64,000 nt of DNA from Ignatzschineria larvae DSM 13226 (lineage in GTDB: Bacteria > Pseudomonadota > Gammaproteobacteria > Cardiobacteriales > Wohlfahrtiimonadaceae): contig NZ_CP150637.1 in NCBI RefSeq assembly GCF_038500265.1, forward strand, positions 583,501 to 647,500. The letters are read 5' to 3'. A program made the position numbers and the translations under genes. Within the stretch, counting starts at the first letter, position 1. Every line of letters begins with the position of its first letter. The notes under the pieces are model-generated. The model was not told where the DNA came from, did no database searches, and saw only the letters and a program-made list of their open reading frames with translations. Of the stretch, positions 1 through 64,000 are shown one piece after another.

Positions 1-52
1 ACTTAAATAAGCGATTGTAAGTAATAGAAGGTAGTTTGTTAGGAGGATTTTA

Positions 53-75
53 TAGCGGGTATTAATCACCCGCTA
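53..75 (-). terminator. hairpin after the small ORF
   Basis: TAGCGGGT (53-60) pairs perfectly with ACCCGCTA (68-75) around a 7-nt loop. It sits directly after the stop codon of the 26-codon minus-strand ORF. The minus-strand tail is TAAAATCC, a poor U-tract, so it may be a processing or stabilising hairpin rather than a terminator. Confidence 0.3.
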
Positions 76-79
76 CTTA

Positions 80-160
80 TCAAATATTACAAAAGGATTT
101 GTAATCATCAGCGAGTAAGGGTTTACCTTTTGCACTGCTATTGCGATAAGTTCTATTCAT
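80..160 (-). CDS. possible 26-aa small protein (unrecognised)
   Basis: An ATG at 160 on the minus strand is preceded by a perfect AGGAGG Shine-Dalgarno (plus-strand 170-175) with a 9-nt spacer. It opens 26 codons and ends in TGA. The peptide begins MNRTYRNSSAKGKPLLADDY and ends KSFCNI, a mostly polar, basic N-terminal half with a single Cys near the C-terminus. Four bases after the stop comes an 8-bp hairpin. The reading frame itself contains a second hairpin (86-93 with 98-105). The gene would run divergently from the amino-acid permease. No family is recognised. It could be a real small protein, a leader peptide, or a chance ORF over a structured RNA. Confidence 0.35.
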   Translation of the reverse strand: MNRTYRNSSAKGKPLLADDYKSFCNI

Positions 161-288
161 TAAAGATATCCTCCTGATTTTCTATCTGATCAGCGTTGTT
201 GCGTCATTTGTGCGATCATGTTTTAAGCAATTTGGCATAATGCGATCTTTCGCAACAGACGCCTTTTTTCACGCAGGAGGATTTTATT

Positions 289-1698
289 ATGGCCACACAA
301 CAATTAAAAAAGGGCCTTACTGCACGTCATGTTCTTTTTATCGGTTTAGGTTCGGCGGTTGGAACAGGGCTTTTCTATGGCTCGGCAGGCGCAATTGAGT
401 TAGCAGGTCCCGCGGTGCTTGTCGCCTATTTATTAGCAGGATTAGCTGTGTTTATGGTGATGCGCGCATTGGGGGAGATGATTATGCACAATCCTCTGCC
501 GGGTGCATTTGGTGCGTATGCCTCTAAATATTTAGGACCTTTGCCGGGTTATATTACCGGTTGGACTTATGTGATTGAGATGGCACTTGTCTGTATTGCC
601 GATGTTACCGCTTTTGCCGTCTATATGGGGGTTTGGTATCCCGATGTCGACCATTGGGTTTGGGCACTTGGTATTACACTGGTACTATGCGGTATCAATC
701 TCTGTACAGTTCGCCTCTTTGGGGAATTGAGTTTCTGGCTCTCTCTACTGAAAGTTGTGGCAATTGTCGTGATGATTGTCGCGGGTGCTTATATCCTCTT
801 CTCAGGAATGGGGATTACGGGTGGCGATGTTGCAGGTAGCAGTAGCAAAAGTTCTATCTCTAACTTATGGGAAATTGGTGGTTTTGCCCCTTATGGTATT
901 CATGGCATTATTATCTCCTTGAGCGTTGTCGTATTCGCCTTTGGTGGTGTTGAGACTTTAGGTTTAACCGCGCTTGAAGCGAAGAATCCAAATAAAGTAA
1001 TTCCTATGGCGATTAACGTGGTACCTGTTCAGATTCTGCTATTCTACTTCTTAGCGATGTTAGTGGTCCTTTCACTCTTTCCTTGGAATGAGATTGGGTT
1101 AGAAGGAAGTCCATTTGTGACTATTTTCCATAAACTAGGCATTGAGTCAGCGGCGAATATTCTCAATTTAGTGGTAATTACCGCAGCTGTATCAGCAATT
1201 AATAGCGATATCTTTGGTGCTGGTAGAATGATGTATGGTCTCTCGAAACAAGGTCAAGCACCGAAAATTTACAGTAAGCTCTCAAAAAGTGGCGTTCCGA
1301 TCTATGCGGTAGGCATCATGTTCTTAGTCTTAATCTTAGGCGTTATTTTAAACTACTTTATCCATGATCAGCTCTTTTTTATCATCGCTTCAATGGCTAC
1401 TTTTGCAACAGTTTGGGTTTGGATGACGGTATTGATTTCACAAGTGATGATGCGCCGTACCTTATCACCTGAAGAGCAGAAAGCGCTTAAATTCCCGATT
1501 CCATTTTGGCCTGTAGGCCCCTTGATTGCGATTGCTTTCATGGTCTTTGTCATCGGTATTCTTGCTTACTATCCACCGGCAAGAGGTGCATTTTACGCAG
1601 GCATTATCTGGTTAGTGTGGTTAGTATTAGCTTACTATTTCTGGACAAAACCACAGATGGTGAAGCGTGCGGCTGCCGGGGAAGTCTTTACAGATTAA
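289..1698 (+). CDS. APC-family amino-acid permease (ProY/HutT/AroP-like)
   Basis: Inner-membrane amino-acid permease of 469 aa, the usual length for the amino acid-polyamine-organocation (APC) superfamily, AAT group. The first membrane segment carries the family signature [11 protein letters not shown] (about residues 19-29), the substrate-binding unwound helix. EMIM at about 63-66 and about 12 hydrophobic segments follow. The start is set by AGGAGG at 275-280, about 8 nt before ATG. A CATAAT hexamer at 236-241 may be a -10 but has no convincing -35. The protein is expected to import a neutral, aromatic or basic amino acid or histidine by proton symport. The exact substrate cannot be read from the sequence. 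It stands alone with its own terminator downstream. Confidence 0.88.
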
Positions 1699-1833
1699 GA
1701 ACTGTATAGAAGATAGATATCTGAGGTTTTAAATTTCGCATCAAATATACACTTTTAACATATTGAGTGTGACTCCTATATACCATCACTCAATAGAGGT
1801 TCTCTTTTGATGGTTTGTACAGAGAATCTTTTA

Positions 1834-1868
1834 CCCTAATAGTTAGCGATAATTATTAGGGCTTTTTT
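1834..1868 (+). terminator. rho-independent terminator of the permease
   Basis: CCCTAATA (1834-1841) pairs with TATTAGGG (1854-1861), extended by weak inner pairs, and is followed by CTTTTTT. It lies about 135 nt after the permease stop. Confidence 0.7.
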
Positions 1869-1918
1869 ATGATTGAATAAAATCAAGAAAATATCTGCAC
1901 TATAGACTGCACTATAGA

Positions 1919-2091
1919 TATAGTAAATTTGGTCTAAGGAAAATGGTTTTAAGCAGCTGGTATGAGATTTTAAAAGCGCATAAAACTTGACTAAACAACA
2001 CTTACAAGATGCCGGATAGAACAGCTTCCTTGCCTCGATCATCTGATGCGCCGGCATTTAAATAAGCTTATTTTTAACCGATCTTACTATA
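1919..2091 (+). repeat. 173-bp TATAGTAA element, copy A
   Basis: First copy of a repeated intergenic element that starts TATAGTAAATTTGG and ends GATCTTACTATA, giving 8-bp perfect and about 20-bp imperfect terminal inverted repeats. An internal palindrome ATGCCGG...CCGGCAT (near 2010-2057) is shared with other copies. No conserved reading frame crosses the copies. This copy lies between the convergent permease and ahpD genes. Other copies: 14990-15120, 33777-33885 (partial), 33886-34059, 50478-50650, 61490-61661. Confidence 0.85.
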
Positions 2092-2132
2092 AAATAGAAT
2101 CTGAACACCTATATTAACCTAAGGACAGAAAA

Positions 2133-2163
2133 AACGCCTTGGGAGGTAATGACCCAAAGCGTT
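2133..2163 (-). terminator. distal terminator of ahpD
   Basis: An 11-bp stem with one mismatch (AACGC...GCGTT outer arms, TTGGG/CCCAA inner arms) is flanked by A-runs on both sides, so it has a U-tract in either direction. It is the second terminator met by minus-strand transcripts leaving ahpD. Confidence 0.65.
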
Positions 2164-2208
2164 AAAAAAGACCCCACTTATAATCAGATTAGGGAAAGAG
2201 GGGTCTTT
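2164..2208 (-). terminator. proximal terminator of ahpD
   Basis: AAAGACCCC (2167-2175) pairs with GGGGTCTTT (2200-2208). On the minus strand it ends in a run of six U. It lies about 100 nt after the ahpD stop, in tandem with the hairpin at 2133-2163. Confidence 0.75.
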
Positions 2209-2305
2209 GAGGACAAGAGTTATATCGTTAAAGTCATTTGCTTATCTATATAAATGTAAATCTAGTCAATCACTTTAAGTGACTTATTTGATACCTCTAG
2301 TGAGA

Positions 2306-2833
2306 TTAAAGCGCAGAAAGAGAAACGCTGACAGAGAATAGCACTGCTGCAATGCGGACCGCTGATTGGATGCCTTGGGTAGTAACACCTAATTCACGAA
2401 GATTTTTCTCATGTGAATCAAGGCACATACCACAACCATTGACTGCTGATACAGCAATTGACGCTAATTCAAACGTCGCTTTATCAAGGCCTGGATTTGC
2501 CATTTGGTTCATACGAAGTCGCGCTGGTAATTTGCCATATTCACTGTCAGATACAAGATGTGTAAAACGATAGTAAATATTGTTCATGCTCATAATGCTA
2601 GTTGCGATCTGCGCACCTTGGTATTCTTCTTCTGTTAAGAAGTCTTGTGCAAATTGCTCGATATTTTCAACGAGCACTTTACATTTGGTGCTAAGAGCTA
2701 CAGAGACAGCAATGGCTGCAATCTGCTTTTCCGTTAAGCCAGGTGCGCCGGCTTCTGTTAATACTGTTGAAAAGTTTAAACGCATATCTTTTGCATACGC
2801 GGGTAACATATCTTTGATTGTATCAATTGCCAT
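2306..2833 (-). CDS. ahpD: AhpD-family alkylhydroperoxidase
   Basis: A 175-aa protein of the AhpD/carboxymuconolactone decarboxylase-like family. AhpD reduces peroxides through a thiol pair, or recycles the AhpC peroxiredoxin via lipoylated partners. The redox centre is visible as CGMC with Cys134 and Cys137, followed by LDSH with His141, matching the AhpD Cys-x-x-Cys-x3-His catalytic set. An acidic proton-relay residue is expected near 120. The protein is all alpha-helical by composition. AAGGAG lies 8-9 nt upstream of the ATG. No ahpC is adjacent, so the reductant partner is elsewhere. Two tandem terminators follow. Function is cytoplasmic oxidative-stress defence. Confidence 0.88.
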   Translation of the reverse strand: MAIDTIKDMLPAYAKDMRLNFSTVLTEAGAPGLTEKQIAAIAVSVALSTKCKVLVENIEQFAQDFLTEEEYQGAQIATSIMSMNNIYYRFTHLVSDSEYGKLPARLRMNQMANPGLDKATFELASIAVSAVNGCGMCLDSHEKNLRELGVTTQGIQSAVRIAAVLFSVSVSLSAL

Positions 2834-3303
2834 AATATATTCTCCTTAATATATGAATATTAAAAATCGAATTTAAAAATTGTGTGTGTGATAACGATGA
2901 TCACAGAAGATCCGTTTAAGCATTCCTTAATTTAGTTGTATAAGGTCAGGTTTTAAATTACAGAATGCTACATTTTGCGAGATTGTCATCAAAATAGATT
3001 TAATCTGTTACCTCTATCTCTTATCTAAGATTCAAGGCTTTATTTTCAAGATTCTATTTTGCCCATCTCTTGCTATGGATTTATTTAAACATAGAACCAC
3101 GATAAAATCTTATGGTATTTATTAATGAGAATGATAAGTAATGCTAAAAAGGGCATTATAAATTGTACTTATCTCTTTTTATCTCTATTTATCAGTATAG
3201 GAAAAATAGATCTAGAAGACAAATAGCTATGGGATATCAGAGAAATAGTGGTAAAAAGGTAAGAAATTGCGAATGAAAATAGATAATGAGAAGGATAATA
3301 ACA
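2834..3303. other. intergenic region, divergent promoters expected
   Basis: The 470 bases between the divergent ahpD and thioesterase genes must hold both promoters. No convincing -35/-10 pair was found. The segment near 3124-3142 (core AATGAGAATGATAAG) vaguely resembles three Fur hexamers but is imperfect. No gene, RNA or repeat was seen. Confidence 0.4.
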
Positions 3304-3825
3304 ATGGATGAACTTTGGCAGTCTGATTCGTGTGCTTATCTACGGGAATGGCTTCCTCGAGAGATACCGATTAGTGCTTCTTTAGCCTTAGAACCCTTAT
3401 CTTGGGAACATGACACATTGCAATTTAAAGTACCGTTAGAGGCAAATCGCAATCATATGCACTCTGGATTTGGGGGAAGCTTATATACCGCATCATTACT
3501 CGTTTGTTGGAGCTGGTTACATCTGCAATTGCGTGCATTGGGGATCAATGATGGTGTACATATTGTCATTCAAAAAGCCGATGTGCAGTACCCCAAGCCA
3601 CTATTGACAGATGGTATTGCCATTTGTCGAGGGGTGGATGCAGCTGCTTGGGCTAAATTTTTAAAATCTTGGCAACGTCATCAAAAGGGTAGAATAACTT
3701 TATCGAGTGAGATTAAGCCTATGGACGCAATTGATCCACTAACGGATTCACGAACTGATCTACCCATAACTGATGCACCAATAACAACACGATTTATCGG
3801 AGATTTTGTAGTCTATAGAACGTAA
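3304..3825 (+). CDS. YiiD_C-type hotdog thioesterase
   Basis: A 173-aa protein matching the thioesterase domain found at the C-terminus of E. coli YiiD (hotdog fold). The signature region NRNHMHSGFGGSLYTASLLV (about residues 51-70) has the typical N-x-N-H...FGGS-hydrophobic-helix layout. An ATG 18 nt upstream (3286) is in frame, but AGAAGGA at 3288-3294 sits inside that extension and correctly spaces ATG 3304, so the shorter start is chosen. It probably hydrolyses an acyl-CoA or acyl-ACP; the substrate is unknown. It stands alone; the acetyltransferase half of YiiD is absent. Confidence 0.7.
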   Translation: MDELWQSDSCAYLREWLPREIPISASLALEPLSWEHDTLQFKVPLEANRNHMHSGFGGSLYTASLLVCWSWLHLQLRALGINDGVHIVIQKADVQYPKPLLTDGIAICRGVDAAAWAKFLKSWQRHQKGRITLSSEIKPMDAIDPLTDSRTDLPITDAPITTRFIGDFVVYRT

Positions 3826-3886
3826 TCACACAGAATATTGACACAGACTGAAGATACTATAGTCGTTTTAGATTATGATATTGCCT

Positions 3887-3909
3887 ATTCACATTCACAT
3901 TCACATTCA
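3887..3909. repeat. ATTCAC hexamer tandem repeat
   Basis: About four consecutive ATTCAC units stand in the 158-bp gap before glpD. It is a short simple repeat with no evident function. Confidence 0.6.
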
Positions 3910-3983
3910 AGTTCAAAATATCATGGATAGATAGGGGATATATTAGATATCCAAATGAGATCAGCCTAACAAAGGATTACTTT

Positions 3984-5849
3984 ATGAAACTTGCTTCAAA
4001 ATCACGCCGGAAACATTACCAACAGTTACGGGAAAATCACTATGATCTGATTATTATTGGCGGTGGCATTAGTGGCGCAGCGATTGCTTTAGATGCAGTG
4101 ACTCGAGGGATGAAAGTTGCACTACTTGAGAAGCAAGATTTTGGCTTTGGTGCAAGTAGTCGCTCGACAAAACTGATTCATGGTGGCTTGCGTTATCTAC
4201 AATCCTTTCAGTTAAAACAGGTCATGCACAGTGGTGAAGAGCGGGCGCTTCTCTATGAAAATGCACCCCATTTGGTGACTCGCCGGAAGATGTTGATTCC
4301 TTTCTATAAAGGCGGTTCGTTTGGCAAAATTCGGACAGCCATTGGGCTTCGATTATATGATTATTTGGCGAAAGTGAAAGCCGATGAACGGCAGCAGATT
4401 CATTCAAAATCAGCACTGCTATCATTAGTGCCGGCATTAACAGATCAAGGCTTAAAAGGGGCAGGTGAGTATGTTGAATATGTGGTGGATGATGCGCGTT
4501 TAACATTAGAGATCATCAAAAAAGCGATGGAGAAAGGCGCTCACTGCTTCAATTACCTAGCGGCTATCGATTTTAATTATGATGATAAAGGCTATATTGA
4601 AGGCGTTGTTGCGCGAGATCAGTTGACGGGGAATCGTTATCTTATTGAAGGTGATTTCTGCCTGAATGCTGCCGGCGCTTGGCGACAATCGTTATTAACC
4701 TCTCAAGATGATCATTCGATAGATTCTTCTACAGCTACGGTAAAAGATCAGTCAAGCACTGATCGCTCAGCTAATAATAGATTACCTGATAGCGCGATTA
4801 AATGGATTAAAGGTGCGCATATTGTCTTTGATCAGACATATTTCCCTTTGAAAGAAGCGGTTTGTATCGAGATAGATCCTCAAGAAGAGGGGAGTGAACC
4901 TAAGCGTAAAAAAGAGATGGTGATGGCGATCCCGTATGCCGGCAAAACCTATGTGGGGGTAAGTCAAAGTGAATATGAAGGCAATGTGGATATGCCAACG
5001 ATTTCAGTGAGCGATCAAGGATATCTGTTATCGGCTGTGCAACGATTTTTCCCTAGCCTTAATTTGACGAGTGAAATGATTGAGTCGGGCTGGGCGGGTG
5101 TAATGCCGATCACTGCTCATAAGGAGCCATCTTCTAAAAAAGATCAGCCGGTGAGCGCATTACTCGATGAAGCCGAGAATGGTTTATTAACGCTTATGAG
5201 TGGTAAATTAACAGGTTATCGCTCGCTTGCACAAGCTGTTGTTGATGAGTTAGCCAGTAAAATTATGACAGTTAAGCAGCGACAATTTAAACCTTGTCAA
5301 ACAGCTCAATTGCCTGTTTCGGGCGGAGATGTTGGCGGTAGTGCAGGACTAGATCATTTCTTGCAGGAAGCGATTAAGCGCGGAGAGGCAGTGCAGTTGA
5401 CTGCGGAGGAGAGCCGAGCTTTAGCAATGCGTTATGGTAGCAATGTAGATCAATTATTGACGATTGCCGAGAAAGCGACACCGGACGTATTACAAGGTTT
5501 ACCGCTGCTGCTCTATACCCAGCTCTATTACAGCGTGACAGAGGAAGGGGTGATGACCCCTTGCGATTTCTTTATTCGCCGCTTAGGCGCGCTCTATTTT
5601 GATATTGATTTAGTTAAAAATCATCGAGTTGCAGTCGTTGAGTGGATGGCGCGTTATTTTGGTTGGTCAATTGCTGAGGTTAAGCGCTATAATGCAGAGC
5701 TTGAACAAGCGCTCTATCAGGCAACGCATGCAGTAGAAGATGACCGTATTGTGAAGATTACTCATCAAACTGACGATAATCAATCGCAAAATAGAATAAG
5801 CAAGGATGCAGAGGAAGTCGGCACTCAGAAAAATGAAGTCGATGTGTAG
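3984..5849 (+). CDS. glpD: FAD-dependent glycerol-3-phosphate dehydrogenase
   Basis: Oxidises sn-glycerol 3-phosphate to dihydroxyacetone phosphate at the membrane, passing electrons to quinone. The dinucleotide-binding motif GGGISG is at residues 26-31, followed by ASSRSTKLIHGGLRYLQ (57-73), diagnostic of GlpD/GlpO. At 621 aa it is about 120 residues longer than E. coli GlpD and resembles the longer type common in Firmicutes. A polar Ser/Asp-rich insertion lies near residues 241-266 and a charged, disordered-looking tail occupies the last 25-30 residues. AAAGGA is 8 nt before ATG. No glpF or glpK is nearby. Confidence 0.88.
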   Translation: MKLASKSRRKHYQQLRENHYDLIIIGGGISGAAIALDAVTRGMKVALLEKQDFGFGASSRSTKLIHGGLRYLQSFQLKQVMHSGEERALLYENAPHLVTRRKMLIPFYKGGSFGKIRTAIGLRLYDYLAKVKADERQQIHSKSALLSLVPALTDQGLKGAGEYVEYVVDDARLTLEIIKKAMEKGAHCFNYLAAIDFNYDDKGYIEGVVARDQLTGNRYLIEGDFCLNAAGAWRQSLLTSQDDHSIDSSTATVKDQSSTDRSANNRLPDSAIKWIKGAHIVFDQTYFPLKEAVCIEIDPQEEGSEPKRKKEMVMAIPYAGKTYVGVSQSEYEGNVDMPTISVSDQGYLLSAVQRFFPSLNLTSEMIESGWAGVMPITAHKEPSSKKDQPVSALLDEAENGLLTLMSGKLTGYRSLAQAVVDELASKIMTVKQRQFKPCQTAQLPVSGGDVGGSAGLDHFLQEAIKRGEAVQLTAEESRALAMRYGSNVDQLLTIAEKATPDVLQGLPLLLYTQLYYSVTEEGVMTPCDFFIRRLGALYFDIDLVKNHRVAVVEWMARYFGWSIAEVKRYNAELEQALYQATHAVEDDRIVKITHQTDDNQSQNRISKDAEEVGTQKNEVDV

Positions 5850-5858
5850 GGTGTTTTG

Positions 5859-5955
5859 AAAGTATATTTTAAGTACATATTTTAAGTACATATTTTAAGT
5901 ATATATTTTAAAAGTGAATTTTAAATATACATTTTAATTCACGTTTTAATACACA
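5859..5955. repeat. AT-rich tandem repeat after glpD
   Basis: About three good and three degenerate copies of a roughly 15-bp unit close to TATTTTAAGTACATA. It starts just after the glpD stop and ends before the promoter region of the TrpR-like gene. It has no coding potential. It could be a slippage-prone spacer or an AT-rich upstream element. Confidence 0.7.
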
Positions 5956-6024
5956 TTTGCTATTCACTTCGGGTGAAGTATGTGATGATATAAATCATTG
6001 ATATTAATAAAAGGGGAATGAAGG

Positions 6025-6357
6025 ATGAGCCAAAAAGATCTAGGGGCATTAGCGACCCGCTTAGCAGAGATCGATTTTGAGGAATCACTCTGCCGAGCAT
6101 TTTTAAAAATTGAGAACGAAGAGGAGTTATTACGGTTCCTACGGGATCTCTTAACACCGAAAGAGCTCAATTCTGTGATTGAACGTTGGAAAGTCTGTCA
6201 GCTTTTAGTGCGTGGGGATCTCTCTTATCGTGAGATTCATGCGCTCACATCGGCAAGCTTAACAACCATTGGTCGAGTTTCTCGTTTTATTAATGAGGAA
6301 GATAATGATGGTTATCGCTTAGTACTCAGTCGAATGGATGAGGAAGAGAAGATCTAA
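6025..6357 (+). CDS. trpR: TrpR/YerC-like transcriptional repressor
   Basis: A 110-aa helical protein of the Trp-repressor superfamily. The core LLTPKELNSVIERWKVCQLL (42-61) followed by GDLSYREIHALTSASLTTIGRVSRFI (64-89) is the TrpR-type helix-turn-helix. Classical TrpR binds L-tryptophan and then its operator as a dimer. The tail (NDGYRLVLSRM) resembles the YerC/YecD branch, so it may not be a strict orthologue of E. coli TrpR. ATG is preceded by AAGGGGAATGAAGG. The downstream TrpXYZ-like importer with a palindrome on its -10 supports a role in tryptophan-responsive repression. That link is inferred from position. Confidence 0.75.
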   Translation: MSQKDLGALATRLAEIDFEESLCRAFLKIENEEELLRFLRDLLTPKELNSVIERWKVCQLLVRGDLSYREIHALTSASLTTIGRVSRFINEEDNDGYRLVLSRMDEEEKI

Positions 6358-6398
6358 TATTCAGTCTTCGCACCAATAGTTAGATAAATTGATCGCAG

Positions 6399-6424
6399 AA
6401 CCGCCTAAAGAGGCGGTTTTTTTA
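6399..6424 (+). terminator. terminator of trpR-like gene
   Basis: AACCGCC pairs with GGCGGTT around TAAAGA and is followed by a run of T. It isolates the repressor gene from the ABC operon downstream. Confidence 0.85.
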
Positions 6425-6544
6425 TTGCCTGCCATTTTTCTTAAACTCAATTGACTATCAATAAGATTTGAGAGGCGATATGTGATGGGTGAGCGGAGAA
6501 AAACAGAAGGATAGAAAAAGGATTAAAAAGGGATCAGAAAAAAA

Positions 6545-6573
6545 TTGACATTCATTCTTGAAACTATTACTGT
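6545..6573 (+). promoter_or_regulatory. sigma70 promoter of the trpXYZ-like operon
   Basis: Perfect -35 TTGACA (6545-6550), 17-bp spacer, -10 TACTGT (6568-6573). The -10 is weak, but the perfect -35 and spacing make it the best promoter in the 257-bp gap. Confidence 0.6.
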
Positions 6574-6585
6574 ACTACTACAGTA
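6568..6585. promoter_or_regulatory. palindromic operator over the -10, probable TrpR site
   Basis: TACTGTA (6568-6574) and TACAGTA (6579-6585) form a perfect inverted repeat around CTAC. It covers the -10 of the ABC operon, so a bound dimer would block RNA polymerase. E. coli trp operators also carry GTACT-type half-sites, but the match is not exact. Assignment to the adjacent TrpR-like protein is inference. Confidence 0.6.
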
Positions 6586-6680
6586 GAACAAAGAGAGACG
6601 TTGGAGTCTTAACTACTCATATAACAGTATCAAAACTAGTTCAAAGCCATTAAAGATGATATGACCATCAAGGAGAGATT

Positions 6681-7676
6681 ATGAAGAAGTTATTAGCCGT
6701 AGTATTGAGTACCGCTTTAGCGACAGGATTAACAGGGGCTGCATTTGCTGCAGATATGAAAAAAGTTTATGTTAATCAGATCGTAGAGCATCCTGCACTT
6801 GATATGACTGCCAAAGGTATCCGCGATGGTCTTAAAGAGCGGGGTTATGTGGAGGGGGAGAATTTAGATTTTGTCATTGAATCAGCGCAAGCGAATGTGG
6901 CATTAGCTTCTCAAATTTCTACCAAATTTGTAGCACAAAATGCCGATGTAACGGTGGGAATTGGTACGCCCTCTGCACAAAGTCTTGTAAAAGCCGCGAT
7001 GGATGGTAAGACTAAAATGGTCTTCAGTTCAATTACTGATCCATTGGCAGCAAGTTTAGTGAAATCATTGGAAAATTCTAATACTAACGTAACTGGTATG
7101 TCGAACTTTGTAGAAGTGGCCCCGCAATTAGAGATGTTTAAAACGGTATTGCCGGAGATGAAAAAGCTAGGCTTTATCTACAATCCAGGGGAAGCAAACT
7201 CCATTTCACAATTAGAAGATCTACAAAAAGCAGCACCTCAATTTGGCATTGAAGTTATCACACAAGCGGTGAACCGTACAGCCGATGTGCCACAAGCGGC
7301 CACTCGTTTAGCAAGTCAAGCAGATGCGATCTTTATCTATGGGGATAATACGGCCCTTGCCGCTTTAGAGAGTATTGTGATTGCCGGTATTAAACAGGGT
7401 AAACCGGTCTTTGTTGCGGATACAGATGCAGTGCCATCGGGTCCTCTTGCGGCGCTTGGTCCTAATCAGTATCAATTAGGGATCGATACAGCCGCGATGA
7501 TTGCCGACATTTTAGAAGGAACGGATATCAATGCTATTCCTGTGGGTTTCCCGGGTAAAACTGAATTAGTGATTAATTTAGATAGCGCGAAAAAGCTCGG
7601 CATTGAATTACCTGCTACAATTATCGATTCTGCGGCTGTGATTATTGAAGATGGTCAAGCTCGCACTGTCAAATAA
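6681..7676 (+). CDS. trpX: ABC importer substrate-binding protein (TrpX-like)
   Basis: A 331-aa periplasmic protein of the ABC_sub_bind family (PF04392), which includes TrpX. A signal peptide with a basic start and hydrophobic core ends at AFA, cleavage after about residue 23. The mature part begins with the VYVNQIVEHPALDMTAKGIRDGL pattern typical of this family. AGGAGAG lies 4-5 nt before ATG. It is the first gene of a three-gene operon with permease and ATPase and lies behind the TrpR-like gene. Tryptophan, or another aromatic compound, is therefore the best guess for substrate. Family alone does not prove this. Confidence 0.78.
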   Translation: MKKLLAVVLSTALATGLTGAAFAADMKKVYVNQIVEHPALDMTAKGIRDGLKERGYVEGENLDFVIESAQANVALASQISTKFVAQNADVTVGIGTPSAQSLVKAAMDGKTKMVFSSITDPLAASLVKSLENSNTNVTGMSNFVEVAPQLEMFKTVLPEMKKLGFIYNPGEANSISQLEDLQKAAPQFGIEVITQAVNRTADVPQAATRLASQADAIFIYGDNTALAALESIVIAGIKQGKPVFVADTDAVPSGPLAALGPNQYQLGIDTAAMIADILEGTDINAIPVGFPGKTELVINLDSAKKLGIELPATIIDSAAVIIEDGQARTVK

Positions 7677-7731
7677 TAACGTGAATGAGTATAGTGAATT
7701 CTCGTGAATTCTCAAGCGTAAAGGATGCGTA

Positions 7732-8577
7732 ATGAGCATAAGTGAATTAGTGATGAGTCTGGAACTTGGGCTCATTTATGGAATAGTCGGGATGGGAATT
7801 TATCTGACCTTTCGGATTATCGATTTCCCCGATCTAACCTGTGATGGAAGTTTCGTTTTAGGTGCGGCTATTTCATCCATTTTAATTAAAGCAGGTGTTG
7901 ATCCCTTTATCTCGTTAATATTCGCTCTTATAGGCGGGGCATTAGCGGGCGCATTAACCGGCATTTTAAATAGTTTTTTTAAAGTGACCGATCTACTTGC
8001 CGGGATTCTCGTGGCCTTTATGCTCTATTCGATTAATTTACACGTAATGAACGGAACCCCCAATATCTCGCTATTAATGTCGCCGACTATTTTTATTACT
8101 AATAATTTGGTGGTATTAGGCGGTATTGCGGTGGTTCTGATCGCACTCTTTACATTCTTACTCAATACAGATATTGGCCTTTCACTACGGGCTGTCGGGC
8201 AGAATAAGCGTCTTTGTATGAATGGTGGCGTGAGTGTCAAATGGATGATTATCCTCGGAGTTGCGATGGGAAATGCGCTAATCGCAATGGGGGGCGCACT
8301 CTTTAGTCAACAGCAAGGTTTTACCGATATTTCAGCTGGCGTGGGCACTATTATTTCAGGATTTGCCGCGGTCATTATTGGGGAGAGAATCTTACCCTTT
8401 CGTTCTATCTGGATTAAGCTTTTGAGCTGTATTGTGGGTTCGATTGTCTACCGTATTGTGACTAGCTTAGCGCTGCACGCAGAATTCTTACATCTGAAGA
8501 GTTATGATTTTAACTTAGTGGCAGGATTATTGATTATCATTATTATGGCGATGCCAGGAGGGAAAAAACGATGCTAA
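7732..8577 (+). CDS. trpY: ABC importer permease (TrpY-like, LivH family)
   Basis: A 281-aa integral inner-membrane permease of the branched-chain/BPD_transp_2 type with about 8-9 hydrophobic helices. The N-terminal LEQ-type segment (LELGLIYGIVGMGIYLTFRI) and the loop LRAVGQNKRLCMNGGVSV (about 153-170), which contacts the ATPase, are as expected for this class. The ATG follows AAAGGA with a 6-nt spacer. Its stop overlaps the start of the ATPase gene by 7 nt, so the two are probably translationally coupled. Confidence 0.8.
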   Translation: MSISELVMSLELGLIYGIVGMGIYLTFRIIDFPDLTCDGSFVLGAAISSILIKAGVDPFISLIFALIGGALAGALTGILNSFFKVTDLLAGILVAFMLYSINLHVMNGTPNISLLMSPTIFITNNLVVLGGIAVVLIALFTFLLNTDIGLSLRAVGQNKRLCMNGGVSVKWMIILGVAMGNALIAMGGALFSQQQGFTDISAGVGTIISGFAAVIIGERILPFRSIWIKLLSCIVGSIVYRIVTSLALHAEFLHLKSYDFNLVAGLLIIIIMAMPGGKKRC

Positions 8578-9326
8578 AGCTCGAAGATATTACCCTCAAA
8601 GTTGGCAAAGGCACGCAACTTGAACGAGTGATCTTAGAGGATCTCTCTTTAGAGGTAAAAAAGGGGGAGTTTCTCGTTGTGATCGGTGGTAATGGTGCCG
8701 GTAAATCAACAGTTTTTAATACTATTTCCGGGTTTATGAAACCCGAGAAAGGACGAATCCTCATCGATGGCGTAGATGTCACGAAAAGCTCGCAAAAAGC
8801 GCGGGCGAAGCTAGTCTCGATTGTCATGCAGGACCCAAGAATGGGAACTATGGAGAATATGTCCATTTTAGAAAATATGGCATTTTCTTATAAACGGGGG
8901 CAGAATCGAGGGTTTAAATTATTTAATAGCGATAAACGCCGGCAATTTTTTCAAGAGAAATTATCCCTGTTAGAGATGAATCTTGAAAATAGATTGCACG
9001 AGATGGTGAGCAATTTATCCGGCGGGCAACGTCAAGCATTGAGTTTGGTAATGTCGATTATGGCAGAATCTAAGGTGCTCTTACTCGATGAGATTACGGC
9101 AGCACTTGATCCTAAAATTGCAGAACATGTGATGGCATTGGCAGATAAACTCGTGCGGGAGCAGAATCTTACCTGCATAATGATTACCCACAATATGGAG
9201 CATGCTATTCGTTATGGTGATCGCACTGTATTGTTAAAAGAAGGGCGATTCTGTAAATCTTATAGTCGAGAAGAGAAATCGAAATTAACGGTTTTTGATT
9301 TGACGCGAGAATTTACCGATGCGTAA
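8571..9326 (+). CDS. trpZ: ABC importer ATPase (TrpZ-like)
   Basis: A 251-aa cytoplasmic ATP-binding subunit. Walker A is GGNGAGKST (39-47), the ABC signature is LSGGQRQ (about 144-150), Walker B is VLLLDE followed by the D-loop TAALD, and the H-loop is MITHNMEHA. These are all intact. GGAGGG within the end of the permease gene serves as its Shine-Dalgarno. It completes the importer. No clear terminator follows within 200 bp. Confidence 0.85.
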   Translation: MLKLEDITLKVGKGTQLERVILEDLSLEVKKGEFLVVIGGNGAGKSTVFNTISGFMKPEKGRILIDGVDVTKSSQKARAKLVSIVMQDPRMGTMENMSILENMAFSYKRGQNRGFKLFNSDKRRQFFQEKLSLLEMNLENRLHEMVSNLSGGQRQALSLVMSIMAESKVLLLDEITAALDPKIAEHVMALADKLVREQNLTCIMITHNMEHAIRYGDRTVLLKEGRFCKSYSREEKSKLTVFDLTREFTDA

Positions 9327-9539
9327 TAGGGATATCATGAGAGATGTAGTGGATTCATAATGGATTCATAATTATACGAAATAGCATGTTAGATTAGTTT
9401 CTCAAATGGAACCTCTTCGCGTGATTGCTCTGAGGGAGCTCATATATCGCTATCTTTCCCACCTTGTTAGGAGAGATGCTACAATATTGATATAACATTT
9501 TTATATGACAACTATATATATCCATTATTGTACGCACTT

Positions 9540-10175
9540 ATGATTATTATCGCTGAAGATCTATTGTTACAAGCCTCTCTTGATGGAGAGGTTCTTTTAG
9601 ATCAAGTCAAAACAAAATTGTTGGCAACAGAAACCCAAGCAATGGGAAAATTAGCCGCGATATTGCCACGTAAGCAATATAAGAAGGCTACAGAACAGAT
9701 TCTAACGTTAAAACAACGCTATTATCCTGATAATCGATCCTTATTGCCTATATTGAGCTTTAAACAACGAGGCCAAACTGCCGGTACTGCCCATTTGCAA
9801 AAGTGGGAGATTCGGCTAAATCCTATTTTATTAGCAGAGAATAGCACCTCTTTTATCGATGAGGTTCTGCCCCATGAATATGCGCATCTTTTAGTTTATG
9901 CGCTCTATGGGCGAGTTCAACCCCATGGCAAAGAGTGGCAACAAATGATGGAATATGTGATGAATCTGCCGGCTAAGCGAACGCATCAATTTGATACTGC
10001 CCGCAGTAGCACCAAACAATATCGCCGCTTTACTTATCAATGTGAGTGCAAAACGCACGAATTAACGGCGATTCGTCACAATCGTTTTCAGCAAGGAAAA
10101 GCGCGATACCATTGCCGGCAATGTGGACAGATTTTAAGGCCGATAGTGGACTCAACCGAATCATCACAATTTTGA
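9540..10175 (+). CDS. sprT: SprT-like zinc metalloprotease
   Basis: A protein of about 211 aa with the SprT-like fold. The zinc-binding HEYAH motif (about 112-116) is followed by a third His in QPHGKEW (about 129). A C-terminal zinc ribbon is formed by CECKTH (about 168) and CRQCG (about 192). E. coli SprT is about 165 aa; the surplus here is N-terminal. The start is uncertain. A TTG at 9528 and the ATG at 9540 are in frame and neither has a good Shine-Dalgarno. It may be involved in DNA-protein crosslink or stress functions by analogy with SprTN/Spartan, but the bacterial role is poorly defined. The ttcA promoter overlaps its end. Confidence 0.72.
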   Translation: MIIIAEDLLLQASLDGEVLLDQVKTKLLATETQAMGKLAAILPRKQYKKATEQILTLKQRYYPDNRSLLPILSFKQRGQTAGTAHLQKWEIRLNPILLAENSTSFIDEVLPHEYAHLLVYALYGRVQPHGKEWQQMMEYVMNLPAKRTHQFDTARSSTKQYRRFTYQCECKTHELTAIRHNRFQQGKARYHCRQCGQILRPIVDSTESSQF

Positions 10176-10201
10176 GTCGAGCCGATAGAGAGTGCTACAA
10201 T
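10172..10201 (+). promoter_or_regulatory. candidate ttcA promoter
   Basis: TTGAGT (10172-10177), 18-bp spacer, TACAAT (10196-10201). The -35 overlaps the sprT stop codon. Confidence 0.45.
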
Positions 10202-10268
10202 AGCCGCCAATAAATGGATATTGATAGCAACTCAAATAGCGTGCTATTTAGAATATAGTAGAGGAACT

Positions 10269-11276
10269 ATGGCAGAACACAACTCTTCGGCACTCATCAC
10301 AAATTTAACAGAATCAACGAGCGGAACAGATAGCACTATAACTTCCCAAGCATCCGTAATATCGGAGGTATCTGAATCGATGGAGCCGGTGATCTCGGAA
10401 GTATGTATGCGTGAACAATCTCACTACTCTGTGTCAGAGAAAAAGCTTGAGAAACGTCTACGCCGGCAAGTGGGTAGAGCGATTATGGATTATGAGATGA
10501 TCGAAGAGGGCGATCGAGTGATGGTCTGCCTTTCTGGTGGGAAGGATTCTTATGCGCTTTTAGATCTACTGCGCAAATTACAGGAGAAAGCGCCTGTGAA
10601 ATTTGAACTCTTTGCGGTTAATCTTGATCAGAAACAGCCCGGATTTCCCGAAGAAGTTTTGCCGAATTACTTACGCTCTATCAATGTACCTTTTGAGATT
10701 ATTGAACGAGATACTTATTCTGTCGTGAAGCGGGTTATTCCAGAAGGGAAAACCACTTGTAGCCTCTGTTCGAGGTTACGCCGAGGAGTACTCTATCAAT
10801 ATGCTAAAGATCATGGGTTTAATAAGATTGCATTAGGTCATCATCGGGATGATATGGTGGAAACACTCTTTATGAACCTGTTCTTTGGCGGTACGATGAA
10901 ATCGATGCCACCGAAGTTGAGAAGTGATGATGGAGAAAATATCCTCATTCGACCGCTTGCATACTGTGAAGAGAAAGATCTGATCAAATACGCACAGATG
11001 CGCCAATTTCCGATTATCCCTTGTAATCTTTGTGGATCACAAGATGGGCTGCAACGGCAAAGTACCAAATCAATGCTTGCAGAATGGGAGGCGAAATATC
11101 CAGGGCGGATGGATTCTATCTTTCGAGCGATGTGTAATATCAAACCCTCACAACTAGCTGATTATCAATTATTTGATTTTAAAGAATTTAAAGTTAAGGC
11201 AGACGATGAGCAGAATCAATCTATTGCAAATGGTAGGGAAGATAGCGTGAGAGAAGCCTTAAATTGGTTAGGGTAG
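10269..11276 (+). CDS. ttcA: tRNA 2-thiocytidine(32) synthetase TtcA
   Basis: Adds sulfur to C2 of cytidine 32 in certain tRNAs, using ATP and an iron-sulfur cluster. The PP-loop ATPase motif SGGKDS is at about 89-94. The Fe-S cysteines are in TTCSLCSRL (about 164/167) and PCNLCGSQ (about 252). Start chosen at ATG 10269 (GAGGAACT upstream). An upstream in-frame TTG (10221) would add 16 residues but has no Shine-Dalgarno. The first 55 residues are a Ser/Thr/Glu-rich low-complexity stretch not found in E. coli TtcA (311 aa), so the true start could be even further inside. Length from 10269 is 335 aa. Confidence 0.9.
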
Positions 11277-11396
11277 CCCTTAACTATTGATTGTTGAAAT
11301 TTATTACCCTCTATTTATCAATAAAAAACATTAAACATTGGTTATATAACATATTAAAAATTATTTTATAATAAGTAAACATAATGTAGGTCAAGT

Positions 11397-11424
11397 TTGA
11401 TAATGTATTCTCGTGTTATATTAT
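11397..11424 (+). promoter_or_regulatory. candidate pflB promoter
   Basis: TTGATA (11397-11402), 16-bp spacer, TATTAT (11419-11424). This leaves a 5' leader of about 240 nt. No clear FNR box (TTGAT-N4-ATCAA) was found at the usual distance. Confidence 0.4.
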
Positions 11425-11514
11425 CGGCAGTACTATCGAGAGCATCAAATAAGCGTTTTGGTATCAGTAATATGCGGAGTTTAACAAATTATACCAACGC
11501 ACTTAAGAGAGATT

Positions 11515-11571
11515 CTTGACGGGTGTCGCGGTCAAGACTGTACGAGGCACTAAGTAAAGAAACTTGTACAG
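11515..11571 (+). other. structured leader upstream of pflB
   Basis: Two adjacent hairpins are predicted: CTTGAC (11515-11520) with GTCAAG (11531-11536), and CTGTAC (11538-11543) with GTACAG (11566-11571). Both lie about 100 nt before the pflB start codon. The function is unknown. It could be mRNA-stabilising or regulatory. Confidence 0.4.
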
Positions 11572-11670
11572 GGAATGCTAAGGGATATCGACCTACAGGA
11601 GTTTAAGGCAAGATACTTTCCTCAAAGATCACGACAAATTTTTGGTTCCATTATCAAAAGGACACAAATC

Positions 11671-13953
11671 ATGTTGGATTTAAAAGAAAAATTTGCGAAA
11701 GCTTGGGATGGTTTTAAACAAGGTGAATGGCAAGAAGGCGTTAATGTACGTGACTTCATTCAAAAGAACTATACCCCTTATGAAGGCGATGAGTCTTTCT
11801 TAGCTGGAGCAACGCCAGCAACTACTCAATTATGGGAGAAAGTACTCGAAGGTATTAAGATCGAGAACCAAACCCACGCACCTGTAGATTTTGATACCGA
11901 TAAAGCCTCTACGATCACTGCGCATGATGCCGGTTATATCGAAGAAGATTTGGAGAAAATCGTAGGTTTACAAACTGATGCGCCTTTGAAACGTGCCATT
12001 ATCCCCTTTGGTGGTATCAAAATGGTGGAAGGCTCTTGTAAAGCGTATGATCGTGAGCTTGACCCTGATTTGAAAAAAATCTTCACTGAATACCGTAAAA
12101 CCCATAATCAAGGGGTTTTTGATGTCTATACTCCTGATATTCTAAAATGTCGTAAATCAGGGGTTTTAACAGGTTTGCCTGATGCCTATGGTCGAGGCCG
12201 TATTATCGGGGATTATCGCCGCGTTGCGCTCTACGGCATTGATTTCTTGATGGAAGATAAATTCAAGCAATTTGCCTCACTACAATCTCGGTTAGAAGCG
12301 GGTGAAGATTTAGAGATGACGATTCAGCTTCGGGAAGAGATCGCTGAGCAACATCGCGCACTTGGCCAAATGAAAGAGATGGCGGCGAAATATGGCTTTG
12401 ATATCTCAGGTCCTGCAACCACAGCACAAGAAGCGGTGCAATGGACTTACTTTGCTTACCTTGCGGCAGTCAAATCGCAAAATGGGGCGGCGATGTCCTT
12501 TGGTCGAGTATCAACATTCTTAGATATCTACATTCAACGGGATATTGAAGCAGGGCGCTTAACAGAAGTCGAAGCGCAGGAGCTGATTGACCATTTAGTG
12601 ATGAAATTACGGATGGTGCGTTTCTTACGAACCCCTGAATATGATGAACTCTTCTCAGGCGATCCTATTTGGGCCACAGAATCCCTTGCAGGTATGGGCT
12701 TAGATGGACGGACATTAGTGACTAAAAATACCTTCCGCTTCCTCAATACACTCTACACAATGGGGCCATCGCCTGAGCCTAACTTAACGGTGTTATGGTC
12801 AGAACAGCTCCCACAAGGCTTTAAAGAGTATGCGGCGAAAGTTTCGATCGATACTTCATCGATTCAATATGAGAATGATGACTTAATGCGCCCGGACTTT
12901 GGTAGCGATGATTATGCGATTGCCTGCTGTGTGAGCCCGATGATTGTGGGTAAACAGATGCAGTTCTTTGGTGCTCGTGCCAACCTTGCGAAAACACTGC
13001 TCTACAGTATCAATGGTGGTATGGATGAGAAGATGAAGATGCAAGTAGGACCTAAACATGCGCCGATGACTGATGAGATCTTGGATTACGATAAAGTAAT
13101 GGCAAGTATGGATCAATTTATGGATTGGTTAGCGACACAATATGTCACAGCCCTTAATGTCATTCACTATATGCATGATAAGTATAGCTATGAAGCGGCC
13201 TTGATGGCGTTACATGATCGTGATGTTTATCGGACAATGGCTTGTGGTATTGCCGGTCTTTCAGTGGCGGCGGATTCACTTTCAGCGATTAAATATGCCA
13301 AAGTTAGACCGATTCGGGATGAAGATGGCATTGCCGTAGATTTTGAGATCGAAGGGGAGTATCCACAATTTGGTAACAATGATGCCCGAGTGGATGATAT
13401 TGCGTGTGATCTTGTTGAGCGCTTTATGAAGAAAATTCAGAAATTGCCAACCTATCGTAATGCAGTACCTACCCAATCTGTCTTAACCATTACCTCCAAT
13501 GTGGTATATGGTAAGAAAACAGGAAATACCCCGGATGGTCGCCGCGCAGGTGAGCCTTTTGGCCCTGGTGCAAACCCAATGCATGGTCGAGATCAGAAAG
13601 GGGCGATTGCTTCATTAACGTCTGTGGCGAAGATTCCTTATGCTTATGCGAAAGATGGGATCTCTTATACTTTCTCAATCGTACCGAATGCTTTAGGGAA
13701 AGATGATCAAGCGCGTAAAGCGAACCTTGCGGGGATGATGGATGGATATTTCCATCATGATAGTGAGTTTGAAGGTGGACAACATCTGAATGTAAATGTG
13801 ATGAATCGTGAGATGTTACTCGATGCGATGGATCACCCTGAGAAATACCCACAACTTACTATTCGGGTATCGGGTTATGCGGTTCGGTTTAATGCATTGA
13901 CCAGAGAACAGCAGCAAGATGTGGTGACTCGGACCTTTACACAGACGATGTAG
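11671..13953 (+). CDS. pflB: pyruvate formate-lyase (formate C-acetyltransferase)
   Basis: Glycyl-radical enzyme converting pyruvate and CoA to acetyl-CoA and formate under anaerobiosis. With the start at ATG 11671 the protein has 760 aa, the same as E. coli PflB, and begins [15 protein letters not shown]. An in-frame ATG 96 nt upstream gives an unrelated extension. AAAAGGA precedes 11671. The catalytic Cys-Cys pair is in [10 protein letters not shown] (about 418-419). The radical Gly is in RVSGYAVRF, at about residue 735. The activase pflA follows 250 nt downstream behind a terminator-like hairpin. No focA formate channel is adjacent, unlike in enterobacteria. Confidence 0.96.
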
Positions 13954-14054
13954 TGGGTAAGAGATCAATCAGGGAGATGAGTCTATTGTGTAAACAAAAT
14001 TCTCAATCAAATCGTTAAGATATCTCCCGTATTTGAAAGACCTTTGTTATCGTC

Positions 14055-14094
14055 GAGTCCCCGATAGTGAAATATTGGGGACTCTCTTCTTTTT
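14055..14094 (+). terminator. terminator between pflB and pflA
   Basis: GAGTCCCC (14055-14062) pairs with GGGGACTC (14077-14084), followed by a T-rich tract. pflA therefore probably has its own promoter or lives on read-through. Confidence 0.75.
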
Positions 14095-14204
14095 GATCCG
14101 CAGTAGAGAAAGTAATATTGGTAGATTGTTATGATAGATTTTGATGCGAGATCTGTATGAGAGATCTATGAGAGATATTCATTTTCGGCGGTAAGGAGTT
14201 TTTT

Positions 14205-14945
14205 ATGTCTGTACTTGGTCGTATTCATTCTATTGAATCTTGCGGAACTGTCGATGGTCCCGGCATTCGTTTTATTGCTTTTTTTCAAGGATGTCTATTA
14301 CGCTGCCTCTATTGCCATAATCGTGATACGTGGAATTTACGGGGTGGACGATTAGTCACCGTAGATGAACTGATGCAAGAAGCCCACGCTTATCGTCATT
14401 TTATGAAGGCTTCTGGCGGTGGTGTTACCGCTTCCGGCGGTGAGGCGGTATTGCAGGCAGAATTTGTCCGGGATTGGTTTCGAGCCGCACAAGCTGATGG
14501 TCTTAATACCTGTTTAGATACGAATGGTTTTGTTCGGCAATATAATAATATTATTGATGAGTTAATCGATGCTACAGATCTTGTAATGCTCGATTTAAAA
14601 CAGATCAATGATGAGGTTCATCGGAAATTAGTTGAGGTTCCTAATCGCCGGCCTTTAGAGTTTGCTCGCTATCTTGCCAAAAGAGGGCAGCGTACCTGGA
14701 TTCGATATGTGGTTGTACCGGGTTATACAGATGATGATGATTCAGCGCATCGCCTAGGGCAGTTTACAGAGAATATGACAAATATCGAGAAAATCGAGTT
14801 ACTACCCTATCATGAGCTTGGAAAGCATAAATGGGAAGCCTATAATGAGCCCTATAAGCTTGAGGGCGTTCACTCCCCACCGCCGGAGACATTAGAGCGG
14901 ATTAAAACTATTCTCACATCCTATGGGCATACTGTGACTTATTAA
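14205..14945 (+). CDS. pflA: pyruvate formate-lyase activating enzyme
   Basis: Radical SAM enzyme that abstracts hydrogen from the PflB glycine. Its 4Fe-4S motif CLLRCLYC gives Cys30, Cys34 and Cys37, the canonical C-x3-C-x2-[12 protein letters not shown] (about 71-81) is the conserved activase segment. The 246-aa length equals E. coli PflA, and the C-terminal [20 protein letters not shown] block is typical. AAGGAG is 8 nt before ATG. It is paired with pflB upstream. Confidence 0.95.
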
Positions 14946-14989
14946 AGAGATTGGGAGATTTTGCAAGCGAGATTTTGCAGGAAAAATTT

Positions 14990-15120
14990 TATAGTAAATT
15001 TGGTTTAAGAAAAATGGTTTTAAACAACACTTGCAAGATGCGGGATAGAACCGCTTCCTTACTTATTACAACCGATGCGCCGGCATTTAAATGAGCTTAT
15101 TTTGAACCGATCTTACTATA
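14990..15120 (+). repeat. TATAGTAA element, copy B (internal deletion)
   Basis: Same orientation as copy A and both ends intact, but only 131 bp. About 42 bp are missing after GGTTTTAAACA, where full copies carry an extra block flanked by short AACA-like direct repeats. It lies between the convergent pflA and xpaC-like genes. Confidence 0.85.
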
Positions 15121-15151
15121 GAAAGCGAGATTTCCGAAAAATAGTCTAACA

Positions 15152-15191
15152 AAAAGCCGATCCTGCACTCTGAATGGCATGATCGGTTTTT
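15152..15191. terminator. bidirectional terminator
   Basis: AAAAAGCCGATC (15152-15162) and GATCGGTTTTT (15181-15191) form a hairpin with a U-run on either strand. It separates convergent pflA and the xpaC-like gene. Confidence 0.75.
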
Positions 15192-15233
15192 ATTGGGTGA
15201 GAAATGATATTCGTGGATTAGTTTTCTCGTGAT

Positions 15234-16526
15234 TTATTTACCCTTAAATCCTTGCGATTTTAACAGTTGGTTCGCCACTCTGATTTGATGTTCAAGGGCA
15301 TCGCTCTCTTGAAGTAACTGCTCTTGAGCTTCAATATCACTGCTATTCACGCTAATTTGTCTCGTATTTGCCGTATGATTTTGATTTGAAGGTCTTTCTC
15401 TTGTGAGTGAATAATCAGAATCGGTTGCATATCCTTTGCTGCGCATCAGGGTATTACCGAGATTAAGCTCTGTCTGTAGCACTGATAGATCTGTTTCTAC
15501 CAATCGTCCTGCTTCTTCTTTGAAAGCTTTACGGAAATTACGCATCGAATCCATGACTTGAACATGCATGTCACGTACCGCATTCATATCTTGGCGATAA
15601 ATTTTGAGATACATCTGTAATTGCATCTGTACAGAAGGAAGAAAAGTATTGAGGAAGCGACCTGCACTTAATACGTTACGTTCATCTTTTTCAATAGCAT
15701 CAACCATCTGCCGTGTATAAATAATAATTTGATCCACGTGTTGTTTAATGCTTCCTGGCATATCGAGATTTTCTTGTTCAATCACAGTCAGTACTTCAAT
15801 ATGACGGCGCACTAACTCATATTTGGCATTTTGTTGACGTAGAATCTGTTCTTCCATAGCTCGTTGTTCAGCTTGTTGTTGCAATATTTTAGCTTCTTCG
15901 GCAATACGCTGTTCTTCCTCTAAATAGGCTTCTCGCTCTTCTTTATTCATAAAGTAAGAACCAAATTTCCGGCGAATATCTTCCGGTGCTAATATGCCAA
16001 AAGCCAACAAGATGGCGAAGGCAATGAGTGCCCAAAGCGGGAATAGGGAGAGTAATGGCAGATGGTTATCTTGTAACGCACCATAGAGGAATAGAATCGC
16101 TAAGGGAATCGTCAGCCAGAAGATGCGATTACCAATATGCCGATCGCGAATGCCGACGACAGCGGTAAATAACCCACCCACTAAAAGAGACACTGGCCAA
16201 GCACCGCTTAAGGCCGTGATAATCGTTGCAATAATCCCCACACCGGTTGCAAAACGATTAGGACGTGCCGGGAACATCATTACAAAGCCGAGATAAGTAC
16301 TAAAAAGGGTAAACCCCGAACCCACTAAAAGTTTTGGCGGAATAATATTCGTAAAAATTTCCGCTAAAACCCCGCACGCAAATCCTTTGCCGTGATCGAT
16401 AAGACGCAATATAGTTGATTTAACCCGACTAAATCCTTTAGTCAGTGGGGTTTCAGCTCTGTTTAAAAAAGGTCTAATAATGCGATATCCGATATAGACA
16501 ACAATGAGAAATGCAATAAACGGCAT
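15234..16526 (-). CDS. XpaC-like membrane protein (5-bromo-4-chloroindolyl phosphate hydrolysis family)
   Basis: A 430-aa protein. The first 200 residues hold an N-terminal membrane anchor and about five further hydrophobic segments. An extended Gln/Glu/Arg-rich helix (about 205-250, coiled-coil-like) follows, and then a helical C-terminal XpaC-type domain. Bacillus XpaC was named for hydrolysis of an indolyl phosphate; its real role is unknown. Throughout bacteria it is paired with TelA, as here, where telA lies directly upstream on the same strand. AAGGAAG precedes the ATG. No active-site motif can be picked out, so enzyme activity should not be assumed. Confidence 0.68.
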   Translation of the reverse strand: MPFIAFLIVVYIGYRIIRPFLNRAETPLTKGFSRVKSTILRLIDHGKGFACGVLAEIFTNIIPPKLLVGSGFTLFSTYLGFVMMFPARPNRFATGVGIIATIITALSGAWPVSLLVGGLFTAVVGIRDRHIGNRIFWLTIPLAILFLYGALQDNHLPLLSLFPLWALIAFAILLAFGILAPEDIRRKFGSYFMNKEEREAYLEEEQRIAEEAKILQQQAEQRAMEEQILRQQNAKYELVRRHIEVLTVIEQENLDMPGSIKQHVDQIIIYTRQMVDAIEKDERNVLSAGRFLNTFLPSVQMQLQMYLKIYRQDMNAVRDMHVQVMDSMRNFRKAFKEEAGRLVETDLSVLQTELNLGNTLMRSKGYATDSDYSLTRERPSNQNHTANTRQISVNSSDIEAQEQLLQESDALEHQIRVANQLLKSQGFKGK

Positions 16527-16653
16527 AGAAACTTCCTTATAAGCTTATAAAGCGATCCCTTAGATTTCGATGAACAGGATCGAAACTAAGGGATATGAAG
16601 AGCGATCTTGGCCTACATCGCTGATAACGATGAGAGATCTGATGTTAAAATAG

Positions 16654-16685
16654 GGCGCAAACTCAATGATCACTTGCGCCTCTTT
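16654..16685 (-). terminator. hairpin between telA and xpaC-like gene
   Basis: GGCGCAA (16654-16660) pairs with TTGCGCC (16674-16680). On the minus strand it lies just after the telA stop and is followed by CTATTTT, a modest U-tract. It may attenuate rather than fully stop transcription into the xpaC-like gene. Confidence 0.5.
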
Positions 16686-16694
16686 TAAAATATA

Positions 16695-17828
16695 TTAGCT
16701 CTGATATTTATCAACAACAGCCCCAATACGTTGACGAAGATTATCTTCCATTTGACCAAGTTCAACTTCCACTTCTGCACGGCGATGACGAGCTTCTGTC
16801 GCAATACGCATAGTCTCTTCAATGGTATTGACTAAGCGATCTTGTACTTCCCGAATGGTTTCGATATCAACGACTGAACGTTCAATCTCGGTCGCTGTTG
16901 CGATACTATTTTGTTGTAACGCTTCAGCATTACGGCGAAGTAGTTCATTGGTGGTATCAGAGACATCTTTCTGTAATTTTGCAGCTTTTCCTTGTTGATC
17001 TAGTGAAAGTGCCAAAACCATCTGATTTTTCCAAACAGGAAGCGTCGTTAAGATACTGCCTTGGATCTTTTCTGCTAACTGCTGGTTATTGTTTTGCATA
17101 ATACGAATTTGCGGCGCTGTTTGCATAGCAATCGCTTTAGAAATCTCAAGATCGTGCAGACGACGCTCAAAGCGATTGAGATTTTCCATCAAATCTTTCA
17201 CTTTTTGGGTATCAAGGAGATCTTTACTCTCATCAGCTTGTGTTTGTAAACGAGGTAACTCCGTCATTTTGATCTCTTCAATCTTCTTTTTGCCGGCAGT
17301 GACAAAGAGACTAATCTCTTTATAGTACTCAAAGTTTTTCAGATAGAGCTGTTCAAGACGCTCATTATCACGAAGTAATCCCACCATAGATTGATCAAGA
17401 TGCGCTGCGATCGTATCTACTTGTGAAGTGAGTGTCATATGATCGATCTTTTCAGCGGCATTTTTTCTAAAGAAGCTGCCAATAATCGGTAATTTCGCAA
17501 GGAAGCTATTGTTTTGATCCTCTTTTGTTAATGGATCATATTCCCGAACTTTGGAGATTAATGAACCTAATTGATCCCCAATTACGCCAGAATCCTTGCC
17601 TTTGACACCTTGTAGCAGGGTATCGGCAAATTTTGCGATCTCTGACATGGGCTTAACACCGTAGCCCAGAACTTCACTTGCTTGATTAATATCGATATTT
17701 TGACTTATTTCATCAATACGAACGAGATCTTGACTATTCTCTTTAGGGTCTTCCCCTTTGCTAAAAGCAGTAAGATCAGTGGGGTTAATCGTTTGTAATG
17801 CTGTGTTATTGTTGCTTGTAGTATTCAT
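16695..17828 (-). CDS. telA: TelA-family toxic anion resistance protein
   Basis: A 377-aa, almost entirely alpha-helical cytoplasmic protein of the TelA/KlaA family (PF05816), linked historically to tellurite resistance and to cell-envelope stress. The family core is visible: DNERLEQLYLKNFEYYKEISLFVTAG (about 154-179) and the long regularly charged C-terminal helices. The biochemical activity of TelA proteins is not established. It is followed by an XpaC-like membrane protein on the same strand, the usual partner. No ter genes are nearby. Confidence 0.85.
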   Translation of the reverse strand: MNTTSNNNTALQTINPTDLTAFSKGEDPKENSQDLVRIDEISQNIDINQASEVLGYGVKPMSEIAKFADTLLQGVKGKDSGVIGDQLGSLISKVREYDPLTKEDQNNSFLAKLPIIGSFFRKNAAEKIDHMTLTSQVDTIAAHLDQSMVGLLRDNERLEQLYLKNFEYYKEISLFVTAGKKKIEEIKMTELPRLQTQADESKDLLDTQKVKDLMENLNRFERRLHDLEISKAIAMQTAPQIRIMQNNNQQLAEKIQGSILTTLPVWKNQMVLALSLDQQGKAAKLQKDVSDTTNELLRRNAEALQQNSIATATEIERSVVDIETIREVQDRLVNTIEETMRIATEARHRRAEVEVELGQMEDNLRQRIGAVVDKYQS

Positions 17829-18298
17829 GTCGCTTCATCTCTTGCTATAGGGTTATGAGGTAGAATCGCAGTAGATTGTAGAGGGTATCAGATCCAAAAT
17901 TATGCCTTTATGCCTATTTGTTCTCGCTGAAATCTTCTTGTAATCTACCAGTTGCTATTTTTTTGCGTATATAACCTAATATTATAGAACGTTTTATTCT
18001 ATTTTACTTCCCATAATTTTAATTATTCTTTGATTGTGTATCATTTTTTTATCAGTTAACTCTATTTAGATTCGTTTGGACGAGACGTTGAGTTATTGAT
18101 GATTACCTAATTGCATGGTTCACTATATAAATGCTATGGATGCGGACTCTTCTCGTTTCAAAAGATCTTAAAGGTTTTACGTAGTTGCATAGGAAATATT
18201 TAGAAGAGAAGTTTAAAAGGAGTTTTAAGTCGTATAATTAGACATTAATATTCTCCCATCCTTTTTTTGGGAGATGCTAATATTCTCCGATAAAATAG
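17829..18298. other. intergenic region between deoR and telA
   Basis: These 470 bases carry the telA promoter region and the 3' end of the deoR transcript. AT-rich runs occur near 17940-18060. Apart from the hairpin at 18252-18274 nothing recognisable was found. Confidence 0.4.
18252..18274 (-). terminator. weak terminator-like hairpin after deoR
   Basis: TCTCCCA (18252-18258) pairs with TGGGAGA (18268-18274), 25 nt after the deoR stop. The outer AATATTA segments can extend the stem. There is no U-tract on the minus strand, so this is weak. Confidence 0.35.
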
Positions 18299-19057
18299 TT
18301 ACCCTTGATATAGCGTAATCCCTAATTTTTTTAACGCTTGTATCGCTGTTTTGGGAAGCTTTTGATCAGTGAAAATAGCGTCAAAAGTCTCGATAGGCAG
18401 GGCGATATAAGTACCGACTTTGCCATATTTAGAAGAATCTGTGATGAGATAACGCCGGCGACTAATATTTGCGACAGCCTCTTTAACGGGGACTTTATTT
18501 TCATCGGGGGTAGAGATTCCGCGGAGGTTCCAGGAAGAGGCGGAGATAAAGGCGATATCGACAATAAAATTATTGAGTGCTTTAGCGGTAATCGTTCCAA
18601 TGGTGGAATTATTCTCTTTGCGTACACGTCCGCCGGCGATGATCAATTCTGCGTCACTATGTTTGACAAGATAATTGGTAATCACAAGATCATTGGTGAT
18701 AATTGTTAAGTCATTTCTTGGAGCTAACTGTTTTGCAAGCGCAAGTACCGTTGTTCCGGCATCTAAATAGATACAGGCATTTTGCGGAATATGTTCACAA
18801 GCAATCGCTGCAATGGCTTCTTTTTCATCTGACATTAGCCCCTCTTTAACTTCATGTGATGGCTCAAAGGGTAGCCTTTCTGCGGCTTTCACTCCACCAG
18901 AAACAGAGATCGCTTTCCCCTCTTTTTCAAGCAGATTGATATCTCGCCAAATGGTCATATAAGAGACATCAAAAATTTTACAAAGTTCCTGAATACTCAT
19001 CACATCATGTTGCTGAATGAGATTAAAGATCGCTTTTTGTCGTTCTAAAGGGATCAT
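18299..19057 (-). CDS. DeoR-family regulator of the tetronate cluster
   Basis: A 252-aa DeoR/GlpR-type repressor. The N-terminal winged HTH (about 5-55, with LCKIFDVSYMTIWRDINLLEKEG) is followed by a phosphosugar-isomerase-like sensor domain with DAGTTVLALA (about 98-107) and the ITDSSKYG segment (about 207-214). It is divergently placed from the permease-ltnD-otnKCI cluster, just as ygbI lies with the ygbJKLMN genes in E. coli. It probably senses a sugar-acid phosphate intermediate and represses that cluster. That target is inferred from context. Confidence 0.85.
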   Translation of the reverse strand: MIPLERQKAIFNLIQQHDVMSIQELCKIFDVSYMTIWRDINLLEKEGKAISVSGGVKAAERLPFEPSHEVKEGLMSDEKEAIAAIACEHIPQNACIYLDAGTTVLALAKQLAPRNDLTIITNDLVITNYLVKHSDAELIIAGGRVRKENNSTIGTITAKALNNFIVDIAFISASSWNLRGISTPDENKVPVKEAVANISRRRYLITDSSKYGKVGTYIALPIETFDAIFTDQKLPKTAIQALKKLGITLYQG

Positions 19058-19099
19058 AGGGCATTATTTCCTTTGTATGTTTTGAGATCAAGAGCATCA

Positions 19100-19165
19100 T
19101 TCTAACCTAGTATTTATCAAGGAAGAAAGAGAGATAGTTTCTTTATTCTAACGTATTAAGTTAGA
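19100..19165. promoter_or_regulatory. candidate DeoR operator region
   Basis: Between the divergent deoR and permease genes, TTCTAAC occurs at 19100-19106 and again at 19146-19152. The second copy is the left arm of a perfect inverted repeat, TCTAAC (19147-19152) with GTTAGA (19160-19165). CCTAG follows both the first TTCTAAC and the GTTAGA arm. The arrangement fits a DeoR-type multi-site operator. Confidence 0.5.
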
Positions 19166-19254
19166 CCTAGGACAGCTTTTTATCTTATTTATGTTGAAAA
19201 ATGATGAAATTTGATGGATATTGGTGACGATAATTTTGTTAAGGAGTAACTGAG

Positions 19255-20610
19255 ATGAGTCAAGGATATCTATTATTGGTAGCTATTTTAGGAGTTTTAG
19301 GGCTTCTACTAATGGTGATTCGGTTTAAAATACAGCCTTTTGTTGCGCTTTTATTGGTGAGCATCATTGTGGCATTAGCCAGTGGTATTCCCATGAACAA
19401 TGTTGTAAATGTGATGACTTCAGGGATGGGGAAAGTACTCGGTTCTGTGACGATGATTGTGGGTTTAGGTGCAATGCTAGGCCAAATTATCGAAAAAACA
19501 GGGGGTGCGGAATCCATAGCTAACTATTTTAGCCGTCTTTTAGGCGCTAAACGAGCTATTCCCGCGCTTACAGCTTCGGCATTTATCCTGGGTATCCCGG
19601 TATTCTTTGATGTGGGATTTATTATCTTAGCGCCTATTATTTACGGTTTTGCGCGGGTTGCGAAAGTGTCGCCTCTTAAATTTGGACTTCCTGTGGCCGG
19701 GATTATGTTAACGGTGCATGTTTCTGTACCACCTCATCCAGGTCCCATTTCAGCAGCTGAATTAACCGGTGCTGATATCGGCTTATTAACCATTATCGGT
19801 CTAGGCATCTGTATTTTTGTAGGGATTATTGGCTACTATGTTTCTAAATGGATTACTCGTAAAGAGTATAAAAATCTATTACCACAAATGAATAATGATA
19901 GCGAAGTTGTGACGGAAATAGTCTTAGAAGAGAAAGCTAAAAATGCACCTAATCCTTATCTAATCGCCTTTTTAATCATCGCACCGATCTTTCTAATTAT
20001 GTTAGGTACCGTTTCTTCGGCAGTGATTGATGGGGAATCAAGTATTAAATCATTCTTTAATTTCTTAGGCGCACCGGTAATTGCATTGATGATTGGTCTG
20101 ATTTTAGCCTTTTACTTCTTAGGGATTCGCCGGAGTTATACCTTAACGCAGATTAGTGATGTAATGGGTGAGGCATTACCTGCCGCCGCAGTGGTGATTA
20201 TGGTTACGGGCGCCGGCGGTGTTTTTGGGAATGTTTTGGTGGAATCTGGTGTGGGTAAAGCGCTCTCGGATCTTCTCACCTCGATTGGCTTACCCATTAT
20301 GTTAGCCGCCTTTTTAATCTCATTGGCACTACGAGCTTCTCAAGGATCGGCAACCGTTGCGATCTTAACAACAGCAGGCTTACTGTCAGAGTCATTGATT
20401 GGAATGAGTGGAACAGAGATCGTTTTAGTCACATTAGCGATGTGTTTTGGCGGATTAGGTCTCTCACACGTGAATGATTCAGGATTCTGGATTGTGACCA
20501 AATATTTAGGGCTTTCAGTGGAAGATGGACTTAAAACGTGGACTGTTTTAACGACTATCTTAGGTGTCTCAGGTTTCTTAATGACGTGGTTAGTGTGGTC
20601 ATTGATTTAA
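19255..20610 (+). CDS. GntP-family sugar-acid permease
   Basis: A 451-aa inner-membrane transporter of the gluconate:H+ symporter (GntP) family with about 12-14 hydrophobic segments. The family loop PVAGIMLTVHVSVPPHPGPI (about 146-165) is clear. E. coli has a GntP homologue, YgbN, at the end of the equivalent cluster. Here it is the first gene. It is expected to bring in L-threonate, D-threonate or a related four-carbon acid. AAGGAG is 8 nt before ATG. A 210-bp gap separates it from ltnD, so ltnD may have a further promoter. Confidence 0.85.
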   Translation: MSQGYLLLVAILGVLGLLLMVIRFKIQPFVALLLVSIIVALASGIPMNNVVNVMTSGMGKVLGSVTMIVGLGAMLGQIIEKTGGAESIANYFSRLLGAKRAIPALTASAFILGIPVFFDVGFIILAPIIYGFARVAKVSPLKFGLPVAGIMLTVHVSVPPHPGPISAAELTGADIGLLTIIGLGICIFVGIIGYYVSKWITRKEYKNLLPQMNNDSEVVTEIVLEEKAKNAPNPYLIAFLIIAPIFLIMLGTVSSAVIDGESSIKSFFNFLGAPVIALMIGLILAFYFLGIRRSYTLTQISDVMGEALPAAAVVIMVTGAGGVFGNVLVESGVGKALSDLLTSIGLPIMLAAFLISLALRASQGSATVAILTTAGLLSESLIGMSGTEIVLVTLAMCFGGLGLSHVNDSGFWIVTKYLGLSVEDGLKTWTVLTTILGVSGFLMTWLVWSLI

Positions 20611-20820
20611 ATAATGAGTCGTACCCATTGATAGAAAAATCATAAATGATCATAGCGATCATAACGATTGGAACAAACATAAAATTAGAGAGCGGTTAAT
20701 TGAAAATCGCAAGATGATCAGAACAACATAATTTTATAAAGTGCTTTCTAGAGTATTTTTCGAGTAGAGTCCTCGATCACAGAGGAGAGCACAATTATCA
20801 TAAATAGAAGGATCAATATT

Positions 20821-21720
20821 ATGAGTCAACAATTTTCATTAGCAGTTATTGGATTAGGATCAATGGGAATGGGTGCGGCTAAATCAGCTATTCGTGCCGG
20901 CATTACTACTTATGGGATTGATCTTAATGAGGCTGCACTTGCCGATCTTAAAGCGGCAGGTGCTAAAGCGGTGGGTAAGGATTGCCGCGAGTTTGCATCA
21001 GAATTAGATGCGGTATTGGTCTATGTGGTCAATGCAGCTCAAGCAAAAGCTGTACTCTTTGGTGAGAATGGGGGAGCGCAATATCTTAAAGCAAATACAC
21101 CTGTGATGGTTTCAGCCACTATTTCAGCAGAAGATGCAAAAGCTATTGAGAAAGGATTAGCGGAATTTCAATTGCCAATGTTAGATGCACCCGTTTCAGG
21201 TGGTTCAATTAAAGCTAATAGTGGTGAAATTACGATAATGGCGGCAGGTAAGCCGGCAACATTTGCGCAATTACAACCTGTGCTAGAGGCGATTGCGGCG
21301 AAAGTCTATAACATCGGCGAGGAGATTGGTCTTGGTTCAACGGTGAAAATTGTTCATCAATTATTAGCAGGTGTGCATATCGCTGCCGGAGCTGAAGCAA
21401 TGGCATTAGCGGCTAAAGCGAATATCCCTTTAGATGTGATGTATGATGTTGTTATCAATGCCGCTGGTAATTCTTGGATGTTTGAAAATCGGATGAAACA
21501 CGTGGTCGATGGTGATTACTCGCCTAAATCAGCAGTGGATATCTTTGTAAAAGATCTAAATCTTGTTCGGGATACAGCAAAAGAGTTGAAATTCCCCTTA
21601 CCGCTTGCCTCTACAGCGCTCAATATGTTTGTCGAGGCCTCTAATAAAGGCTATGGCCGGGAAGATGATAGTGCAGTAATTAAGATCTTCTCAGGTATTG
21701 AGTTACCTAAGGCGAAATAA
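20821..21720 (+). CDS. ltnD: L-threonate dehydrogenase LtnD
   Basis: A 299-aa NAD-dependent dehydrogenase of the beta-hydroxyacid dehydrogenase family. It oxidises L-threonate at C2 to 2-oxo-tetronate, the entry step of the pathway. The Rossmann motif GLGSMGMGAA is at about 11-20. LDAPVSGG (about 121-128) is the substrate-binding signature, and the catalytic Lys lies in STVKIVHQLLAG (about 176). AGAAGGATC precedes the ATG. It is followed by otnK, otnC and otnI, matching E. coli ygbJKLM. Confidence 0.9.
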   Translation: MSQQFSLAVIGLGSMGMGAAKSAIRAGITTYGIDLNEAALADLKAAGAKAVGKDCREFASELDAVLVYVVNAAQAKAVLFGENGGAQYLKANTPVMVSATISAEDAKAIEKGLAEFQLPMLDAPVSGGSIKANSGEITIMAAGKPATFAQLQPVLEAIAAKVYNIGEEIGLGSTVKIVHQLLAGVHIAAGAEAMALAAKANIPLDVMYDVVINAAGNSWMFENRMKHVVDGDYSPKSAVDIFVKDLNLVRDTAKELKFPLPLASTALNMFVEASNKGYGREDDSAVIKIFSGIELPKAK

Positions 21721-21780
21721 ATTGTGATGACGATATATTGTCAATAATCCAATAAATTGAAAATAAAGAAGGAGTCAATG

Positions 21781-23046
21781 ATGAAAATTGGTGTCATTGC
21801 CGATGATTTTACCGGTGCAACTGATATCGCGAGCTTTCTTGTGGAGAATGGTCTTTCCACAATGCAGTTTAACGGGATTCCTAAAGCCGATGAAATAGTC
21901 GATACAGATGCGGTTGTGATCAGTCTTAAGAGCCGTTCTATCCCGAAAGCGGAGGCGGTGCAAATCTCTTTAGAAGCGCTGAAATGGTTACAATCAAAAG
22001 GCTGTGAGCAGGTCTATTTTAAGTATTGCTCAACCTTTGATAGTACTGCAGAGGGAAATATTGGTCCTGTAACCGATGCATTGTTAGATGCGTTAGGGGA
22101 AAAAACAACGATTATTTCGCCGGCATTACCCGTTAATGGTCGGACTGTCTATAAAGGGTATCTCTTTGTATTAGATCAGTTATTGTCTGAATCCCCAATG
22201 AAAAATCATCCGCTCAATCCGATGCGAGATAGTAGCTTACAGCGCTTAATGGAGATGCAAAGCGACGGAAAAGCAGGGTTGATTACGAGCGATGAGTTAG
22301 ATAAAGGTGTTGATTTTGTGAAAGCCCGTATTGAAGCATTATCTCACGAAGGGATTAATTATATTGTGTTAGACGCTTTGACTGAGGATCATTTAGTGAT
22401 TCAAGGAGAAGCCACTAAAACGATGAAATTAGTGACTGGCGGATCAGGGCTTTCAATCGGTTTAGCTAGAGCTCATACAGCGGGAAGATCAGGGGGGCAA
22501 GCGAATAGCGCGGGGTATCCTGTGAAAGGCGATGCAATAGTACTCTCAGGTTCTTGCTCGGCAATGACCAATAAACAGGTGCGTTGCTATAGCGCTAAAG
22601 CGCCGAATTTTGCCATTGATGTTGCAAAAGTAATCGATGAAACAGATCGAAAACAGTATATTCAAGAAATTTTGCAATGGATTCACGAGCAGAAAGGGAA
22701 GACGTTAGCGCCCTTAATCTATGCCACGAGTGATGCGAAGATGTTAGAGCAAATTCAGCAACAATATGGCGCTGAGAAGGCTAGTCACGCGGTCGAAGAG
22801 ACTTTTCGATTATTGACAGAAGCCTTAAAAGAGAGCTCTATCACTCGGTTTATTGTGGCCGGCGGTGAAACGTCTGGAGTAGTGGCGCAAACTTTAGGGG
22901 TGGAAAATTTCTATATTGGCCCTGTGATTTCACCTGGTGTACCTTGGGTAAAAGGGGTGAAACAACCCATTTCATTGGCGCTTAAATCAGGGAATTTTGG
23001 TGATGAAAATTTCTTTGCACGAGCACAAGAGGAGTTTGTGGTATGA
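21781..23046 (+). CDS. otnK: 3-oxo-tetronate 4-kinase OtnK
   Basis: A DUF1537-family kinase of 421 aa that phosphorylates 3-oxo-tetronate with ATP. It starts MKIGVIADDFTGATDIASFL, the hallmark N-terminus of the family. Two further ATGs (21757, 21778) lie upstream in frame. AAGGAG at 21769-21774 gives the best spacing (6 nt) to 21781. The C-terminal nucleotide-binding region includes FIVAGGETSGVV (about 358-369). Its stop overlaps the otnC start in ATGA, indicating coupling. Confidence 0.9.
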   Translation: MKIGVIADDFTGATDIASFLVENGLSTMQFNGIPKADEIVDTDAVVISLKSRSIPKAEAVQISLEALKWLQSKGCEQVYFKYCSTFDSTAEGNIGPVTDALLDALGEKTTIISPALPVNGRTVYKGYLFVLDQLLSESPMKNHPLNPMRDSSLQRLMEMQSDGKAGLITSDELDKGVDFVKARIEALSHEGINYIVLDALTEDHLVIQGEATKTMKLVTGGSGLSIGLARAHTAGRSGGQANSAGYPVKGDAIVLSGSCSAMTNKQVRCYSAKAPNFAIDVAKVIDETDRKQYIQEILQWIHEQKGKTLAPLIYATSDAKMLEQIQQQYGAEKASHAVEETFRLLTEALKESSITRFIVAGGETSGVVAQTLGVENFYIGPVISPGVPWVKGVKQPISLALKSGNFGDENFFARAQEEFVV

Positions 23047-23735
23047 CCTCAAATGATCTACAGCAGCAAAAAATAGCCCCGAAAGTAGTGGATCCCGCAG
23101 TGTTAGCAAAGGAAGAACAATTTGCCCGTAGTGAGATTGTGCGTATTGGCAAATCCTTTTTTGATCGAGGTTATGCCACAGGATCGGCGGGGAATCTGTC
23201 GATTCTACTTTCGGATAATGAAACGGTTATTGCAACGCCGACAGGTTCCTGTTTAGGGGAACTTGAGGTCGATAAACTCTCGAAAGTGACGATTGATGGT
23301 GAGTGGGTATCGGGTGATAAACCCTCTAAAGAGGTGGTATTTCATCGGGCAATCTATATTCATAATCCTGCGCATAGAGCGATTGTGCATCTACATTGTA
23401 CCTACTTGACGGCACTCTCTTGTTTGGAGAATTTAGATCCAAAGAATGCTATTAAGCCTTTTACTCCTTATGTAGTAATGCGTGTTGGCGAAGTGCCGGT
23501 GATTCCTTATTACCGGCCGGGTGCTGAGATGCTTGCTACGGATCTTGGGCATTTAGCGCCAGATTATAAGGCTTTTTTATTGGCTAATCATGGACCTGTA
23601 GTAACCGGTTCCACTTTACAAATCGCAGCGGATAATCTTGAGGAGATGGAGGATGCAGCGAAGCTCTCTTTTATCTTACAAAATAGTCCCATTCGTTATT
23701 TAACCCAAGCTGAGATCGAAGAACTCAAAGGATAA
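23043..23735 (+). CDS. otnC: 3-oxo-tetronate 4-phosphate decarboxylase OtnC
   Basis: A 230-aa class II aldolase/adducin-fold enzyme. It decarboxylates 3-oxo-tetronate 4-phosphate to dihydroxyacetone phosphate. TGSAGNLS (about 41-48) forms the phosphate pocket. Metal-binding His residues are in HLHCTYL (about 117-123) and the later LANHGPVV (about 180-187) segment. It overlaps otnK by 4 nt and lies 4 nt before otnI, a tight operon. Confidence 0.9.
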
Positions 23736-23739
23736 TAGA

Positions 23740-24516
23740 ATGCCTAAATTTGCAGCAAATCTATCAATGATGTTTAAAGAAGTTGATTTTCTTGATCGCT
23801 TTGAACGGGCGGCGAATGCCGGTTTTAAAGCGGTAGAATTTCTCTTTCCTTATGAGTATGATAAGGCGAAATTGGCAGAACTTCTAGAGAAGTATGGCTT
23901 AGAGCAAGCACTTTTCAATACAGCCTCTGGTGATGTTACAAAAGGGGAGTGGGGTTTAACCGCAGTTCCGGGAAGAGAGAAAGAAGCAAGGGAGATGATT
24001 AATCAAGCTTTTGAATATGCCTTAGTGCTCAAATGTCCACGTGTACATGTAATGGCAGGCGTTGTACCGGAAGGGGAAGATCGTGGCGCGTATCGACAAA
24101 CCTTTATTGAAAATGTCCGTTATGCAGCTGATCTATTCAAGCCACACAATATTGATGTCGTGATTGAAGCATTAAGCCCGCCGGTGAAACCGAATTATCT
24201 CTTTAAAAGTCAATATCAATCGCTCGCATTAGTGAAAGATATTGATCGAGAGAATGTAGGGGTGCAATATGATTTTTTCCACGCACAATTAGTGGATGGC
24301 AATATCACAAATTTCCTCAAAGATCATATTGATCAAATTAAGCATATCCAGATCGCCTCTGTACCGGATCGTCATGAACCGAATCAAGGAGAGATTGATT
24401 ATCCTTGGCTCTTTAATCTATTAGATGAATTGGGTTATAAAGGATGGGTCGGTTGTGAATATAATCCTGAAGGTAATACTGAAGCCGGGTTAAGCTGGTT
24501 TAAACCTTATCGTTAA
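23740..24516 (+). CDS. otnI: 2-oxo-tetronate isomerase OtnI
   Basis: A 258-aa TIM-barrel enzyme of the hydroxypyruvate isomerase (Hyi) family. It interconverts 2-oxo- and 3-oxo-tetronate, linking LtnD to Otn[22 protein letters not shown] is the typical N-terminus. The catalytic acidic residues lie in DVVIEALSP (about 145-153) and at the C-terminus in [21 protein letters not shown] precedes the ATG. It is the last gene of the cluster. Confidence 0.9.
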
Positions 24517-24582
24517 AGCGTTTGTGATTAATAGGGATTAAAGCTGTTTACCTAATTATGATTTGGGTCAAAATTCAAATAG

Positions 24583-24628
24583 ACCGTAAGTTTAGTGCTT
24601 TTTAGTAGGTGCTAGATTTACGGTTTTA
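24583..24628 (+). terminator. terminator of the tetronate operon
   Basis: ACCGTAA (24583-24589) pairs with TTACGGT (24618-24624). The stem is extended inwards by pairs including G-U and is followed by TTTATT. Confidence 0.65.
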
Positions 24629-24845
24629 TTCGTCTTGTATTAAAAGCATGATGAGCAATGGCTGTTGATGATGGGGGATATTATTTGGGTATGTAATCCT
24701 AGTGTTATTTAAAATTCTATAAATAATTTTACCAATATTTTAAATTGATACTATAATTAATTTTAATAATAGTTACTATTAAGTAACTTATTCGTCCCTT
24801 TCTATTGATAATACATTAGAGAGGTTTTTTTATAATTAAAAAATA

Positions 24846-24871
24846 ACCTTATAGCATTTATGCTATAAGGT
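24846..24871. promoter_or_regulatory. 26-nt perfect palindromic hairpin upstream of the sigma factor gene
   Basis: ACCTTATAGCAT (24846-24857) and ATGCTATAAGGT (24860-24871) form a perfect 12-bp stem around TT. On the minus strand it is followed by TATTTTTT, so it could end minus-strand RNA. On the plus strand it stands 56 nt before the RpoS-like start codon and could be an operator or leader hairpin. Confidence 0.55.
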
Positions 24872-24927
24872 GAAATTTTAATAAGGATCTAACCAACAAG
24901 GATGTTCTGAAGAATTAGGGAGGCGTC

Positions 24928-26007
24928 ATGAATCGCAAGCAACCCTCGAAAGCATTTTACAATATTGAATCGCTTCAATACGAAAAGACAGGACAATTAC
25001 ACTCTACACTAACAGAAGGAGATCAAGTTACTAATCAAATAGCAGCTAGTGCTGAAGATATTACATTACCTAACTGCTGGCCGCATGAATCATTAATATC
25101 AGACACATTAGAACCTTCTTTGATTAAGAATGATGAACTAGAAGATATTCTGAAAAATAGAGAGAATAAATATGTAGATTATGAAAATGATCTTTATCTC
25201 TATTTTTCCGAAGTCGGGCAGTATCAACTCTTGAGTGCAGCAGAGGAGAAGTTGCTTGGAAAAGCGGCGAAAGAGGGAAACAATGAAGCATTTAAACAGA
25301 TTATTTTAGGAAATTTAAGATTAGTGATTATGATTGCTCAGCGTTATGAAGAACGAGGGCTAGACAAATCTGATCTCATTTCTGAGGGAAATCTTGGACT
25401 CATACATGCAACCCGAAAATTTGATCCCGAAAGAGGATGTCGATTTTCAACCTATGCGGTGTGGTGGATCCGGCACTACATGGAAAAAGCAATAATGAAT
25501 CAGGGGAGAACCGTACGTTTACCCATTCATATTAATAAAGCGTTGAAAAGACTCATGAGTGAGTTGCAACAATTATCTCAAGAGTTACAAAGAAGACCAA
25601 CTGTAAAGGAGTTATCTGAAATAACAGGTCAAAGTCTGTATGAAATTATGGAACTTCTTGCTTATCAAAAAGCATTTCTTTCCTTTGATAACACAGAATT
25701 ATCGATTGTTGCATCGTTCAGTTCTAGTACAATTCAAATTGATCGAAAACAAATAATCGATTTTTTTATTGAGAATGAATCAGTTAATCTTTTAGAGAGT
25801 ATTTTATTTGATCTTGAACCTCAAGAGCGGGCGGTGATTGAATATCGTTTTGGTATTAATGGCCGAACCCCTAAAACATTGGATACAACGGGAAAAATAT
25901 TAGGATTAACACGAGACCAAGTGCGGTATTTACAAACTAAGACCCTGGAGAAGATACGTTTAATGTTAGAGAAGCATGATGTTAGTTTAAGTGATATTTT
26001 AGAGTGA
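24928..26007 (+). CDS. group-2 sigma-70 factor, divergent RpoS-like
   Basis: A 359-aa sigma factor with a polar N-terminal extension of about 75 residues, then region 1.2/2.1 (YFSEVGQYQLLSAAEE), and region 2 with ISEGNLGLI and FDPERGCRFSTYAVWWIR. The stretch EKAIMNQGRTVRLPIHINK is characteristic of RpoS. Region 3 is diverged. Region 4.2 reads LGLTRDQVRYLQ, differing at normally constant positions from the usual LTRERVRQIE. GGGAGG is 5 nt before ATG. The base composition looks AT-richer than rpoD next door. It probably directs a stress or stationary-phase regulon with altered -35 recognition. RpoS is the best guess, but the usual nlpD neighbour is absent. Confidence 0.75.
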   Translation: MNRKQPSKAFYNIESLQYEKTGQLHSTLTEGDQVTNQIAASAEDITLPNCWPHESLISDTLEPSLIKNDELEDILKNRENKYVDYENDLYLYFSEVGQYQLLSAAEEKLLGKAAKEGNNEAFKQIILGNLRLVIMIAQRYEERGLDKSDLISEGNLGLIHATRKFDPERGCRFSTYAVWWIRHYMEKAIMNQGRTVRLPIHINKALKRLMSELQQLSQELQRRPTVKELSEITGQSLYEIMELLAYQKAFLSFDNTELSIVASFSSSTIQIDRKQIIDFFIENESVNLLESILFDLEPQERAVIEYRFGINGRTPKTLDTTGKILGLTRDQVRYLQTKTLEKIRLMLEKHDVSLSDILE

Positions 26008-26082
26008 TACCTGTGATATTTTGATTTGGATTGGAATTCATTCAAATTATAGGTTGTTTTAATTTAAAGTTGTCCCCATTAA

Positions 26083-26106
26083 TGGTGTAGTCGATAGATT
26101 ACACCA
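26083..26106 (+). terminator. hairpin after the sigma factor gene
   Basis: TGGTGTA (26083-26089) pairs with TACACCA (26100-26106) and is followed by a pyrimidine-rich stretch but no pure T-run. It may be a weak terminator. Confidence 0.35.
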
Positions 26107-26149
26107 CAGGGTTTCTCTTTTCTTTGCTATATCAGAAATAGGGGAAAGC

Positions 26150-26158
26150 TGTTATAAT
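26150..26158 (+). promoter_or_regulatory. extended -10 promoter of rpoD
   Basis: TGTTATAAT is a perfect extended -10 (TG-N-TATAAT), 68 nt before the rpoD start codon. No good -35 lies 17 bp upstream, which is tolerable for an extended -10. Confidence 0.6.
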
Positions 26159-26225
26159 AGTCTGCTTTAGATTAAAATAATACGATAGTCGTGAACTTAT
26201 TAGATTAAGGATGTCATTCTAAATT

Positions 26226-28064
26226 ATGAGCAATCATTCAGATCAAAAAAAACAAGATCAACTTAAAAAAGAGCAAATCAAAAAGCTGATCGCTTATGGT
26301 AAAGAGCAAGGATATCTTACCTTTACGGAGGTTAACGATCATCTACCTAAAGGAATGGTCGATCCAGAACAGATTGAAAGTATCATCGCGATGATTGAGG
26401 ACATGGGGATCTCGGTGCATGAAGAAGCGCCTGACGAAGATACTTTAATGTTGAGCGAATCTCTTGACAGTGATGATGCAGTAGAAGAAGCAGCAGAAGT
26501 ACTTGCTCATATTGATGATGAAGAGATTGGTAGAACGACAGATCCTGTGCGCATGTATATGCGTGAGATGGGAACGGTTGATCTCTTGACTCGCGAGGAA
26601 GAGAAACAGATTGCGATTCGCATTGAAGAGGGGTTGCATTCTTCACTTAATTCCCTTGCACTTTATGTTCCGGCAACTTATCACCTTATTGACTCTTATC
26701 ATGCGGCGATAAAAGAAGAAGGACGTATTACCGATCTTGTTTTAGGGTTTATAGATCCTAACTTCTATCTTGAAAATGAAGAGAAAAGTGAGGATGAGGA
26801 TGAAGAGGTTGCGGTTGTTGAAGTTGAAGATAACACCAATGGTCCTGATCCTGAGATCTTAGCAACCAAGATTGCAGAATTACAATCAATTGTAGATCAA
26901 TTAAATTCGATTAAAGAGAAAGAAGGGGCTGCAAGTAAATCTGATAAGATCAAAGAAGTTAGAGCAAGCCTTCGTGAGAAATTTATGGAGTTTCAGTTAG
27001 CACCGAAATTCCAAACAGAGATGTATGATAAACTTCGTGAAACGATTGATCGCATCCGTCCGTTAGAACGTAAAATTATGCATATCTGTGTGGCGAAAGC
27101 AAAAATGCCACGTACAGAGTTTTTAAAAGTTTTCCCTCGTAATGAAGCAAATAGAGCTGTTTTTACGGAGGATATCTTTAATCGTAAAGCGAAGTATGTA
27201 GAAGAACTTAAAACTTATGAGAAGCACATTTTTGAATGTCAAGATCGCTTAGCGAAGATCGAGCAAGAGACAGATCTTACCATCTATGAGATTAAAGAGA
27301 TTAATCGACAAATCTCAATCGGGGAAGCGCAAGCACGCCGAGCAAAACGGGAGATGATTGAAGCAAACTTACGTCTTGTAATCTCTATCGCGAAGAAATA
27401 TACCAACCGAGGTCTACAATTTCTCGATTTGATTCAGGAAGGTAATATTGGGTTGATGAAAGCAGTGGATAAATTTGAATATCGCCGGGGCTATAAGTTC
27501 TCAACTTATGCGACTTGGTGGATTCGCCAAGCGATTACTCGCTCCATTGCTGATCAGGCACGAACCATTCGTATCCCTGTGCATATGATTGAGACAATTA
27601 ATAAGTTGAACCGTATTTCAAGACAGCTTCTTCAAGAGCTTGGTCGTGAGGCAACCCCTGAAGAGATCGCTGAAGCAATGGGTGAAACAGAAGAGCGTGT
27701 ACGTCGAGTGCTCAAAATCGCTCGTGAGCCTGTCTCTATGGAAACACCTGTTGGGGATGATGAAGATTCAAGCTTAGGTGATTTCATTGAAGATGTTTAT
27801 GCTATCTCTCCGATTGAGTCAGCCACAGATGAAGGTTTAAATGAAGCGACTCGCGAAGTATTAGATACATTAACCGCTCGTGAAGCGAAAGTGCTACGGA
27901 TGCGATTTGGTATTGATATGAATACAGATCACACGCTTGAAGAAGTGGGTAAGCAATTTGATGTGACTCGTGAGCGTATTCGTCAGATTGAAGCAAAAGC
28001 GCTTCGTAAATTACGTCATCCTAATCGTTCAGAGAGCTTAAAAAGCTTCTTAGATGTGGATTAA
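26226..28064 (+). CDS. rpoD: primary sigma factor sigma-70
   Basis: A 612-aa housekeeping sigma factor. Region 1.1 occupies the N-terminus and region 1.2 reads [11 protein letters not shown] (about 101-111). A long non-conserved insert rich in Glu/Asp (about 150-320) is as in other proteobacterial RpoD. Region 2 ([36 protein letters not shown]) and region 4.2 ([20 protein letters not shown]) are fully conserved. The expected dnaG/rpsU genes are not adjacent. dnaG lies 3.7 kb downstream instead of immediately upstream, and an RpoS-like factor occupies the upstream side. Confidence 0.97.
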
Positions 28065-28135
28065 GACTCAATAAATAGGTTTTGCCTTTGCTAGTCTTTG
28101 ATGGATAGCAGGTAGTGATTTTAAGGATTCAATGA

Positions 28136-28175
28136 TAAACCCCGAAGATCTTGTAAAATCTAGGGGTTTATTTAT
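28136..28175 (+). terminator. rpoD terminator
   Basis: TAAACCCC (28136-28143) pairs with GGGGTTTA (28163-28170), with AGAT/ATCT extending the stem inside, followed by TTTAT. Confidence 0.75.
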
Positions 28176-28283
28176 ATCTCTATTCTTATAATATTAATAA
28201 TATTTATTATTGCTTTACCCATCTCAAGTAAACTTCACTATCCTATACTTTAGAGTAAGGATTCAATGTAAAAATTAAAAAGA

Positions 28284-29282
28284 ATGAAAGATATGGTTAA
28301 AATGCCTCCATTTTCTGTCGCACCGATGTTAGATTGGACGGATCGACATTGTCGTTATTTCTATAGAACGATGAGTAAAACTGCACTTCTATATAGTGAG
28401 ATGGTGACAACAGGGGCGATTATTTATGGTGATAGAGATCGTCATCTCTATTTTGAAGAAGATGGGCCTGTTGCGCTACAACTTGGGGGATCTGATCCTA
28501 AAGATCTCGCAATTGCAGCGAAAATTGGGGAGTCATATGGTTATAGTGAGATTAATCTTAACTGTGGTTGTCCTTCAGATCGAGTACAGAAAGGACGATT
28601 TGGTGCTTGCTTGATGAAAGAGCCGAGTTTAGTCGCTGATTGCTATCAAGCGATGCAAGAAGCGGTTTCTATTCCTGTAACCATTAAAACCCGCATCGGG
28701 ATTGATGATGAAGAGAGCTATGAGTTTTTAACTCATTTCATTGAAACAGTGGCGGCAAGAGGATGTGATCAATTTATTCTTCATGCTCGAAAAGCTTGGC
28801 TTTCAGGGCTTTCACCTCGAGAAAATCGAGATATTCCTCCGCTAGACTACGGACGTGTTTTTCAGATCAAGAGAGATTATCCGATGCTTAATATTGGTTT
28901 AAATGGTGGTTTACCCTCAGTTTTAGAGGCGAGGCAGTATATCGGACAAGTCGATAGTGTGATGCTTGGGCGAGCGATCTATCATGATCCTTATCAACTA
29001 TCACAGGTGGATTCTCTTTTTAACGGAGATCCTGAAGAATCTGAAAAAGAGAAGACAACTAAAAGTCGTTATGAAGTAATTATGGCCATGAAACCGTATA
29101 TTGAGGCGCATATTGATAGAGGCGGTCGGTTAAATCATATTGTGAGACATATGTTAGGTTTGTTTCACGGAGTACCTAAAGGTCGTTTGTGGCGCCGCTA
29201 TTTAAGTGAAAATATGCATAAAGAAGGGGCAGATTTTGATACAGTATTGACTGCTTATCAACGAATGCAAGATGGAAGGTAG
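28284..29282 (+). CDS. dusA: tRNA-dihydrouridine(20/20a) synthase DusA
   Basis: Flavoenzyme that reduces uridine to dihydrouridine in the tRNA D-loop using NADPH and [19 protein letters not shown] (about 11-26) is diagnostic for Dus[12 protein letters not shown] (about 91-101) and the following FGACLM carry the conserved Cys residues. KTRIGIDD and the [12 protein letters not shown] segment are typical. Length 332 aa is normal. The Shine-Dalgarno is weak (AAAAAGA). A second ATG at 28299 is a less likely alternative. Confidence 0.93.
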
Positions 29283-29433
29283 AAGAATATAAGAGAAGAT
29301 AGGTTAAATATGTTATAGAATCAATAATATAGTATTTTTCTGAGATAATATGCTCAACTATATTGATTACTATTTAGAATATCTCCTATAATCAAAGAGT
29401 CTCACTTAACTTATTAACTATTAAGGATATCTA

Positions 29434-30912
29434 ATGAAGAAAAAATTACTTGCGTATGCGGTGCCATTATTGTTAGCTACTAGCTCGATGAGCATAGCGG
29501 CACCGATTGAATTGTTTACCCAAGATTATGAAACAATAACGGAAGCGTTATTAGATAAATCTTATGGTTTTATTGTTAAAGAGATAGATACAAGCATAGA
29601 AGCCGATGCAATGAGCGAGAATATTGGCAATTTCCAAGCAACAACCTCGATCTTATTACAAGATGAAGAGACAAATATCACATCAACCGAGAATGGAGAA
29701 GTCGTCTTTACCAACTATGCAGAAGGCAAGGGCGCTGCAACAATCATCTCTAAAGCGGATTTGGTGATTGCAAATAGTAATGAAGCGCTTTTTGTGCTTA
29801 AAGATATTGCACAACAAACGCAAATCGATCGGGAAAATCTTCAATATAAATTTACCCAACAATATCCTGAAATTGTACTAGACTCTGACTCCTTAAATGG
29901 TGGTTCTTTACATGTTGCCGGTGCAGAAGGGAAAGGATTATTTACATTCACTGATAATTTTAAAGTGATTGATAATTTTGATGCGGCTTATCAGATTGGC
30001 AAGATCACCTTAAAAAATGAAGCACAAGGATTACGGTCATTAGTGGTAGATGATAGTGCTATTAGCTCTGTGATTATCCCTAGCGATCTCTATCAGAAGA
30101 CTGAAATTATTTTTAATGGTATTGCGCTTGAAGTAATGCCGGAAGCAGTAACTCGCGCTGGTTTTAATCAGTTGAATATCGCACAATTTACTTATGATTC
30201 GGGTGTTGAGAAAGTAACAGATCAAGCCGGTGTCTTTAACCATTTTGTTGTTAAAGATTTGACGCTTCAGCCTGCGATTTCTGAGGCAGAGGTTACGTTC
30301 GGAGATTTTAAATTAGGATTTAATATTGCACCCGTTACGAATGAGATTCTATCTCAAGATTTTCTTGCTCTCAGTAATGAATATATGCTCAATGCTGAGC
30401 AAATGAATCCGTATGCCTACCTGCAGAAAGTTTTTGTAGATGGTAGTAGCATCAAAATGACTTTAGATGGCAAGTTAGCGGATTTTGGTTCTCAAAATGC
30501 CTTGAATATTACTCCAAGTAGTGAATTGATTGATCAATTAGCGAAAGTTGATTTTATGAATAATCCTGATGAAGTCGATGAGATATTTGCGGGCTTAACA
30601 TTCTTTGAATTTGTGAATCAATATATCGATGCTATTGATCTTGAGCTCTCTGTTGATCAAAACTATGCAATTGAATTAGGAAGCAATATCCTAATCGCAT
30701 CAGGAAAACATGTGAGTATGGATAGTGCGCGTAAAGAGATGAAAGAGTTATATCAACAGTTCCAATTGATGGCAACCTTGATTAATGCTGAAACCCCGCT
30801 TGTTGAGTTTGTTGGTGGGAAGGCGCATATTCATGTACAATATCAGGATGGTACTTGGCTAGTGAATGATCAAGTTGTAGATTTAGAAGCCATTGCCGCA
30901 TTATTTGGTTAA
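29434..30912 (+). CDS. secreted protein, probably DUF945/YdgA-like
   Basis: A 492-aa protein with an N-terminal signal peptide (KKKLLAYAVPLLLATSSMSIAA, cleavage near 23). The exported part is acidic and apparently beta-rich without a further membrane segment. The C-terminus, GGKAHIHVQYQDGTWLVNDQ (about 463-482) followed by a short hydrophobic end, resembles YdgA/DUF945 proteins, whose function is poorly known. The family call rests on overall pattern and is tentative. AAGGATATCTA precedes the ATG and a terminator follows. Other possibilities include an unrelated periplasmic protein. Confidence 0.5.
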   Translation: MKKKLLAYAVPLLLATSSMSIAAPIELFTQDYETITEALLDKSYGFIVKEIDTSIEADAMSENIGNFQATTSILLQDEETNITSTENGEVVFTNYAEGKGAATIISKADLVIANSNEALFVLKDIAQQTQIDRENLQYKFTQQYPEIVLDSDSLNGGSLHVAGAEGKGLFTFTDNFKVIDNFDAAYQIGKITLKNEAQGLRSLVVDDSAISSVIIPSDLYQKTEIIFNGIALEVMPEAVTRAGFNQLNIAQFTYDSGVEKVTDQAGVFNHFVVKDLTLQPAISEAEVTFGDFKLGFNIAPVTNEILSQDFLALSNEYMLNAEQMNPYAYLQKVFVDGSSIKMTLDGKLADFGSQNALNITPSSELIDQLAKVDFMNNPDEVDEIFAGLTFFEFVNQYIDAIDLELSVDQNYAIELGSNILIASGKHVSMDSARKEMKELYQQFQLMATLINAETPLVEFVGGKAHIHVQYQDGTWLVNDQVVDLEAIAALFG

Positions 30913-30941
30913 TAAGTAGTGTAAAATAGAATAATCAAGTG

Positions 30942-30970
30942 AGGGAGGCTATTGGTCTCCCTTCTTTTAT
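30942..30970 (+). terminator. terminator of the YdgA-like gene
   Basis: AGGGAG (30942-30947) pairs with CTCCCT (30957-30962) and is followed by TCTTTTATT. Confidence 0.7.
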
Positions 30971-31087
30971 TGAGAGTATTAAGTCAATACCTATAAATCT
31001 GTAAATTTATATTCAATGATGAATATAGGATGGATATAAAATTATTTAATACGCGAATATCACAACATATCAAAAGGATAGAAAAGC

Positions 31088-31531
31088 ATGAAAACACGTC
31101 TTCAAAGTGATGTTAAAGAAGCAATGAAAGCAAAAGAGCGGGAAAAAGTGACGACATTACGCGCTATTTTAGCGGAGATTCAAGAAGCACAGTTACAAAA
31201 ACGTGGCGATGAGTTGACAGATGAAGAGTATTTGACGATTTTAAATCGTATGGTAAATCAACGTCGGGAATCAATTGATCAGTTCAAAAAAGCAGAGCGT
31301 GCTGATCTTGTTGAAAAGGAAGAAGAGCAGTTACAATATATCTTACCGTATCTTCCTGCGCAGTTAACGGAAGAGGAAGTGATTGCTATTATCGATACAG
31401 CTATTGCAGAGTTAGGCGTTGAGGGTATGAGCGGTATGGGTAAATTGATGAATGCTATTCGGCCACAATTATTAGGTAGAGCAGATATGTCTGCTGTCAG
31501 TGGTATCGTTAAAGCGCGTTTAGCGGGTTAA
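31088..31531 (+). CDS. yqeY: GatB/YqeY domain protein
   Basis: A 147-aa helical protein homologous to the C-terminal tRNA-recruiting domain of GatB. It starts MKTRLQSDVKEAMKAKEREK and contains LRAILAEI, RRESIDQFKKA and YLPAQL, all diagnostic. The biochemical role of free-standing YqeY is unclear; tRNA binding is suspected. In Pseudomonas-like genomes yqeY sits between rpsU and dnaG. Here yqeY still precedes dnaG, but rpsU is missing from the locus. AAAAGGA is 8 nt before ATG. Confidence 0.9.
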   Translation: MKTRLQSDVKEAMKAKEREKVTTLRAILAEIQEAQLQKRGDELTDEEYLTILNRMVNQRRESIDQFKKAERADLVEKEEEQLQYILPYLPAQLTEEEVIAIIDTAIAELGVEGMSGMGKLMNAIRPQLLGRADMSAVSGIVKARLAG

Positions 31532-31646
31532 CATCTCGAGTATTGTAGTAGCTAAGCTGTCAATCAATAGTAGATAGTCATTAGATTTGTCGGTAAGCTG
31601 CGCAATATGACAAAGTTGCCAATCATTAATAATGGATGGATAACGG

Positions 31647-31652
31647 TATAAT
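31647..31652 (+). promoter_or_regulatory. candidate dnaG -10
   Basis: Perfect TATAAT about 150 nt upstream of dnaG. No strong -35 lies at 16-18 bp, though TTGCCA occurs 25 bp upstream. The predicted start of transcription falls at the foot of the hairpin at 31655-31710. Confidence 0.4.
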
Positions 31653-31654
31653 AG

Positions 31655-31710
31655 AAGCGGTGATGAGTGTCGATGGAGCATGAAAGCTCTGCAGACAATC
31701 TCTCACCGCT
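31655..31710 (+). other. structured leader at the 5' end of dnaG mRNA
   Basis: AGCGGTGA (about 31656-31663) pairs with TCACCGCT (31703-31710), closing a structure whose interior contains TGTC/GACA and GAGC/GCTC stems. It starts at the predicted transcription start and ends about 90 nt before the dnaG ATG. There is no U-run directly after it, so it is more likely a leader structure than a terminator. Confidence 0.5.
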
Positions 31711-31801
31711 TTATAGTGTGATAATATTGAATAATCTGTAGAATCTATCATCGTATTGATAGTATTCAGATCGAATAGTTTTGGACGAAAATGAGGGGAA
31801 A

Positions 31802-33538
31802 ATGAGTAAAGGCAAAGGATTTATTCCACGAGATTTTATCGATTCATTGATCGCAAGAGCGGACATTGTGTCGGTAATTAATCAGCGTGTGCCTTTAAAG
31901 AAGGCCGGGAGTAACTACAAAGCGTGTTGCCCATTTCACGATGAGAAAACACCCTCATTTACCGTCAGTGAGACTAAGCAGTTTTACTACTGTTTTGGTT
32001 GTAATGCTAGCGGTAGCGTTCTAACTTTCTTAATGAGCTATGAGCGCCTTGAGTTTTTGGAAGCAGTGGAGGTTCTAGCGCAAATTGAAGGCGTTGAGAT
32101 TCCTTATGAGCGAGGGGAAGGTTATTCTGAGGCGAAAGTAGAAGCGCAGAAAAACTTGTTAGAAGTGATGAGGATGACTGAAGCATTCTATCGGCAACAA
32201 TTGCGTAAAGAGAATAGCGTGCGAGCCATTGAGTATCTACAAAAACGAGGTTTAAACGGGGATGATGCCAAAAAATATGGCATTGGTTATGCCCCTGATA
32301 GTTGGAATGCACTGCTTGCTGAATTGAGTAAACATCATATCTCTGAGCAATTAATGCTTGAAGGCGGCTTACTCAGTGAGTCAGAACAACATCGTCGTTA
32401 TGATCGTTTTCGAGATCGTATTATGTTCCCGATTCGTAACCGCAAAGGGGATACAATCGGTTTTGGTGGACGAATTCTCGATCAAGGTGAGCCGAAGTAT
32501 CTTAACTCTCCTGAAACAGTGCTCTTCAAAAAAGGCGAAGAAGTGTACGGGCTCTATGAGTTACGGCAATCAGCGCGGGACTATGAGGAGATTATTGTCG
32601 TTGAAGGCTATATGGATGTCGTTATGCTTTCCCATCATGGTGTCAATAATAGCGTAGCAACTTTAGGAACAGCGATTGCCCAGCGTCAGATTGAGTTACT
32701 GTTTCGTTATACTTCTCGGATTGTCTTCTGTTTTGATGGAGATCGGGCAGGGAGAGCTGCTGCCCATAAAGCGATGAATGAATCATTCCCCGCATTGACT
32801 GCCGGTAAAGAGGTCTCTTTCCTATTTCTACCGGATGGTGAAGATCCTGATAGTTATGTGCAAAAAGCTGGAGCAGAGGGCTTTTTGTCATTCGTAAAAA
32901 GCGCAGAACCGTTGTCACAATTCCTCTTTGAATCAATGGAAGGGGAGGTGAATATGAATACCTTTGAGGGTCGATCACAATTTTTAGAGATGACCGCCGA
33001 AAAAATCAATGCCATGCGAGATATTCCGCTTCGAGATTTTTTGCGGGCAGAATTAGGCAGAAGGGCTAGTCTTGCGGAGAATCTTCTAAATCGCTATGTG
33101 AGTGCTGGTCGACAAGGGGATAGTCGTACTCGGCAAGCTTATAATAATGGTCAGACATTAGTCGAACGTATTTTGGTGATCATTCTAAATCAACCAGCTC
33201 TAGCACGCTCGCTTCAAGGGCTACATTTTCTATTAGAGAGCGATGATCTGCAACAAAATCGGCTCTATGAGGTGATTATGGCGATTCAGGAGTATCCAAC
33301 GCTTGAAAATGCTGCACAGATTCTCCATTTCTTTGATGAAGAGCCTTGGAATGGTTGGTTGCGGCAATTGACGATGCAGGAGAGTTTAATTGATGAATCC
33401 TTACAAGAGAGTGAGCTGCAAGATCTCTTTTTACAACTCACTAAAGGGGAATCTCCATTAAAGAAAGTATTGGCGAAATTACAAAATAATGAGCCTTTGA
33501 CCGCAGATGAGCTACAACTTCTCAGAAGTTCTCGTTAG
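31802..33538 (+). CDS. dnaG: DNA primase
   Basis: Synthesises RNA primers at the replication fork with DnaB. With ATG 31802 (GAGGGGAAA just upstream) the protein has 578 aa, as is usual. An in-frame TTG 21 nt earlier is dismissed. The N-terminal CHC2 zinc finger has Cys43, His46, Cys64 and Cys67. The TOPRIM core contains VVEGYMDVV (about 262-270) and the later FCFDGDRAGRAAA. The C-terminal helicase-interaction region is less conserved. rpsU does not precede it and rpoD does not follow it, a break with the standard macromolecular-synthesis operon. Confidence 0.95.
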   Translation: MSKGKGFIPRDFIDSLIARADIVSVINQRVPLKKAGSNYKACCPFHDEKTPSFTVSETKQFYYCFGCNASGSVLTFLMSYERLEFLEAVEVLAQIEGVEIPYERGEGYSEAKVEAQKNLLEVMRMTEAFYRQQLRKENSVRAIEYLQKRGLNGDDAKKYGIGYAPDSWNALLAELSKHHISEQLMLEGGLLSESEQHRRYDRFRDRIMFPIRNRKGDTIGFGGRILDQGEPKYLNSPETVLFKKGEEVYGLYELRQSARDYEEIIVVEGYMDVVMLSHHGVNNSVATLGTAIAQRQIELLFRYTSRIVFCFDGDRAGRAAAHKAMNESFPALTAGKEVSFLFLPDGEDPDSYVQKAGAEGFLSFVKSAEPLSQFLFESMEGEVNMNTFEGRSQFLEMTAEKINAMRDIPLRDFLRAELGRRASLAENLLNRYVSAGRQGDSRTRQAYNNGQTLVERILVIILNQPALARSLQGLHFLLESDDLQQNRLYEVIMAIQEYPTLENAAQILHFFDEEPWNGWLRQLTMQESLIDESLQESELQDLFLQLTKGESPLKKVLAKLQNNEPLTADELQLLRSSR

Positions 33539-33638
33539 ATCGATTTTATTCTCCCTTTTCTCTTTCTATCAGTATGCGTTAATAGGCATTAACAGATATT
33601 AATAGGTAAAGAGGTCAAAGCTAAGAAGATTGATTGCA

Positions 33639-33685
33639 TTGCCGGGGAGAATGATCTTGTTCTTTTCATAATCCTGCGCCGGCAA
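33639..33685. other. 7-bp inverted repeat downstream of dnaG
   Basis: TTGCCGG (33639-33645) pairs with CCGGCAA (33679-33685) over a 33-nt loop. It resembles the internal ATGCCGG/CCGGCAT palindrome of the nearby repeat elements and could be a decayed remnant. Confidence 0.3.
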
Positions 33686-33741
33686 ATTGAGCATCTTTCA
33701 ATATCTGGCGATACAGGTCAGCGAAGTTGGAGAGATAAAAA

Positions 33742-33770
33742 AATGCGTATCTCATTTGAGGGATACGCAT
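33742..33770. terminator. hairpin between dnaG and the ABC permeases
   Basis: ATGCGTATC (33743-33751) pairs with GATACGCAT (33762-33770). On the minus strand it is followed by TTTTTTATC and so can terminate the convergent glnS-permease transcript. The plus-strand tail is weaker. Confidence 0.6.
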
Positions 33771-33776
33771 TGTTAT

Positions 33777-33885
33777 TATAGTAATATCGATTCAAAAGAA
33801 GCTTATCCAAATGCCGGCGCATCAGTTGATCGAGGCAAGGAAGCTGTTCTATCCGGCATCTTGCAAGTGTTGTTTAGTACGGTTT
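33777..33885 (-). repeat. TATAGTAA element, copy D (truncated)
   Basis: Begins TATAGTAATATCGATTCAAA and carries the internal ATGCCGG/CCGGCAT palindrome. It then breaks off at GTTTTA, where copy C begins. It has the same orientation as copy C and about 109 bp survive. Confidence 0.8.
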
Positions 33886-34059
33886 TATAGTAAGATCAGT
33901 TCAAAAGAAGCTTATTCAAATGCCGGCACATCAGTTGATCGAGGCAAGGAAGCTGTTCTATCCGGCATCTTGCAAACATTGGTTAGTAAGAGTTTTATGT
34001 TCTTTTAAAACCCCACAATAGCTGTTTTCAAACCATTTTTTTAAACCAAATTTACTATA
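33886..34059 (-). repeat. TATAGTAA element, copy C (full length)
   Basis: A 174-bp full copy in inverted orientation relative to copy A, fused head-to-tail with the truncated copy D at a shared GTTTTATA. It lies between convergent dnaG and the ABC permease gene. Confidence 0.88.
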
Positions 34060-34094
34060 CTTTATTTCCATTCTATTTTTAAAATATCAAAATC

Positions 34095-34787
34095 TTAAAA
34101 TGTGGGTTTTAGATAAGAGAGCCAACGGCGTTCGCAATAGCGGAAGATCGCAACTAATGCAAAAGTCAAAATAAGATAGACGATTGCGGCAATTAAGAAT
34201 GGGATAAAAGGTGAATAGGTAATGCTATAAACCTTACGAGCCCAACCAAGAATATCCACTAGAGTGAGGACTGATGCCTGCGCGGTGCCATGGAGCATAA
34301 AGATCACCTCATTGCTATAAGCCGGTAATGCGCGTCTAAAACCTGAAGGGAAAATAATACGTCTAAAGAGCGTGAATTTATTCATCCCAAAGGCAATGCC
34401 TGCTTCAATTTCCCCTTTAGGCGTATGTTTAAGCGCCCCTTTAAAAATCTCAATAGTATAAGCGCAAGTATTGAGAGTAAATGCAATTAAGGCGCATTTG
34501 TAAGCATCTGTTAAGATATTGTCCCATAACCAACCACTATTGCGCACAGCTTCAAATTGTCCGAGCCCAAAGTAGATAAGGTAAATTTGCACCAAAAGCG
34601 GTGTTCCCCGAAAGAAGTAACTAAATGCTTCAATGGGTAAGCGAATCATTTTATTCTTAGACAGTGAAAAGATTGATAAGGGAATGGCAAAAAGCAAACC
34701 AATAACAGAGGCAATTACGGTAAGTTTTATTGTTAGCCAAATAGCCGGCAGAAGATCCGGTAATTCTGCAATAATATCTTCCATCAT
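34095..34787 (-). CDS. polar amino-acid ABC transporter permease (HisM/ArtM-like)
   Basis: A 230-aa inner-membrane permease of the His/Glu/Gln/Arg/opine 3-TM family with five hydrophobic segments. The cytoplasmic EAA loop, which docks the ATPase, reads EAGIAFGMNKFTLFRRIIFP (about 147-166). The RGTPLLVQIYLIYFGLG segment (about 60-76) is characteristic. Its ATG overlaps the TGA of the preceding permease gene (ATGA). No ATPase or binding protein gene lies in this locus, so partners must be encoded elsewhere. Substrate unknown; glutamine, arginine or histidine are all possible. Confidence 0.85.
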   Translation of the reverse strand: MMEDIIAELPDLLPAIWLTIKLTVIASVIGLLFAIPLSIFSLSKNKMIRLPIEAFSYFFRGTPLLVQIYLIYFGLGQFEAVRNSGWLWDNILTDAYKCALIAFTLNTCAYTIEIFKGALKHTPKGEIEAGIAFGMNKFTLFRRIIFPSGFRRALPAYSNEVIFMLHGTAQASVLTLVDILGWARKVYSITYSPFIPFLIAAIVYLILTFALVAIFRYCERRWLSYLKPTF

Positions 34788-35482
34788 AGCGATGATACCT
34801 CATTTGTAAAACCGGTACTGTAGTGTCTCTCTAGAAACTTAATGAGCAGAATCGAAAGGGTCGTCAGGACTAAGAAGCCAACCGCCGTTACCATATAGAA
34901 ATCAAATGTCATGCGTGTTGCTTTACCTGCATTATTAGCGATAAAGACAAGATCATGTAATCCGATTAATGAGACTAGTGCTGTTGTTTTGAGCATCACT
35001 AGCCAGTTATTACTCAAACCCGGAAGGGCAAAACGCATTGCTTGCGGGAAGATTACTCGGCGATAAAAATGGGTTTTTGACATTCCTAAAGCAATACAAG
35101 ACTCAAATTGCCCTTTCGGAACGGCCATTAAGGCACCGCGGAATGTTTCTGAAATAAAGGCGCCAAAGATCAAACCGATTGTGATAATGCCTGAGACAAA
35201 AGGATTAAGGAAAATAGGGCTTAATCCCATTAAGTCCGTTAACTCATTAAGAAGTGTCTGTAACCCAAAGAAGAGCAGAAATATCAGAACGATATCCGGA
35301 ATACCGCGAATAATAGTCGTATAGGCCTTTGAGATAAAGCGTAATGATCGAAGTGGGCTAAAGGATAGTAGGGCGGAGCCTAATCCTAAGGCTACTGCGA
35401 TAATAAACGACAATATCCCTAAGGTAATAGTGATGAAAAACCCCTCAAGGAGTGAGGGGCCGTATTGAATTATCTCACTCAA
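34784..35482 (-). CDS. polar amino-acid ABC transporter permease (HisQ/ArtQ-like)
   Basis: A 232-aa partner permease with the RGIPDIVLIFLLFFGLQ segment (about 55-71) and the EAA-type loop ESCIALGMSKTHFYRRVIFP (about 127-146). The only sensible start is TTG at 35482, 2 nt after the glnS stop. The GGAG Shine-Dalgarno sits inside the last codons of glnS (CGGAGAA), so translation is coupled to glnS. It is followed directly by the HisM-like partner. Confidence 0.83.
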   Translation of the reverse strand: MSEIIQYGPSLLEGFFITITLGILSFIIAVALGLGSALLSFSPLRSLRFISKAYTTIIRGIPDIVLIFLLFFGLQTLLNELTDLMGLSPIFLNPFVSGIITIGLIFGAFISETFRGALMAVPKGQFESCIALGMSKTHFYRRVIFPQAMRFALPGLSNNWLVMLKTTALVSLIGLHDLVFIANNAGKATRMTFDFYMVTAVGFLVLTTLSILLIKFLERHYSTGFTNEVSSL

Positions 35483-35484
35483 AG

Positions 35485-37131
35485 TTATTCTCCGAAACTA
35501 TCTTTTAACTCAACGACTCGGTTAAAGATAAGCCCTTCATATTTTGAATCACGGGCATAGTAACCAATACGTTCAAACTGATAAGCTTCTTCAACCGGCG
35601 CATCAACGAGGGATGGCTCCCCCTTACCGTGGATGACTTCTAAGGAGTCATGATTGATATAGTCGGTGAGTTCACCTGGCATCGCATTAGGATTTTTCTC
35701 GGTAAAGAGTACGTCATAGTTATGAATTGTGATATCCACCGCATCTTTTGCAGAAACCCATTGGATAACGCCTCGTGCTTTAGCCCCTTCGACATTTTTG
35801 CCCAATGATCCAGGGACAATCTCGGCAATGATCTCGATAATATTATCCGCTTCATCCTTGACGATATCGGTGGCTTTGATGATATAAGCACCTCTGAGAC
35901 GAACAAAATCGCCTAAGACTAAACGTTTATATTTTTTATTAGCACTCTCTTGGAAGTCCGCACGATCAATATAGAGCGCATTACTGAAGTTAATTTGACG
36001 TGTACCACGGGTTTCATCTTGTGGATGATTGGCAATATCTAAAAGCTGATCCGCTTCAAGATTTGTTAACGTCACTTTCAGTGGATCAAGCACAGCCATT
36101 CTACGATTCGCTTTCTCGTTCAGTACATCCCTCATAGCTTGGCTAAATTGTTGTAGCTCAATGAGGTTTTCTGATTTGGTCACACCTATACGATCACAGA
36201 ATAGACGGATCGCTTCCGGAGGGCAGCCACGACGACGGAGACCGGCGATTGTGGGCATGCGAGGATCATCCCAGCCATCTACAACTTTTGAGGTCACGAG
36301 AAGCGTTAATAGGCGCTTAGACATGACATTATATTCAATATTAAGGCGTGAAAACTCATATTGATGGGGGGTATGTTGCATCTCTGCATGTTCAACGCAC
36401 CAATCATAAAGGGGGCGATGATCTGCAAATTCAAGAGAGCAGAGAGAATGAGTAATTCCTTCGATCGCATCTCCAATAGAGTGTGCTAAATCATACATAG
36501 GATAGATGCACCACTGATTGCCTGTTTGATGATGTGCCTCATGACGGATACGATAGAGCGCAGGATCACGTAAATTAATATTAGGAGAAGCCATATCAAT
36601 TTTAGCACGGAGAATTTTTTCTCCATCTTTAAATTCCCCTTGACGCATTCTCTCAAAAAGATCGAGATTCTCCTCAATAGAGCGATTACGATAAGGTGAT
36701 TCGATTCCGGGTTCAGTTAATGTACCGCGCATCTCACGGATCTCTTCGGCGCTACTATCATCAACATAGGCAAGGCCTTTTTTGATTAACTTAATAGCAA
36801 TTTCGTAGTATTGCTCAAAGTAATCTGAAGCATAATGCAGAGAATCCCATTTGAATCCGAGCCATTCAACATCTTTCTTGATTCCATCCACATATTCAAC
36901 TTCTTCTTTTGTGGGATTCGTATCATCAAAACGAAGATTGCAGCGGCCACCATAATCTTGGGCGATACCGAAGTTTAGACAGATTGCCTTTGCATGTCCG
37001 ATATGTAGATAGCCATTAGGTTCAGGCGGAAAACGAGTATGAATATCTGAGGGTTTCTCATATTTACCGCTTTCGAGATCTTGATCAATGATTTGGCGAA
37101 TGAAGTTTGTACGTACAATATTATCAGACAT
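35485..37131 (-). CDS. glnS: glutaminyl-tRNA synthetase
   Basis: Class I aminoacyl-tRNA synthetase charging tRNA-Gln, 548 aa. The HIGH motif is at 43-46 in [13 protein letters not shown]. The KMSKS equivalent is VMSKR in YNVMSKRLL (about 266-274). [16 protein letters not shown] and the C-terminal anticodon-binding beta-barrels are typical. Presence of GlnS means this organism charges tRNA-Gln directly. Its stop is 2 nt from the start of two amino-acid permease genes, an unusual operon partner. Confidence 0.95.
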
Positions 37132-37270
37132 AAACCGAACGACCTTTATCTTGTAATTATTTTAAATTTTAATAAGTGTGATTCAAATAGCTAGAATATT
37201 AGCACGTTTCCTAATATTTTTCGATTTTAAAATCATGTAGTCGGCAGTGAGCCATAAGGGAAGAAATAAT

Positions 37271-37313
37271 AAAGAGACTATCTCTGAAAACGATTGGTAA
37301 AGACAGTCTCTTT
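37271..37313 (-). terminator. terminator of the znuA-like gene
   Basis: AAAGAGAC (37271-37278) pairs with GTCTCTTT (37306-37313). The minus-strand tail is TTATTATTTCTT. It lies about 50 nt after the znuA-like stop. Confidence 0.6.
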
Positions 37314-37363
37314 GCATGGATAGGCATTTTCGTTAATATCGCTATTTTTGAAGCAACGATTAC

Positions 37364-38521
<1,158 letters not shown>

Positions 38522-38582
38522 AGGTTATCCTTTGGTAAATAGAGGTAAGTTTTTTATCTGATCAGTAAGTGATCAACTTTTA

Positions 38583-38595
38583 TTATAAGTTATAA
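38583..38595. promoter_or_regulatory. possible Zur-type palindrome upstream of znuA
   Basis: TTATAAGTTATAA is a 13-nt palindrome about 62 nt before the znuA start. It loosely resembles the TTATA-rich core of Zur boxes, but it overlaps the A-run of the tRNA-Arg terminator, so it may be incidental. Confidence 0.3.
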
Positions 38596-38640
38596 AAAAC
38601 CCGTACAGTGACCGGCATTGATGTCGATTCATTATACGGG
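38594..38640 (-). terminator. terminator of tRNA-Arg
   Basis: CCCGTA (38600-38605) pairs with TACGGG (38635-38640). On the minus strand it ends in a six-U run (38594-38599). Confidence 0.7.
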
Positions 38641-38651
38641 ATTGTTTTGTC

Positions 38652-38728
38652 TGGCGCGCCCAAGAGGAATTGAACCTCTGACCTTTGGCTTCGGAGACCA
38701 ACACTCTATCCAACTGAGCTATGGGCGC
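38652..38728 (-). tRNA. tRNA-Arg (anticodon CCG)
   Basis: A 77-nt cloverleaf on the minus strand with 7-bp acceptor stem GCGCCCA/TGGGCGC, D-arm AGCTCAGTTGGATAGAGT, anticodon loop CTCCGAA (CCG, reads CGG) and T-loop GGTTCAATTCC. Discriminator G and encoded CCA are present. Confidence 0.96.
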
Positions 38729-38742
38729 TTAAGAAGTTTGTC

Positions 38743-38748
38743 ATTATA
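38743..38748 (-). promoter_or_regulatory. -10 of tRNA-Arg promoter
   Basis: TATAAT on the minus strand, about 15 nt before the mature tRNA 5' end, with TTTGCG 16 bp further upstream as a possible -35. Confidence 0.55.
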
Positions 38749-38806
38749 CCATCAATATTTTTTCCGCAAAGCAAAATTTTAGCAAATCTGAGCTATTGCC
38801 GAACTT

Positions 38807-39673
38807 CTACTCGATATTTTGAATCTGCTCACGAATCTGCTCGATTAAGACTTTGAGATCGACACCAATTTGCGTGAGTGCCACATCTTGGGATTTAGAG
38901 CCTAGGGTATTCGCTTCTCGATTGAGCTCTTGCGTTAAGAAGTCAAGGCGACGACCAATAGGCTCTTTCCGTTTGAAAACACTCTTCATCTCGGCAATAT
39001 GGGCTGTTAGACGATCAATCTCCTCATCAATATCGAGTTTTTGAATGATATAGACGAGTTCTTGCTCAAGGCGTTGAGGGTCATGCTCAATATTGAGATT
39101 TTCAAGGCGGGTACGAAGACGTTGCTCGATCTTCTCAACCGCAACGGGGCGTTGTGCTTTTGCTTTCTCCACCAAGGCTTCCATTTGCGCAAGGCGCTCT
39201 TCAATCATCTGCTGCAGGCGCGCGCCTTCCCGTTCACGATGAGCAATAAATGCAACTAAAGCCTGATCAAATGCGAAGAAGAGCGGTGTTTTAATCGATT
39301 CTGCATCAACGCTAGAGGCTTTCATCACGCCGGGAAGTTGCATGAGCTGTAATGCGGTCAGTTTGCTATCAGCACCGAGGAGCGCATTCGCTTCTGCATG
39401 AATTGCTAATAGAGATTGCGCAATTGCCGGATTGAAGTGGAGGTTGCTATGTTCAGCATCATCAAAGTCGATTCGAATTCCTACTTCTACTTTACCGCGT
39501 GAAATGGCGTTTTGTAATTTTTCCCGCAATTCTGGCTCTAATGCACGCAGAAGATCCGGCATTTTGAAGGTTGGATCAAGGTAGCGATGATTGACGCTAC
39601 GAATTTCAAGACTTAATTGCCCGATCTCAGTGGGCGCAGTTTCACGGGCAAATCCCGTCATAGAACGTAACAT
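38807..39673 (-). CDS. yicC: YicC-family endoribonuclease
   Basis: A 288-aa protein of the YicC/YloC family. It starts MLRSMTGFARE, then SLEIRSVNHRYLD (about 21-33), and has the conserved C-terminal RRLDFLTQELNREANTLGSK (about 243-262). E. coli YicC is a hexameric endoribonuclease linked to small-RNA decay. Acidic residues near the C-terminus are expected to bind metal. A -10 (extended TATAAT) lies about 60 nt upstream inside a hairpin. It is preceded on the same strand by an M42 peptidase gene. Confidence 0.92.
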   Translation of the reverse strand: MLRSMTGFARETAPTEIGQLSLEIRSVNHRYLDPTFKMPDLLRALEPELREKLQNAISRGKVEVGIRIDFDDAEHSNLHFNPAIAQSLLAIHAEANALLGADSKLTALQLMQLPGVMKASSVDAESIKTPLFFAFDQALVAFIAHREREGARLQQMIEERLAQMEALVEKAKAQRPVAVEKIEQRLRTRLENLNIEHDPQRLEQELVYIIQKLDIDEEIDRLTAHIAEMKSVFKRKEPIGRRLDFLTQELNREANTLGSKSQDVALTQIGVDLKVLIEQIREQIQNIE

Positions 39674-39727
39674 AGTATCCTTTATGAATATTTTATAATG
39701 TGAAACGATTACGCATAATATTAAATC

Positions 39728-39765
39728 GCCCGATATTATAGCATCTCTCTAAAGGCTTATCGGGC
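39728..39765 (-). terminator. hairpin after the M42 peptidase gene
   Basis: GCCCGAT (39728-39734) pairs with ATCGGGC (39759-39765), starting 9 nt after the M42 stop. The U-tract is poor (GATTTAATATT). Confidence 0.45.
39735..39743 (-). promoter_or_regulatory. extended -10 for yicC
   Basis: TGCTATAAT on the minus strand matches TG-N-TATAAT perfectly. It sits in the loop of the hairpin at 39728-39765, about 60 nt before the yicC start codon. Confidence 0.55.
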
Positions 39766-39773
39766 AAAATAGC

Positions 39774-40835
39774 TCAAATCATCGGCGCATAACAGTAACG
39801 GTAAAGCAGTTGATAGGTCGCTTCTAGTGATTTTTGGTGTGTGCGTTCAAGGGCATGAGATGACTCAATGCCGGGGCCAATTAAGGCATGGCGTAGATCT
39901 AATCCTGCACGCATTGCGGCAGAGGCATCTGAACCATAAAAGGGATAAATATCCACTTGATAAGGGATTTCTGCTTCATCTGCTAATTGGATAAGTTGAT
40001 TCGTCAATTGATAATGGTAAGGACCGGAAGAATCTTTTGCACAGATTGAGACCGAATACTCATCAGTTGTCTGTCCATCGCCTATCGCGCCCATATCAAC
40101 AGCTAAATATTCAACCACCTCACTCGGCACTGAAGAATTGCCACCAAAGCCAATCTCTTCATTATTCGAAAAGTAGAAGTAGAGAGAGTAGGGCAATCGT
40201 GGCGCATCTTGTAGTTGTTTAATCAGTGCTAAAAGCAGGGCAACACTTGCTTTATCATCTAAATGCCGTGATTTAATAAAACCATTAGGCGTATAGTGAA
40301 ACCGAGGATCAAAAGAGACAAAATCCCCGGGACCGATTCCTAACGCTTGAGTTTCAGCTTTTGTGTGACTTTCAACATCAAGGCGCACTTCAATATGTTG
40401 ATCATCTCGAGGAATTTCACCTGATTTAGAATAGACATGCACCGAAGTTTCATGGAGTAAAATAGTGCCGGTAAATGTGTCACCTTTACGGGTATGAATA
40501 GTGCAATATTCTCCTTCCACTGAATTCCAATTAAAGCCACCAATTTTAGTGAGTTGTAATCGCCCATCTGCCTTAATCGATTTGACCATCGCTCCCAATG
40601 TATCGACGTGTGCAGTTAAGAGGCGCGCCTGTGTTCGATTTTCACCGGGAATATGAGCAATAATCGCCCCTTTATTCGTTTTCCGGATCTCAACTTTGAG
40701 TTCAGAGAGACGCTCGGTAATAGCCTTTAAAATCGATTCAGTAAAGCCCGAAGGTGAAGGAATCTTTACCATCGTTTCAAGTAAGGCTAAAACTTCAGCT
40801 GAAGGGAATTGTAGGGTTGTAGCTCTATTCACCAT
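39774..40835 (-). CDS. M42-family metallopeptidase
   Basis: A 353-aa cytoplasmic di-metal aminopeptidase of family M42 (FrvX/glutamyl aminopeptidase type). Metal ligands and catalytic residues are in TAHVDTLGAM (about 74-83), RHLDDKASVA (about 191-200), NNEEIGFGG (about 226-234) and VDMGAIGDG (about 247-255), and the final His in ESSHALERTH (about 326-335). It releases N-terminal residues from peptides; exact specificity is unknown. AAGGA lies 11 nt upstream. It is probably transcribed separately from gshB. Confidence 0.88.
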   Translation of the reverse strand: MVNRATTLQFPSAEVLALLETMVKIPSPSGFTESILKAITERLSELKVEIRKTNKGAIIAHIPGENRTQARLLTAHVDTLGAMVKSIKADGRLQLTKIGGFNWNSVEGEYCTIHTRKGDTFTGTILLHETSVHVYSKSGEIPRDDQHIEVRLDVESHTKAETQALGIGPGDFVSFDPRFHYTPNGFIKSRHLDDKASVALLLALIKQLQDAPRLPYSLYFYFSNNEEIGFGGNSSVPSEVVEYLAVDMGAIGDGQTTDEYSVSICAKDSSGPYHYQLTNQLIQLADEAEIPYQVDIYPFYGSDASAAMRAGLDLRHALIGPGIESSHALERTHQKSLEATYQLLYRYCYAPMI

Positions 40836-40908
40836 TATTGTAGCGATCCTTGATATGTGCTTGATCTATAAATATATCATTATTAAGCATTGTGATTAAG
40901 CGCGGTTA

Positions 40909-41907
40909 TTAAGCGTGACGACTCTGCCAAACATTGATCAATGCTTCAATCAGATCTTTCCCTAAGAAAGTCCCTTTCTCAGCATCAATTTGACGAATAC
41001 CCGTAGGGCTTGTCACATTGATTTCGGTAAGATAATTACCAATCACATCAAGTCCGACAAAGTAGAGTCCCCGTTTAACGAGTTCAGGGCCCAACGTTTG
41101 GCAAATTTTAAGATCATGTTCAGAGAGCGCTTGGACAACACCGGTTGCACCTGCCGCAAGATTGCCGCGAGTCTCATTTTTCGCCGGTACACGCGCTAGG
41201 AGATAAGGTGCAGGGATGCCATTAATCAGAATAATACGTTTATCACCTTTCGTAATCTCAGGAATATAACGTTGTACCATCACCGATGTCTGCCCATGTT
41301 CTGTCATGGTTTCAAGAATGACATTGAGGTTTGGATCATCTGCTTTCACTCGGAAAATTGAGCTACCCCCCATGCCATCTAGTGGTTTAACAATGGTATC
41401 TTGATATTCCGCAATAAAGGCTTTGATATGATGACTTTGACTGCTGACTAATGTTGTCGGGCAGAGTTCAGGGAACCATGTAGTAAACATCTTTTCATTG
41501 CAATCTCGAAGTGAGCGGGGATTGTTACATACTAATGAGCCTTGCTTTTCTATGAGTTCAAGTAGGTAAGTGGTATGGATATAGTGCATGTTGAAAGGTG
41601 GATCTTTACGTTGTAGCACAATATCATTCGGACCAAAGGTGAAGTTCTCCGGCGCTTCCACATCATACCAATCCTGCTCAGATGCGAGTTTGTTCTCGCC
41701 GGCAAGTTTTAGATGAACTCGCTTCGCTGTTGTGTGAACCGTACCTTCTTTGAGGTAGATTTGTGGTTGTTCGGTGTAATAGATCGGTAAGCCTAAGCTG
41801 TGTGCGCCCATCATCATGCCAATAGTGGTATCTTTTTTAGCAGGTAATGTATGGATTGGATCGGTAATAAAAATAATGCGTAGGTTCGATATATTCTTGG
41901 TTGTCAT
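40909..41907 (-). CDS. gshB: glutathione synthetase
   Basis: ATP-grasp enzyme joining gamma-glutamylcysteine and glycine to give glutathione, 332 aa. LRIIFITDPIHTLPAKKDTT at the N-terminus, VLQRKDPPFNMHYIHTTYLLE, VKPLDGMGGSSIFRV (glycine-rich ATP-binding loop) and the C-terminal NVTSPTGIRQID are all diagnostic. The start at 41907 is fixed by AAAGGAATCACT. A frame extending 33 codons upstream into rsmE lacks any homology. gshA is not in the window. Downstream order rsmE-gshB is common in gammaproteobacteria. Confidence 0.94.
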   Translation of the reverse strand: MTTKNISNLRIIFITDPIHTLPAKKDTTIGMMMGAHSLGLPIYYTEQPQIYLKEGTVHTTAKRVHLKLAGENKLASEQDWYDVEAPENFTFGPNDIVLQRKDPPFNMHYIHTTYLLELIEKQGSLVCNNPRSLRDCNEKMFTTWFPELCPTTLVSSQSHHIKAFIAEYQDTIVKPLDGMGGSSIFRVKADDPNLNVILETMTEHGQTSVMVQRYIPEITKGDKRIILINGIPAPYLLARVPAKNETRGNLAAGATGVVQALSEHDLKICQTLGPELVKRGLYFVGLDVIGNYLTEINVTSPTGIRQIDAEKGTFLGKDLIEALINVWQSRHA

Positions 41908-41972
41908 AGTGATTCCTTTAGTTTTAGCATGGATATTAGCAGTAAGTTGATAATCGAAGTCTTGCAATTGGC

Positions 41973-42779
41973 TTAAAAAGGGGAACGCAAGCGATCCACT
42001 GACCAATCGCCAATGGAGCTATGAATCGAGGCGATAACCGCTAATGCCGCTGTTTCTGTGCGTAAAATTCGTTCCCCTAAAGTGACATTTTTTGCTCCAT
42101 GCCGATCAAGTAGCTCAATTTCACGTTCACTTAACCCGCCTTCTGGGCCAATAATAATGGTCAGTGTTCGATCGGATTTTTCATGATCTTCCGAGAAAAA
42201 TTCTGGATCCTCTGCCACTACATCATGTAGAAATTGCCCCAGTGAAGAGAGGGCTGTGGGTGCTAACGTCAGGACTAAATTATGTTCACTCGGATGGATA
42301 TTCGCAAGCCAGCCATCTAATGATACAGGCGGATTAAGTTTAGGCGGGATATTTAATCCACATTGTTCGCAAGCAGCAGTAATGATATGTCGCCATCGCT
42401 CTATACGCTTATCTACTTGATCAGCCTTCAAGTGAATCACACTTCGTTCTGTAGTGAGTGGTGTGATTTCACTTACGCCCAGTTCGGTGCTTTTTTGTAG
42501 GATAAAGTCCATCTTCTCGCCTTTAGCAAGCGATTGAAGCAGGTGGATTTTTACTGAACTTGAACGGTTTACCGGATTATATTTTTTAATTTTGACGGTG
42601 AGGTAACGTTTGGCGATTTCGGTAATAGTGCCGTGATATTCTCCACCTTTGCCATTAAAGAGCACAATCGGATCACCCTCGCGACTACGAAGAACGCGAG
42701 CAATATAGTTGTAATCATCATCTTTGAGGCTCAATTCTTCACCTATCGCAAGCGGGAGATTTAAAAAACGACGTATCAT
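41973..42779 (-). CDS. rsmE: 16S rRNA m3U1498 methyltransferase RsmE
   Basis: A 268-aa SPOUT methyltransferase that methylates N3 of U1498 in 16S rRNA. The N-terminal PUA-like domain starts MIRRFLNLPL. The SPOUT core has QSLAKGEKMDFILQKSTELG (about 93-112), and the knotted SAM-binding region IIGPEGGLSEREIELL (about 205-220) is followed by LGERILRTETAALAVI. It lies 65 nt upstream of gshB on the same strand. Confidence 0.94.
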   Translation of the reverse strand: MIRRFLNLPLAIGEELSLKDDDYNYIARVLRSREGDPIVLFNGKGGEYHGTITEIAKRYLTVKIKKYNPVNRSSSVKIHLLQSLAKGEKMDFILQKSTELGVSEITPLTTERSVIHLKADQVDKRIERWRHIITAACEQCGLNIPPKLNPPVSLDGWLANIHPSEHNLVLTLAPTALSSLGQFLHDVVAEDPEFFSEDHEKSDRTLTIIIGPEGGLSEREIELLDRHGAKNVTLGERILRTETAALAVIASIHSSIGDWSVDRLRSPF

Positions 42780-42842
42780 AGATCATCAATCCTTTATGAA
42801 TATTACTAGATAAATTTTGCTCAATAAATATTGATAGAGTAA

Positions 42843-42876
42843 AGGCGTTTAATCTATTCGACTAAACGCCTTTTTT
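42843..42876. terminator. terminator between mlaA and rsmE
   Basis: AGGCGTTTA (42843-42851) pairs with TAAACGCCT (42863-42871). The plus-strand side has a six-T run. On the minus strand, where mlaA transcription arrives, the tail is only TTTACTC. Confidence 0.6.
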
Positions 42877-42899
42877 AGCCAAATATATTTTATGAGTGA

Positions 42900-43691
42900 C
42901 TACTGATTGCGTTGGCGAGCAAGATCGGCAATCGATAAGCTATCATCTTCCTCATCATAATCACCGTCATCAAAGAGCGCTTCACGCTCATGCGCAGACT
43001 TAATATATTTTACGCCACGATCTTTAAGTTGCTGATTACGATATTGCAAATATGCTTCACGTTGGAAAACATATGGATCAAGTGCTGCTGATTGAGTGAC
43101 AGAACCAACATCGAGGAGCTCACTACGCAGGTTGACAACACCCATCACAAGAACCCCAAGATCGACCCACTCATTAAAGGCGTAGGTATAAGGTGTTGCA
43201 AAAGCATCAGAAATTACACCGACGGTATCACGTGAAGTAGATGGTCCCATAAAGGGCACTACGAGATAGTTACTATTCGCCCAACCCATTTTTGCATAAG
43301 TCGTCCCCATATCATTCACACGCTTAGGTGGAAGGTTAAATAATTCTGTAACATCTACTAATCCTAGTAAACCAAAAGTGGAATTAAAGACGAAGCGGTG
43401 TAAGCTTTCAGCAGCCGCAGTCAATTCACCTTGTGTTAAATTCACGACGGTATTGCGAGTATCGCCAAGATTGCTAAGAGCATTCCCCACCCCTTTTCGC
43501 ACAGGTTTAGGAATGACTTTGACATATCCTTCAGCAACAGGTTTTGTGATAGCTTTATCAAAAGCAGTATTAAAGCGATAAGTGGGGCGATTAAATCCTT
43601 CATAAGGATCGTAAGGGTTAGGAGGATTCCCCGCACAGGCACCAAGGAGGGATGCTGTGAAAAAGAGCGCTAAGTATTTTAAATATTTCAT
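42900..43691 (-). CDS. mlaA: outer-membrane lipid asymmetry lipoprotein MlaA (VacJ)
   Basis: A 263-aa lipoprotein: lipobox LLGAC with the acylated Cys19. The MlaA core follows: DPYEGFNRPTYRFNTAFDKA (about 28-47), GDTRNTVVNLTQG (about 75-87) and SNYLVVPFMGPSTSRDTVG (about 139-157). MlaA removes mislocalised phospholipid from the outer leaflet of the outer membrane and hands it to the Mla ABC system. The other mla genes are not here. The C-terminal 40 residues are acidic (DDGDYDEEDDS), a frequent variable tail. The Shine-Dalgarno is poor. Confidence 0.92.
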   Translation of the reverse strand: MKYLKYLALFFTASLLGACAGNPPNPYDPYEGFNRPTYRFNTAFDKAITKPVAEGYVKVIPKPVRKGVGNALSNLGDTRNTVVNLTQGELTAAAESLHRFVFNSTFGLLGLVDVTELFNLPPKRVNDMGTTYAKMGWANSNYLVVPFMGPSTSRDTVGVISDAFATPYTYAFNEWVDLGVLVMGVVNLRSELLDVGSVTQSAALDPYVFQREAYLQYRNQQLKDRGVKYIKSAHEREALFDDGDYDEEDDSLSIADLARQRNQ

Positions 43692-43868
43692 AAAGTGACT
43701 ATTCTCAGTTGTAATAATAGATAGATTAATTAGGCAACTTCAATCTACTATTGTTGCATAAAAAGGCTTACTTTTGGTAGTGGATTCATTTCGATGGGTC
43801 ACTATCTTCTATTTGTGGATGTTGATAATAATCATATCAATAGGTTGTATTGAAGCGATACCATTTTC

Positions 43869-44642
43869 TTAAGATTTAAGACCAATTCCTTTATTCAATA
43901 GGTAATAAGCCACACTAAAGAGGATTGCAAAGAAGCCCAATAGTAAAATAATTGCTGTCCAAATATTGATATCTGAAACCCCTAAAATACTATAACGGAA
44001 AGCACTCACCATATAGAGTACCGGGTTGAAGTAAGAGAGATTTTGCCAAAATGATGGCAGTAGTGATACTGAATAGAAGACCCCACCAAGATAGGTTAAT
44101 GGCGTTAAAATAAAGGTCGGGATAATCGAAATATCATCAAAACTTCGTGCGAAAATAGCATTGATAAGGCCTGCTAGTGAGAAGACTAGAGAGGTTAAGA
44201 GGAATATTAAGATCATCAATAGAATATTGTCAATCGGCATATCAATAAAGAAGAGAGCGACAATCGTTACAATCCCCCCTACAGCAAGACCACGAGCAAC
44301 GCCTCCCATCACATAGCCGGCAATAATGACAATATTCGGGACGGGTGCAACAAGCATCTCTTCGATATGATGAGAGTATTTGGCACTAAAAAATGAGGAG
44401 ACGACATTGGAATAGCTATTACTGATGACGGTCATCATAATAAGGCCCGGGGCAATAAATTGTGCATAGGTCACGCCATCCATTGCGCCCACTCGATCCC
44501 CGATCACTTTTCCGAAGATTAAGAAGTAGAGAATAGTGGTAATAAGCGGGGGCAGTAATGTTTGTGGCCAGATACGAATAAATCGATAGATCTCTTTGGT
44601 TAAAATAGTGTAGAACGCGATCCAATAGGTGCGATTACTCAT
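43869..44642 (-). CDS. yadH: ABC-2 type transporter permease (YadH-like)
   Basis: A 257-aa inner-membrane protein with six hydrophobic segments of the ABC-2 family. TLLPPLITTILYFLIFGKVIG (about 28-48), QFIAPGLIMMTVISNSYSNV and the pre-TM motif KYSHHIEEMLVAPVPN (about 88-103) match E. coli YadH. It overlaps yadG by 8 nt and forms with it a half-characterised exporter of unknown substrate. Confidence 0.88.
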   Translation of the reverse strand: MSNRTYWIAFYTILTKEIYRFIRIWPQTLLPPLITTILYFLIFGKVIGDRVGAMDGVTYAQFIAPGLIMMTVISNSYSNVVSSFFSAKYSHHIEEMLVAPVPNIVIIAGYVMGGVARGLAVGGIVTIVALFFIDMPIDNILLMILIFLLTSLVFSLAGLINAIFARSFDDISIIPTFILTPLTYLGGVFYSVSLLPSFWQNLSYFNPVLYMVSAFRYSILGVSDINIWTAIILLLGFFAILFSVAYYLLNKGIGLKS

Positions 44643-45594
44643 GTTGGTCTCCTTCTAATGTGCTGTGATTACTGCTTTTTTGTGTGATACGCAAGAAAAG
44701 CTCTTCTAGGCGATTAGACTTATTACGCATCGTATCAATTTTGATATTTTTAGTATTGAGCCCCATAAAGAGATCGTTAATTGTATAAGGTTTGGTGATC
44801 TCAACCTCTAAAGTCATAGGATCAATTACTTTTAAACGAATCCCCTCAATTTCGGGGAGTTCCTTAATCTCTTCGCTCAAATCTAGGATAAAGGATTCTG
44901 ATTGTAACTCTCTAAGAAGTGAACTCATCGAGCTTCTTTGCACGATTTCACCGTGATTAATGATGGCAATGTTTTTACACATCTGCTCTGCTTCCTCAAG
45001 GTAATGCGTCGTGAGAATAATAGTCGTCCCTGATTGATTGACCTTTTGCATTAACTCCCATGTTTGTCGGCGAATTTCGATATCTACGCCGGCGGTGGGC
45101 TCATCAAGAATGAGTAGACGAGGCTTATGCACAAGCGCACGTGCAATCATTAAGCGCCGTTTCATTCCACCGGAGAGCTCTCTTGCCATGACTTTGGCTT
45201 TATCCGAGAGATCGAGTAGAGCTAATAATTCGGCTGTTCGCTTTTTCGCTTCTGATCGGGGGATCCCTAAGTATCCCGCTTGATTAATGACAATCTCTTC
45301 GACGGGCTCAAAAGGGTTGAAGTTAAATTCTTGCGGTACTAAGCCGATCATCGATTTGGCAAGATTTTTGTTTTTTTGCGCATCAACGCCAAAAATTTCC
45401 ACATTTCCGGAAGAGGATTCTACCAAATCTGTGATAATTCCGATAGTCGTGGATTTCCCGGCACCATTGGGACCGAGTAGGGCAAAGAAGTCACCTTCTT
45501 TCACTTCAAGATCAATCCCTTTAAGCGCGATTTTTCCATTTTTGTACTGTTTTTTTAGATTGGTAATTTTAAGTGCTAATGGCGTTGTACTCAT
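44635..45594 (-). CDS. yadG: ABC transporter ATPase (YadG-like)
   Basis: A 319-aa ATPase. Walker A is GPNGAGKST, the signature is LSGGMKRR, and Walker B is LLILDEPTAGVD, all intact. The C-terminal about 80 residues form the DrrA/YadG-type extension. The start at 45594 is given by GAGAGGAATAATA; an upstream in-frame Met adds 14 residues without a Shine-Dalgarno. It is coupled to yadH downstream. Substrate unknown. Confidence 0.88.
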   Translation of the reverse strand: MSTTPLALKITNLKKQYKNGKIALKGIDLEVKEGDFFALLGPNGAGKSTTIGIITDLVESSSGNVEIFGVDAQKNKNLAKSMIGLVPQEFNFNPFEPVEEIVINQAGYLGIPRSEAKKRTAELLALLDLSDKAKVMARELSGGMKRRLMIARALVHKPRLLILDEPTAGVDIEIRRQTWELMQKVNQSGTTIILTTHYLEEAEQMCKNIAIINHGEIVQRSSMSSLLRELQSESFILDLSEEIKELPEIEGIRLKVIDPMTLEVEITKPYTINDLFMGLNTKNIKIDTMRNKSNRLEELFLRITQKSSNHSTLEGDQHE

Positions 45595-45718
45595 TATTAT
45601 TCCTCTCGCTAAGTGATCATTGATCTTTGAGATCAATATTGAATCTCTATTATAAGATATTGAAGTAGATGATAGAAATGGCTAGTGCAATTTAAAATGG
45701 AAATCATTATTGCAAAAT

Positions 45719-45756
45719 AAAAACGCTTTTACAGCAGAGCTTTCGCCGTAAAAGCG
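45719..45756 (-). terminator. rluB terminator
   Basis: CGCTTTTAC (45724-45732) pairs with GTAAAAGCG (45748-45756). On the minus strand it is followed by TTTTTATTTTG. It lies 39 nt after the rluB stop. Confidence 0.8.
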
Positions 45757-45794
45757 CTTATGAGTTATTCTATCTTTTCTCTATTTTAAATAAC

Positions 45795-47393
45795 TTAATC
45801 GCGTGTGCGCTTTGGTGCTGAACGTTCGAAACGCTCCCCATTATTGTTTCCTCTGCGATCTTGGCTGCGATCATTATTACGGCGATCATTGTTACGATTA
45901 TCACGATCACCAAAGCTACGGCGCTCACCATCTCTATTAAAGCTTCTGCCTTCAGAGCGATTGCGATCGTTACTACGATTATCACGATCACCGAAACTAC
46001 GGCGTTCGCCATCTCTATTGAAGCTTCTGCCTTCAGGGCGATTGCGATCATTACTGCGGTCATTGCTACGATTATCGCGATCACCAAAGCTACGGCGTTC
46101 ACCATCTCTATTGAAGCTTCTGCCTTCAGAACGATTACGGTCGTTGTTACGATCGTTACTACGATTATCGCTGTCACCGAAACTACGGCGTTCACCATCT
46201 CTATTGAAGCTTCTGCCTTCAGAGCGATTGCGGTCGTTGCTGCGGCGATCATTGTTACGATTATCGCGATCACCGAAACTGCGACGTTCACCATCTCTAT
46301 TGAAGCTTCTACCTTCAGGGCGATTGCGATCATTACTGCGGTCATTGCTACGATTATCGCGATCACCAAAGCTACGGCGTTCACCATCTCTATTGAAGCT
46401 TCTGCCTTCAGATCGGTTGCGATCGTTGCTGCGGTCGTTGCTACGGCGATCATTGTTACGATTATCGCGATCACCAAAGCTACGGCGTTCACCATCTCTA
46501 TTGAAGCTTCTGCCTTCAGATCGGTTGCGATCGTTGCTGCGACGATCACTGCTACGATGGTCACGACTCAATTCTGCACGGCGTTCTCTTTGGCTACCGC
46601 TCACTCGGCGAGCTTTAGAGCGTTGACGTTCGGTTTTCTCATCGAGGACGACACGTTGATGCTCAAGACCGACAGATTCCACTAATTCTTTGAGTGTTTC
46701 AGGATCGATATCGATAAATTGACCTTCTCTAAGGCCTTTTGGAAGCTCCACATTGCCATAACGAATACGGATGAGGCGTGATACCATCAAGCCTTGTGAT
46801 TCCCAAAGACGGCGAACTTCGCGGTTTTTACCGCCTTTTACGGTAACATGGTACCAAAAGTTCGCACCTGTACCGCCAGACCAAAGGATCTCTTCAAATT
46901 TAGAAACACCATCTTCAAATTCGATACCATTACGCATATTATCAGCCATTTCATCGGTAAAATCGCCGATAACGCGAACTGCATATTCACGTTCAAGTTC
47001 ATGAGAAGGGTGCATAAGTCGATGGGCAAGCTCACCATCGTTCGTCACAAGTAGTAAACCTTGGGTATTAATATCCAAGCGACCGACAGTAATCCAACGT
47101 CCTTGACTAATACGTGGCAGGCTATCGAAGATCGTTGGGCGACCTTCAGGATCGTGACGTGAAGTGATTTCACCTTCAGGCTTATAATAGATTAAAACTC
47201 GGCGTTCTTGTTGCTCATTGCTGATCTCGACTTTGCGACCATCAAGCGTGATATTCTCTGTACCATCCACTTGGCAGCCAAGGATTGCGGTTTCGCCATC
47301 TACTTTGATGCGACCTTCGCTAATCCAGTTTTCAACTTCTCGGCGCGAACCTAATCCCAGGTTTGCTAAAACTTTTTGTAAACGTTCTTTCAT
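45795..47393 (-). CDS. rluB: 23S rRNA pseudouridine(2605) synthase RluB with repetitive tail
   Basis: A 532-aa protein. An S4 RNA-binding domain (about 1-60, MKERLQKVLANLGLGSRREVE) is followed by a pseudouridine synthase domain with the catalytic Asp107 in GRLDINTQGLLLVT. YKPEGEITSRHDPEGRP matches RluB. It isomerises U2605 of 23S rRNA. After about residue 270 comes a very basic, disordered tail. It is made of seven near-identical units containing EGRSFNRDGERRSFGDRDNR, joined by variable NDR/SNDR spacers. E. coli RluB (291 aa) has only a short tail. AAGGACATC precedes the ATG. Confidence 0.92.
   Translation of the reverse strand: MKERLQKVLANLGLGSRREVENWISEGRIKVDGETAILGCQVDGTENITLDGRKVEISNEQQERRVLIYYKPEGEITSRHDPEGRPTIFDSLPRISQGRWITVGRLDINTQGLLLVTNDGELAHRLMHPSHELEREYAVRVIGDFTDEMADNMRNGIEFEDGVSKFEEILWSGGTGANFWYHVTVKGGKNREVRRLWESQGLMVSRLIRIRYGNVELPKGLREGQFIDIDPETLKELVESVGLEHQRVVLDEKTERQRSKARRVSGSQRERRAELSRDHRSSDRRSNDRNRSEGRSFNRDGERRSFGDRDNRNNDRRSNDRSNDRNRSEGRSFNRDGERRSFGDRDNRSNDRSNDRNRPEGRSFNRDGERRSFGDRDNRNNDRRSNDRNRSEGRSFNRDGERRSFGDSDNRSNDRNNDRNRSEGRSFNRDGERRSFGDRDNRSNDRSNDRNRPEGRSFNRDGERRSFGDRDNRSNDRNRSEGRSFNRDGERRSFGDRDNRNNDRRNNDRSQDRRGNNNGERFERSAPKRTRD
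45885..46530. repeat. in-frame minisatellite in rluB (7 units of about 81-105 bp)
   Basis: Seven tandem units, each including the plus-strand segment CACCATCTCTATTGAAGCTT or a one-base variant, differ mainly in a variable spacer of 3-bp multiples. The repeat keeps the rluB frame open and incidentally opens long frames on other strands and phases. Confidence 0.93.
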
Positions 47394-47489
47394 GATGTCC
47401 TTAAAATAGGAATTTTAAATAGAGCTTATTATAGCCGATTCTCTAGATGAATAGTAGAATCGGCGATAGAAAAGCTTTGTTAGTAGAAG

Positions 47490-47516
47490 AGAGCGCCTTG
47501 ATAAAACGCTCTTTTC
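47490..47516. terminator. hairpin between plsY and rluB
   Basis: AGAGCG (47490-47495) pairs with CGCTCT (47507-47512), with a T-run on the plus side only. It may be a weak terminator for plsY transcripts. Confidence 0.3.
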
Positions 47517-47645
47517 ATAGAAATAATATCTTTCTCAATGATCTTTACTGAGTGAATTAAAAGAAAATTTTAAGAGAATTTGAAAGCAACTTTATCCATT
47601 GCGATTTCTTAAAAGTATCTTCGAGATCTTGAGCATAGGCTTTTC

Positions 47646-48248
47646 TTATTTTTTCGCCTTCAATTTACCTTCTTCGCCTTTGAGTAATCTTTTGATATTG
47701 GCTTTATGACGATAGATTAAGAAGAGATCCATAATGATCACCGCCCAAACCGTTGCGCCCGAAGCATCAAAAAGGTAGAGGAAAATAGGCGCAGAAATAG
47801 CGGCAATAAGTGCTGATAGTGAGGAGATTTTGCTAATCGCAAATACAACAAGCCAAACACCAAAAGCACAGAGTGCTACAAGCGGGCTTAATCCAAGAAT
47901 TGCACCCAATGCTGTTGCCACCCCTTTCCCGCCTTTAAAGGCGAAGAAAACAGGGTAGAGATGCCCCAAAAATGCGGCAACGGCCACGAGAGAAATGGTG
48001 AGTGCCGATTCCCCAAGAAGCCGAACGATCAACACCGGAATCAATCCTTTTAATAGATCTCCAAGTAGCGTGAGTGCTGCCAGTTTTTTACCGCCGATAC
48101 GCATCACATTCGTGGCACCAGGATTGCCAGAACCTTCGGTACGAGGATCAGGAAGCCCTGCTAAACGGCAGAGAATAATGGCAGAGGAGAGCGATCCGAT
48201 TAGATAGCCAAGAATGATAAAGATAATGCCAAAAATTGAAATATCCAT
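47646..48248 (-). CDS. plsY: glycerol-3-phosphate acyltransferase PlsY
   Basis: A 200-aa inner-membrane enzyme that transfers an acyl group from acyl-phosphate to glycerol 3-phosphate, the first step of phospholipid synthesis. The conserved motifs are visible: GSLSSAIILCRLAGLPDPRTEGSGNPGATNV, GHLYPVFFAFKGGKGVATALG, and a later cytoplasmic loop. Five or more hydrophobic helices. ATG 48248 is chosen over an in-frame TTG 12 nt upstream; neither has a strong Shine-Dalgarno. It lies 21 nt after the yoaA stop. Confidence 0.93.
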   Translation of the reverse strand: MDISIFGIIFIILGYLIGSLSSAIILCRLAGLPDPRTEGSGNPGATNVMRIGGKKLAALTLLGDLLKGLIPVLIVRLLGESALTISLVAVAAFLGHLYPVFFAFKGGKGVATALGAILGLSPLVALCAFGVWLVVFAISKISSLSALIAAISAPIFLYLFDASGATVWAVIIMDLFLIYRHKANIKRLLKGEEGKLKAKK

Positions 48249-48268
48249 AATTGATCTCAAGGGTAAAA

Positions 48269-50218
48269 TTATTGCTTAGTGTCGCGTTTATTTTCGATAT
48301 AGTCAAAAAAACGTTGAACTCGTTCCTGTTTTAAAGTCTTGGTCATCGGCGGTAGACTCTCTAAGAAGCGTTTACCATAACGACTTTTTGAAAGTCTTGT
48401 ATCAGCAATGACCAACACACCATAATCATTATGATCGCGAATTAGTCGACCAACGCCTTGTTTTAGGGCGATAATGGCTTTCGGTAGTTGATAGGTATTA
48501 AATGGATCATAACCTTGCTCTTTGATCAGTGCCATTTTAGCTTGTTCGATGGGGTCAGCCGGTGAAGCAAAGGGGAATTTCTCAATGATTACACAAGAGA
48601 GTGCATCGCCCTTCACATCAACGCCTTCCCAGAAGCTCATTGTGCCGAGTAAAATGCCATTCCCCGACTCTTTAAACTTCTCAATAAGTGCCATTTTCGG
48701 CAGATCCCCTTGTACAAAGAGCGGATAATCAACCCGTGATTGTAGTAACATTTTCGCTTCATTCAGTGCCCGATAGCTCGTAAAGAGAATAAAAGCGCGG
48801 CCTTTAGTGGTTTCTAAAATAGGGATAATCGTCTCGATCATCTCCGGTAAGAAACGAGGATCATTTGGAAGCGGTAGATGATCTGGATGGTAGAGGAGAG
48901 AAGTGCGCGGATAATCAAAAGGACTATCTAATTTGAGGCTCTTTTTGCTACTTAATCCTAATGGCCGGGCAAAATAGTTAAAATCATCTTTGACGGCTAA
49001 TGTTGCAGATGTGAAAATCCAACTCGCTTGTAGAAGCCCGCTATTTTTGCGAAATTGTTCTGAAATATCGAGTGGTGTTGAGTGAAAAGTGATGGTATGG
49101 GTAAAGGTTTCAAGCCAATTAATGGCATTGACAGAATGTTCGGTTTTCTCGGCTAATAACAGGATTTTCCAAGTGCTGATGTACTCTTCTAATCTTTCTA
49201 ATAATTTGGCAAAAGATTGCGCTCGGACTTTGAGTGGTTCACAGATATCGTGAAGATGCTTTAGGATATCGTACACTTCTTTGTAGAGATCGGTAATGGC
49301 GCTGTTTTCGGCAAAGTCCGCTAAGGCATAACGTTGATTATAGGCTGGGAGCGCTTTACGCAGCTCTACTAATGCTTTAAAGAGTGTATCAGCAGTCACA
49401 TCGTGTTCACTAAAATCAGAGGCTTCAACGGCGACACTTTTATTTAGATCATCAACCCAATCATGAAGTTGTTTAGTAGAGAGATGGGTGCTAAAGAAGA
49501 GCCCTGCTGTTTCGGCTAATTGGTGCGCTTCATCGATAATGATGATCTCAGCTTCCGGCAGCAATTCCCCAAAGCCTTCTTGTTTGAGGGCTAAATCCGC
49601 GCAGAGAATATGATGATTAATCACAACGAGATCTGCGTCCATCGCTTTTTTCCGCGCTTTAAACACAAAACACTCTTCAAAATCGGGGCATTCGTTATGC
49701 AGACAATTTTCAGTCGTTGAGGTTACTTGTGACCATAAATCGGATTCTGTAATGCCGGAGAGTTGAGTAATATCGCCGATACTATCTTGTTGAGCAAAGC
49801 GTTCAATTCGGAAAAATTGTTCTACTTGCCGTTTATTTTCAAAACGACCTCGAGCTCGCAATGTTTTTGTGCGGTAGAGACAGAGATAATTGCTACGGCC
49901 TTTCAAAAGAGCCGTTGAGATAGGAAATTTAAGCGTTTTAATAAGTAGCGGAATATCTTTTTCAAAAAGCTGATCTTGAAGATGTTTAGTGCCCGTTGAA
50001 ATAATCGTCTTCTGTTTAGAGAGTAGTGCAGGGACAAGATATGCAAAGGTCTTACCTGTTCCGGTGCCGGCTTCCACTATGAGGGTCTCTTTCTCATCGA
50101 TCGCCTCGGCAATGGCAATGGCCATCAAGGTCTGCTCTTCTCGGGGCTGATAACCTTTGATTGCTCGGCTTAAAGGGCCATCTTCCGCGAAAAACTGCAC
50201 TATATTCTCTCTATTCAT
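48269..50218 (-). CDS. yoaA: DinG/YoaA-family ATP-dependent DNA helicase
   Basis: A 649-aa superfamily 2 XPD-like helicase. Walker A is GTGTGKTFAYLVPALL (about 52-67), the DEAH box is in IIIDEAHQLAET, and the C-terminal motif VI is in LKQGVGRLIRD. Four Cys of the iron-sulfur domain are in the region around ENCLHNECPDFEECF (about 167-181). YoaA works with the HolC (chi) subunit in E. coli to repair blocked forks; that partnership is inferred by homology. The downstream gene is plsY. Confidence 0.9.
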   Translation of the reverse strand: MNRENIVQFFAEDGPLSRAIKGYQPREEQTLMAIAIAEAIDEKETLIVEAGTGTGKTFAYLVPALLSKQKTIISTGTKHLQDQLFEKDIPLLIKTLKFPISTALLKGRSNYLCLYRTKTLRARGRFENKRQVEQFFRIERFAQQDSIGDITQLSGITESDLWSQVTSTTENCLHNECPDFEECFVFKARKKAMDADLVVINHHILCADLALKQEGFGELLPEAEIIIIDEAHQLAETAGLFFSTHLSTKQLHDWVDDLNKSVAVEASDFSEHDVTADTLFKALVELRKALPAYNQRYALADFAENSAITDLYKEVYDILKHLHDICEPLKVRAQSFAKLLERLEEYISTWKILLLAEKTEHSVNAINWLETFTHTITFHSTPLDISEQFRKNSGLLQASWIFTSATLAVKDDFNYFARPLGLSSKKSLKLDSPFDYPRTSLLYHPDHLPLPNDPRFLPEMIETIIPILETTKGRAFILFTSYRALNEAKMLLQSRVDYPLFVQGDLPKMALIEKFKESGNGILLGTMSFWEGVDVKGDALSCVIIEKFPFASPADPIEQAKMALIKEQGYDPFNTYQLPKAIIALKQGVGRLIRDHNDYGVLVIADTRLSKSRYGKRFLESLPPMTKTLKQERVQRFFDYIENKRDTKQ

Positions 50219-50477
50219 GCCAATTATCTATATTATTTACTATTGAAATTTGAAATTTGAAATATGGGAAAGGATCTATGTGATCTGCCAATGGAATTAA
50301 ATTGATAAATCTGTGTGCCATTATAGAACGATTTACCGCTTGATTCTAAACAACTCATTTTTATTTACAAAATGGTCTATTCAGAAAAGGTAGATAATGG
50401 AATAGGATTATGGGAAATCTCGCAATATAACGCTGCATATATCATCATTTAGGTGATTAGAATTCAGAATTCTGAGA
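50219..50477. other. intergenic region upstream of yoaA
   Basis: AT-rich sequence that must contain the yoaA promoter on the minus strand. No convincing -35/-10, gene or RNA was identified. It ends at repeat copy E. Confidence 0.35.
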
Positions 50478-50650
50478 TATAGTAAATTTGGTTTAAGAAA
50501 AATGGTTTTTAAACAGCTATTGCGGGATTTAAAAAAACATAAAACTTGACTCACCAACAGTTGCAAGATGCCGGATAGAACGGCTACTTTATTCCTTACA
50601 ATCGATGCGCCGACATTTCAATAAGCTTATTTTGAACCGATCTTACTATA
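50478..50650 (+). repeat. TATAGTAA element, copy E (full length)
   Basis: A 173-bp full copy in the same orientation as copy A. The left end TATAGTAAATTTGGTTTAAG and right end GAACCGATCTTACTATA are intact, though the internal palindrome has one change (CCGACAT). It is the only locus not between convergent genes: both flanking genes run on the minus strand. Confidence 0.88.
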
Positions 50651-50835
50651 GATTGAGTCAAAAGTGTATGGAGCATATAGCGCTAGATAAGAGCGGCTTA
50701 ACCTCGATCAAACAGAAAGTTTTTAGAGGTGGGATCTATCAATATAGAGGAAATGGGTAAAAAGATAAAATTTATACTGTATTATTTTCACGCATCAACT
50801 GAGAGTGTCGATTTTATCGAGCGCAAGAGCAATAT

Positions 50836-50889
50836 AAAAACGCTATCCCAACACTTATCCACAACTTCTGTGGAAAGGTGGGGATAGCG
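50836..50889 (-). terminator. terminator of the M16 peptidase operon
   Basis: CGCTATCCC (50841-50849) pairs with GGGATAGCG (50881-50889). An inner CCACA/TGTGG stem is present and the tail is TTTTTATATT on the minus strand. A perfect DnaA-box sequence TTATCCACA (50855-50863) lies in its arm. Confidence 0.8.
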
Positions 50890-50929
50890 CTTTAAGGTTT
50901 GCTTTTATCAGCAATCAATTGATATAGCG

Positions 50930-52354
50930 CTATTTTGTCTCTATAGCGTCGTCTGTTTTTTGTGCAACATCACCGCCGACAATAATAGTGACCATCTCAT
51001 CGGGGTTGACATGCGCTTTAAAAGCCGCTTGTATCTCTTCCGGTGTGATTGCCGCTACTTTTTCTGGCAAAGTCTCGTAATAATCTAGCGGTAAGCCATA
51101 CGTTGCTAAGTTCAAGATAGAGTTTGCCTGTTTTGCATTACTATCTAGATCAAGCACCAATGAACCTACGAAATTATTCTTCGCGCGTTGTAGCGCATCG
51201 GCTTCAGGGCCATTGGCAATAAAATCACGAATAACCGCTTTTGTCTTATCAATCGCCTCATCTACGCTCTCATTTTTAGTGGAGAAACGAATAGAGTAAG
51301 GGCCAGCAATTGAAAGTGGCATAAAGCTACTATAGATGCCGTAAGTTAAGCCATCTTTCTCTCGAATAGTCGTCATTAACATTGAAGTTAAACCGCTGCC
51401 ACCTAAAAGATGGTTGCCGACAATAAGCGGAAGATAATCAGGATCAAAACGATCAATTCCCGCTTGTCCTAAAATTACTTGTGTCTGAGGACTATCGAAA
51501 TAGCGTTCAACACGGGTGGGCGCTACTTTTTTATTTTTTTCTGCAAGTGCAGTGTGCGCTTCACCTTTCCCAAGAAGTTGACTAACTTGTGCTGCAATAT
51601 TTTTCGCTTCATCTTGGGAAATATCGCCAACAAAAACAATTTTTGCCTGATTCGCATGATAGAACTGATCTCTAAATTGTTTCAGATCTTCTACTTTTAG
51701 CTTTTTCAAAGAGGCTTGAAGCATCTCTGAGGTCACTCCGAGATAACCATTAGGGTAGAGGGTTTGATAGTAGAGCTCTGAAGCAATAGATGCCGGATCA
51801 TCGAGTAAGGCTTTCTCACCATCAATGGCTTGCGTAATTTCACGCTCAAAGATCGCTTCATCAAATTGTGGATGTGCTAATACATCATAAAAGAGCGTTA
51901 AGGACGGCTGAAGATGTATCTCATCAGCTAAAGAACGTAAACTAAAGCGTGTTTGTTGTAAGTTGCTACTGACACCAATGCTGCTCTGTAGTTGATCGAG
52001 CTGAATTAAAAAGGCTTCTTCATCGAGATCCCCGCTGCCTTTTGTCATCATATTTGCGGTCATAGAGGCAAGACCATATTGCTCACCATCGCGAAAGCTA
52101 CCCGCATCGACCGCAACAATCAGATCAACAATAGGAATTTCGGGTGCATAACGATAATAAACATCGGCACCTTCCGCTGTTTTCCAAGTCTCCACCGTAC
52201 GAGTTTTTGTTTCGCTTGGACTTTTGACAGGTGCGGTATTAGCATGTGCTATCCCTAGTAATAACGCAGTGGTTGTCATCAATGTGACGGCGATTTTCTT
52301 AAGATTAAGGCGTTTTGATTGGGCGTATTCGGTGAGTGGGAATAATTTATTCAT
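50930..52354 (-). CDS. M16-family peptidase-like protein, non-catalytic partner
   Basis: A 474-aa exported protein of the pitrilysin/insulinase family. A hydrophobic signal segment (about 21-39, KKIAVTLMTTTALLLGIAHA) follows an unusually long polar N-terminus. The M16 fold is recognisable (VDLIVAVDAGSFRDGEQYGLASMTANMM), but the HxxEH zinc site is missing: the equivalent segment reads LASMTANMM. It should therefore be the inactive partner of the upstream-encoded catalytic protein, as in two-subunit M16B enzymes. Its ATG, with AAGGAG, overlaps the upstream gene by 8 nt. Confidence 0.85.
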   Translation of the reverse strand: MNKLFPLTEYAQSKRLNLKKIAVTLMTTTALLLGIAHANTAPVKSPSETKTRTVETWKTAEGADVYYRYAPEIPIVDLIVAVDAGSFRDGEQYGLASMTANMMTKGSGDLDEEAFLIQLDQLQSSIGVSSNLQQTRFSLRSLADEIHLQPSLTLFYDVLAHPQFDEAIFEREITQAIDGEKALLDDPASIASELYYQTLYPNGYLGVTSEMLQASLKKLKVEDLKQFRDQFYHANQAKIVFVGDISQDEAKNIAAQVSQLLGKGEAHTALAEKNKKVAPTRVERYFDSPQTQVILGQAGIDRFDPDYLPLIVGNHLLGGSGLTSMLMTTIREKDGLTYGIYSSFMPLSIAGPYSIRFSTKNESVDEAIDKTKAVIRDFIANGPEADALQRAKNNFVGSLVLDLDSNAKQANSILNLATYGLPLDYYETLPEKVAAITPEEIQAAFKAHVNPDEMVTIIVGGDVAQKTDDAIETK

Positions 52355-54041
52355 GATCCGCTCCTTTTGTGTCTAGTATGACTTCTGTATTCAATTTTTT
52401 CGCATTAGATTTTTCTGTATTAGATGCCTCTACATTAGATAAATCTGATTTAGAAGTCGCTGTTTCTTTTCTGATTTTGCTCTGATTACTATCGCGCTCA
52501 TCGCTGCTCTTATCGCTAGACTCAGTCGGAGATATAGCAGATTCTGTTGCGGTAAATTCAATCAATGCAGGCTCATTATTGCCCTCTAATAGCGGGGCTT
52601 CTTCGGTGGTCACCGCTTCGCCTTCGATGAGTAGCGTGTTATCGATAGCCTCATCATTATGGGGGTTATTACCATCGGCTCTATTGCTAGGATGCAGTGT
52701 GGCAACGGTTGCAAGGTCATCTTGGAAATATTTTTGTGCAACGGCTTGAATCATTTCCGGCGTCACTTGTTTTAAGAGTTCCACTCTTTTCTCGGCATTT
52801 TGCCAACCTTCACCTGTTGTTTCAGCTTGACCGAGTAACATCGCTTGCGCGTAGACGGAATCTTGTGCGTAGATATTACTCGCTTCATAAAGGCCGATAA
52901 TACGATCAACTTCTGCTTGAGTGACAGGTTCAGTTTGTAGCTTGTGCAGTTCTTGCTTAAATGCGTTCTCTAATGTTTCAAGGGAAACGCCTTCTGCCGG
53001 GACACCGATGAAAGTAAAGGGCGTTGTATAACGAGCCCCATAATTATAGTAATTACCTGCTTGTAGTGCGATTTGTTGATCACGCACTAACGCTTTTTCA
53101 AGACGGGAAGAACGAGTACCATCGAGGGTTAATGAGGTGAGCAGTAACGTCGCCGCTTCCATCTCATCCTCTGTTTCATTGATACTTGGTGTTTTATAAC
53201 CCATAAAGAGCACAGGAAGATTCGCCGGCAAGGCAAGGTCAATCCGTTTTTCACCTGTTTGTGCAACTTCAAAATTCGCAGGTCGGACAATATTATTGCT
53301 GCTTGGGATTTGACCAAAATATTGATTCACCATCTCGATGGTTTTGTTCGGATCAACATCGCCGACAATGACAACGGTGGCATTATTGGGAGCATAAAAT
53401 TGTTGATACCAATTTTGTAAGTCTTCGAGCGACCAACCTTCAATCTCGGGCATCCAGCCAATCACCGGATTACGGTAAGCGCTTGTAGTAAACATTGTGG
53501 CGTTAAATGCTTCATAGAGTTTCGCTTGTGGATTACTATCAGTTCGTTGTCGGCGTTCCTCAGCGACAACAAGACGTTCCGGTGTAAAATCTTCAGCGCG
53601 TAACTCAAGATTCTCCATTCTATCGGCTTCTAGTTTGAGTGCTGTCTCTAATTCCCAAGCCGGTAAACTCTCAAAATAAGCGGTATAGTCGGTGGAAGTA
53701 AAAGCATTATCTCGACCGCCGAGGTTCGCGACAATGGTAGAGTGTTCATTCGGACCTAAAGTATCGGTGCCTTTAAACATCATATGTTCAAGCATATGGG
53801 AGATACCGCCTAAGCCGCGTGGTTCATCTACTGAACCGACTTTATACCAGATCATCGTGGTCACAACAGGCGATCGGTGATCTTCCCGTACCAATACTTT
53901 GAGTCCATTATCTAAAACAGTTTCGTGGGTTTGATCGACGGTTGCAATCTCAGGATATTGCTGCGCAAGTGCCGCAGTTGAAAGTGTTAAAGAGGCTAAC
54001 AGCATTGCTGATAGTTTCTTCAATGAGTGAGATTTGATCAT
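52347..54041 (-). CDS. M16-family zinc metallopeptidase, catalytic subunit
   Basis: A 564-aa exported peptidase. A signal peptide (cleavage near ALA, residue 26) is followed by the inverted zinc motif HMLEH (about 82-86) and the distal Glu in the ALKLEADRMENLEL segment. GGISHMLEHMMFKGT is typical of M16B. The last 110 residues are a Ser/Glu/Lys-rich low-complexity tail (ESAISPTESSDKSSDERDSN and on), not part of the family fold. GGAGGAGAATT precedes the ATG. It forms an operon with the non-catalytic homologue. It probably degrades peptides in the periplasm. Confidence 0.88.
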   Translation of the reverse strand: MIKSHSLKKLSAMLLASLTLSTAALAQQYPEIATVDQTHETVLDNGLKVLVREDHRSPVVTTMIWYKVGSVDEPRGLGGISHMLEHMMFKGTDTLGPNEHSTIVANLGGRDNAFTSTDYTAYFESLPAWELETALKLEADRMENLELRAEDFTPERLVVAEERRQRTDSNPQAKLYEAFNATMFTTSAYRNPVIGWMPEIEGWSLEDLQNWYQQFYAPNNATVVIVGDVDPNKTIEMVNQYFGQIPSSNNIVRPANFEVAQTGEKRIDLALPANLPVLFMGYKTPSINETEDEMEAATLLLTSLTLDGTRSSRLEKALVRDQQIALQAGNYYNYGARYTTPFTFIGVPAEGVSLETLENAFKQELHKLQTEPVTQAEVDRIIGLYEASNIYAQDSVYAQAMLLGQAETTGEGWQNAEKRVELLKQVTPEMIQAVAQKYFQDDLATVATLHPSNRADGNNPHNDEAIDNTLLIEGEAVTTEEAPLLEGNNEPALIEFTATESAISPTESSDKSSDERDSNQSKIRKETATSKSDLSNVEASNTEKSNAKKLNTEVILDTKGADHE

Positions 54042-54095
54042 AATTCTCCTCCTAGATCAGAATAAGGGGTGTACAAAGCCGATATTATGGGGATG

Positions 54096-54821
54096 TTAGG
54101 CATCCACAGTGAGCGTTGTACCGGTAATAAAAGGTTCGGAAGGATCATTCAATTTCCATACTAAATCGATCACTTTACGGAGCTCCTTCGCATCAGGCGC
54201 ACCCTCAGGCATCACGCTCATGCGAAGTGATGAATTGATACAAATGGGATCAATAGCATTAAAAGCAATTTTGCCGGTAGATTCGTTCTCAAGGGCAAAA
54301 AGCTTCATCAACGTGTGTAATCCTGCTTTTGCAACCGCATAACTTCCCCAGTAAGCTTTATCACCAGAAGCGACTTCCGCATGATCGAAGAAGATTACAG
54401 ATGCACGTTCTGATTGATCGAGTAGCGGTAACATTGCATGAGTCAAAAAGTAGGGTGCATGAAGTCCAATTTGTAGACTATGGTGCCACTTTTCAGGGGA
54501 GTTATGAGCAAGCGGCGTGAGATAACCTAGATTAATGGCGCTATGGATAATTCCATCTAATTTGCCAAATTCTAGAGCAATATTTTGTGCAAGATTGTAG
54601 TAATCAAGATCGGTCACTTTGAGAAAGTCCATCTCAATAATTGCCGGCGTTGCGCCACCACGATTGACGATAATATCGTAAATAGGATTTAGCTTAGCTT
54701 CTTTGCGGCCCATTAAAATGATGGTTGCACCTTGCTCTGCAAGACGTAGGGCAGACTCTTTGCCAATAGCACCTGAAGCACCGGTAACTAAAATAACGCG
54801 ACCCGTTAATGGTTTGCTCAT
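54096..54821 (-). CDS. yciK: YciK-like short-chain dehydrogenase
   Basis: A 241-aa Rossmann-fold protein of the SDR superfamily. The nucleotide-binding TGASGAIG is at about 14-21. The YxxxK pair is in WGSYAVAKAGLHTLMKLFA (about 158-176), which resembles YciK. The catalytic Ser expected 13 residues before the Tyr appears to be Ala (VIFFDHAEVASG), so dehydrogenase activity is doubtful. YciK proteins have no firmly known substrate. Orthology is probable, not certain. Confidence 0.7.
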   Translation of the reverse strand: MSKPLTGRVILVTGASGAIGKESALRLAEQGATIILMGRKEAKLNPIYDIIVNRGGATPAIIEMDFLKVTDLDYYNLAQNIALEFGKLDGIIHSAINLGYLTPLAHNSPEKWHHSLQIGLHAPYFLTHAMLPLLDQSERASVIFFDHAEVASGDKAYWGSYAVAKAGLHTLMKLFALENESTGKIAFNAIDPICINSSLRMSVMPEGAPDAKELRKVIDLVWKLNDPSEPFITGTTLTVDA

Positions 54822-55089
54822 ACTTTAAAAATCCTCATGATTAAACTAAATGTGACAGATATCGTAAATCGTATAAAGTCACTATGATATCAAATTACAT
54901 CGCGCTACTTTTAAAACTCTTCAGTATGACTTCGATGTTGTATCAATTATTTCTAATTTAGAGTAATGGGGATGATATACGGATCTATCAAGTGTATGAT
55001 TAGATTCTTTGTAGGCTGAAGAGACTTTTTAGTAGCAGTTTATGCGAATCTGTCGTAACGCTATGAGGTGTTCATTAATCAATGACCAT
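54822..55089. other. intergenic region upstream of the YciK-like gene
   Basis: Contains the promoter region of the SDR gene on the minus strand. No defined promoter, gene or repeat was found. Confidence 0.35.
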
Positions 55090-55112
55090 AAAAAAGGCTG
55101 CCGACGGCAACC
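55090..55112 (-). terminator. ubiG terminator
   Basis: GGCTGCC (55096-55102) pairs with GGCAACC (55106-55112), one G-U pair, followed on the minus strand by a six-U run. Confidence 0.8.
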
Positions 55113-55185
55113 TCTTGTATGAATACTCTATATTGATACTCTATATCGATATAGTTATTATCATTAATAATGAAAATAAGAATAA

Positions 55186-55875
55186 TTATCGTTTTTTGGC
55201 ATAGAGAAGATAATTCATGCTGACATCATCAGTCAGTGCTGCTACCCGATTAAAAGGATTATAGCTCATCCCTTGAATTTTCTTCACTTCAAGACCGGCC
55301 GCATCACACATCTCATAGAGCTCGAGAGGCGTAATAAATTTATTATAATCGTGTGTTCCTTTGGGGACGATTCGTAATACATTTTCGGCTGCAAATACGG
55401 CTAAACTTTTAGCCTTAAAGGTTCGATTAATGGTTGAGAAGAAGATCGCACCACCGGGTTTTAGCATTTGACTGGCAGCATTGATAATAGAATGGGGTGA
55501 GGGGACATGCTCAAGCATCTCAAGACAGGTAATAACGTCAAAAGCCTCCCTATGCGACTCTGCAAACTCTTCGGCAGTCACTACTTGATAGTCAATTTGA
55601 AGAGCTGTTTGGACTGCATGTGCTTTTGCAATCGCAATGGCATTGGGCGCCATATCAATTGCTGTAACATAAGCATGACGCTGGGCTAACCCTTCGGCAA
55701 TAATGCCGCCACCGCAACCAATATCGAGCGCTTTCTGATTATGCAAATCCACATAAGTACTGATAAATTCAAAGCGAGTAGGATTGATATCATGTAGGGT
55801 TTTAAGCGGTCCATCCGTGTTCCACCAATCTTGATCGTTGAATTTTTCGATCTCATCCTGTGCGACATTTTGCAT
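55186..55875 (-). CDS. ubiG: ubiquinone biosynthesis O-methyltransferase UbiG
   Basis: A 229-aa SAM-dependent methyltransferase that performs both O-methylations of ubiquinone synthesis. MQNVAQDEIEKFNDQDWWNTDGPLKTLHDINPTR is the classic UbiG N-terminus. The SAM motif ALDIGCGGGIIAEGLA is at about 50-65. Start 55875 is fixed by CAGGAGAATCAACT; an open frame continues 32 codons upstream without homology. It lies where purF would be in the E. coli accD-folC-dedD-cvpA-purF order. Confidence 0.93.
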   Translation of the reverse strand: MQNVAQDEIEKFNDQDWWNTDGPLKTLHDINPTRFEFISTYVDLHNQKALDIGCGGGIIAEGLAQRHAYVTAIDMAPNAIAIAKAHAVQTALQIDYQVVTAEEFAESHREAFDVITCLEMLEHVPSPHSIINAASQMLKPGGAIFFSTINRTFKAKSLAVFAAENVLRIVPKGTHDYNKFITPLELYEMCDAAGLEVKKIQGMSYNPFNRVAALTDDVSMNYLLYAKKR

Positions 55876-56054
55876 AGTTGATTCTCCTGTCACGCTATAT
55901 CCGTGAACTATATTCGTGAAGATATAATTGTAAATGGGCATTGGTAAATGATGATGCGACTGACATATCACATCCTAATCCCCCTTTAATGCCCCTTTAT
56001 TTCGTTTTATTGAAAGTGCTCTATTATGGCCGTATGAACGCTATCTGTATAGTG

Positions 56055-56657
56055 TTAGAGTACAGATTTTAAAGCTTCAGATCTGAGTGTATCAGAATTT
56101 TGTTCAATTGAGGCTTTAGCCGGTGCAATCACTGAGGTATTGATACTTTCAAGGAAGTTCTCAGGGATAAAGCTGGCAAGTGTATTCGCCCAAGATGAGG
56201 CAATCGGGCTTAATTTCGCTTGTGTCCAATATTCATTATCTTTGAGCGGTGATTCGATAATAAAGAGCGAAATAATCGCAACAATAAACATGCCACGAAG
56301 TAGGCCAAAGAAAGCGCCAAGTAGGCGGTCAGGCCAAGAGATATTGAATTTACGCAGTAAGAATGTGATGAGCAAGTTCAATAACCCTAAAATGATCAAT
56401 AAACCAATGAAGGTAATAGCAAAACTGATGAGCGCGCCGAAGATTGAATCCTCCCCGCTTAGCATGCTCATGCTATTTCCAAAGAGTTTAGGGAGCAACT
56501 CACCGACAGATTCATAATATTTAACAGCGCCGACAAAGGCTAAAATCCAGACAATAAGTGAAAGTGCCTCAGAGATAAAGCCTCTGAAAAAGGCAACGAT
56601 GACAGAGATAGTAATAATAGCTATGATGATAGCATCAATAATTGTTGAAATATCCAC
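56055..56657 (-). CDS. cvpA: CvpA-family inner-membrane protein
   Basis: A 200-aa membrane protein of the colicin V production family with four N-terminal hydrophobic helices. The segment FRGFISEALSLIVWILAFVGA (about 24-44) and GAFFGLLRGMFIVAIISLFI (about 113-132) are typical. The start is GTG 56657 with AGGAG 9 nt upstream. CvpA is needed for colicin V export and envelope homeostasis in E. coli; its molecular role is unknown. It follows the SPOR gene as in E. coli. Confidence 0.9.
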   Translation of the reverse strand: MDISTIIDAIIIAIITISVIVAFFRGFISEALSLIVWILAFVGAVKYYESVGELLPKLFGNSMSMLSGEDSIFGALISFAITFIGLLIILGLLNLLITFLLRKFNISWPDRLLGAFFGLLRGMFIVAIISLFIIESPLKDNEYWTQAKLSPIASSWANTLASFIPENFLESINTSVIAPAKASIEQNSDTLRSEALKSVL

Positions 56658-56697
56658 GATGAAAAGCTCCTAAGCGGTTTTATTATTAATTTAAATA

Positions 56698-57552
56698 CTA
56701 CGGGTTATGAATGACTCTTGGTTCTATATCTTTGCTTTTCGTTCTAGTTTTGATCTGCTCAGCTTCGTTTTTGGTGGCATAAGGGCCGATTTGAACCCTA
56801 TTGATATTGTTTATTTTTTGAATGCGGACATTGTAACCTAGCTGTTTATATTGGTTATATACTTTTTGAGCGTTTTCTACTTTTCCAAATGCCCCAAGTT
56901 GTACATACCAAGTTCCTTGAGTCGTCACATTGGCTTTTTTTATGGATTGTTGATTTGTTTTGGCTACAGGTGGCTTTGCTACTTGATTAGCTTGACTACT
57001 TGCGATGAGCTCAAGTTTAGGAGGTGTTATTACAGGCTTTTGCGCTGATGTCGTTTGCTTATTATTAGTTTGGTTTGCCGGTTGCTTAGGAGACTGGAAT
57101 GACGTTGGATTCTGTCCTTGCGCAATAGGTCGATTCGTAGAGGGTGCTGGAGGTGTATTATTACTTGTTGCAGATTGCTCTACTTGCTGCCATAAAGCCT
57201 CATCGATTACCTCGATGGAAGGGGGAGGTACCGGTGAAGTATTTGCATTGGGAGTATTTGTTTGTGGTATTGTCACTCCTGGTGTTATTCCTCCAGGTGT
57301 TGTTACAGAAGGAATTATAGCAGTATCCCTGCCATTAGGAGTACTTTCAAGAATAATAATGGGAGGCTGTGCACCTTCCGGTCGGAATGAATTATCTGGG
57401 GTTGAGATATTAGGCCGTTGGTTTGTTTGAACCGTATTAGGGAGTTTATCTGAAGGTTGTAGTAACAAAATAGCAATGAGTGCAATGAGTGCTAATAAGA
57501 CCAGTGCGCCGATTACACGTTGAATAATAGAGTTTGTTGTATTGTTAGACAT
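56698..57552 (-). CDS. dedD: SPOR-domain cell-division protein (DedD-like)
   Basis: A 284-aa bitopic protein. A short cytoplasmic N-terminus is followed by one membrane helix (about 12-33, VIGALVLLALIALIAILLL) and a long Pro/Asn/Gln/Thr-rich periplasmic linker (about 40-205). A C-terminal SPOR domain (about 210-284, with WYVQLGAFGKVENAQKVYNQ) binds denuded septal peptidoglycan. The start is placed at ATG 57552 (AAGAGAATAACT upstream), overlapping the end of folC by 8 nt. The position between folC and cvpA identifies it as DedD-like. Confidence 0.87.
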   Translation of the reverse strand: MSNNTTNSIIQRVIGALVLLALIALIAILLLQPSDKLPNTVQTNQRPNISTPDNSFRPEGAQPPIIILESTPNGRDTAIIPSVTTPGGITPGVTIPQTNTPNANTSPVPPPSIEVIDEALWQQVEQSATSNNTPPAPSTNRPIAQGQNPTSFQSPKQPANQTNNKQTTSAQKPVITPPKLELIASSQANQVAKPPVAKTNQQSIKKANVTTQGTWYVQLGAFGKVENAQKVYNQYKQLGYNVRIQKINNINRVQIGPYATKNEAEQIKTRTKSKDIEPRVIHNP

Positions 57553-58879
57553 AGTTATTCTCTTGGAGCCAAGTAAGACTCTCCGCAATCATATGGAAAG
57601 AACCAAATAATAGGATAATATCATAATCTTCACAATGACTTAAAGCAAAAATACAGCCTTTAGGAATTGAAGATGTTTGGTGTGGTTTTTGGGGTAATAG
57701 GGGGGTTATTTTCTTAGCAAGTTGCGCTGCTGATTGCCCGCGATCTCCCTCGAGTGAAACGGTAATCCATTCATCGATTACAGAAGTAAGATGAGAGACT
57801 AATCCTGCGGCATCTTTATCTTGTAGCATGCCAAGAAGCGCAACGATTTTAATCGATTGGTTGGGTGATGCTTGATTGCTCTTCTGTTTAATTGATTCTA
57901 ATAGTTCACGTAAAGCCATTGCACCTTGTGGATTATGGGTGACATCAAGAAAAACCCGAGGGGAATTTTGCCGGGTAAGCGCTTGGAATCGTCCCTCTAG
58001 TTTTACAGATTGCAAACCCGCCTGAATAGTGGCTTGGTCGAAAGGTTTAACGCTAAATGCTGGGTTTTGGATTAACTGAGAGAGGTAGAGCGCTGAAATC
58101 GCAGCCGCCGCATTTTGATATTGATGTAACCCTTGTAATTTCGGTGCTGATAATTGGATGACCGAGTTTTCCTGCCACTGATACTCAAATTGCTCATTGT
58201 CTAATATACGGTAATGATAATCTTTGCCGTTGATGTAGAGCGTTGCTTGCTCTTGCTGCACTTTATCGATGATTGCACTATCAGGCATTGTTTCCGCAGT
58301 GACAACGAAAGCATTAGGCTTAATAACCCCCGCCTTTTCGCCGGCAATTTCGTGGAGAGTATTGCCTAATTGGGCTGTATGATCAAGTCCAATAGGGGTA
58401 ATGACGGCAATATCCGCATCTACAATATTAGTAGAATCTAATCGTCCACCTAACCCCACTTCAAGAACGGCAACATCGACTTTTGCTTCTTTAAAGATGA
58501 TAAAGGCTGCTAATGTTGCAAATTCAAAATAGGTTAGAGTAATCTCGCCTCTTGCCGCTTCAATCTGTTCAAAAGCCTTGATTAATTCAGAATCTTCTAC
58601 TTCTTCAAGATTGAGGCGAATACGTTCATTAAAACGATGGATATGGGGGGATGTGAATAGTCCGACTTCATAGCCTGCTGCGCGATAGAGGTTGGCAATG
58701 GTGGTAGACGTTGATCCTTTACCATTTGTGCCGGCAACGGTAATAATTAAAGGGGCAATAGGGGCAAGATTTAACCGCGCATATACTGTTTGAATACGCG
58801 CAAGTTTGAAGTCCATCGAAAGTGGATGAACCGCTTCTAAATAAGTTAACCAAGATTGCAGGGAGTTTGTTGGCGCCAT
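57545..58879 (-). CDS. folC: folylpolyglutamate/dihydrofolate synthase
   Basis: A 444-aa bifunctional Mur-ligase-like enzyme. It adds glutamate to dihydropteroate and polyglutamates to folates. The P-loop TVAGTNGKGSTS is at about 47-58. LFTSPHIHRFNERIRLN, VGLGGRLDSTNI and GLDHTAQLG (about 176-184) are diagnostic. VFLDVTHNPQGAMAL marks the C-terminal domain. It is preceded by accD and overlaps the SPOR gene. The strong terminator upstream suggests its own promoter. Confidence 0.94.
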   Translation of the reverse strand: MAPTNSLQSWLTYLEAVHPLSMDFKLARIQTVYARLNLAPIAPLIITVAGTNGKGSTSTTIANLYRAAGYEVGLFTSPHIHRFNERIRLNLEEVEDSELIKAFEQIEAARGEITLTYFEFATLAAFIIFKEAKVDVAVLEVGLGGRLDSTNIVDADIAVITPIGLDHTAQLGNTLHEIAGEKAGVIKPNAFVVTAETMPDSAIIDKVQQEQATLYINGKDYHYRILDNEQFEYQWQENSVIQLSAPKLQGLHQYQNAAAAISALYLSQLIQNPAFSVKPFDQATIQAGLQSVKLEGRFQALTRQNSPRVFLDVTHNPQGAMALRELLESIKQKSNQASPNQSIKIVALLGMLQDKDAAGLVSHLTSVIDEWITVSLEGDRGQSAAQLAKKITPLLPQKPHQTSSIPKGCIFALSHCEDYDIILLFGSFHMIAESLTWLQENNYV

Positions 58880-58945
58880 GATGATCTCGTGTAGGGTAGA
58901 TAGGGATAAGATAAAACAGCGTTAATTATAGAACTTATCTAATCA

Positions 58946-59005
58946 AGAAAAAAGCTATCTTCTATTTCGGTTGCCTCCTATTGAGAGGATCGAAGAAGAT
59001 AGCTT
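58946..59005 (-). terminator. accD terminator
   Basis: AAGCTATCTTC (58952-58962) pairs perfectly with GAAGATAGCTT (58995-59005), with a second inner stem GAGG/CCTC. It is followed by TTTTTTCTT on the minus strand. Confidence 0.85.
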
Positions 59006-59141
59006 GTGTTTGTATCTTTTTTGAATTAAATATTGCCTAATAAATCAAATAGTTGTTGGGGATTGAGATTTTTGATTAAAAGATTTTGATCAAAATGATT
59101 TCAACTCAAACTACTTATAACCCAAAATGATCAACTGTTGA

Positions 59142-60011
59142 TTAATTGACCTCATCTAAAGGTTGCCCTTGATGAGTCAATTTTGCCAAGATGCTGGCAA
59201 TCTCATTGCGCAATTGTCGGCGGTCAATGATCATATCAATCGCCCCTTTTTCAAGTAAAAACTCAGAACGTTGGAAACCTTCTGGTAATTTTTCTCGAAC
59301 CGTTTGCTCAATGACGCGAGGGCCTGCAAAACCGATCAGCGCTTGAGGTTCTGCAATATTAAGATCGCCTAACATGGCTAAACTTGCTGATACACCACCA
59401 AAGGTAGGATCAGTCAAAACAGAGATAAAAGGAATATGCTTCTCATTGAGGCGAGCAATTCCCGCAGAGGTTTTGGCCATCTGCATGAGTGATGTTAATC
59501 CTTCTTGCATTCGAGCGCCGCCACTGGTCATAAAGGTGACTAAAGGTGCGTTGTTTTCAAGGCTATAATTGACGGCACGAATAAAACGCTCACCGACTAC
59601 TGACCCCATCGAACCGCCCATGAAGTTGAAGTTAAATGCCGCAACAGAGATCGGCATACCTTTAAGCGTACCATGCATTGCAATTAAGGCTTCTGTTTCG
59701 CCGGTGGATTTTTGTGCATCAGCTAAACGATCACGATAGCGCTTACTATCTTTAAAGTTCAAGAAGTCGACAGATTCAATCTCAGTCCCTAGTTCCGTTG
59801 CTGAGTTTTCATCTAAAAATGCGAGCAAACGCGTACGTGGATCAATTCGCATATGCGCATCACATTTTGGACAAACTTGTAAGTTTGCGCTCAGTTCTTG
59901 TTGATAGAGAACGGCGTCACAAGAACGACATTTCGCCCATACGCCTTCGGGAACCGTACTTCCTTTTTTCTGGGTACGAATCATGGGAATTATGCGTTCA
60001 AACCAGTTCAT
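59142..60011 (-). CDS. accD: acetyl-CoA carboxylase carboxyltransferase beta subunit
   Basis: A 289-aa subunit of the carboxyltransferase that forms malonyl-CoA with AccA. The N-terminal zinc ribbon has Cys28, Cys31, Cys47 and Cys50 (CRSC...CPKC). The crotonase-like core shows [18 protein letters not shown] and [28 protein letters not shown] precedes the ATG. It is the first gene of the conserved accD-folC-SPOR-cvpA series, though a terminator separates it from folC. Confidence 0.95.
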
Positions 60012-60469
60012 TCAGTAACCATCCTTTTCTATTATTCATTAATGAATTTGTACCAATTATATATGAATTTGTTTGTGAAATAACACGAGGTAATTTCAAA
60101 TTGACTTTTGATTTTCTCACAAATAGGCAAAATAGCCAACGAGGATTTTTATTCGATAGATGAGAAGATCTTAAATTAAAAGTGTTAGCCTGATTGCAGT
60201 GATCTATTTTAACGTTCTTTTATTTGATCTTCAGTGAACGTTTATTAGAAATATGCAAAAGTTTTTCTTTTTCTAAAAGAATACTATGTAGCATAAGTCG
60301 CCGAGAAAATCATAATTAATTATGCTAAATGATCTATTTAGCATAACAGTATCATTGAGTATTCAAGAGGCGTTTTGATCGATTCTCACAATCAATACTC
60401 GTCAAGGTTGACTTGATCCGTTATAATCAGTACAAATTTAGTTCTATTTCTAAGGTGGTAATATTTATC
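60012..60469. other. divergent intergenic region accD/sufU
   Basis: 458 bases containing both promoters. A possible sufU promoter is TTGACT (60408-60413), 17 bp, TACAAA (60431-60436); TATAAT at 60422-60427 is an alternative -10. The inverted repeat at 60320-60346 is listed separately. Confidence 0.35.
60311..60346. promoter_or_regulatory. palindromic operator candidate upstream of sufU
   Basis: TTATGCTAAAT (60320-60330) and ATTTAGCATAA (60336-60346) form a perfect 11-bp inverted repeat around GATCT. It is overlapped on its left by a second palindrome CATAATTAATTATG (60311-60324). It resembles neither IscR type 1 nor type 2 sites closely. The regulator is unknown. Confidence 0.5.
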
Positions 60470-60916
60470 ATGAGTTTTGATATTAAAGAGCTCTATCAAG
60501 AGATGATCTTAGATCATAATCGTCATCCACGTAATTGCCGAGTGATTGATCCTTGTACCCATCACGCAGAGGGCTATAATCCGCTTTGTGGTGATCAGAT
60601 TGAAGTCTACGCAACCATTGAAGATGGCACCATTACGGATGTCTCTTTCCAAGGGGATGGTTGTGCGATTTCAACGGCATCAAGTTCGATGATGACCGAA
60701 GCGATTAAAGGGAAAACGGTAGAGGAAGCAGACCAGCTTTTCAACCTATTCCACGATGCCGTGATGCTTGATGGGGAAGATAGTGAAGGCCTCGGTAAAT
60801 TACGGGTTTTAACCGGCGTTCGTGAATATCCTTCACGAGTAAAATGTGCCACATTAGCTTGGCATGCGCTGCATTCTGCGATTCATGAAAAAGATGAAGT
60901 CGCCAAAACAGAATAA
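60470..60916 (+). CDS. sufU: SufU-type iron-sulfur assembly protein
   Basis: A 148-aa protein of the IscU/NifU-N fold, SufU type. Ligand residues Cys40 and Asp42 (NPLCGDQ), Cys65 (GDGCAIS) and Cys126 (VKCATLAW) match the SufU zinc/cluster set. The extra about 20-residue insert between Cys65 and Cys126 separates SufU from IscU. SufU activates the cysteine desulfurase SufS by sulfur relay. ATG 60470 follows AAGGTGG. SufS and SufBCD are not adjacent; only a SufT-like gene follows. Confidence 0.88.
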   Translation: MSFDIKELYQEMILDHNRHPRNCRVIDPCTHHAEGYNPLCGDQIEVYATIEDGTITDVSFQGDGCAISTASSSMMTEAIKGKTVEEADQLFNLFHDAVMLDGEDSEGLGKLRVLTGVREYPSRVKCATLAWHALHSAIHEKDEVAKTE

Positions 60917-60975
60917 TATTGAATGGATTCAGGTTGTGATAATTTGAATCAAAAACAGAAGTGAAGGATAGTACG

Positions 60976-61365
60976 ATGGATGTAAATCAAGATGAACCGA
61001 ATTACCCTCAAATTCTCTTTGCAGAAGGGGTTAATCCTGCAGAAGCACCGAATGAGTTAATCGAAGCGATTATCGATGCACTTAAAAAGGTCTATGATCC
61101 TGAAATCCCAGTGGATATTTTTGAGTTAGGATTAATTTATGTGATTGAGTTTTTAGATCTGACTGAGAATAATATTCGAGTAAGAGTCGATATGACGCTC
61201 ACAGCGCCGGGTTGTCCTGTTGCTGGTGAAATGCCGGGATGGGTTTCTAATGCAGTCTACTCAATTCCAGAAATTAAAGAGTGTATGGTTGACCTTGTTT
61301 GGGAGCCCTTCTGGACACCTCAACGAATGTCATTGCGCGCTAAATTAGAGCTTAATATGCTCTAA
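60976..61365 (+). CDS. sufT: SufT-like MIP18/DUF59 Fe-S maturation protein
   Basis: A 129-aa protein of the MIP18 family. IIDALKKVYDPEIPVDIFELGLIY (about 30-53) is the family signature. The conserved Cys lies in TLTAPGCPVAGEMPGWV (about 75-91), and VDLVWEPFWTPQRMS ends the domain. SufT assists maturation of Fe-S proteins at high iron demand. GAAGGA is 8 nt before ATG; a GTG 15 nt upstream is not needed. It is cotranscribed with sufU (59-bp gap). Confidence 0.87.
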   Translation: MDVNQDEPNYPQILFAEGVNPAEAPNELIEAIIDALKKVYDPEIPVDIFELGLIYVIEFLDLTENNIRVRVDMTLTAPGCPVAGEMPGWVSNAVYSIPEIKECMVDLVWEPFWTPQRMSLRAKLELNML

Positions 61366-61431
61366 GTGAATTGCTGATATCACTTGATATTCAATTGATT
61401 TTCAATTAATTGTTCAATAACAGCAGTAAGG

Positions 61432-61461
61432 AAAGGGAAGTGAGTTTGCTTCCCTTTTATT
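61432..61461 (+). terminator. sufUT terminator
   Basis: AAAGGGAAG (61432-61440) pairs perfectly with CTTCCCTTT (61449-61457), followed by TAT. Confidence 0.8.
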
Positions 61462-61489
61462 GTGCTTTCAATTCTCTCTCAATTTACTT

Positions 61490-61661
61490 TATAGAATATC
61501 GGTTCAAAATAAGCTTATCGAAATGCCGGTGCATCGGTTGTAATCAGTAAGAAAGTCGTTCTTTCTTGCATCTTACAACTGTTGTGAATCAGGTTTTATG
61601 TTTTTTTAAAATCCCGCAATCGCTGTTTAAAAACCATTTTTCTTAAACTAAATTTACTATA
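61490..61661 (-). repeat. TATAGTAA element, copy F (full length)
   Basis: A 172-bp full copy inverted relative to copy A. The outer end near 61490 reads TATAGAATATCGG, one base off the consensus terminus, and the internal palindrome is degraded on one arm. It lies between convergent sufT and the DUF1275 gene. Confidence 0.85.
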
Positions 61662-61668
61662 AAGAAGA

Positions 61669-62373
61669 TCAATTATAAGTAGAATCAATCGGCTTGGAAT
61701 ATCGCTTTTGTTCATAAAGTAGCCGAATAAAGATCAAAATTAAAATAAATGCCGGCGACAATAGAGATTTCTCCCCGGTATAAGCTGTCATAATGGTGCC
61801 GACTAAACCACCAAGCGCAAAGCCGATCACTACATAGAAAAAGACCATGCTTTTAAGCCAAGCCTGTAATCGTCCAAAGAGCGCAATCATGAGATAGTTA
61901 AACGCCGCTTGTACCACAGGTGTCATGGCCACATTACCATAGGTCATCCCTTTGACTTTATGAAACGCATTTCCCTGCATACCGGCAATGAACGAGATAA
62001 TCAAGCAGATATGGGTAATAGAGAGGATCTCATTTAAAATGCCGGTTGCAATGATGGCAAGAATCATCGCTTCAGTGATTAAAATAGAGTAGGACCAAAT
62101 CCGTTTATGTTCTAGCTCCTTATAAGCAATAAAGGCGGTTGTCATAGAACCCAGCCCAAAGGCAATCGTGACCGCAATAATTTTAGTTAGATGATCCCAA
62201 TCAGTCATCGCGATACTATCTCCAAGCAGGATTAAATTGCCCGATTGCAGTGTGCTAAAAGCTTTAATCTTATGGTAAGTAAACCCATTAAGGCAGCCGG
62301 CAATAAGCGCTAAAAGAAACGCCATCGAAGGCGACTCAACAGCAGGAATTTGGGATGAATTGGTTTGAGACAT
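61669..62373 (-). CDS. DUF1275/YoaK-family membrane protein
   Basis: A 234-aa integral membrane protein with six to seven hydrophobic helices. The family signature is visible in LALIAGCLNGFTYHKIKAFSTLQSGNLILLG (about 21-51) and IAGMQGNAFHKVKGMTYGNVAMTP (about 128-151). It belongs to YoaK/DUF1275, a conserved family without an established substrate. Its stop lies 8 nt from repeat copy F, so the element may form the 3' end of its mRNA. Confidence 0.83.
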   Translation of the reverse strand: MSQTNSSQIPAVESPSMAFLLALIAGCLNGFTYHKIKAFSTLQSGNLILLGDSIAMTDWDHLTKIIAVTIAFGLGSMTTAFIAYKELEHKRIWSYSILITEAMILAIIATGILNEILSITHICLIISFIAGMQGNAFHKVKGMTYGNVAMTPVVQAAFNYLMIALFGRLQAWLKSMVFFYVVIGFALGGLVGTIMTAYTGEKSLLSPAFILILIFIRLLYEQKRYSKPIDSTYN

Positions 62374-62520
62374 GATGAATGAATTACTTTAGTTAAAGGA
62401 GAATTTAATATCTTATTGGCAATATATTAGATGATAATATTTATATCAGGTAATAAAAAATATTAAAGCGGTTTTGTCGGATTTAGTTATAGTCGTTTAT
62501 CTGAGAATTTCGATACATGT

Positions 62521-62549
62521 TTGATTGCATGTACAATATATTGTACAAT
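62521..62549 (+). promoter_or_regulatory. yefM-yoeB promoter
   Basis: TTGATT (62521-62526), 17-bp spacer, TACAAT (62544-62549). The -10 overlaps the palindromic operator. Confidence 0.65.
62530..62547. promoter_or_regulatory. YefM operator
   Basis: TGTACAATATATTGTACA is a perfect 18-bp palindrome containing two TGTACA hexamers, the core recognised by E. coli YefM. It overlaps the -10, consistent with autoregulation by the antitoxin and the toxin-antitoxin complex. Confidence 0.75.
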
Positions 62550-62592
62550 TAAGGGAGTAGTGGCGTAGCACTACATTTAGAGGAGAAAAAAT

Positions 62593-62853
62593 ATGCATGT
62601 ATACACATATTCTGATGCACGTAATAATTTAAAATTAGTTTTAGATAAGGTCGTTGAAGATGCTGAGGTAGCATTCATTACTAGAAAAGATGGGGGTCAT
62701 GCAGTAATTATGGGGCAAGATCATTATGATAGTTTAATGGAAACATTATATCTTCTATCTTCCCCTAATAATGCTAATCGTTTGAATGAATCTATTGCAC
62801 AATTACGAGCAAGTCAAACTATTGAGCGTGAATTGATTGAAGATGAGAAATAG
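62593..62853 (+). CDS. yefM: YefM-family antitoxin
   Basis: An 86-aa antitoxin of the Phd/YefM family. The N-terminal DNA-binding domain starts MHVYTYSDARNNLKLVLDKV, followed by the family core ITRKDGGHAVIMGQDHYDSLMETLYLLSS. The C-terminal 30 residues (from about 56) form the acidic, flexible toxin-neutralising tail. GGAGAAAAAAT lies before the ATG. Its last 11 nt overlap the toxin gene. The pair probably controls its own promoter through the operator at 62530-62547. Confidence 0.94.
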   Translation: MHVYTYSDARNNLKLVLDKVVEDAEVAFITRKDGGHAVIMGQDHYDSLMETLYLLSSPNNANRLNESIAQLRASQTIERELIEDEK

Positions 62854-63106
62854 AAGCATAGAATGGACTAGTCATGCCTGGGATGAATATGTTTATTGGC
62901 AAACACAAGATAAAAAAATTCTTAAAAGAATTAATGTGTTGATTAAGGAGTGTCAAAGAACACCTTTTGAAGGTGTAGGAAAACCAGAGCCACTAAAAGC
63001 AAATCTTTCAGGATTTTGGAGTCGGCGAATAGATGAGAAGCATCGTCTAGTATATGAAGTAAGTGATGAAAAAATCTCAATTATTCAATGTAGATTTCAT
63101 TATTGA
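62843..63106 (+). CDS. yoeB: YoeB-family mRNA interferase toxin
   Basis: An 87-aa RelE-superfamily ribosome-dependent endoribonuclease that cuts mRNA in the A site. FEGVGKPEPLKANLSGFWSRRIDEKHRLVYEV (about 43-74) is nearly identical to YoeB consensus. The catalytic Glu, Arg and C-terminal CRFHY (His86, Tyr87) are all present, so it looks active. The ATG at 62843 lies inside yefM; an alternative TTG at 62837 is in frame. Translational coupling to the antitoxin is expected. Confidence 0.95.
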   Translation: MRNRSIEWTSHAWDEYVYWQTQDKKILKRINVLIKECQRTPFEGVGKPEPLKANLSGFWSRRIDEKHRLVYEVSDEKISIIQCRFHY

Positions 63107-63200
63107 ACAGGTTGAATCTTAGTCCCAATTTTTAATTGTAAACTTATCGTTAAAAACAAGGGCACAGATAAAGGTGCAAACCGCCCATTATCCAACAAAC

Positions 63201-63233
63201 AAAAAAATAGCGATCCTTGAGAGATCGCTATTT
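63201..63233 (-). terminator. terminator of tRNA-Leu
   Basis: AAATAGCGATC (63205-63215) pairs perfectly with GATCGCTATTT (63223-63233) and is followed by a U-run on the minus strand. Confidence 0.85.
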
Positions 63234-63238
63234 GCATT

Positions 63239-63323
63239 TGGTACCGAAGGAGAGACTCGAACTCTCACGCCTATTAAGCAGAGGATTTTGAATCCTCCGT
63301 GTCTACCATTCCACCACTCCGGC
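63239..63323 (-). tRNA. tRNA-Leu (anticodon CAA)
   Basis: An 85-nt class II tRNA on the minus strand. The acceptor stem GCCGGAG/CTTCGGT includes two G-U pairs. Anticodon loop TTCAAAA (CAA, reads UUG), a long variable arm (TGCTTAATAGGCGT) and T-loop GTTCGAGTC. Encoded CCA at 63239-63241. Confidence 0.96.
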
Positions 63324-63411
63324 ATTGTGTTTGCTACTTGTTGGTAGGGGAGTTATTCTACTGCTTAAGCTCCTACTCTGTCAATAGAAATTATTGCCTT
63401 AGAGTCGGATT

Positions 63412-64000
63412 TTAAGGGGATTCGATTGTAGCCTCATTGTCACTCAAGAAACGGTGTATTGCTTTGAGTACTAAATCCGTCTTTTGTGCGTGAACCCAAT
63501 GACCCGCGCCGGCAATGACTGTTGCAGTAGCATCAGGGAGTTGGGCTTGGATTTCCGCTTGATACTCTTTGAGAACATAAGGGGAATCGCCACCAATAAT
63601 AAAGAGTGCCGGGCCATGCCAGGTCGGTATTGTTCTCCAACCGGCAACTTCATCATAATCTCGATCTAAAATAGGGACATTAAAACGCCAAGCACCCTCT
63701 CGGAATGATTTTAAGAGAAATTGAATCACAAATTCTGCATCAATATAGTGACGCATAATTTCAGCAGCTTCTTTACGATCTGCGGCAGTAGAAGCAGTCA
63801 CCGTTTTGAGAGCGGCTAAAATCTCATCGTGTCGGCGTTCTTCGTAGGCAACGGGCGCCACATCAATCATAATGAGTTCAGCAACTCTCTCGGGGGCAAA
63901 TTGAGTGACTTTCATGACTGCTTTACCGCCCATTGAGTGACCGATGAGAATCACTTTTTCAATATCAAGAGCATCGAGTAGGGCGATAATATCTTGTGCC
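63412..64000 (-). CDS. alpha/beta hydrolase (YbfF-like), 5' part outside the window
   Basis: The frame stays open to the right edge, so at least the first part of the protein is missing. The visible 196 residues contain ALLDALDIEKVILIGHSMGGKAVM, with the nucleophile elbow GHSMGG (Ser). An acid follows in FIIGGDSPYV and the catalytic His in VIAGAGHWVHAQKTD. This is an alpha/beta hydrolase close to E. coli YbfF esterase. Substrate unknown. Confidence 0.82.
   Translation of the reverse strand, partial: AQDIIALLDALDIEKVILIGHSMGGKAVMKVTQFAPERVAELIMIDVAPVAYEERRHDEILAALKTVTASTAADRKEAAEIMRHYIDAEFVIQFLLKSFREGAWRFNVPILDRDYDEVAGWRTIPTWHGPALFIIGGDSPYVLKEYQAEIQAQLPDATATVIAGAGHWVHAQKTDLVLKAIHRFLSDNEATIESP

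Follow-up and report, generated by a model that had tools for sequence, protein, structure and literature searches.

A repeat family with IS630-type ends and a covarying hairpin in Ignatzschineria larvae and related species

Among the small repeats of bacterial genomes, MITEs and REP-like palindromes are usually treated as separate groups. The repeat family analysed here has counterparts in both of them. RUP, described together with IS630-Spn1 in the excerpts consulted of PMC2229807, is short and intergenic, is present in about 100 copies (108), has IS630-like ends and uses TA as target, and by this description the repeat of Ignatzschineria larvae resembles it. RUP, however, is 107 bp long and resides in another host, whereas the body of the repeat in I. 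larvae is a hairpin repeat that is also found without ends. The Correia elements of Neisseria (NEMIS, CREE) begin with TATAGT, have TA termini and occur in two size classes about 50 internal bp apart, as far as the excerpts of PMC2229807 and PMC5039591 describe them; here the two classes are 42 bp apart. Membership in the Correia/NEMIS family was rejected on the basis of the 26-bp Correia repeat, since the ends are identical at 10 to 14 of 28 positions to two of the four repeat variants printed in PMC5039591.

REP, BIME and REPIN repeats are composed of extragenic hairpin units, which may form ordered tandem clusters and display compensatory changes in the hairpin (excerpts of PMC3116915 and PMC3733652), and these features are also seen in Ignatzschineria. 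The Ignatzschineria hairpin differs from these repeats in its bigger unit, in the GTAG tag and the RAYT, neither of which was detected, and in the IS630-type ends mostly accompanying it in three of the species. BrickBuilt from Porphyromonas is a MITE with an internal repeat, and QMITE2 from Coxiella is one with end-less copies resembling REPs (excerpts of PMC10969869); both have another anatomy by description, and in Ignatzschineria the cargo is shared with species lacking the ends. For Ignatzschineria, no paper on transposable elements was found, and among the matches listed there was none on repeats of the genus.

Our main reading, to which we assign a probability of about 90%, is that of a MITE: we interpret the 173-bp repeat as a non-autonomous DNA transposon with TA ends, of the RUP/Correia type. 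In itself such an element adds one more example to a known kind; what is new is the shared hairpin cargo, in a genus in which no RAYT was detected. Within this one genus, the same covarying hairpin occurs in end-free arrays and also, as cargo, in IS630-type MITEs whose interiors vary. The genus thereby offers a natural case for asking how transposon ends and folded repeats are brought together and whether selection keeps the fold. The analysis also explains a repeat that is met more than 100 times when the genome of I. larvae, an emerging fly-associated opportunist, is annotated.

Anatomy and copy number of the repeat

The window analysed is a stretch of 64,000 nt from the genome of I. larvae DSM 13226 (G000), which consists of one contig of 2,563,334 bp. 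Its GC content is 40.8%, and the published value for the strain is 40.5% (excerpt of PMC11556009). For the other genomes of the genus, handles are used where needed; we take G006 to be I. ureiclastica KCTC 22644, G007 an uncultured Ignatzschineria MAG and G008 Candidatus I. merdigallinarum.

One repeat family was found at five loci of the window, with four copies of 167 to 174 bp and a short form (Table 1). An original prediction, made from the sequence of the window, had named five loci with common ends and a first copy at 1919-2091, and both the number of loci and the exact coordinates were recovered. Its length of 172 to 174 bp for full copies holds for three of the five loci; one copy is slightly shorter (167 bp) and the 131-bp form is distinct. 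The ends of copy 1 are TATAGTAA and TTACTATA. Their inverted-repeat agreement is perfect over 8 bp (8/8) and imperfect over 20 bp (14/20), as anticipated, and extends imperfectly over 30 bp (17/30). The internal palindrome ATGCCGG/CCGGCAT, also noticed beforehand, forms the stem of a larger structure, hairpin A. No open frame common to the copies had been expected, and stretches without a stop in the five window copies extend over 46 codons at most. The repeat is not a product of chance, because the pattern TATAGTAA-N100-130-TTACTATA matched the window once and none of 100 shuffled windows.

Table 1. Copies and parts of the probable MITE in the window
Feature	Position	Strand	Remarks
Full copy 1, 173 bp with its terminal TA	1919..2091	+	left TIR, worn hairpin B, hairpin A, right TIR
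Left TIR of copy 1	1919..1946	+	family consensus versus left end of IS630-type IS, 22/25
Hairpin A of copy 1	2000..2060	+	covariance model R1, 76.8 bits; stem 2009-2015/2051-2057
Right TIR of copy 1	2064..2091	-	consensus versus IS right end 19/25, versus IS left end 20/25
Short form, 131 bp	14990..15120	+	42 bp shorter; same site also occupied in I. ureiclastica
Hairpin A relative, solitary	33632..33688	+	no terminal repeats; 42.8 bits
Partial copy, 112 bp	33777..33888	-	profile positions 63-174; tandem with 33886..34059, three-base overlap
Full copy, 174 bp	33886..34059	-	profile match
Full copy, 173 bp	50478..50650	+	profile match
Copy with worn right end, 167 bp matched	61495..61661	-	profile positions 1-168 of 174

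The repeat had been predicted to be abundant, to be checked by counting copies genome-wide, and more than 100 further copies were indeed detected in I. larvae. The left end gave 104 matches in the genome (at most 3 mismatches in 32 positions) and the right end 128 (at most 2 in 21), while the reversed patterns used as controls gave none for either end. In one search for copies, 40 of 180 candidates were scored. A profile search of 320,856 bases of this genome, mostly chosen around copies, yielded 89 matches at 85 sites. Identity over 120 bp between I. larvae copies and their nearest neighbours had a median of 90.8% and reached at most 98.5% (67 copies). Several properties of a MITE are therefore found in the family: sizes of 131 to 174 bp, well under 500 bp, no coding capacity, terminal inverted repeats and a dispersed distribution in high copy number.

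When 57 genomes were searched with the 173-bp copy, matches were obtained in six, G000 included, all of which belong to one genus. Genome-wide searches for the right end (at most 2 mismatches) detected 117 matches in G003, 163 in G006, six in G008 and one in G004, and none in G001, G002, G005 and G007. In I. ureiclastica, three core units lie behind a MITE in head-to-tail order, at intervals of about 119 bp and with junctions that overlap (G006:C1:316748-317283), an arrangement resembling the tandem at 33777-34059 of the window.

Terminal repeats and insertion sites

The ends, starting with TA, had been likened to those of elements mobilised by IS630-type transposases. Searches for the transposase domain DDE_3 were positive in three of the nine genomes of the genus, and in G003 an IS630-family insertion sequence with similar ends was identified. 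This element (locus L054) is about 900 bp long with ends at 1068 and 1965; its first open reading frame matches HTH_Tnp_IS630 (Pfam, E 1.7e-18), and DDE_3 is matched with 102 bits. Its left and right ends agree with those of the MITE consensus at 22 and 19 of 25 positions, respectively. In the cross comparisons, 20 of 25 positions agree between the right end of the MITE and the left end of the IS, 18 between the left end of the MITE and the right end of the IS, and 18 between both ends of the MITE. Because these values are as close, the similarity is one of the whole end type and not strictly one-to-one.

A full-length transposase with matching ends had been named as a check. An IS complete from end to end and with matching ends is thus available for the MITE in the sister species G003, but it is broken. 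Stop codons are present in L054 and in L056, another G003 locus with DDE_3, and a third, L058, is a partial match. The IS630 copies of I. ureiclastica (L053, L057) were considered as source of the ends and rejected, since their ends do not match. In I. larvae, the sole DDE_3 match is a fragment (L055) adjoining a MITE copy without recognisable right end. In all nine genomes of the genus, the search for an intact transposase with such ends was negative.

The presence of occupied and empty sites in related species should be indicative of a mobile element. For 29 of the 85 I. larvae sites, counterparts of both flanks were located in the I. ureiclastica sequence available for comparison. The repeat is present there at 21 of these sites and absent from eight, in a set biased toward shared sites because the I. 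ureiclastica sequence was mostly selected for containing the hairpin. The finding that would have spoken against mobility, a lack of empty sites in relatives, was not obtained. Empty sites between the two species were seen in both directions, and insertion of the TA-ended unit is demonstrated.

Comparison of empty and occupied sites had also been proposed for detecting a duplication of TA, and here the outcome was mixed. At G000:567543, the I. ureiclastica flanks join at a single TA, while the occupied site is bordered by TA to the left and by CA to the right. A single TA is also seen at the I. ureiclastica empty site corresponding to G000:2269574, where the right flank has diverged. For two copies of I. 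ureiclastica that are absent from I. larvae, the comparison runs in the other direction: the empty site of L077:2189-2363 contains TATA, two bases more than the TA model, and that of L113:3073-3245 reads TG. At further empty sites the flanks have diverged. Copy 1 of the window is absent from I. ureiclastica as well, but does not provide a clean empty site because the flanks there are different. A duplication of TA on insertion is likely, although no site shows it perfectly, as two of the empty sites are consistent with a single TA and one retains TATA.

One and the same locus may carry different size classes, because G000:267371 holds the 131-bp form in I. larvae and the corresponding site in I. 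ureiclastica (L121:2704-2877) the 174-bp form.

Hairpins with and without terminal repeats

The internal palindrome proved to be part of hairpin A, a unit of 57 to 61 nt that often adjoins a second hairpin, B. About 36 nt separate the stem arms of A, and a common 5' flank, CTTGCA, was read from the alignments. The arms of B vary by copy and read GCTGG...CCAGC, GCGGG...CCCGC or GTGGG...CCCAC.

The stem of hairpin A covaries. In 57 distinct rows, 93.0% of the stem positions are paired, 15 cells are double-changed, and the covariation score was reached by none of 500 shuffles. For hairpins without terminal repeats (set A6; 40 rows, 39 of them distinct, aligned with MAFFT instead of the model and obtained from 48 matches after removal of five short ones and three duplicates), 93.4% are paired, with 36 double-changed cells and again none of 500 shuffles reaching the score. 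Weaker measures give a less clear picture. The number of pair types was reached by four of 500 shuffles in the 57-row set and by 22 in A6, and the count of doubly changed pairs by 28 and 54, respectively. These values are to be read with the origin of the rows in mind: they were found by a model already containing the stem, they are related, and some are neighbours in an array.

Two further structures were examined, but we do not propose them. For a pseudoknot pairing the CTTGCAAG flank with the CTTGC loop of hairpin A, no shuffle out of 500 reached the score in set A3, but 82 did so in A6; the score of a fixed inner stem was reached by 169 of 500. Folded as RNA, the whole 173-nt copy is somewhat better than shuffles (z -1.92; 8 of 200 as good), and folded as DNA it is no better (z -0.33). 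A known RNA family was not detected at the element either: Rfam searches gave only two tRNAs in the window and, in five loci searched, only matches under the gathering score.

With covariance model R1, hairpin A was detected in eight of the nine genomes of the genus and in none of nine other genomes of the family. At least 150 matches each were obtained in G000, G003 and G006, 30 in G007, 16 in G008, three in G004, two in G002 and one in G005, and none in G001. A match to the hairpin in an alphaproteobacterial MAG (L109) has no 3' arm in the stretch inspected and GC-rich surroundings, and was taken as chance.

The ends are distributed differently. Among 37 distinct hairpin A matches at the loci examined in G000, G003 and G006, many of which were selected with the MITE itself, 19 are flanked by both ends, 14 by one and four by none, the chance rates being 4.5% for the left and 1.1% for the right end. 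Where the right end is present in these genomes, it usually finishes 31 to 32 nt past hairpin A (31 nt in copy 1). In G002, G004, G005, G007 and G008, by contrast, 32 of 33 hairpin A matches have no right end (at most 5 mismatches), the sole exception being one MITE in G004; this check included 13 of the 30 matches of G007, 14 of the 16 of G008 and all of those of G002, G004 and G005.

Copies without ends are often mosaics of A and B, some of them tandem (G004, G007, G008). Ordered tandem A-B arrays were observed at L257 of G007 (1341-1881) and L195 of G004 (1033-1795); their steps measure about 160 and 234 bp. A unit of B, linker and A is common to the G007 copies and the MITEs of G003 and G004, and in the I. 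larvae MITE its hairpin B is worn. Of the six right ends of G008, four belong to a shorter MITE composed of the left end and hairpin B only, the fifth is accompanied by B and a worn left end, and the sixth by neither left end nor hairpin B. The shorter MITE, with IS630-type ends and hairpin B only (L259, L260, L263, L264), constitutes a second family. What lies between IS630-type ends is hence A alone in the 131-bp form, B alone in G008, B-A in G003 and G004, and worn B with A in I. larvae, and the MITEs therefore seem to have acquired REP-like cargo. The original prediction had left the choice between a MITE and a dispersed palindromic element; a MITE is supported, and the alternative is partly right in that the hairpin repeat occurs without ends in sister species.

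Origin of the repeat and genomic placement

For a phylogenetic comparison of the species rpoB was chosen, since the window open reading frame 3984-5849 matched several copies per genome and was dropped. The tree contains the clades G000+G006 and G002+G004+G005, G003 pairs with G008, and a wider group of G001, G003, G007 and G008 is moderately supported (85/93). In the tree, species with the ends are intermixed with species in which the hairpins are mostly end-free. This implies loss of the ends in several species or, otherwise, repeated enclosure of hairpins or repeated transfer of the MITE.

Judged from the sequences, an IS630-family transposase would recognise the ends of the MITE in trans and cut there, and the element would insert at TA, most likely duplicating it. 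It spread both before and after the split of I. larvae and I. ureiclastica. In I. larvae it looks stranded today, as the sole DDE_3 match there is a fragment. The body is no random filler but consists of one or two REP-like hairpin units, A and B, which also exist end-free in the genus and were probably enclosed between IS630-type ends more than once. Between an ancient hairpin without ends that became enclosed later and decay of a MITE, we favour the former, because hairpin A is more widespread than the ends and the subset of A and B present varies among the MITEs. A wider proposal, which we regard as tentative and would place somewhat short of even odds, is that A and B represent a separate class of REP-like repeats, selected for their fold, spreading without a RAYT and repeatedly packaged by IS630-type ends (as A, B or B-A), with the MITE acting as vehicle for a pre-existing folded repeat.

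The serious rival is that the end-free copies are worn-out MITEs and that the hairpin is simply their interior, without any capture. MITEs losing their ends can come to resemble REPs, as described for QMITE2 of Coxiella in the excerpts of PMC10969869, and both the single MITE copy in G004 and the B-linker-A unit common to both states would fit. Yet G002, G005 and G007 are without any right end (at most 2 mismatches), although G007 has 30 hairpin A matches, and the genomes with hairpins and no right end span more than one rpoB clade. Covariation of the stem in copies without ends and the different MITE of G008, with hairpin B only, also argue against decay, which we consider less likely than not. 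The arrays and A/B mosaics without terminal repeats in G004, G007 and G008 recall REPINs and BIMEs, and the hairpins could instead be the mobile unit of a RAYT-mobilised REP/BIME family to which the TA ends are incidental. The RAYT domain Y1_Tnp was absent, however, from all nine genomes of the genus, while the control was positive in five of 14 genomes. In addition, a tag of GTAG or CGTC on a unit of 20 to 40 bp was not found; hairpin A is 57 to 61 nt long, has about 36 nt between its arms and is flanked by CTTGCA. The usually fixed distance to the right end in G000, G003 and G006 and the empty sites lacking the entire TA-ended unit point in the same direction, and we regard this reading as very improbable.

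Alternatively, the repeat could be a conserved structured RNA or regulatory site at fixed places that does not move. Covariation of the stem, the 21 of 29 comparable sites common to two species, and one end-free copy in closely similar surroundings in G002, G004 and G005 would be expected in this case. Empty sites nevertheless exist, eight of the 29 sites lacking the element in the sister species, and there was no Rfam match above the family cut-off at the element. Orientation does not help this explanation either: in tandem spacers of the copy-centred G000 set, 13 copies run along the genes and 20 against them, which gives no support for a strand-specific role of the whole MITE. For the TA-ended unit we judge such a role very improbable; a structured-RNA reading may apply to the hairpin cargo, not to the TA-ended unit. 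A strand-specific function was also considered for the end-free copies, of which six lie with and three against the genes in a hand count of tandem gaps with clusters counted once; these are too few to support it.

Placement was determined in 184 kb not selected copy by copy, namely the window and 120 kb of the I. ureiclastica contig holding its counterpart, with crude ORF calls as genes. All 20 profile matches are located in spacers, at densities per kb of spacer of 2.06 in convergent (8 matches), 0.56 in tandem (11) and 0.14 in divergent ones (1). Among the 85 sites of the copy-centred G000 set, 40 are convergent, 33 tandem and four divergent; four lie at an edge and four overlap an ORF call. 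Selection probably removes insertions in genes and promoters, which would account for the placement in spacers.

Two other repetitive stretches were observed in the window, both within open reading frames on the minus strand. A tandem array of the hexamer CGTGGT at 37891-38064 lies in ORF 37364-38521 and possibly encodes what we take to be a candidate Asp/His-rich metal-binding stretch. Direct repeats at 45789-46567, mostly spaced 81 to 108 bp, lie in ORF 45795-47393, which probably specifies a repeat protein.
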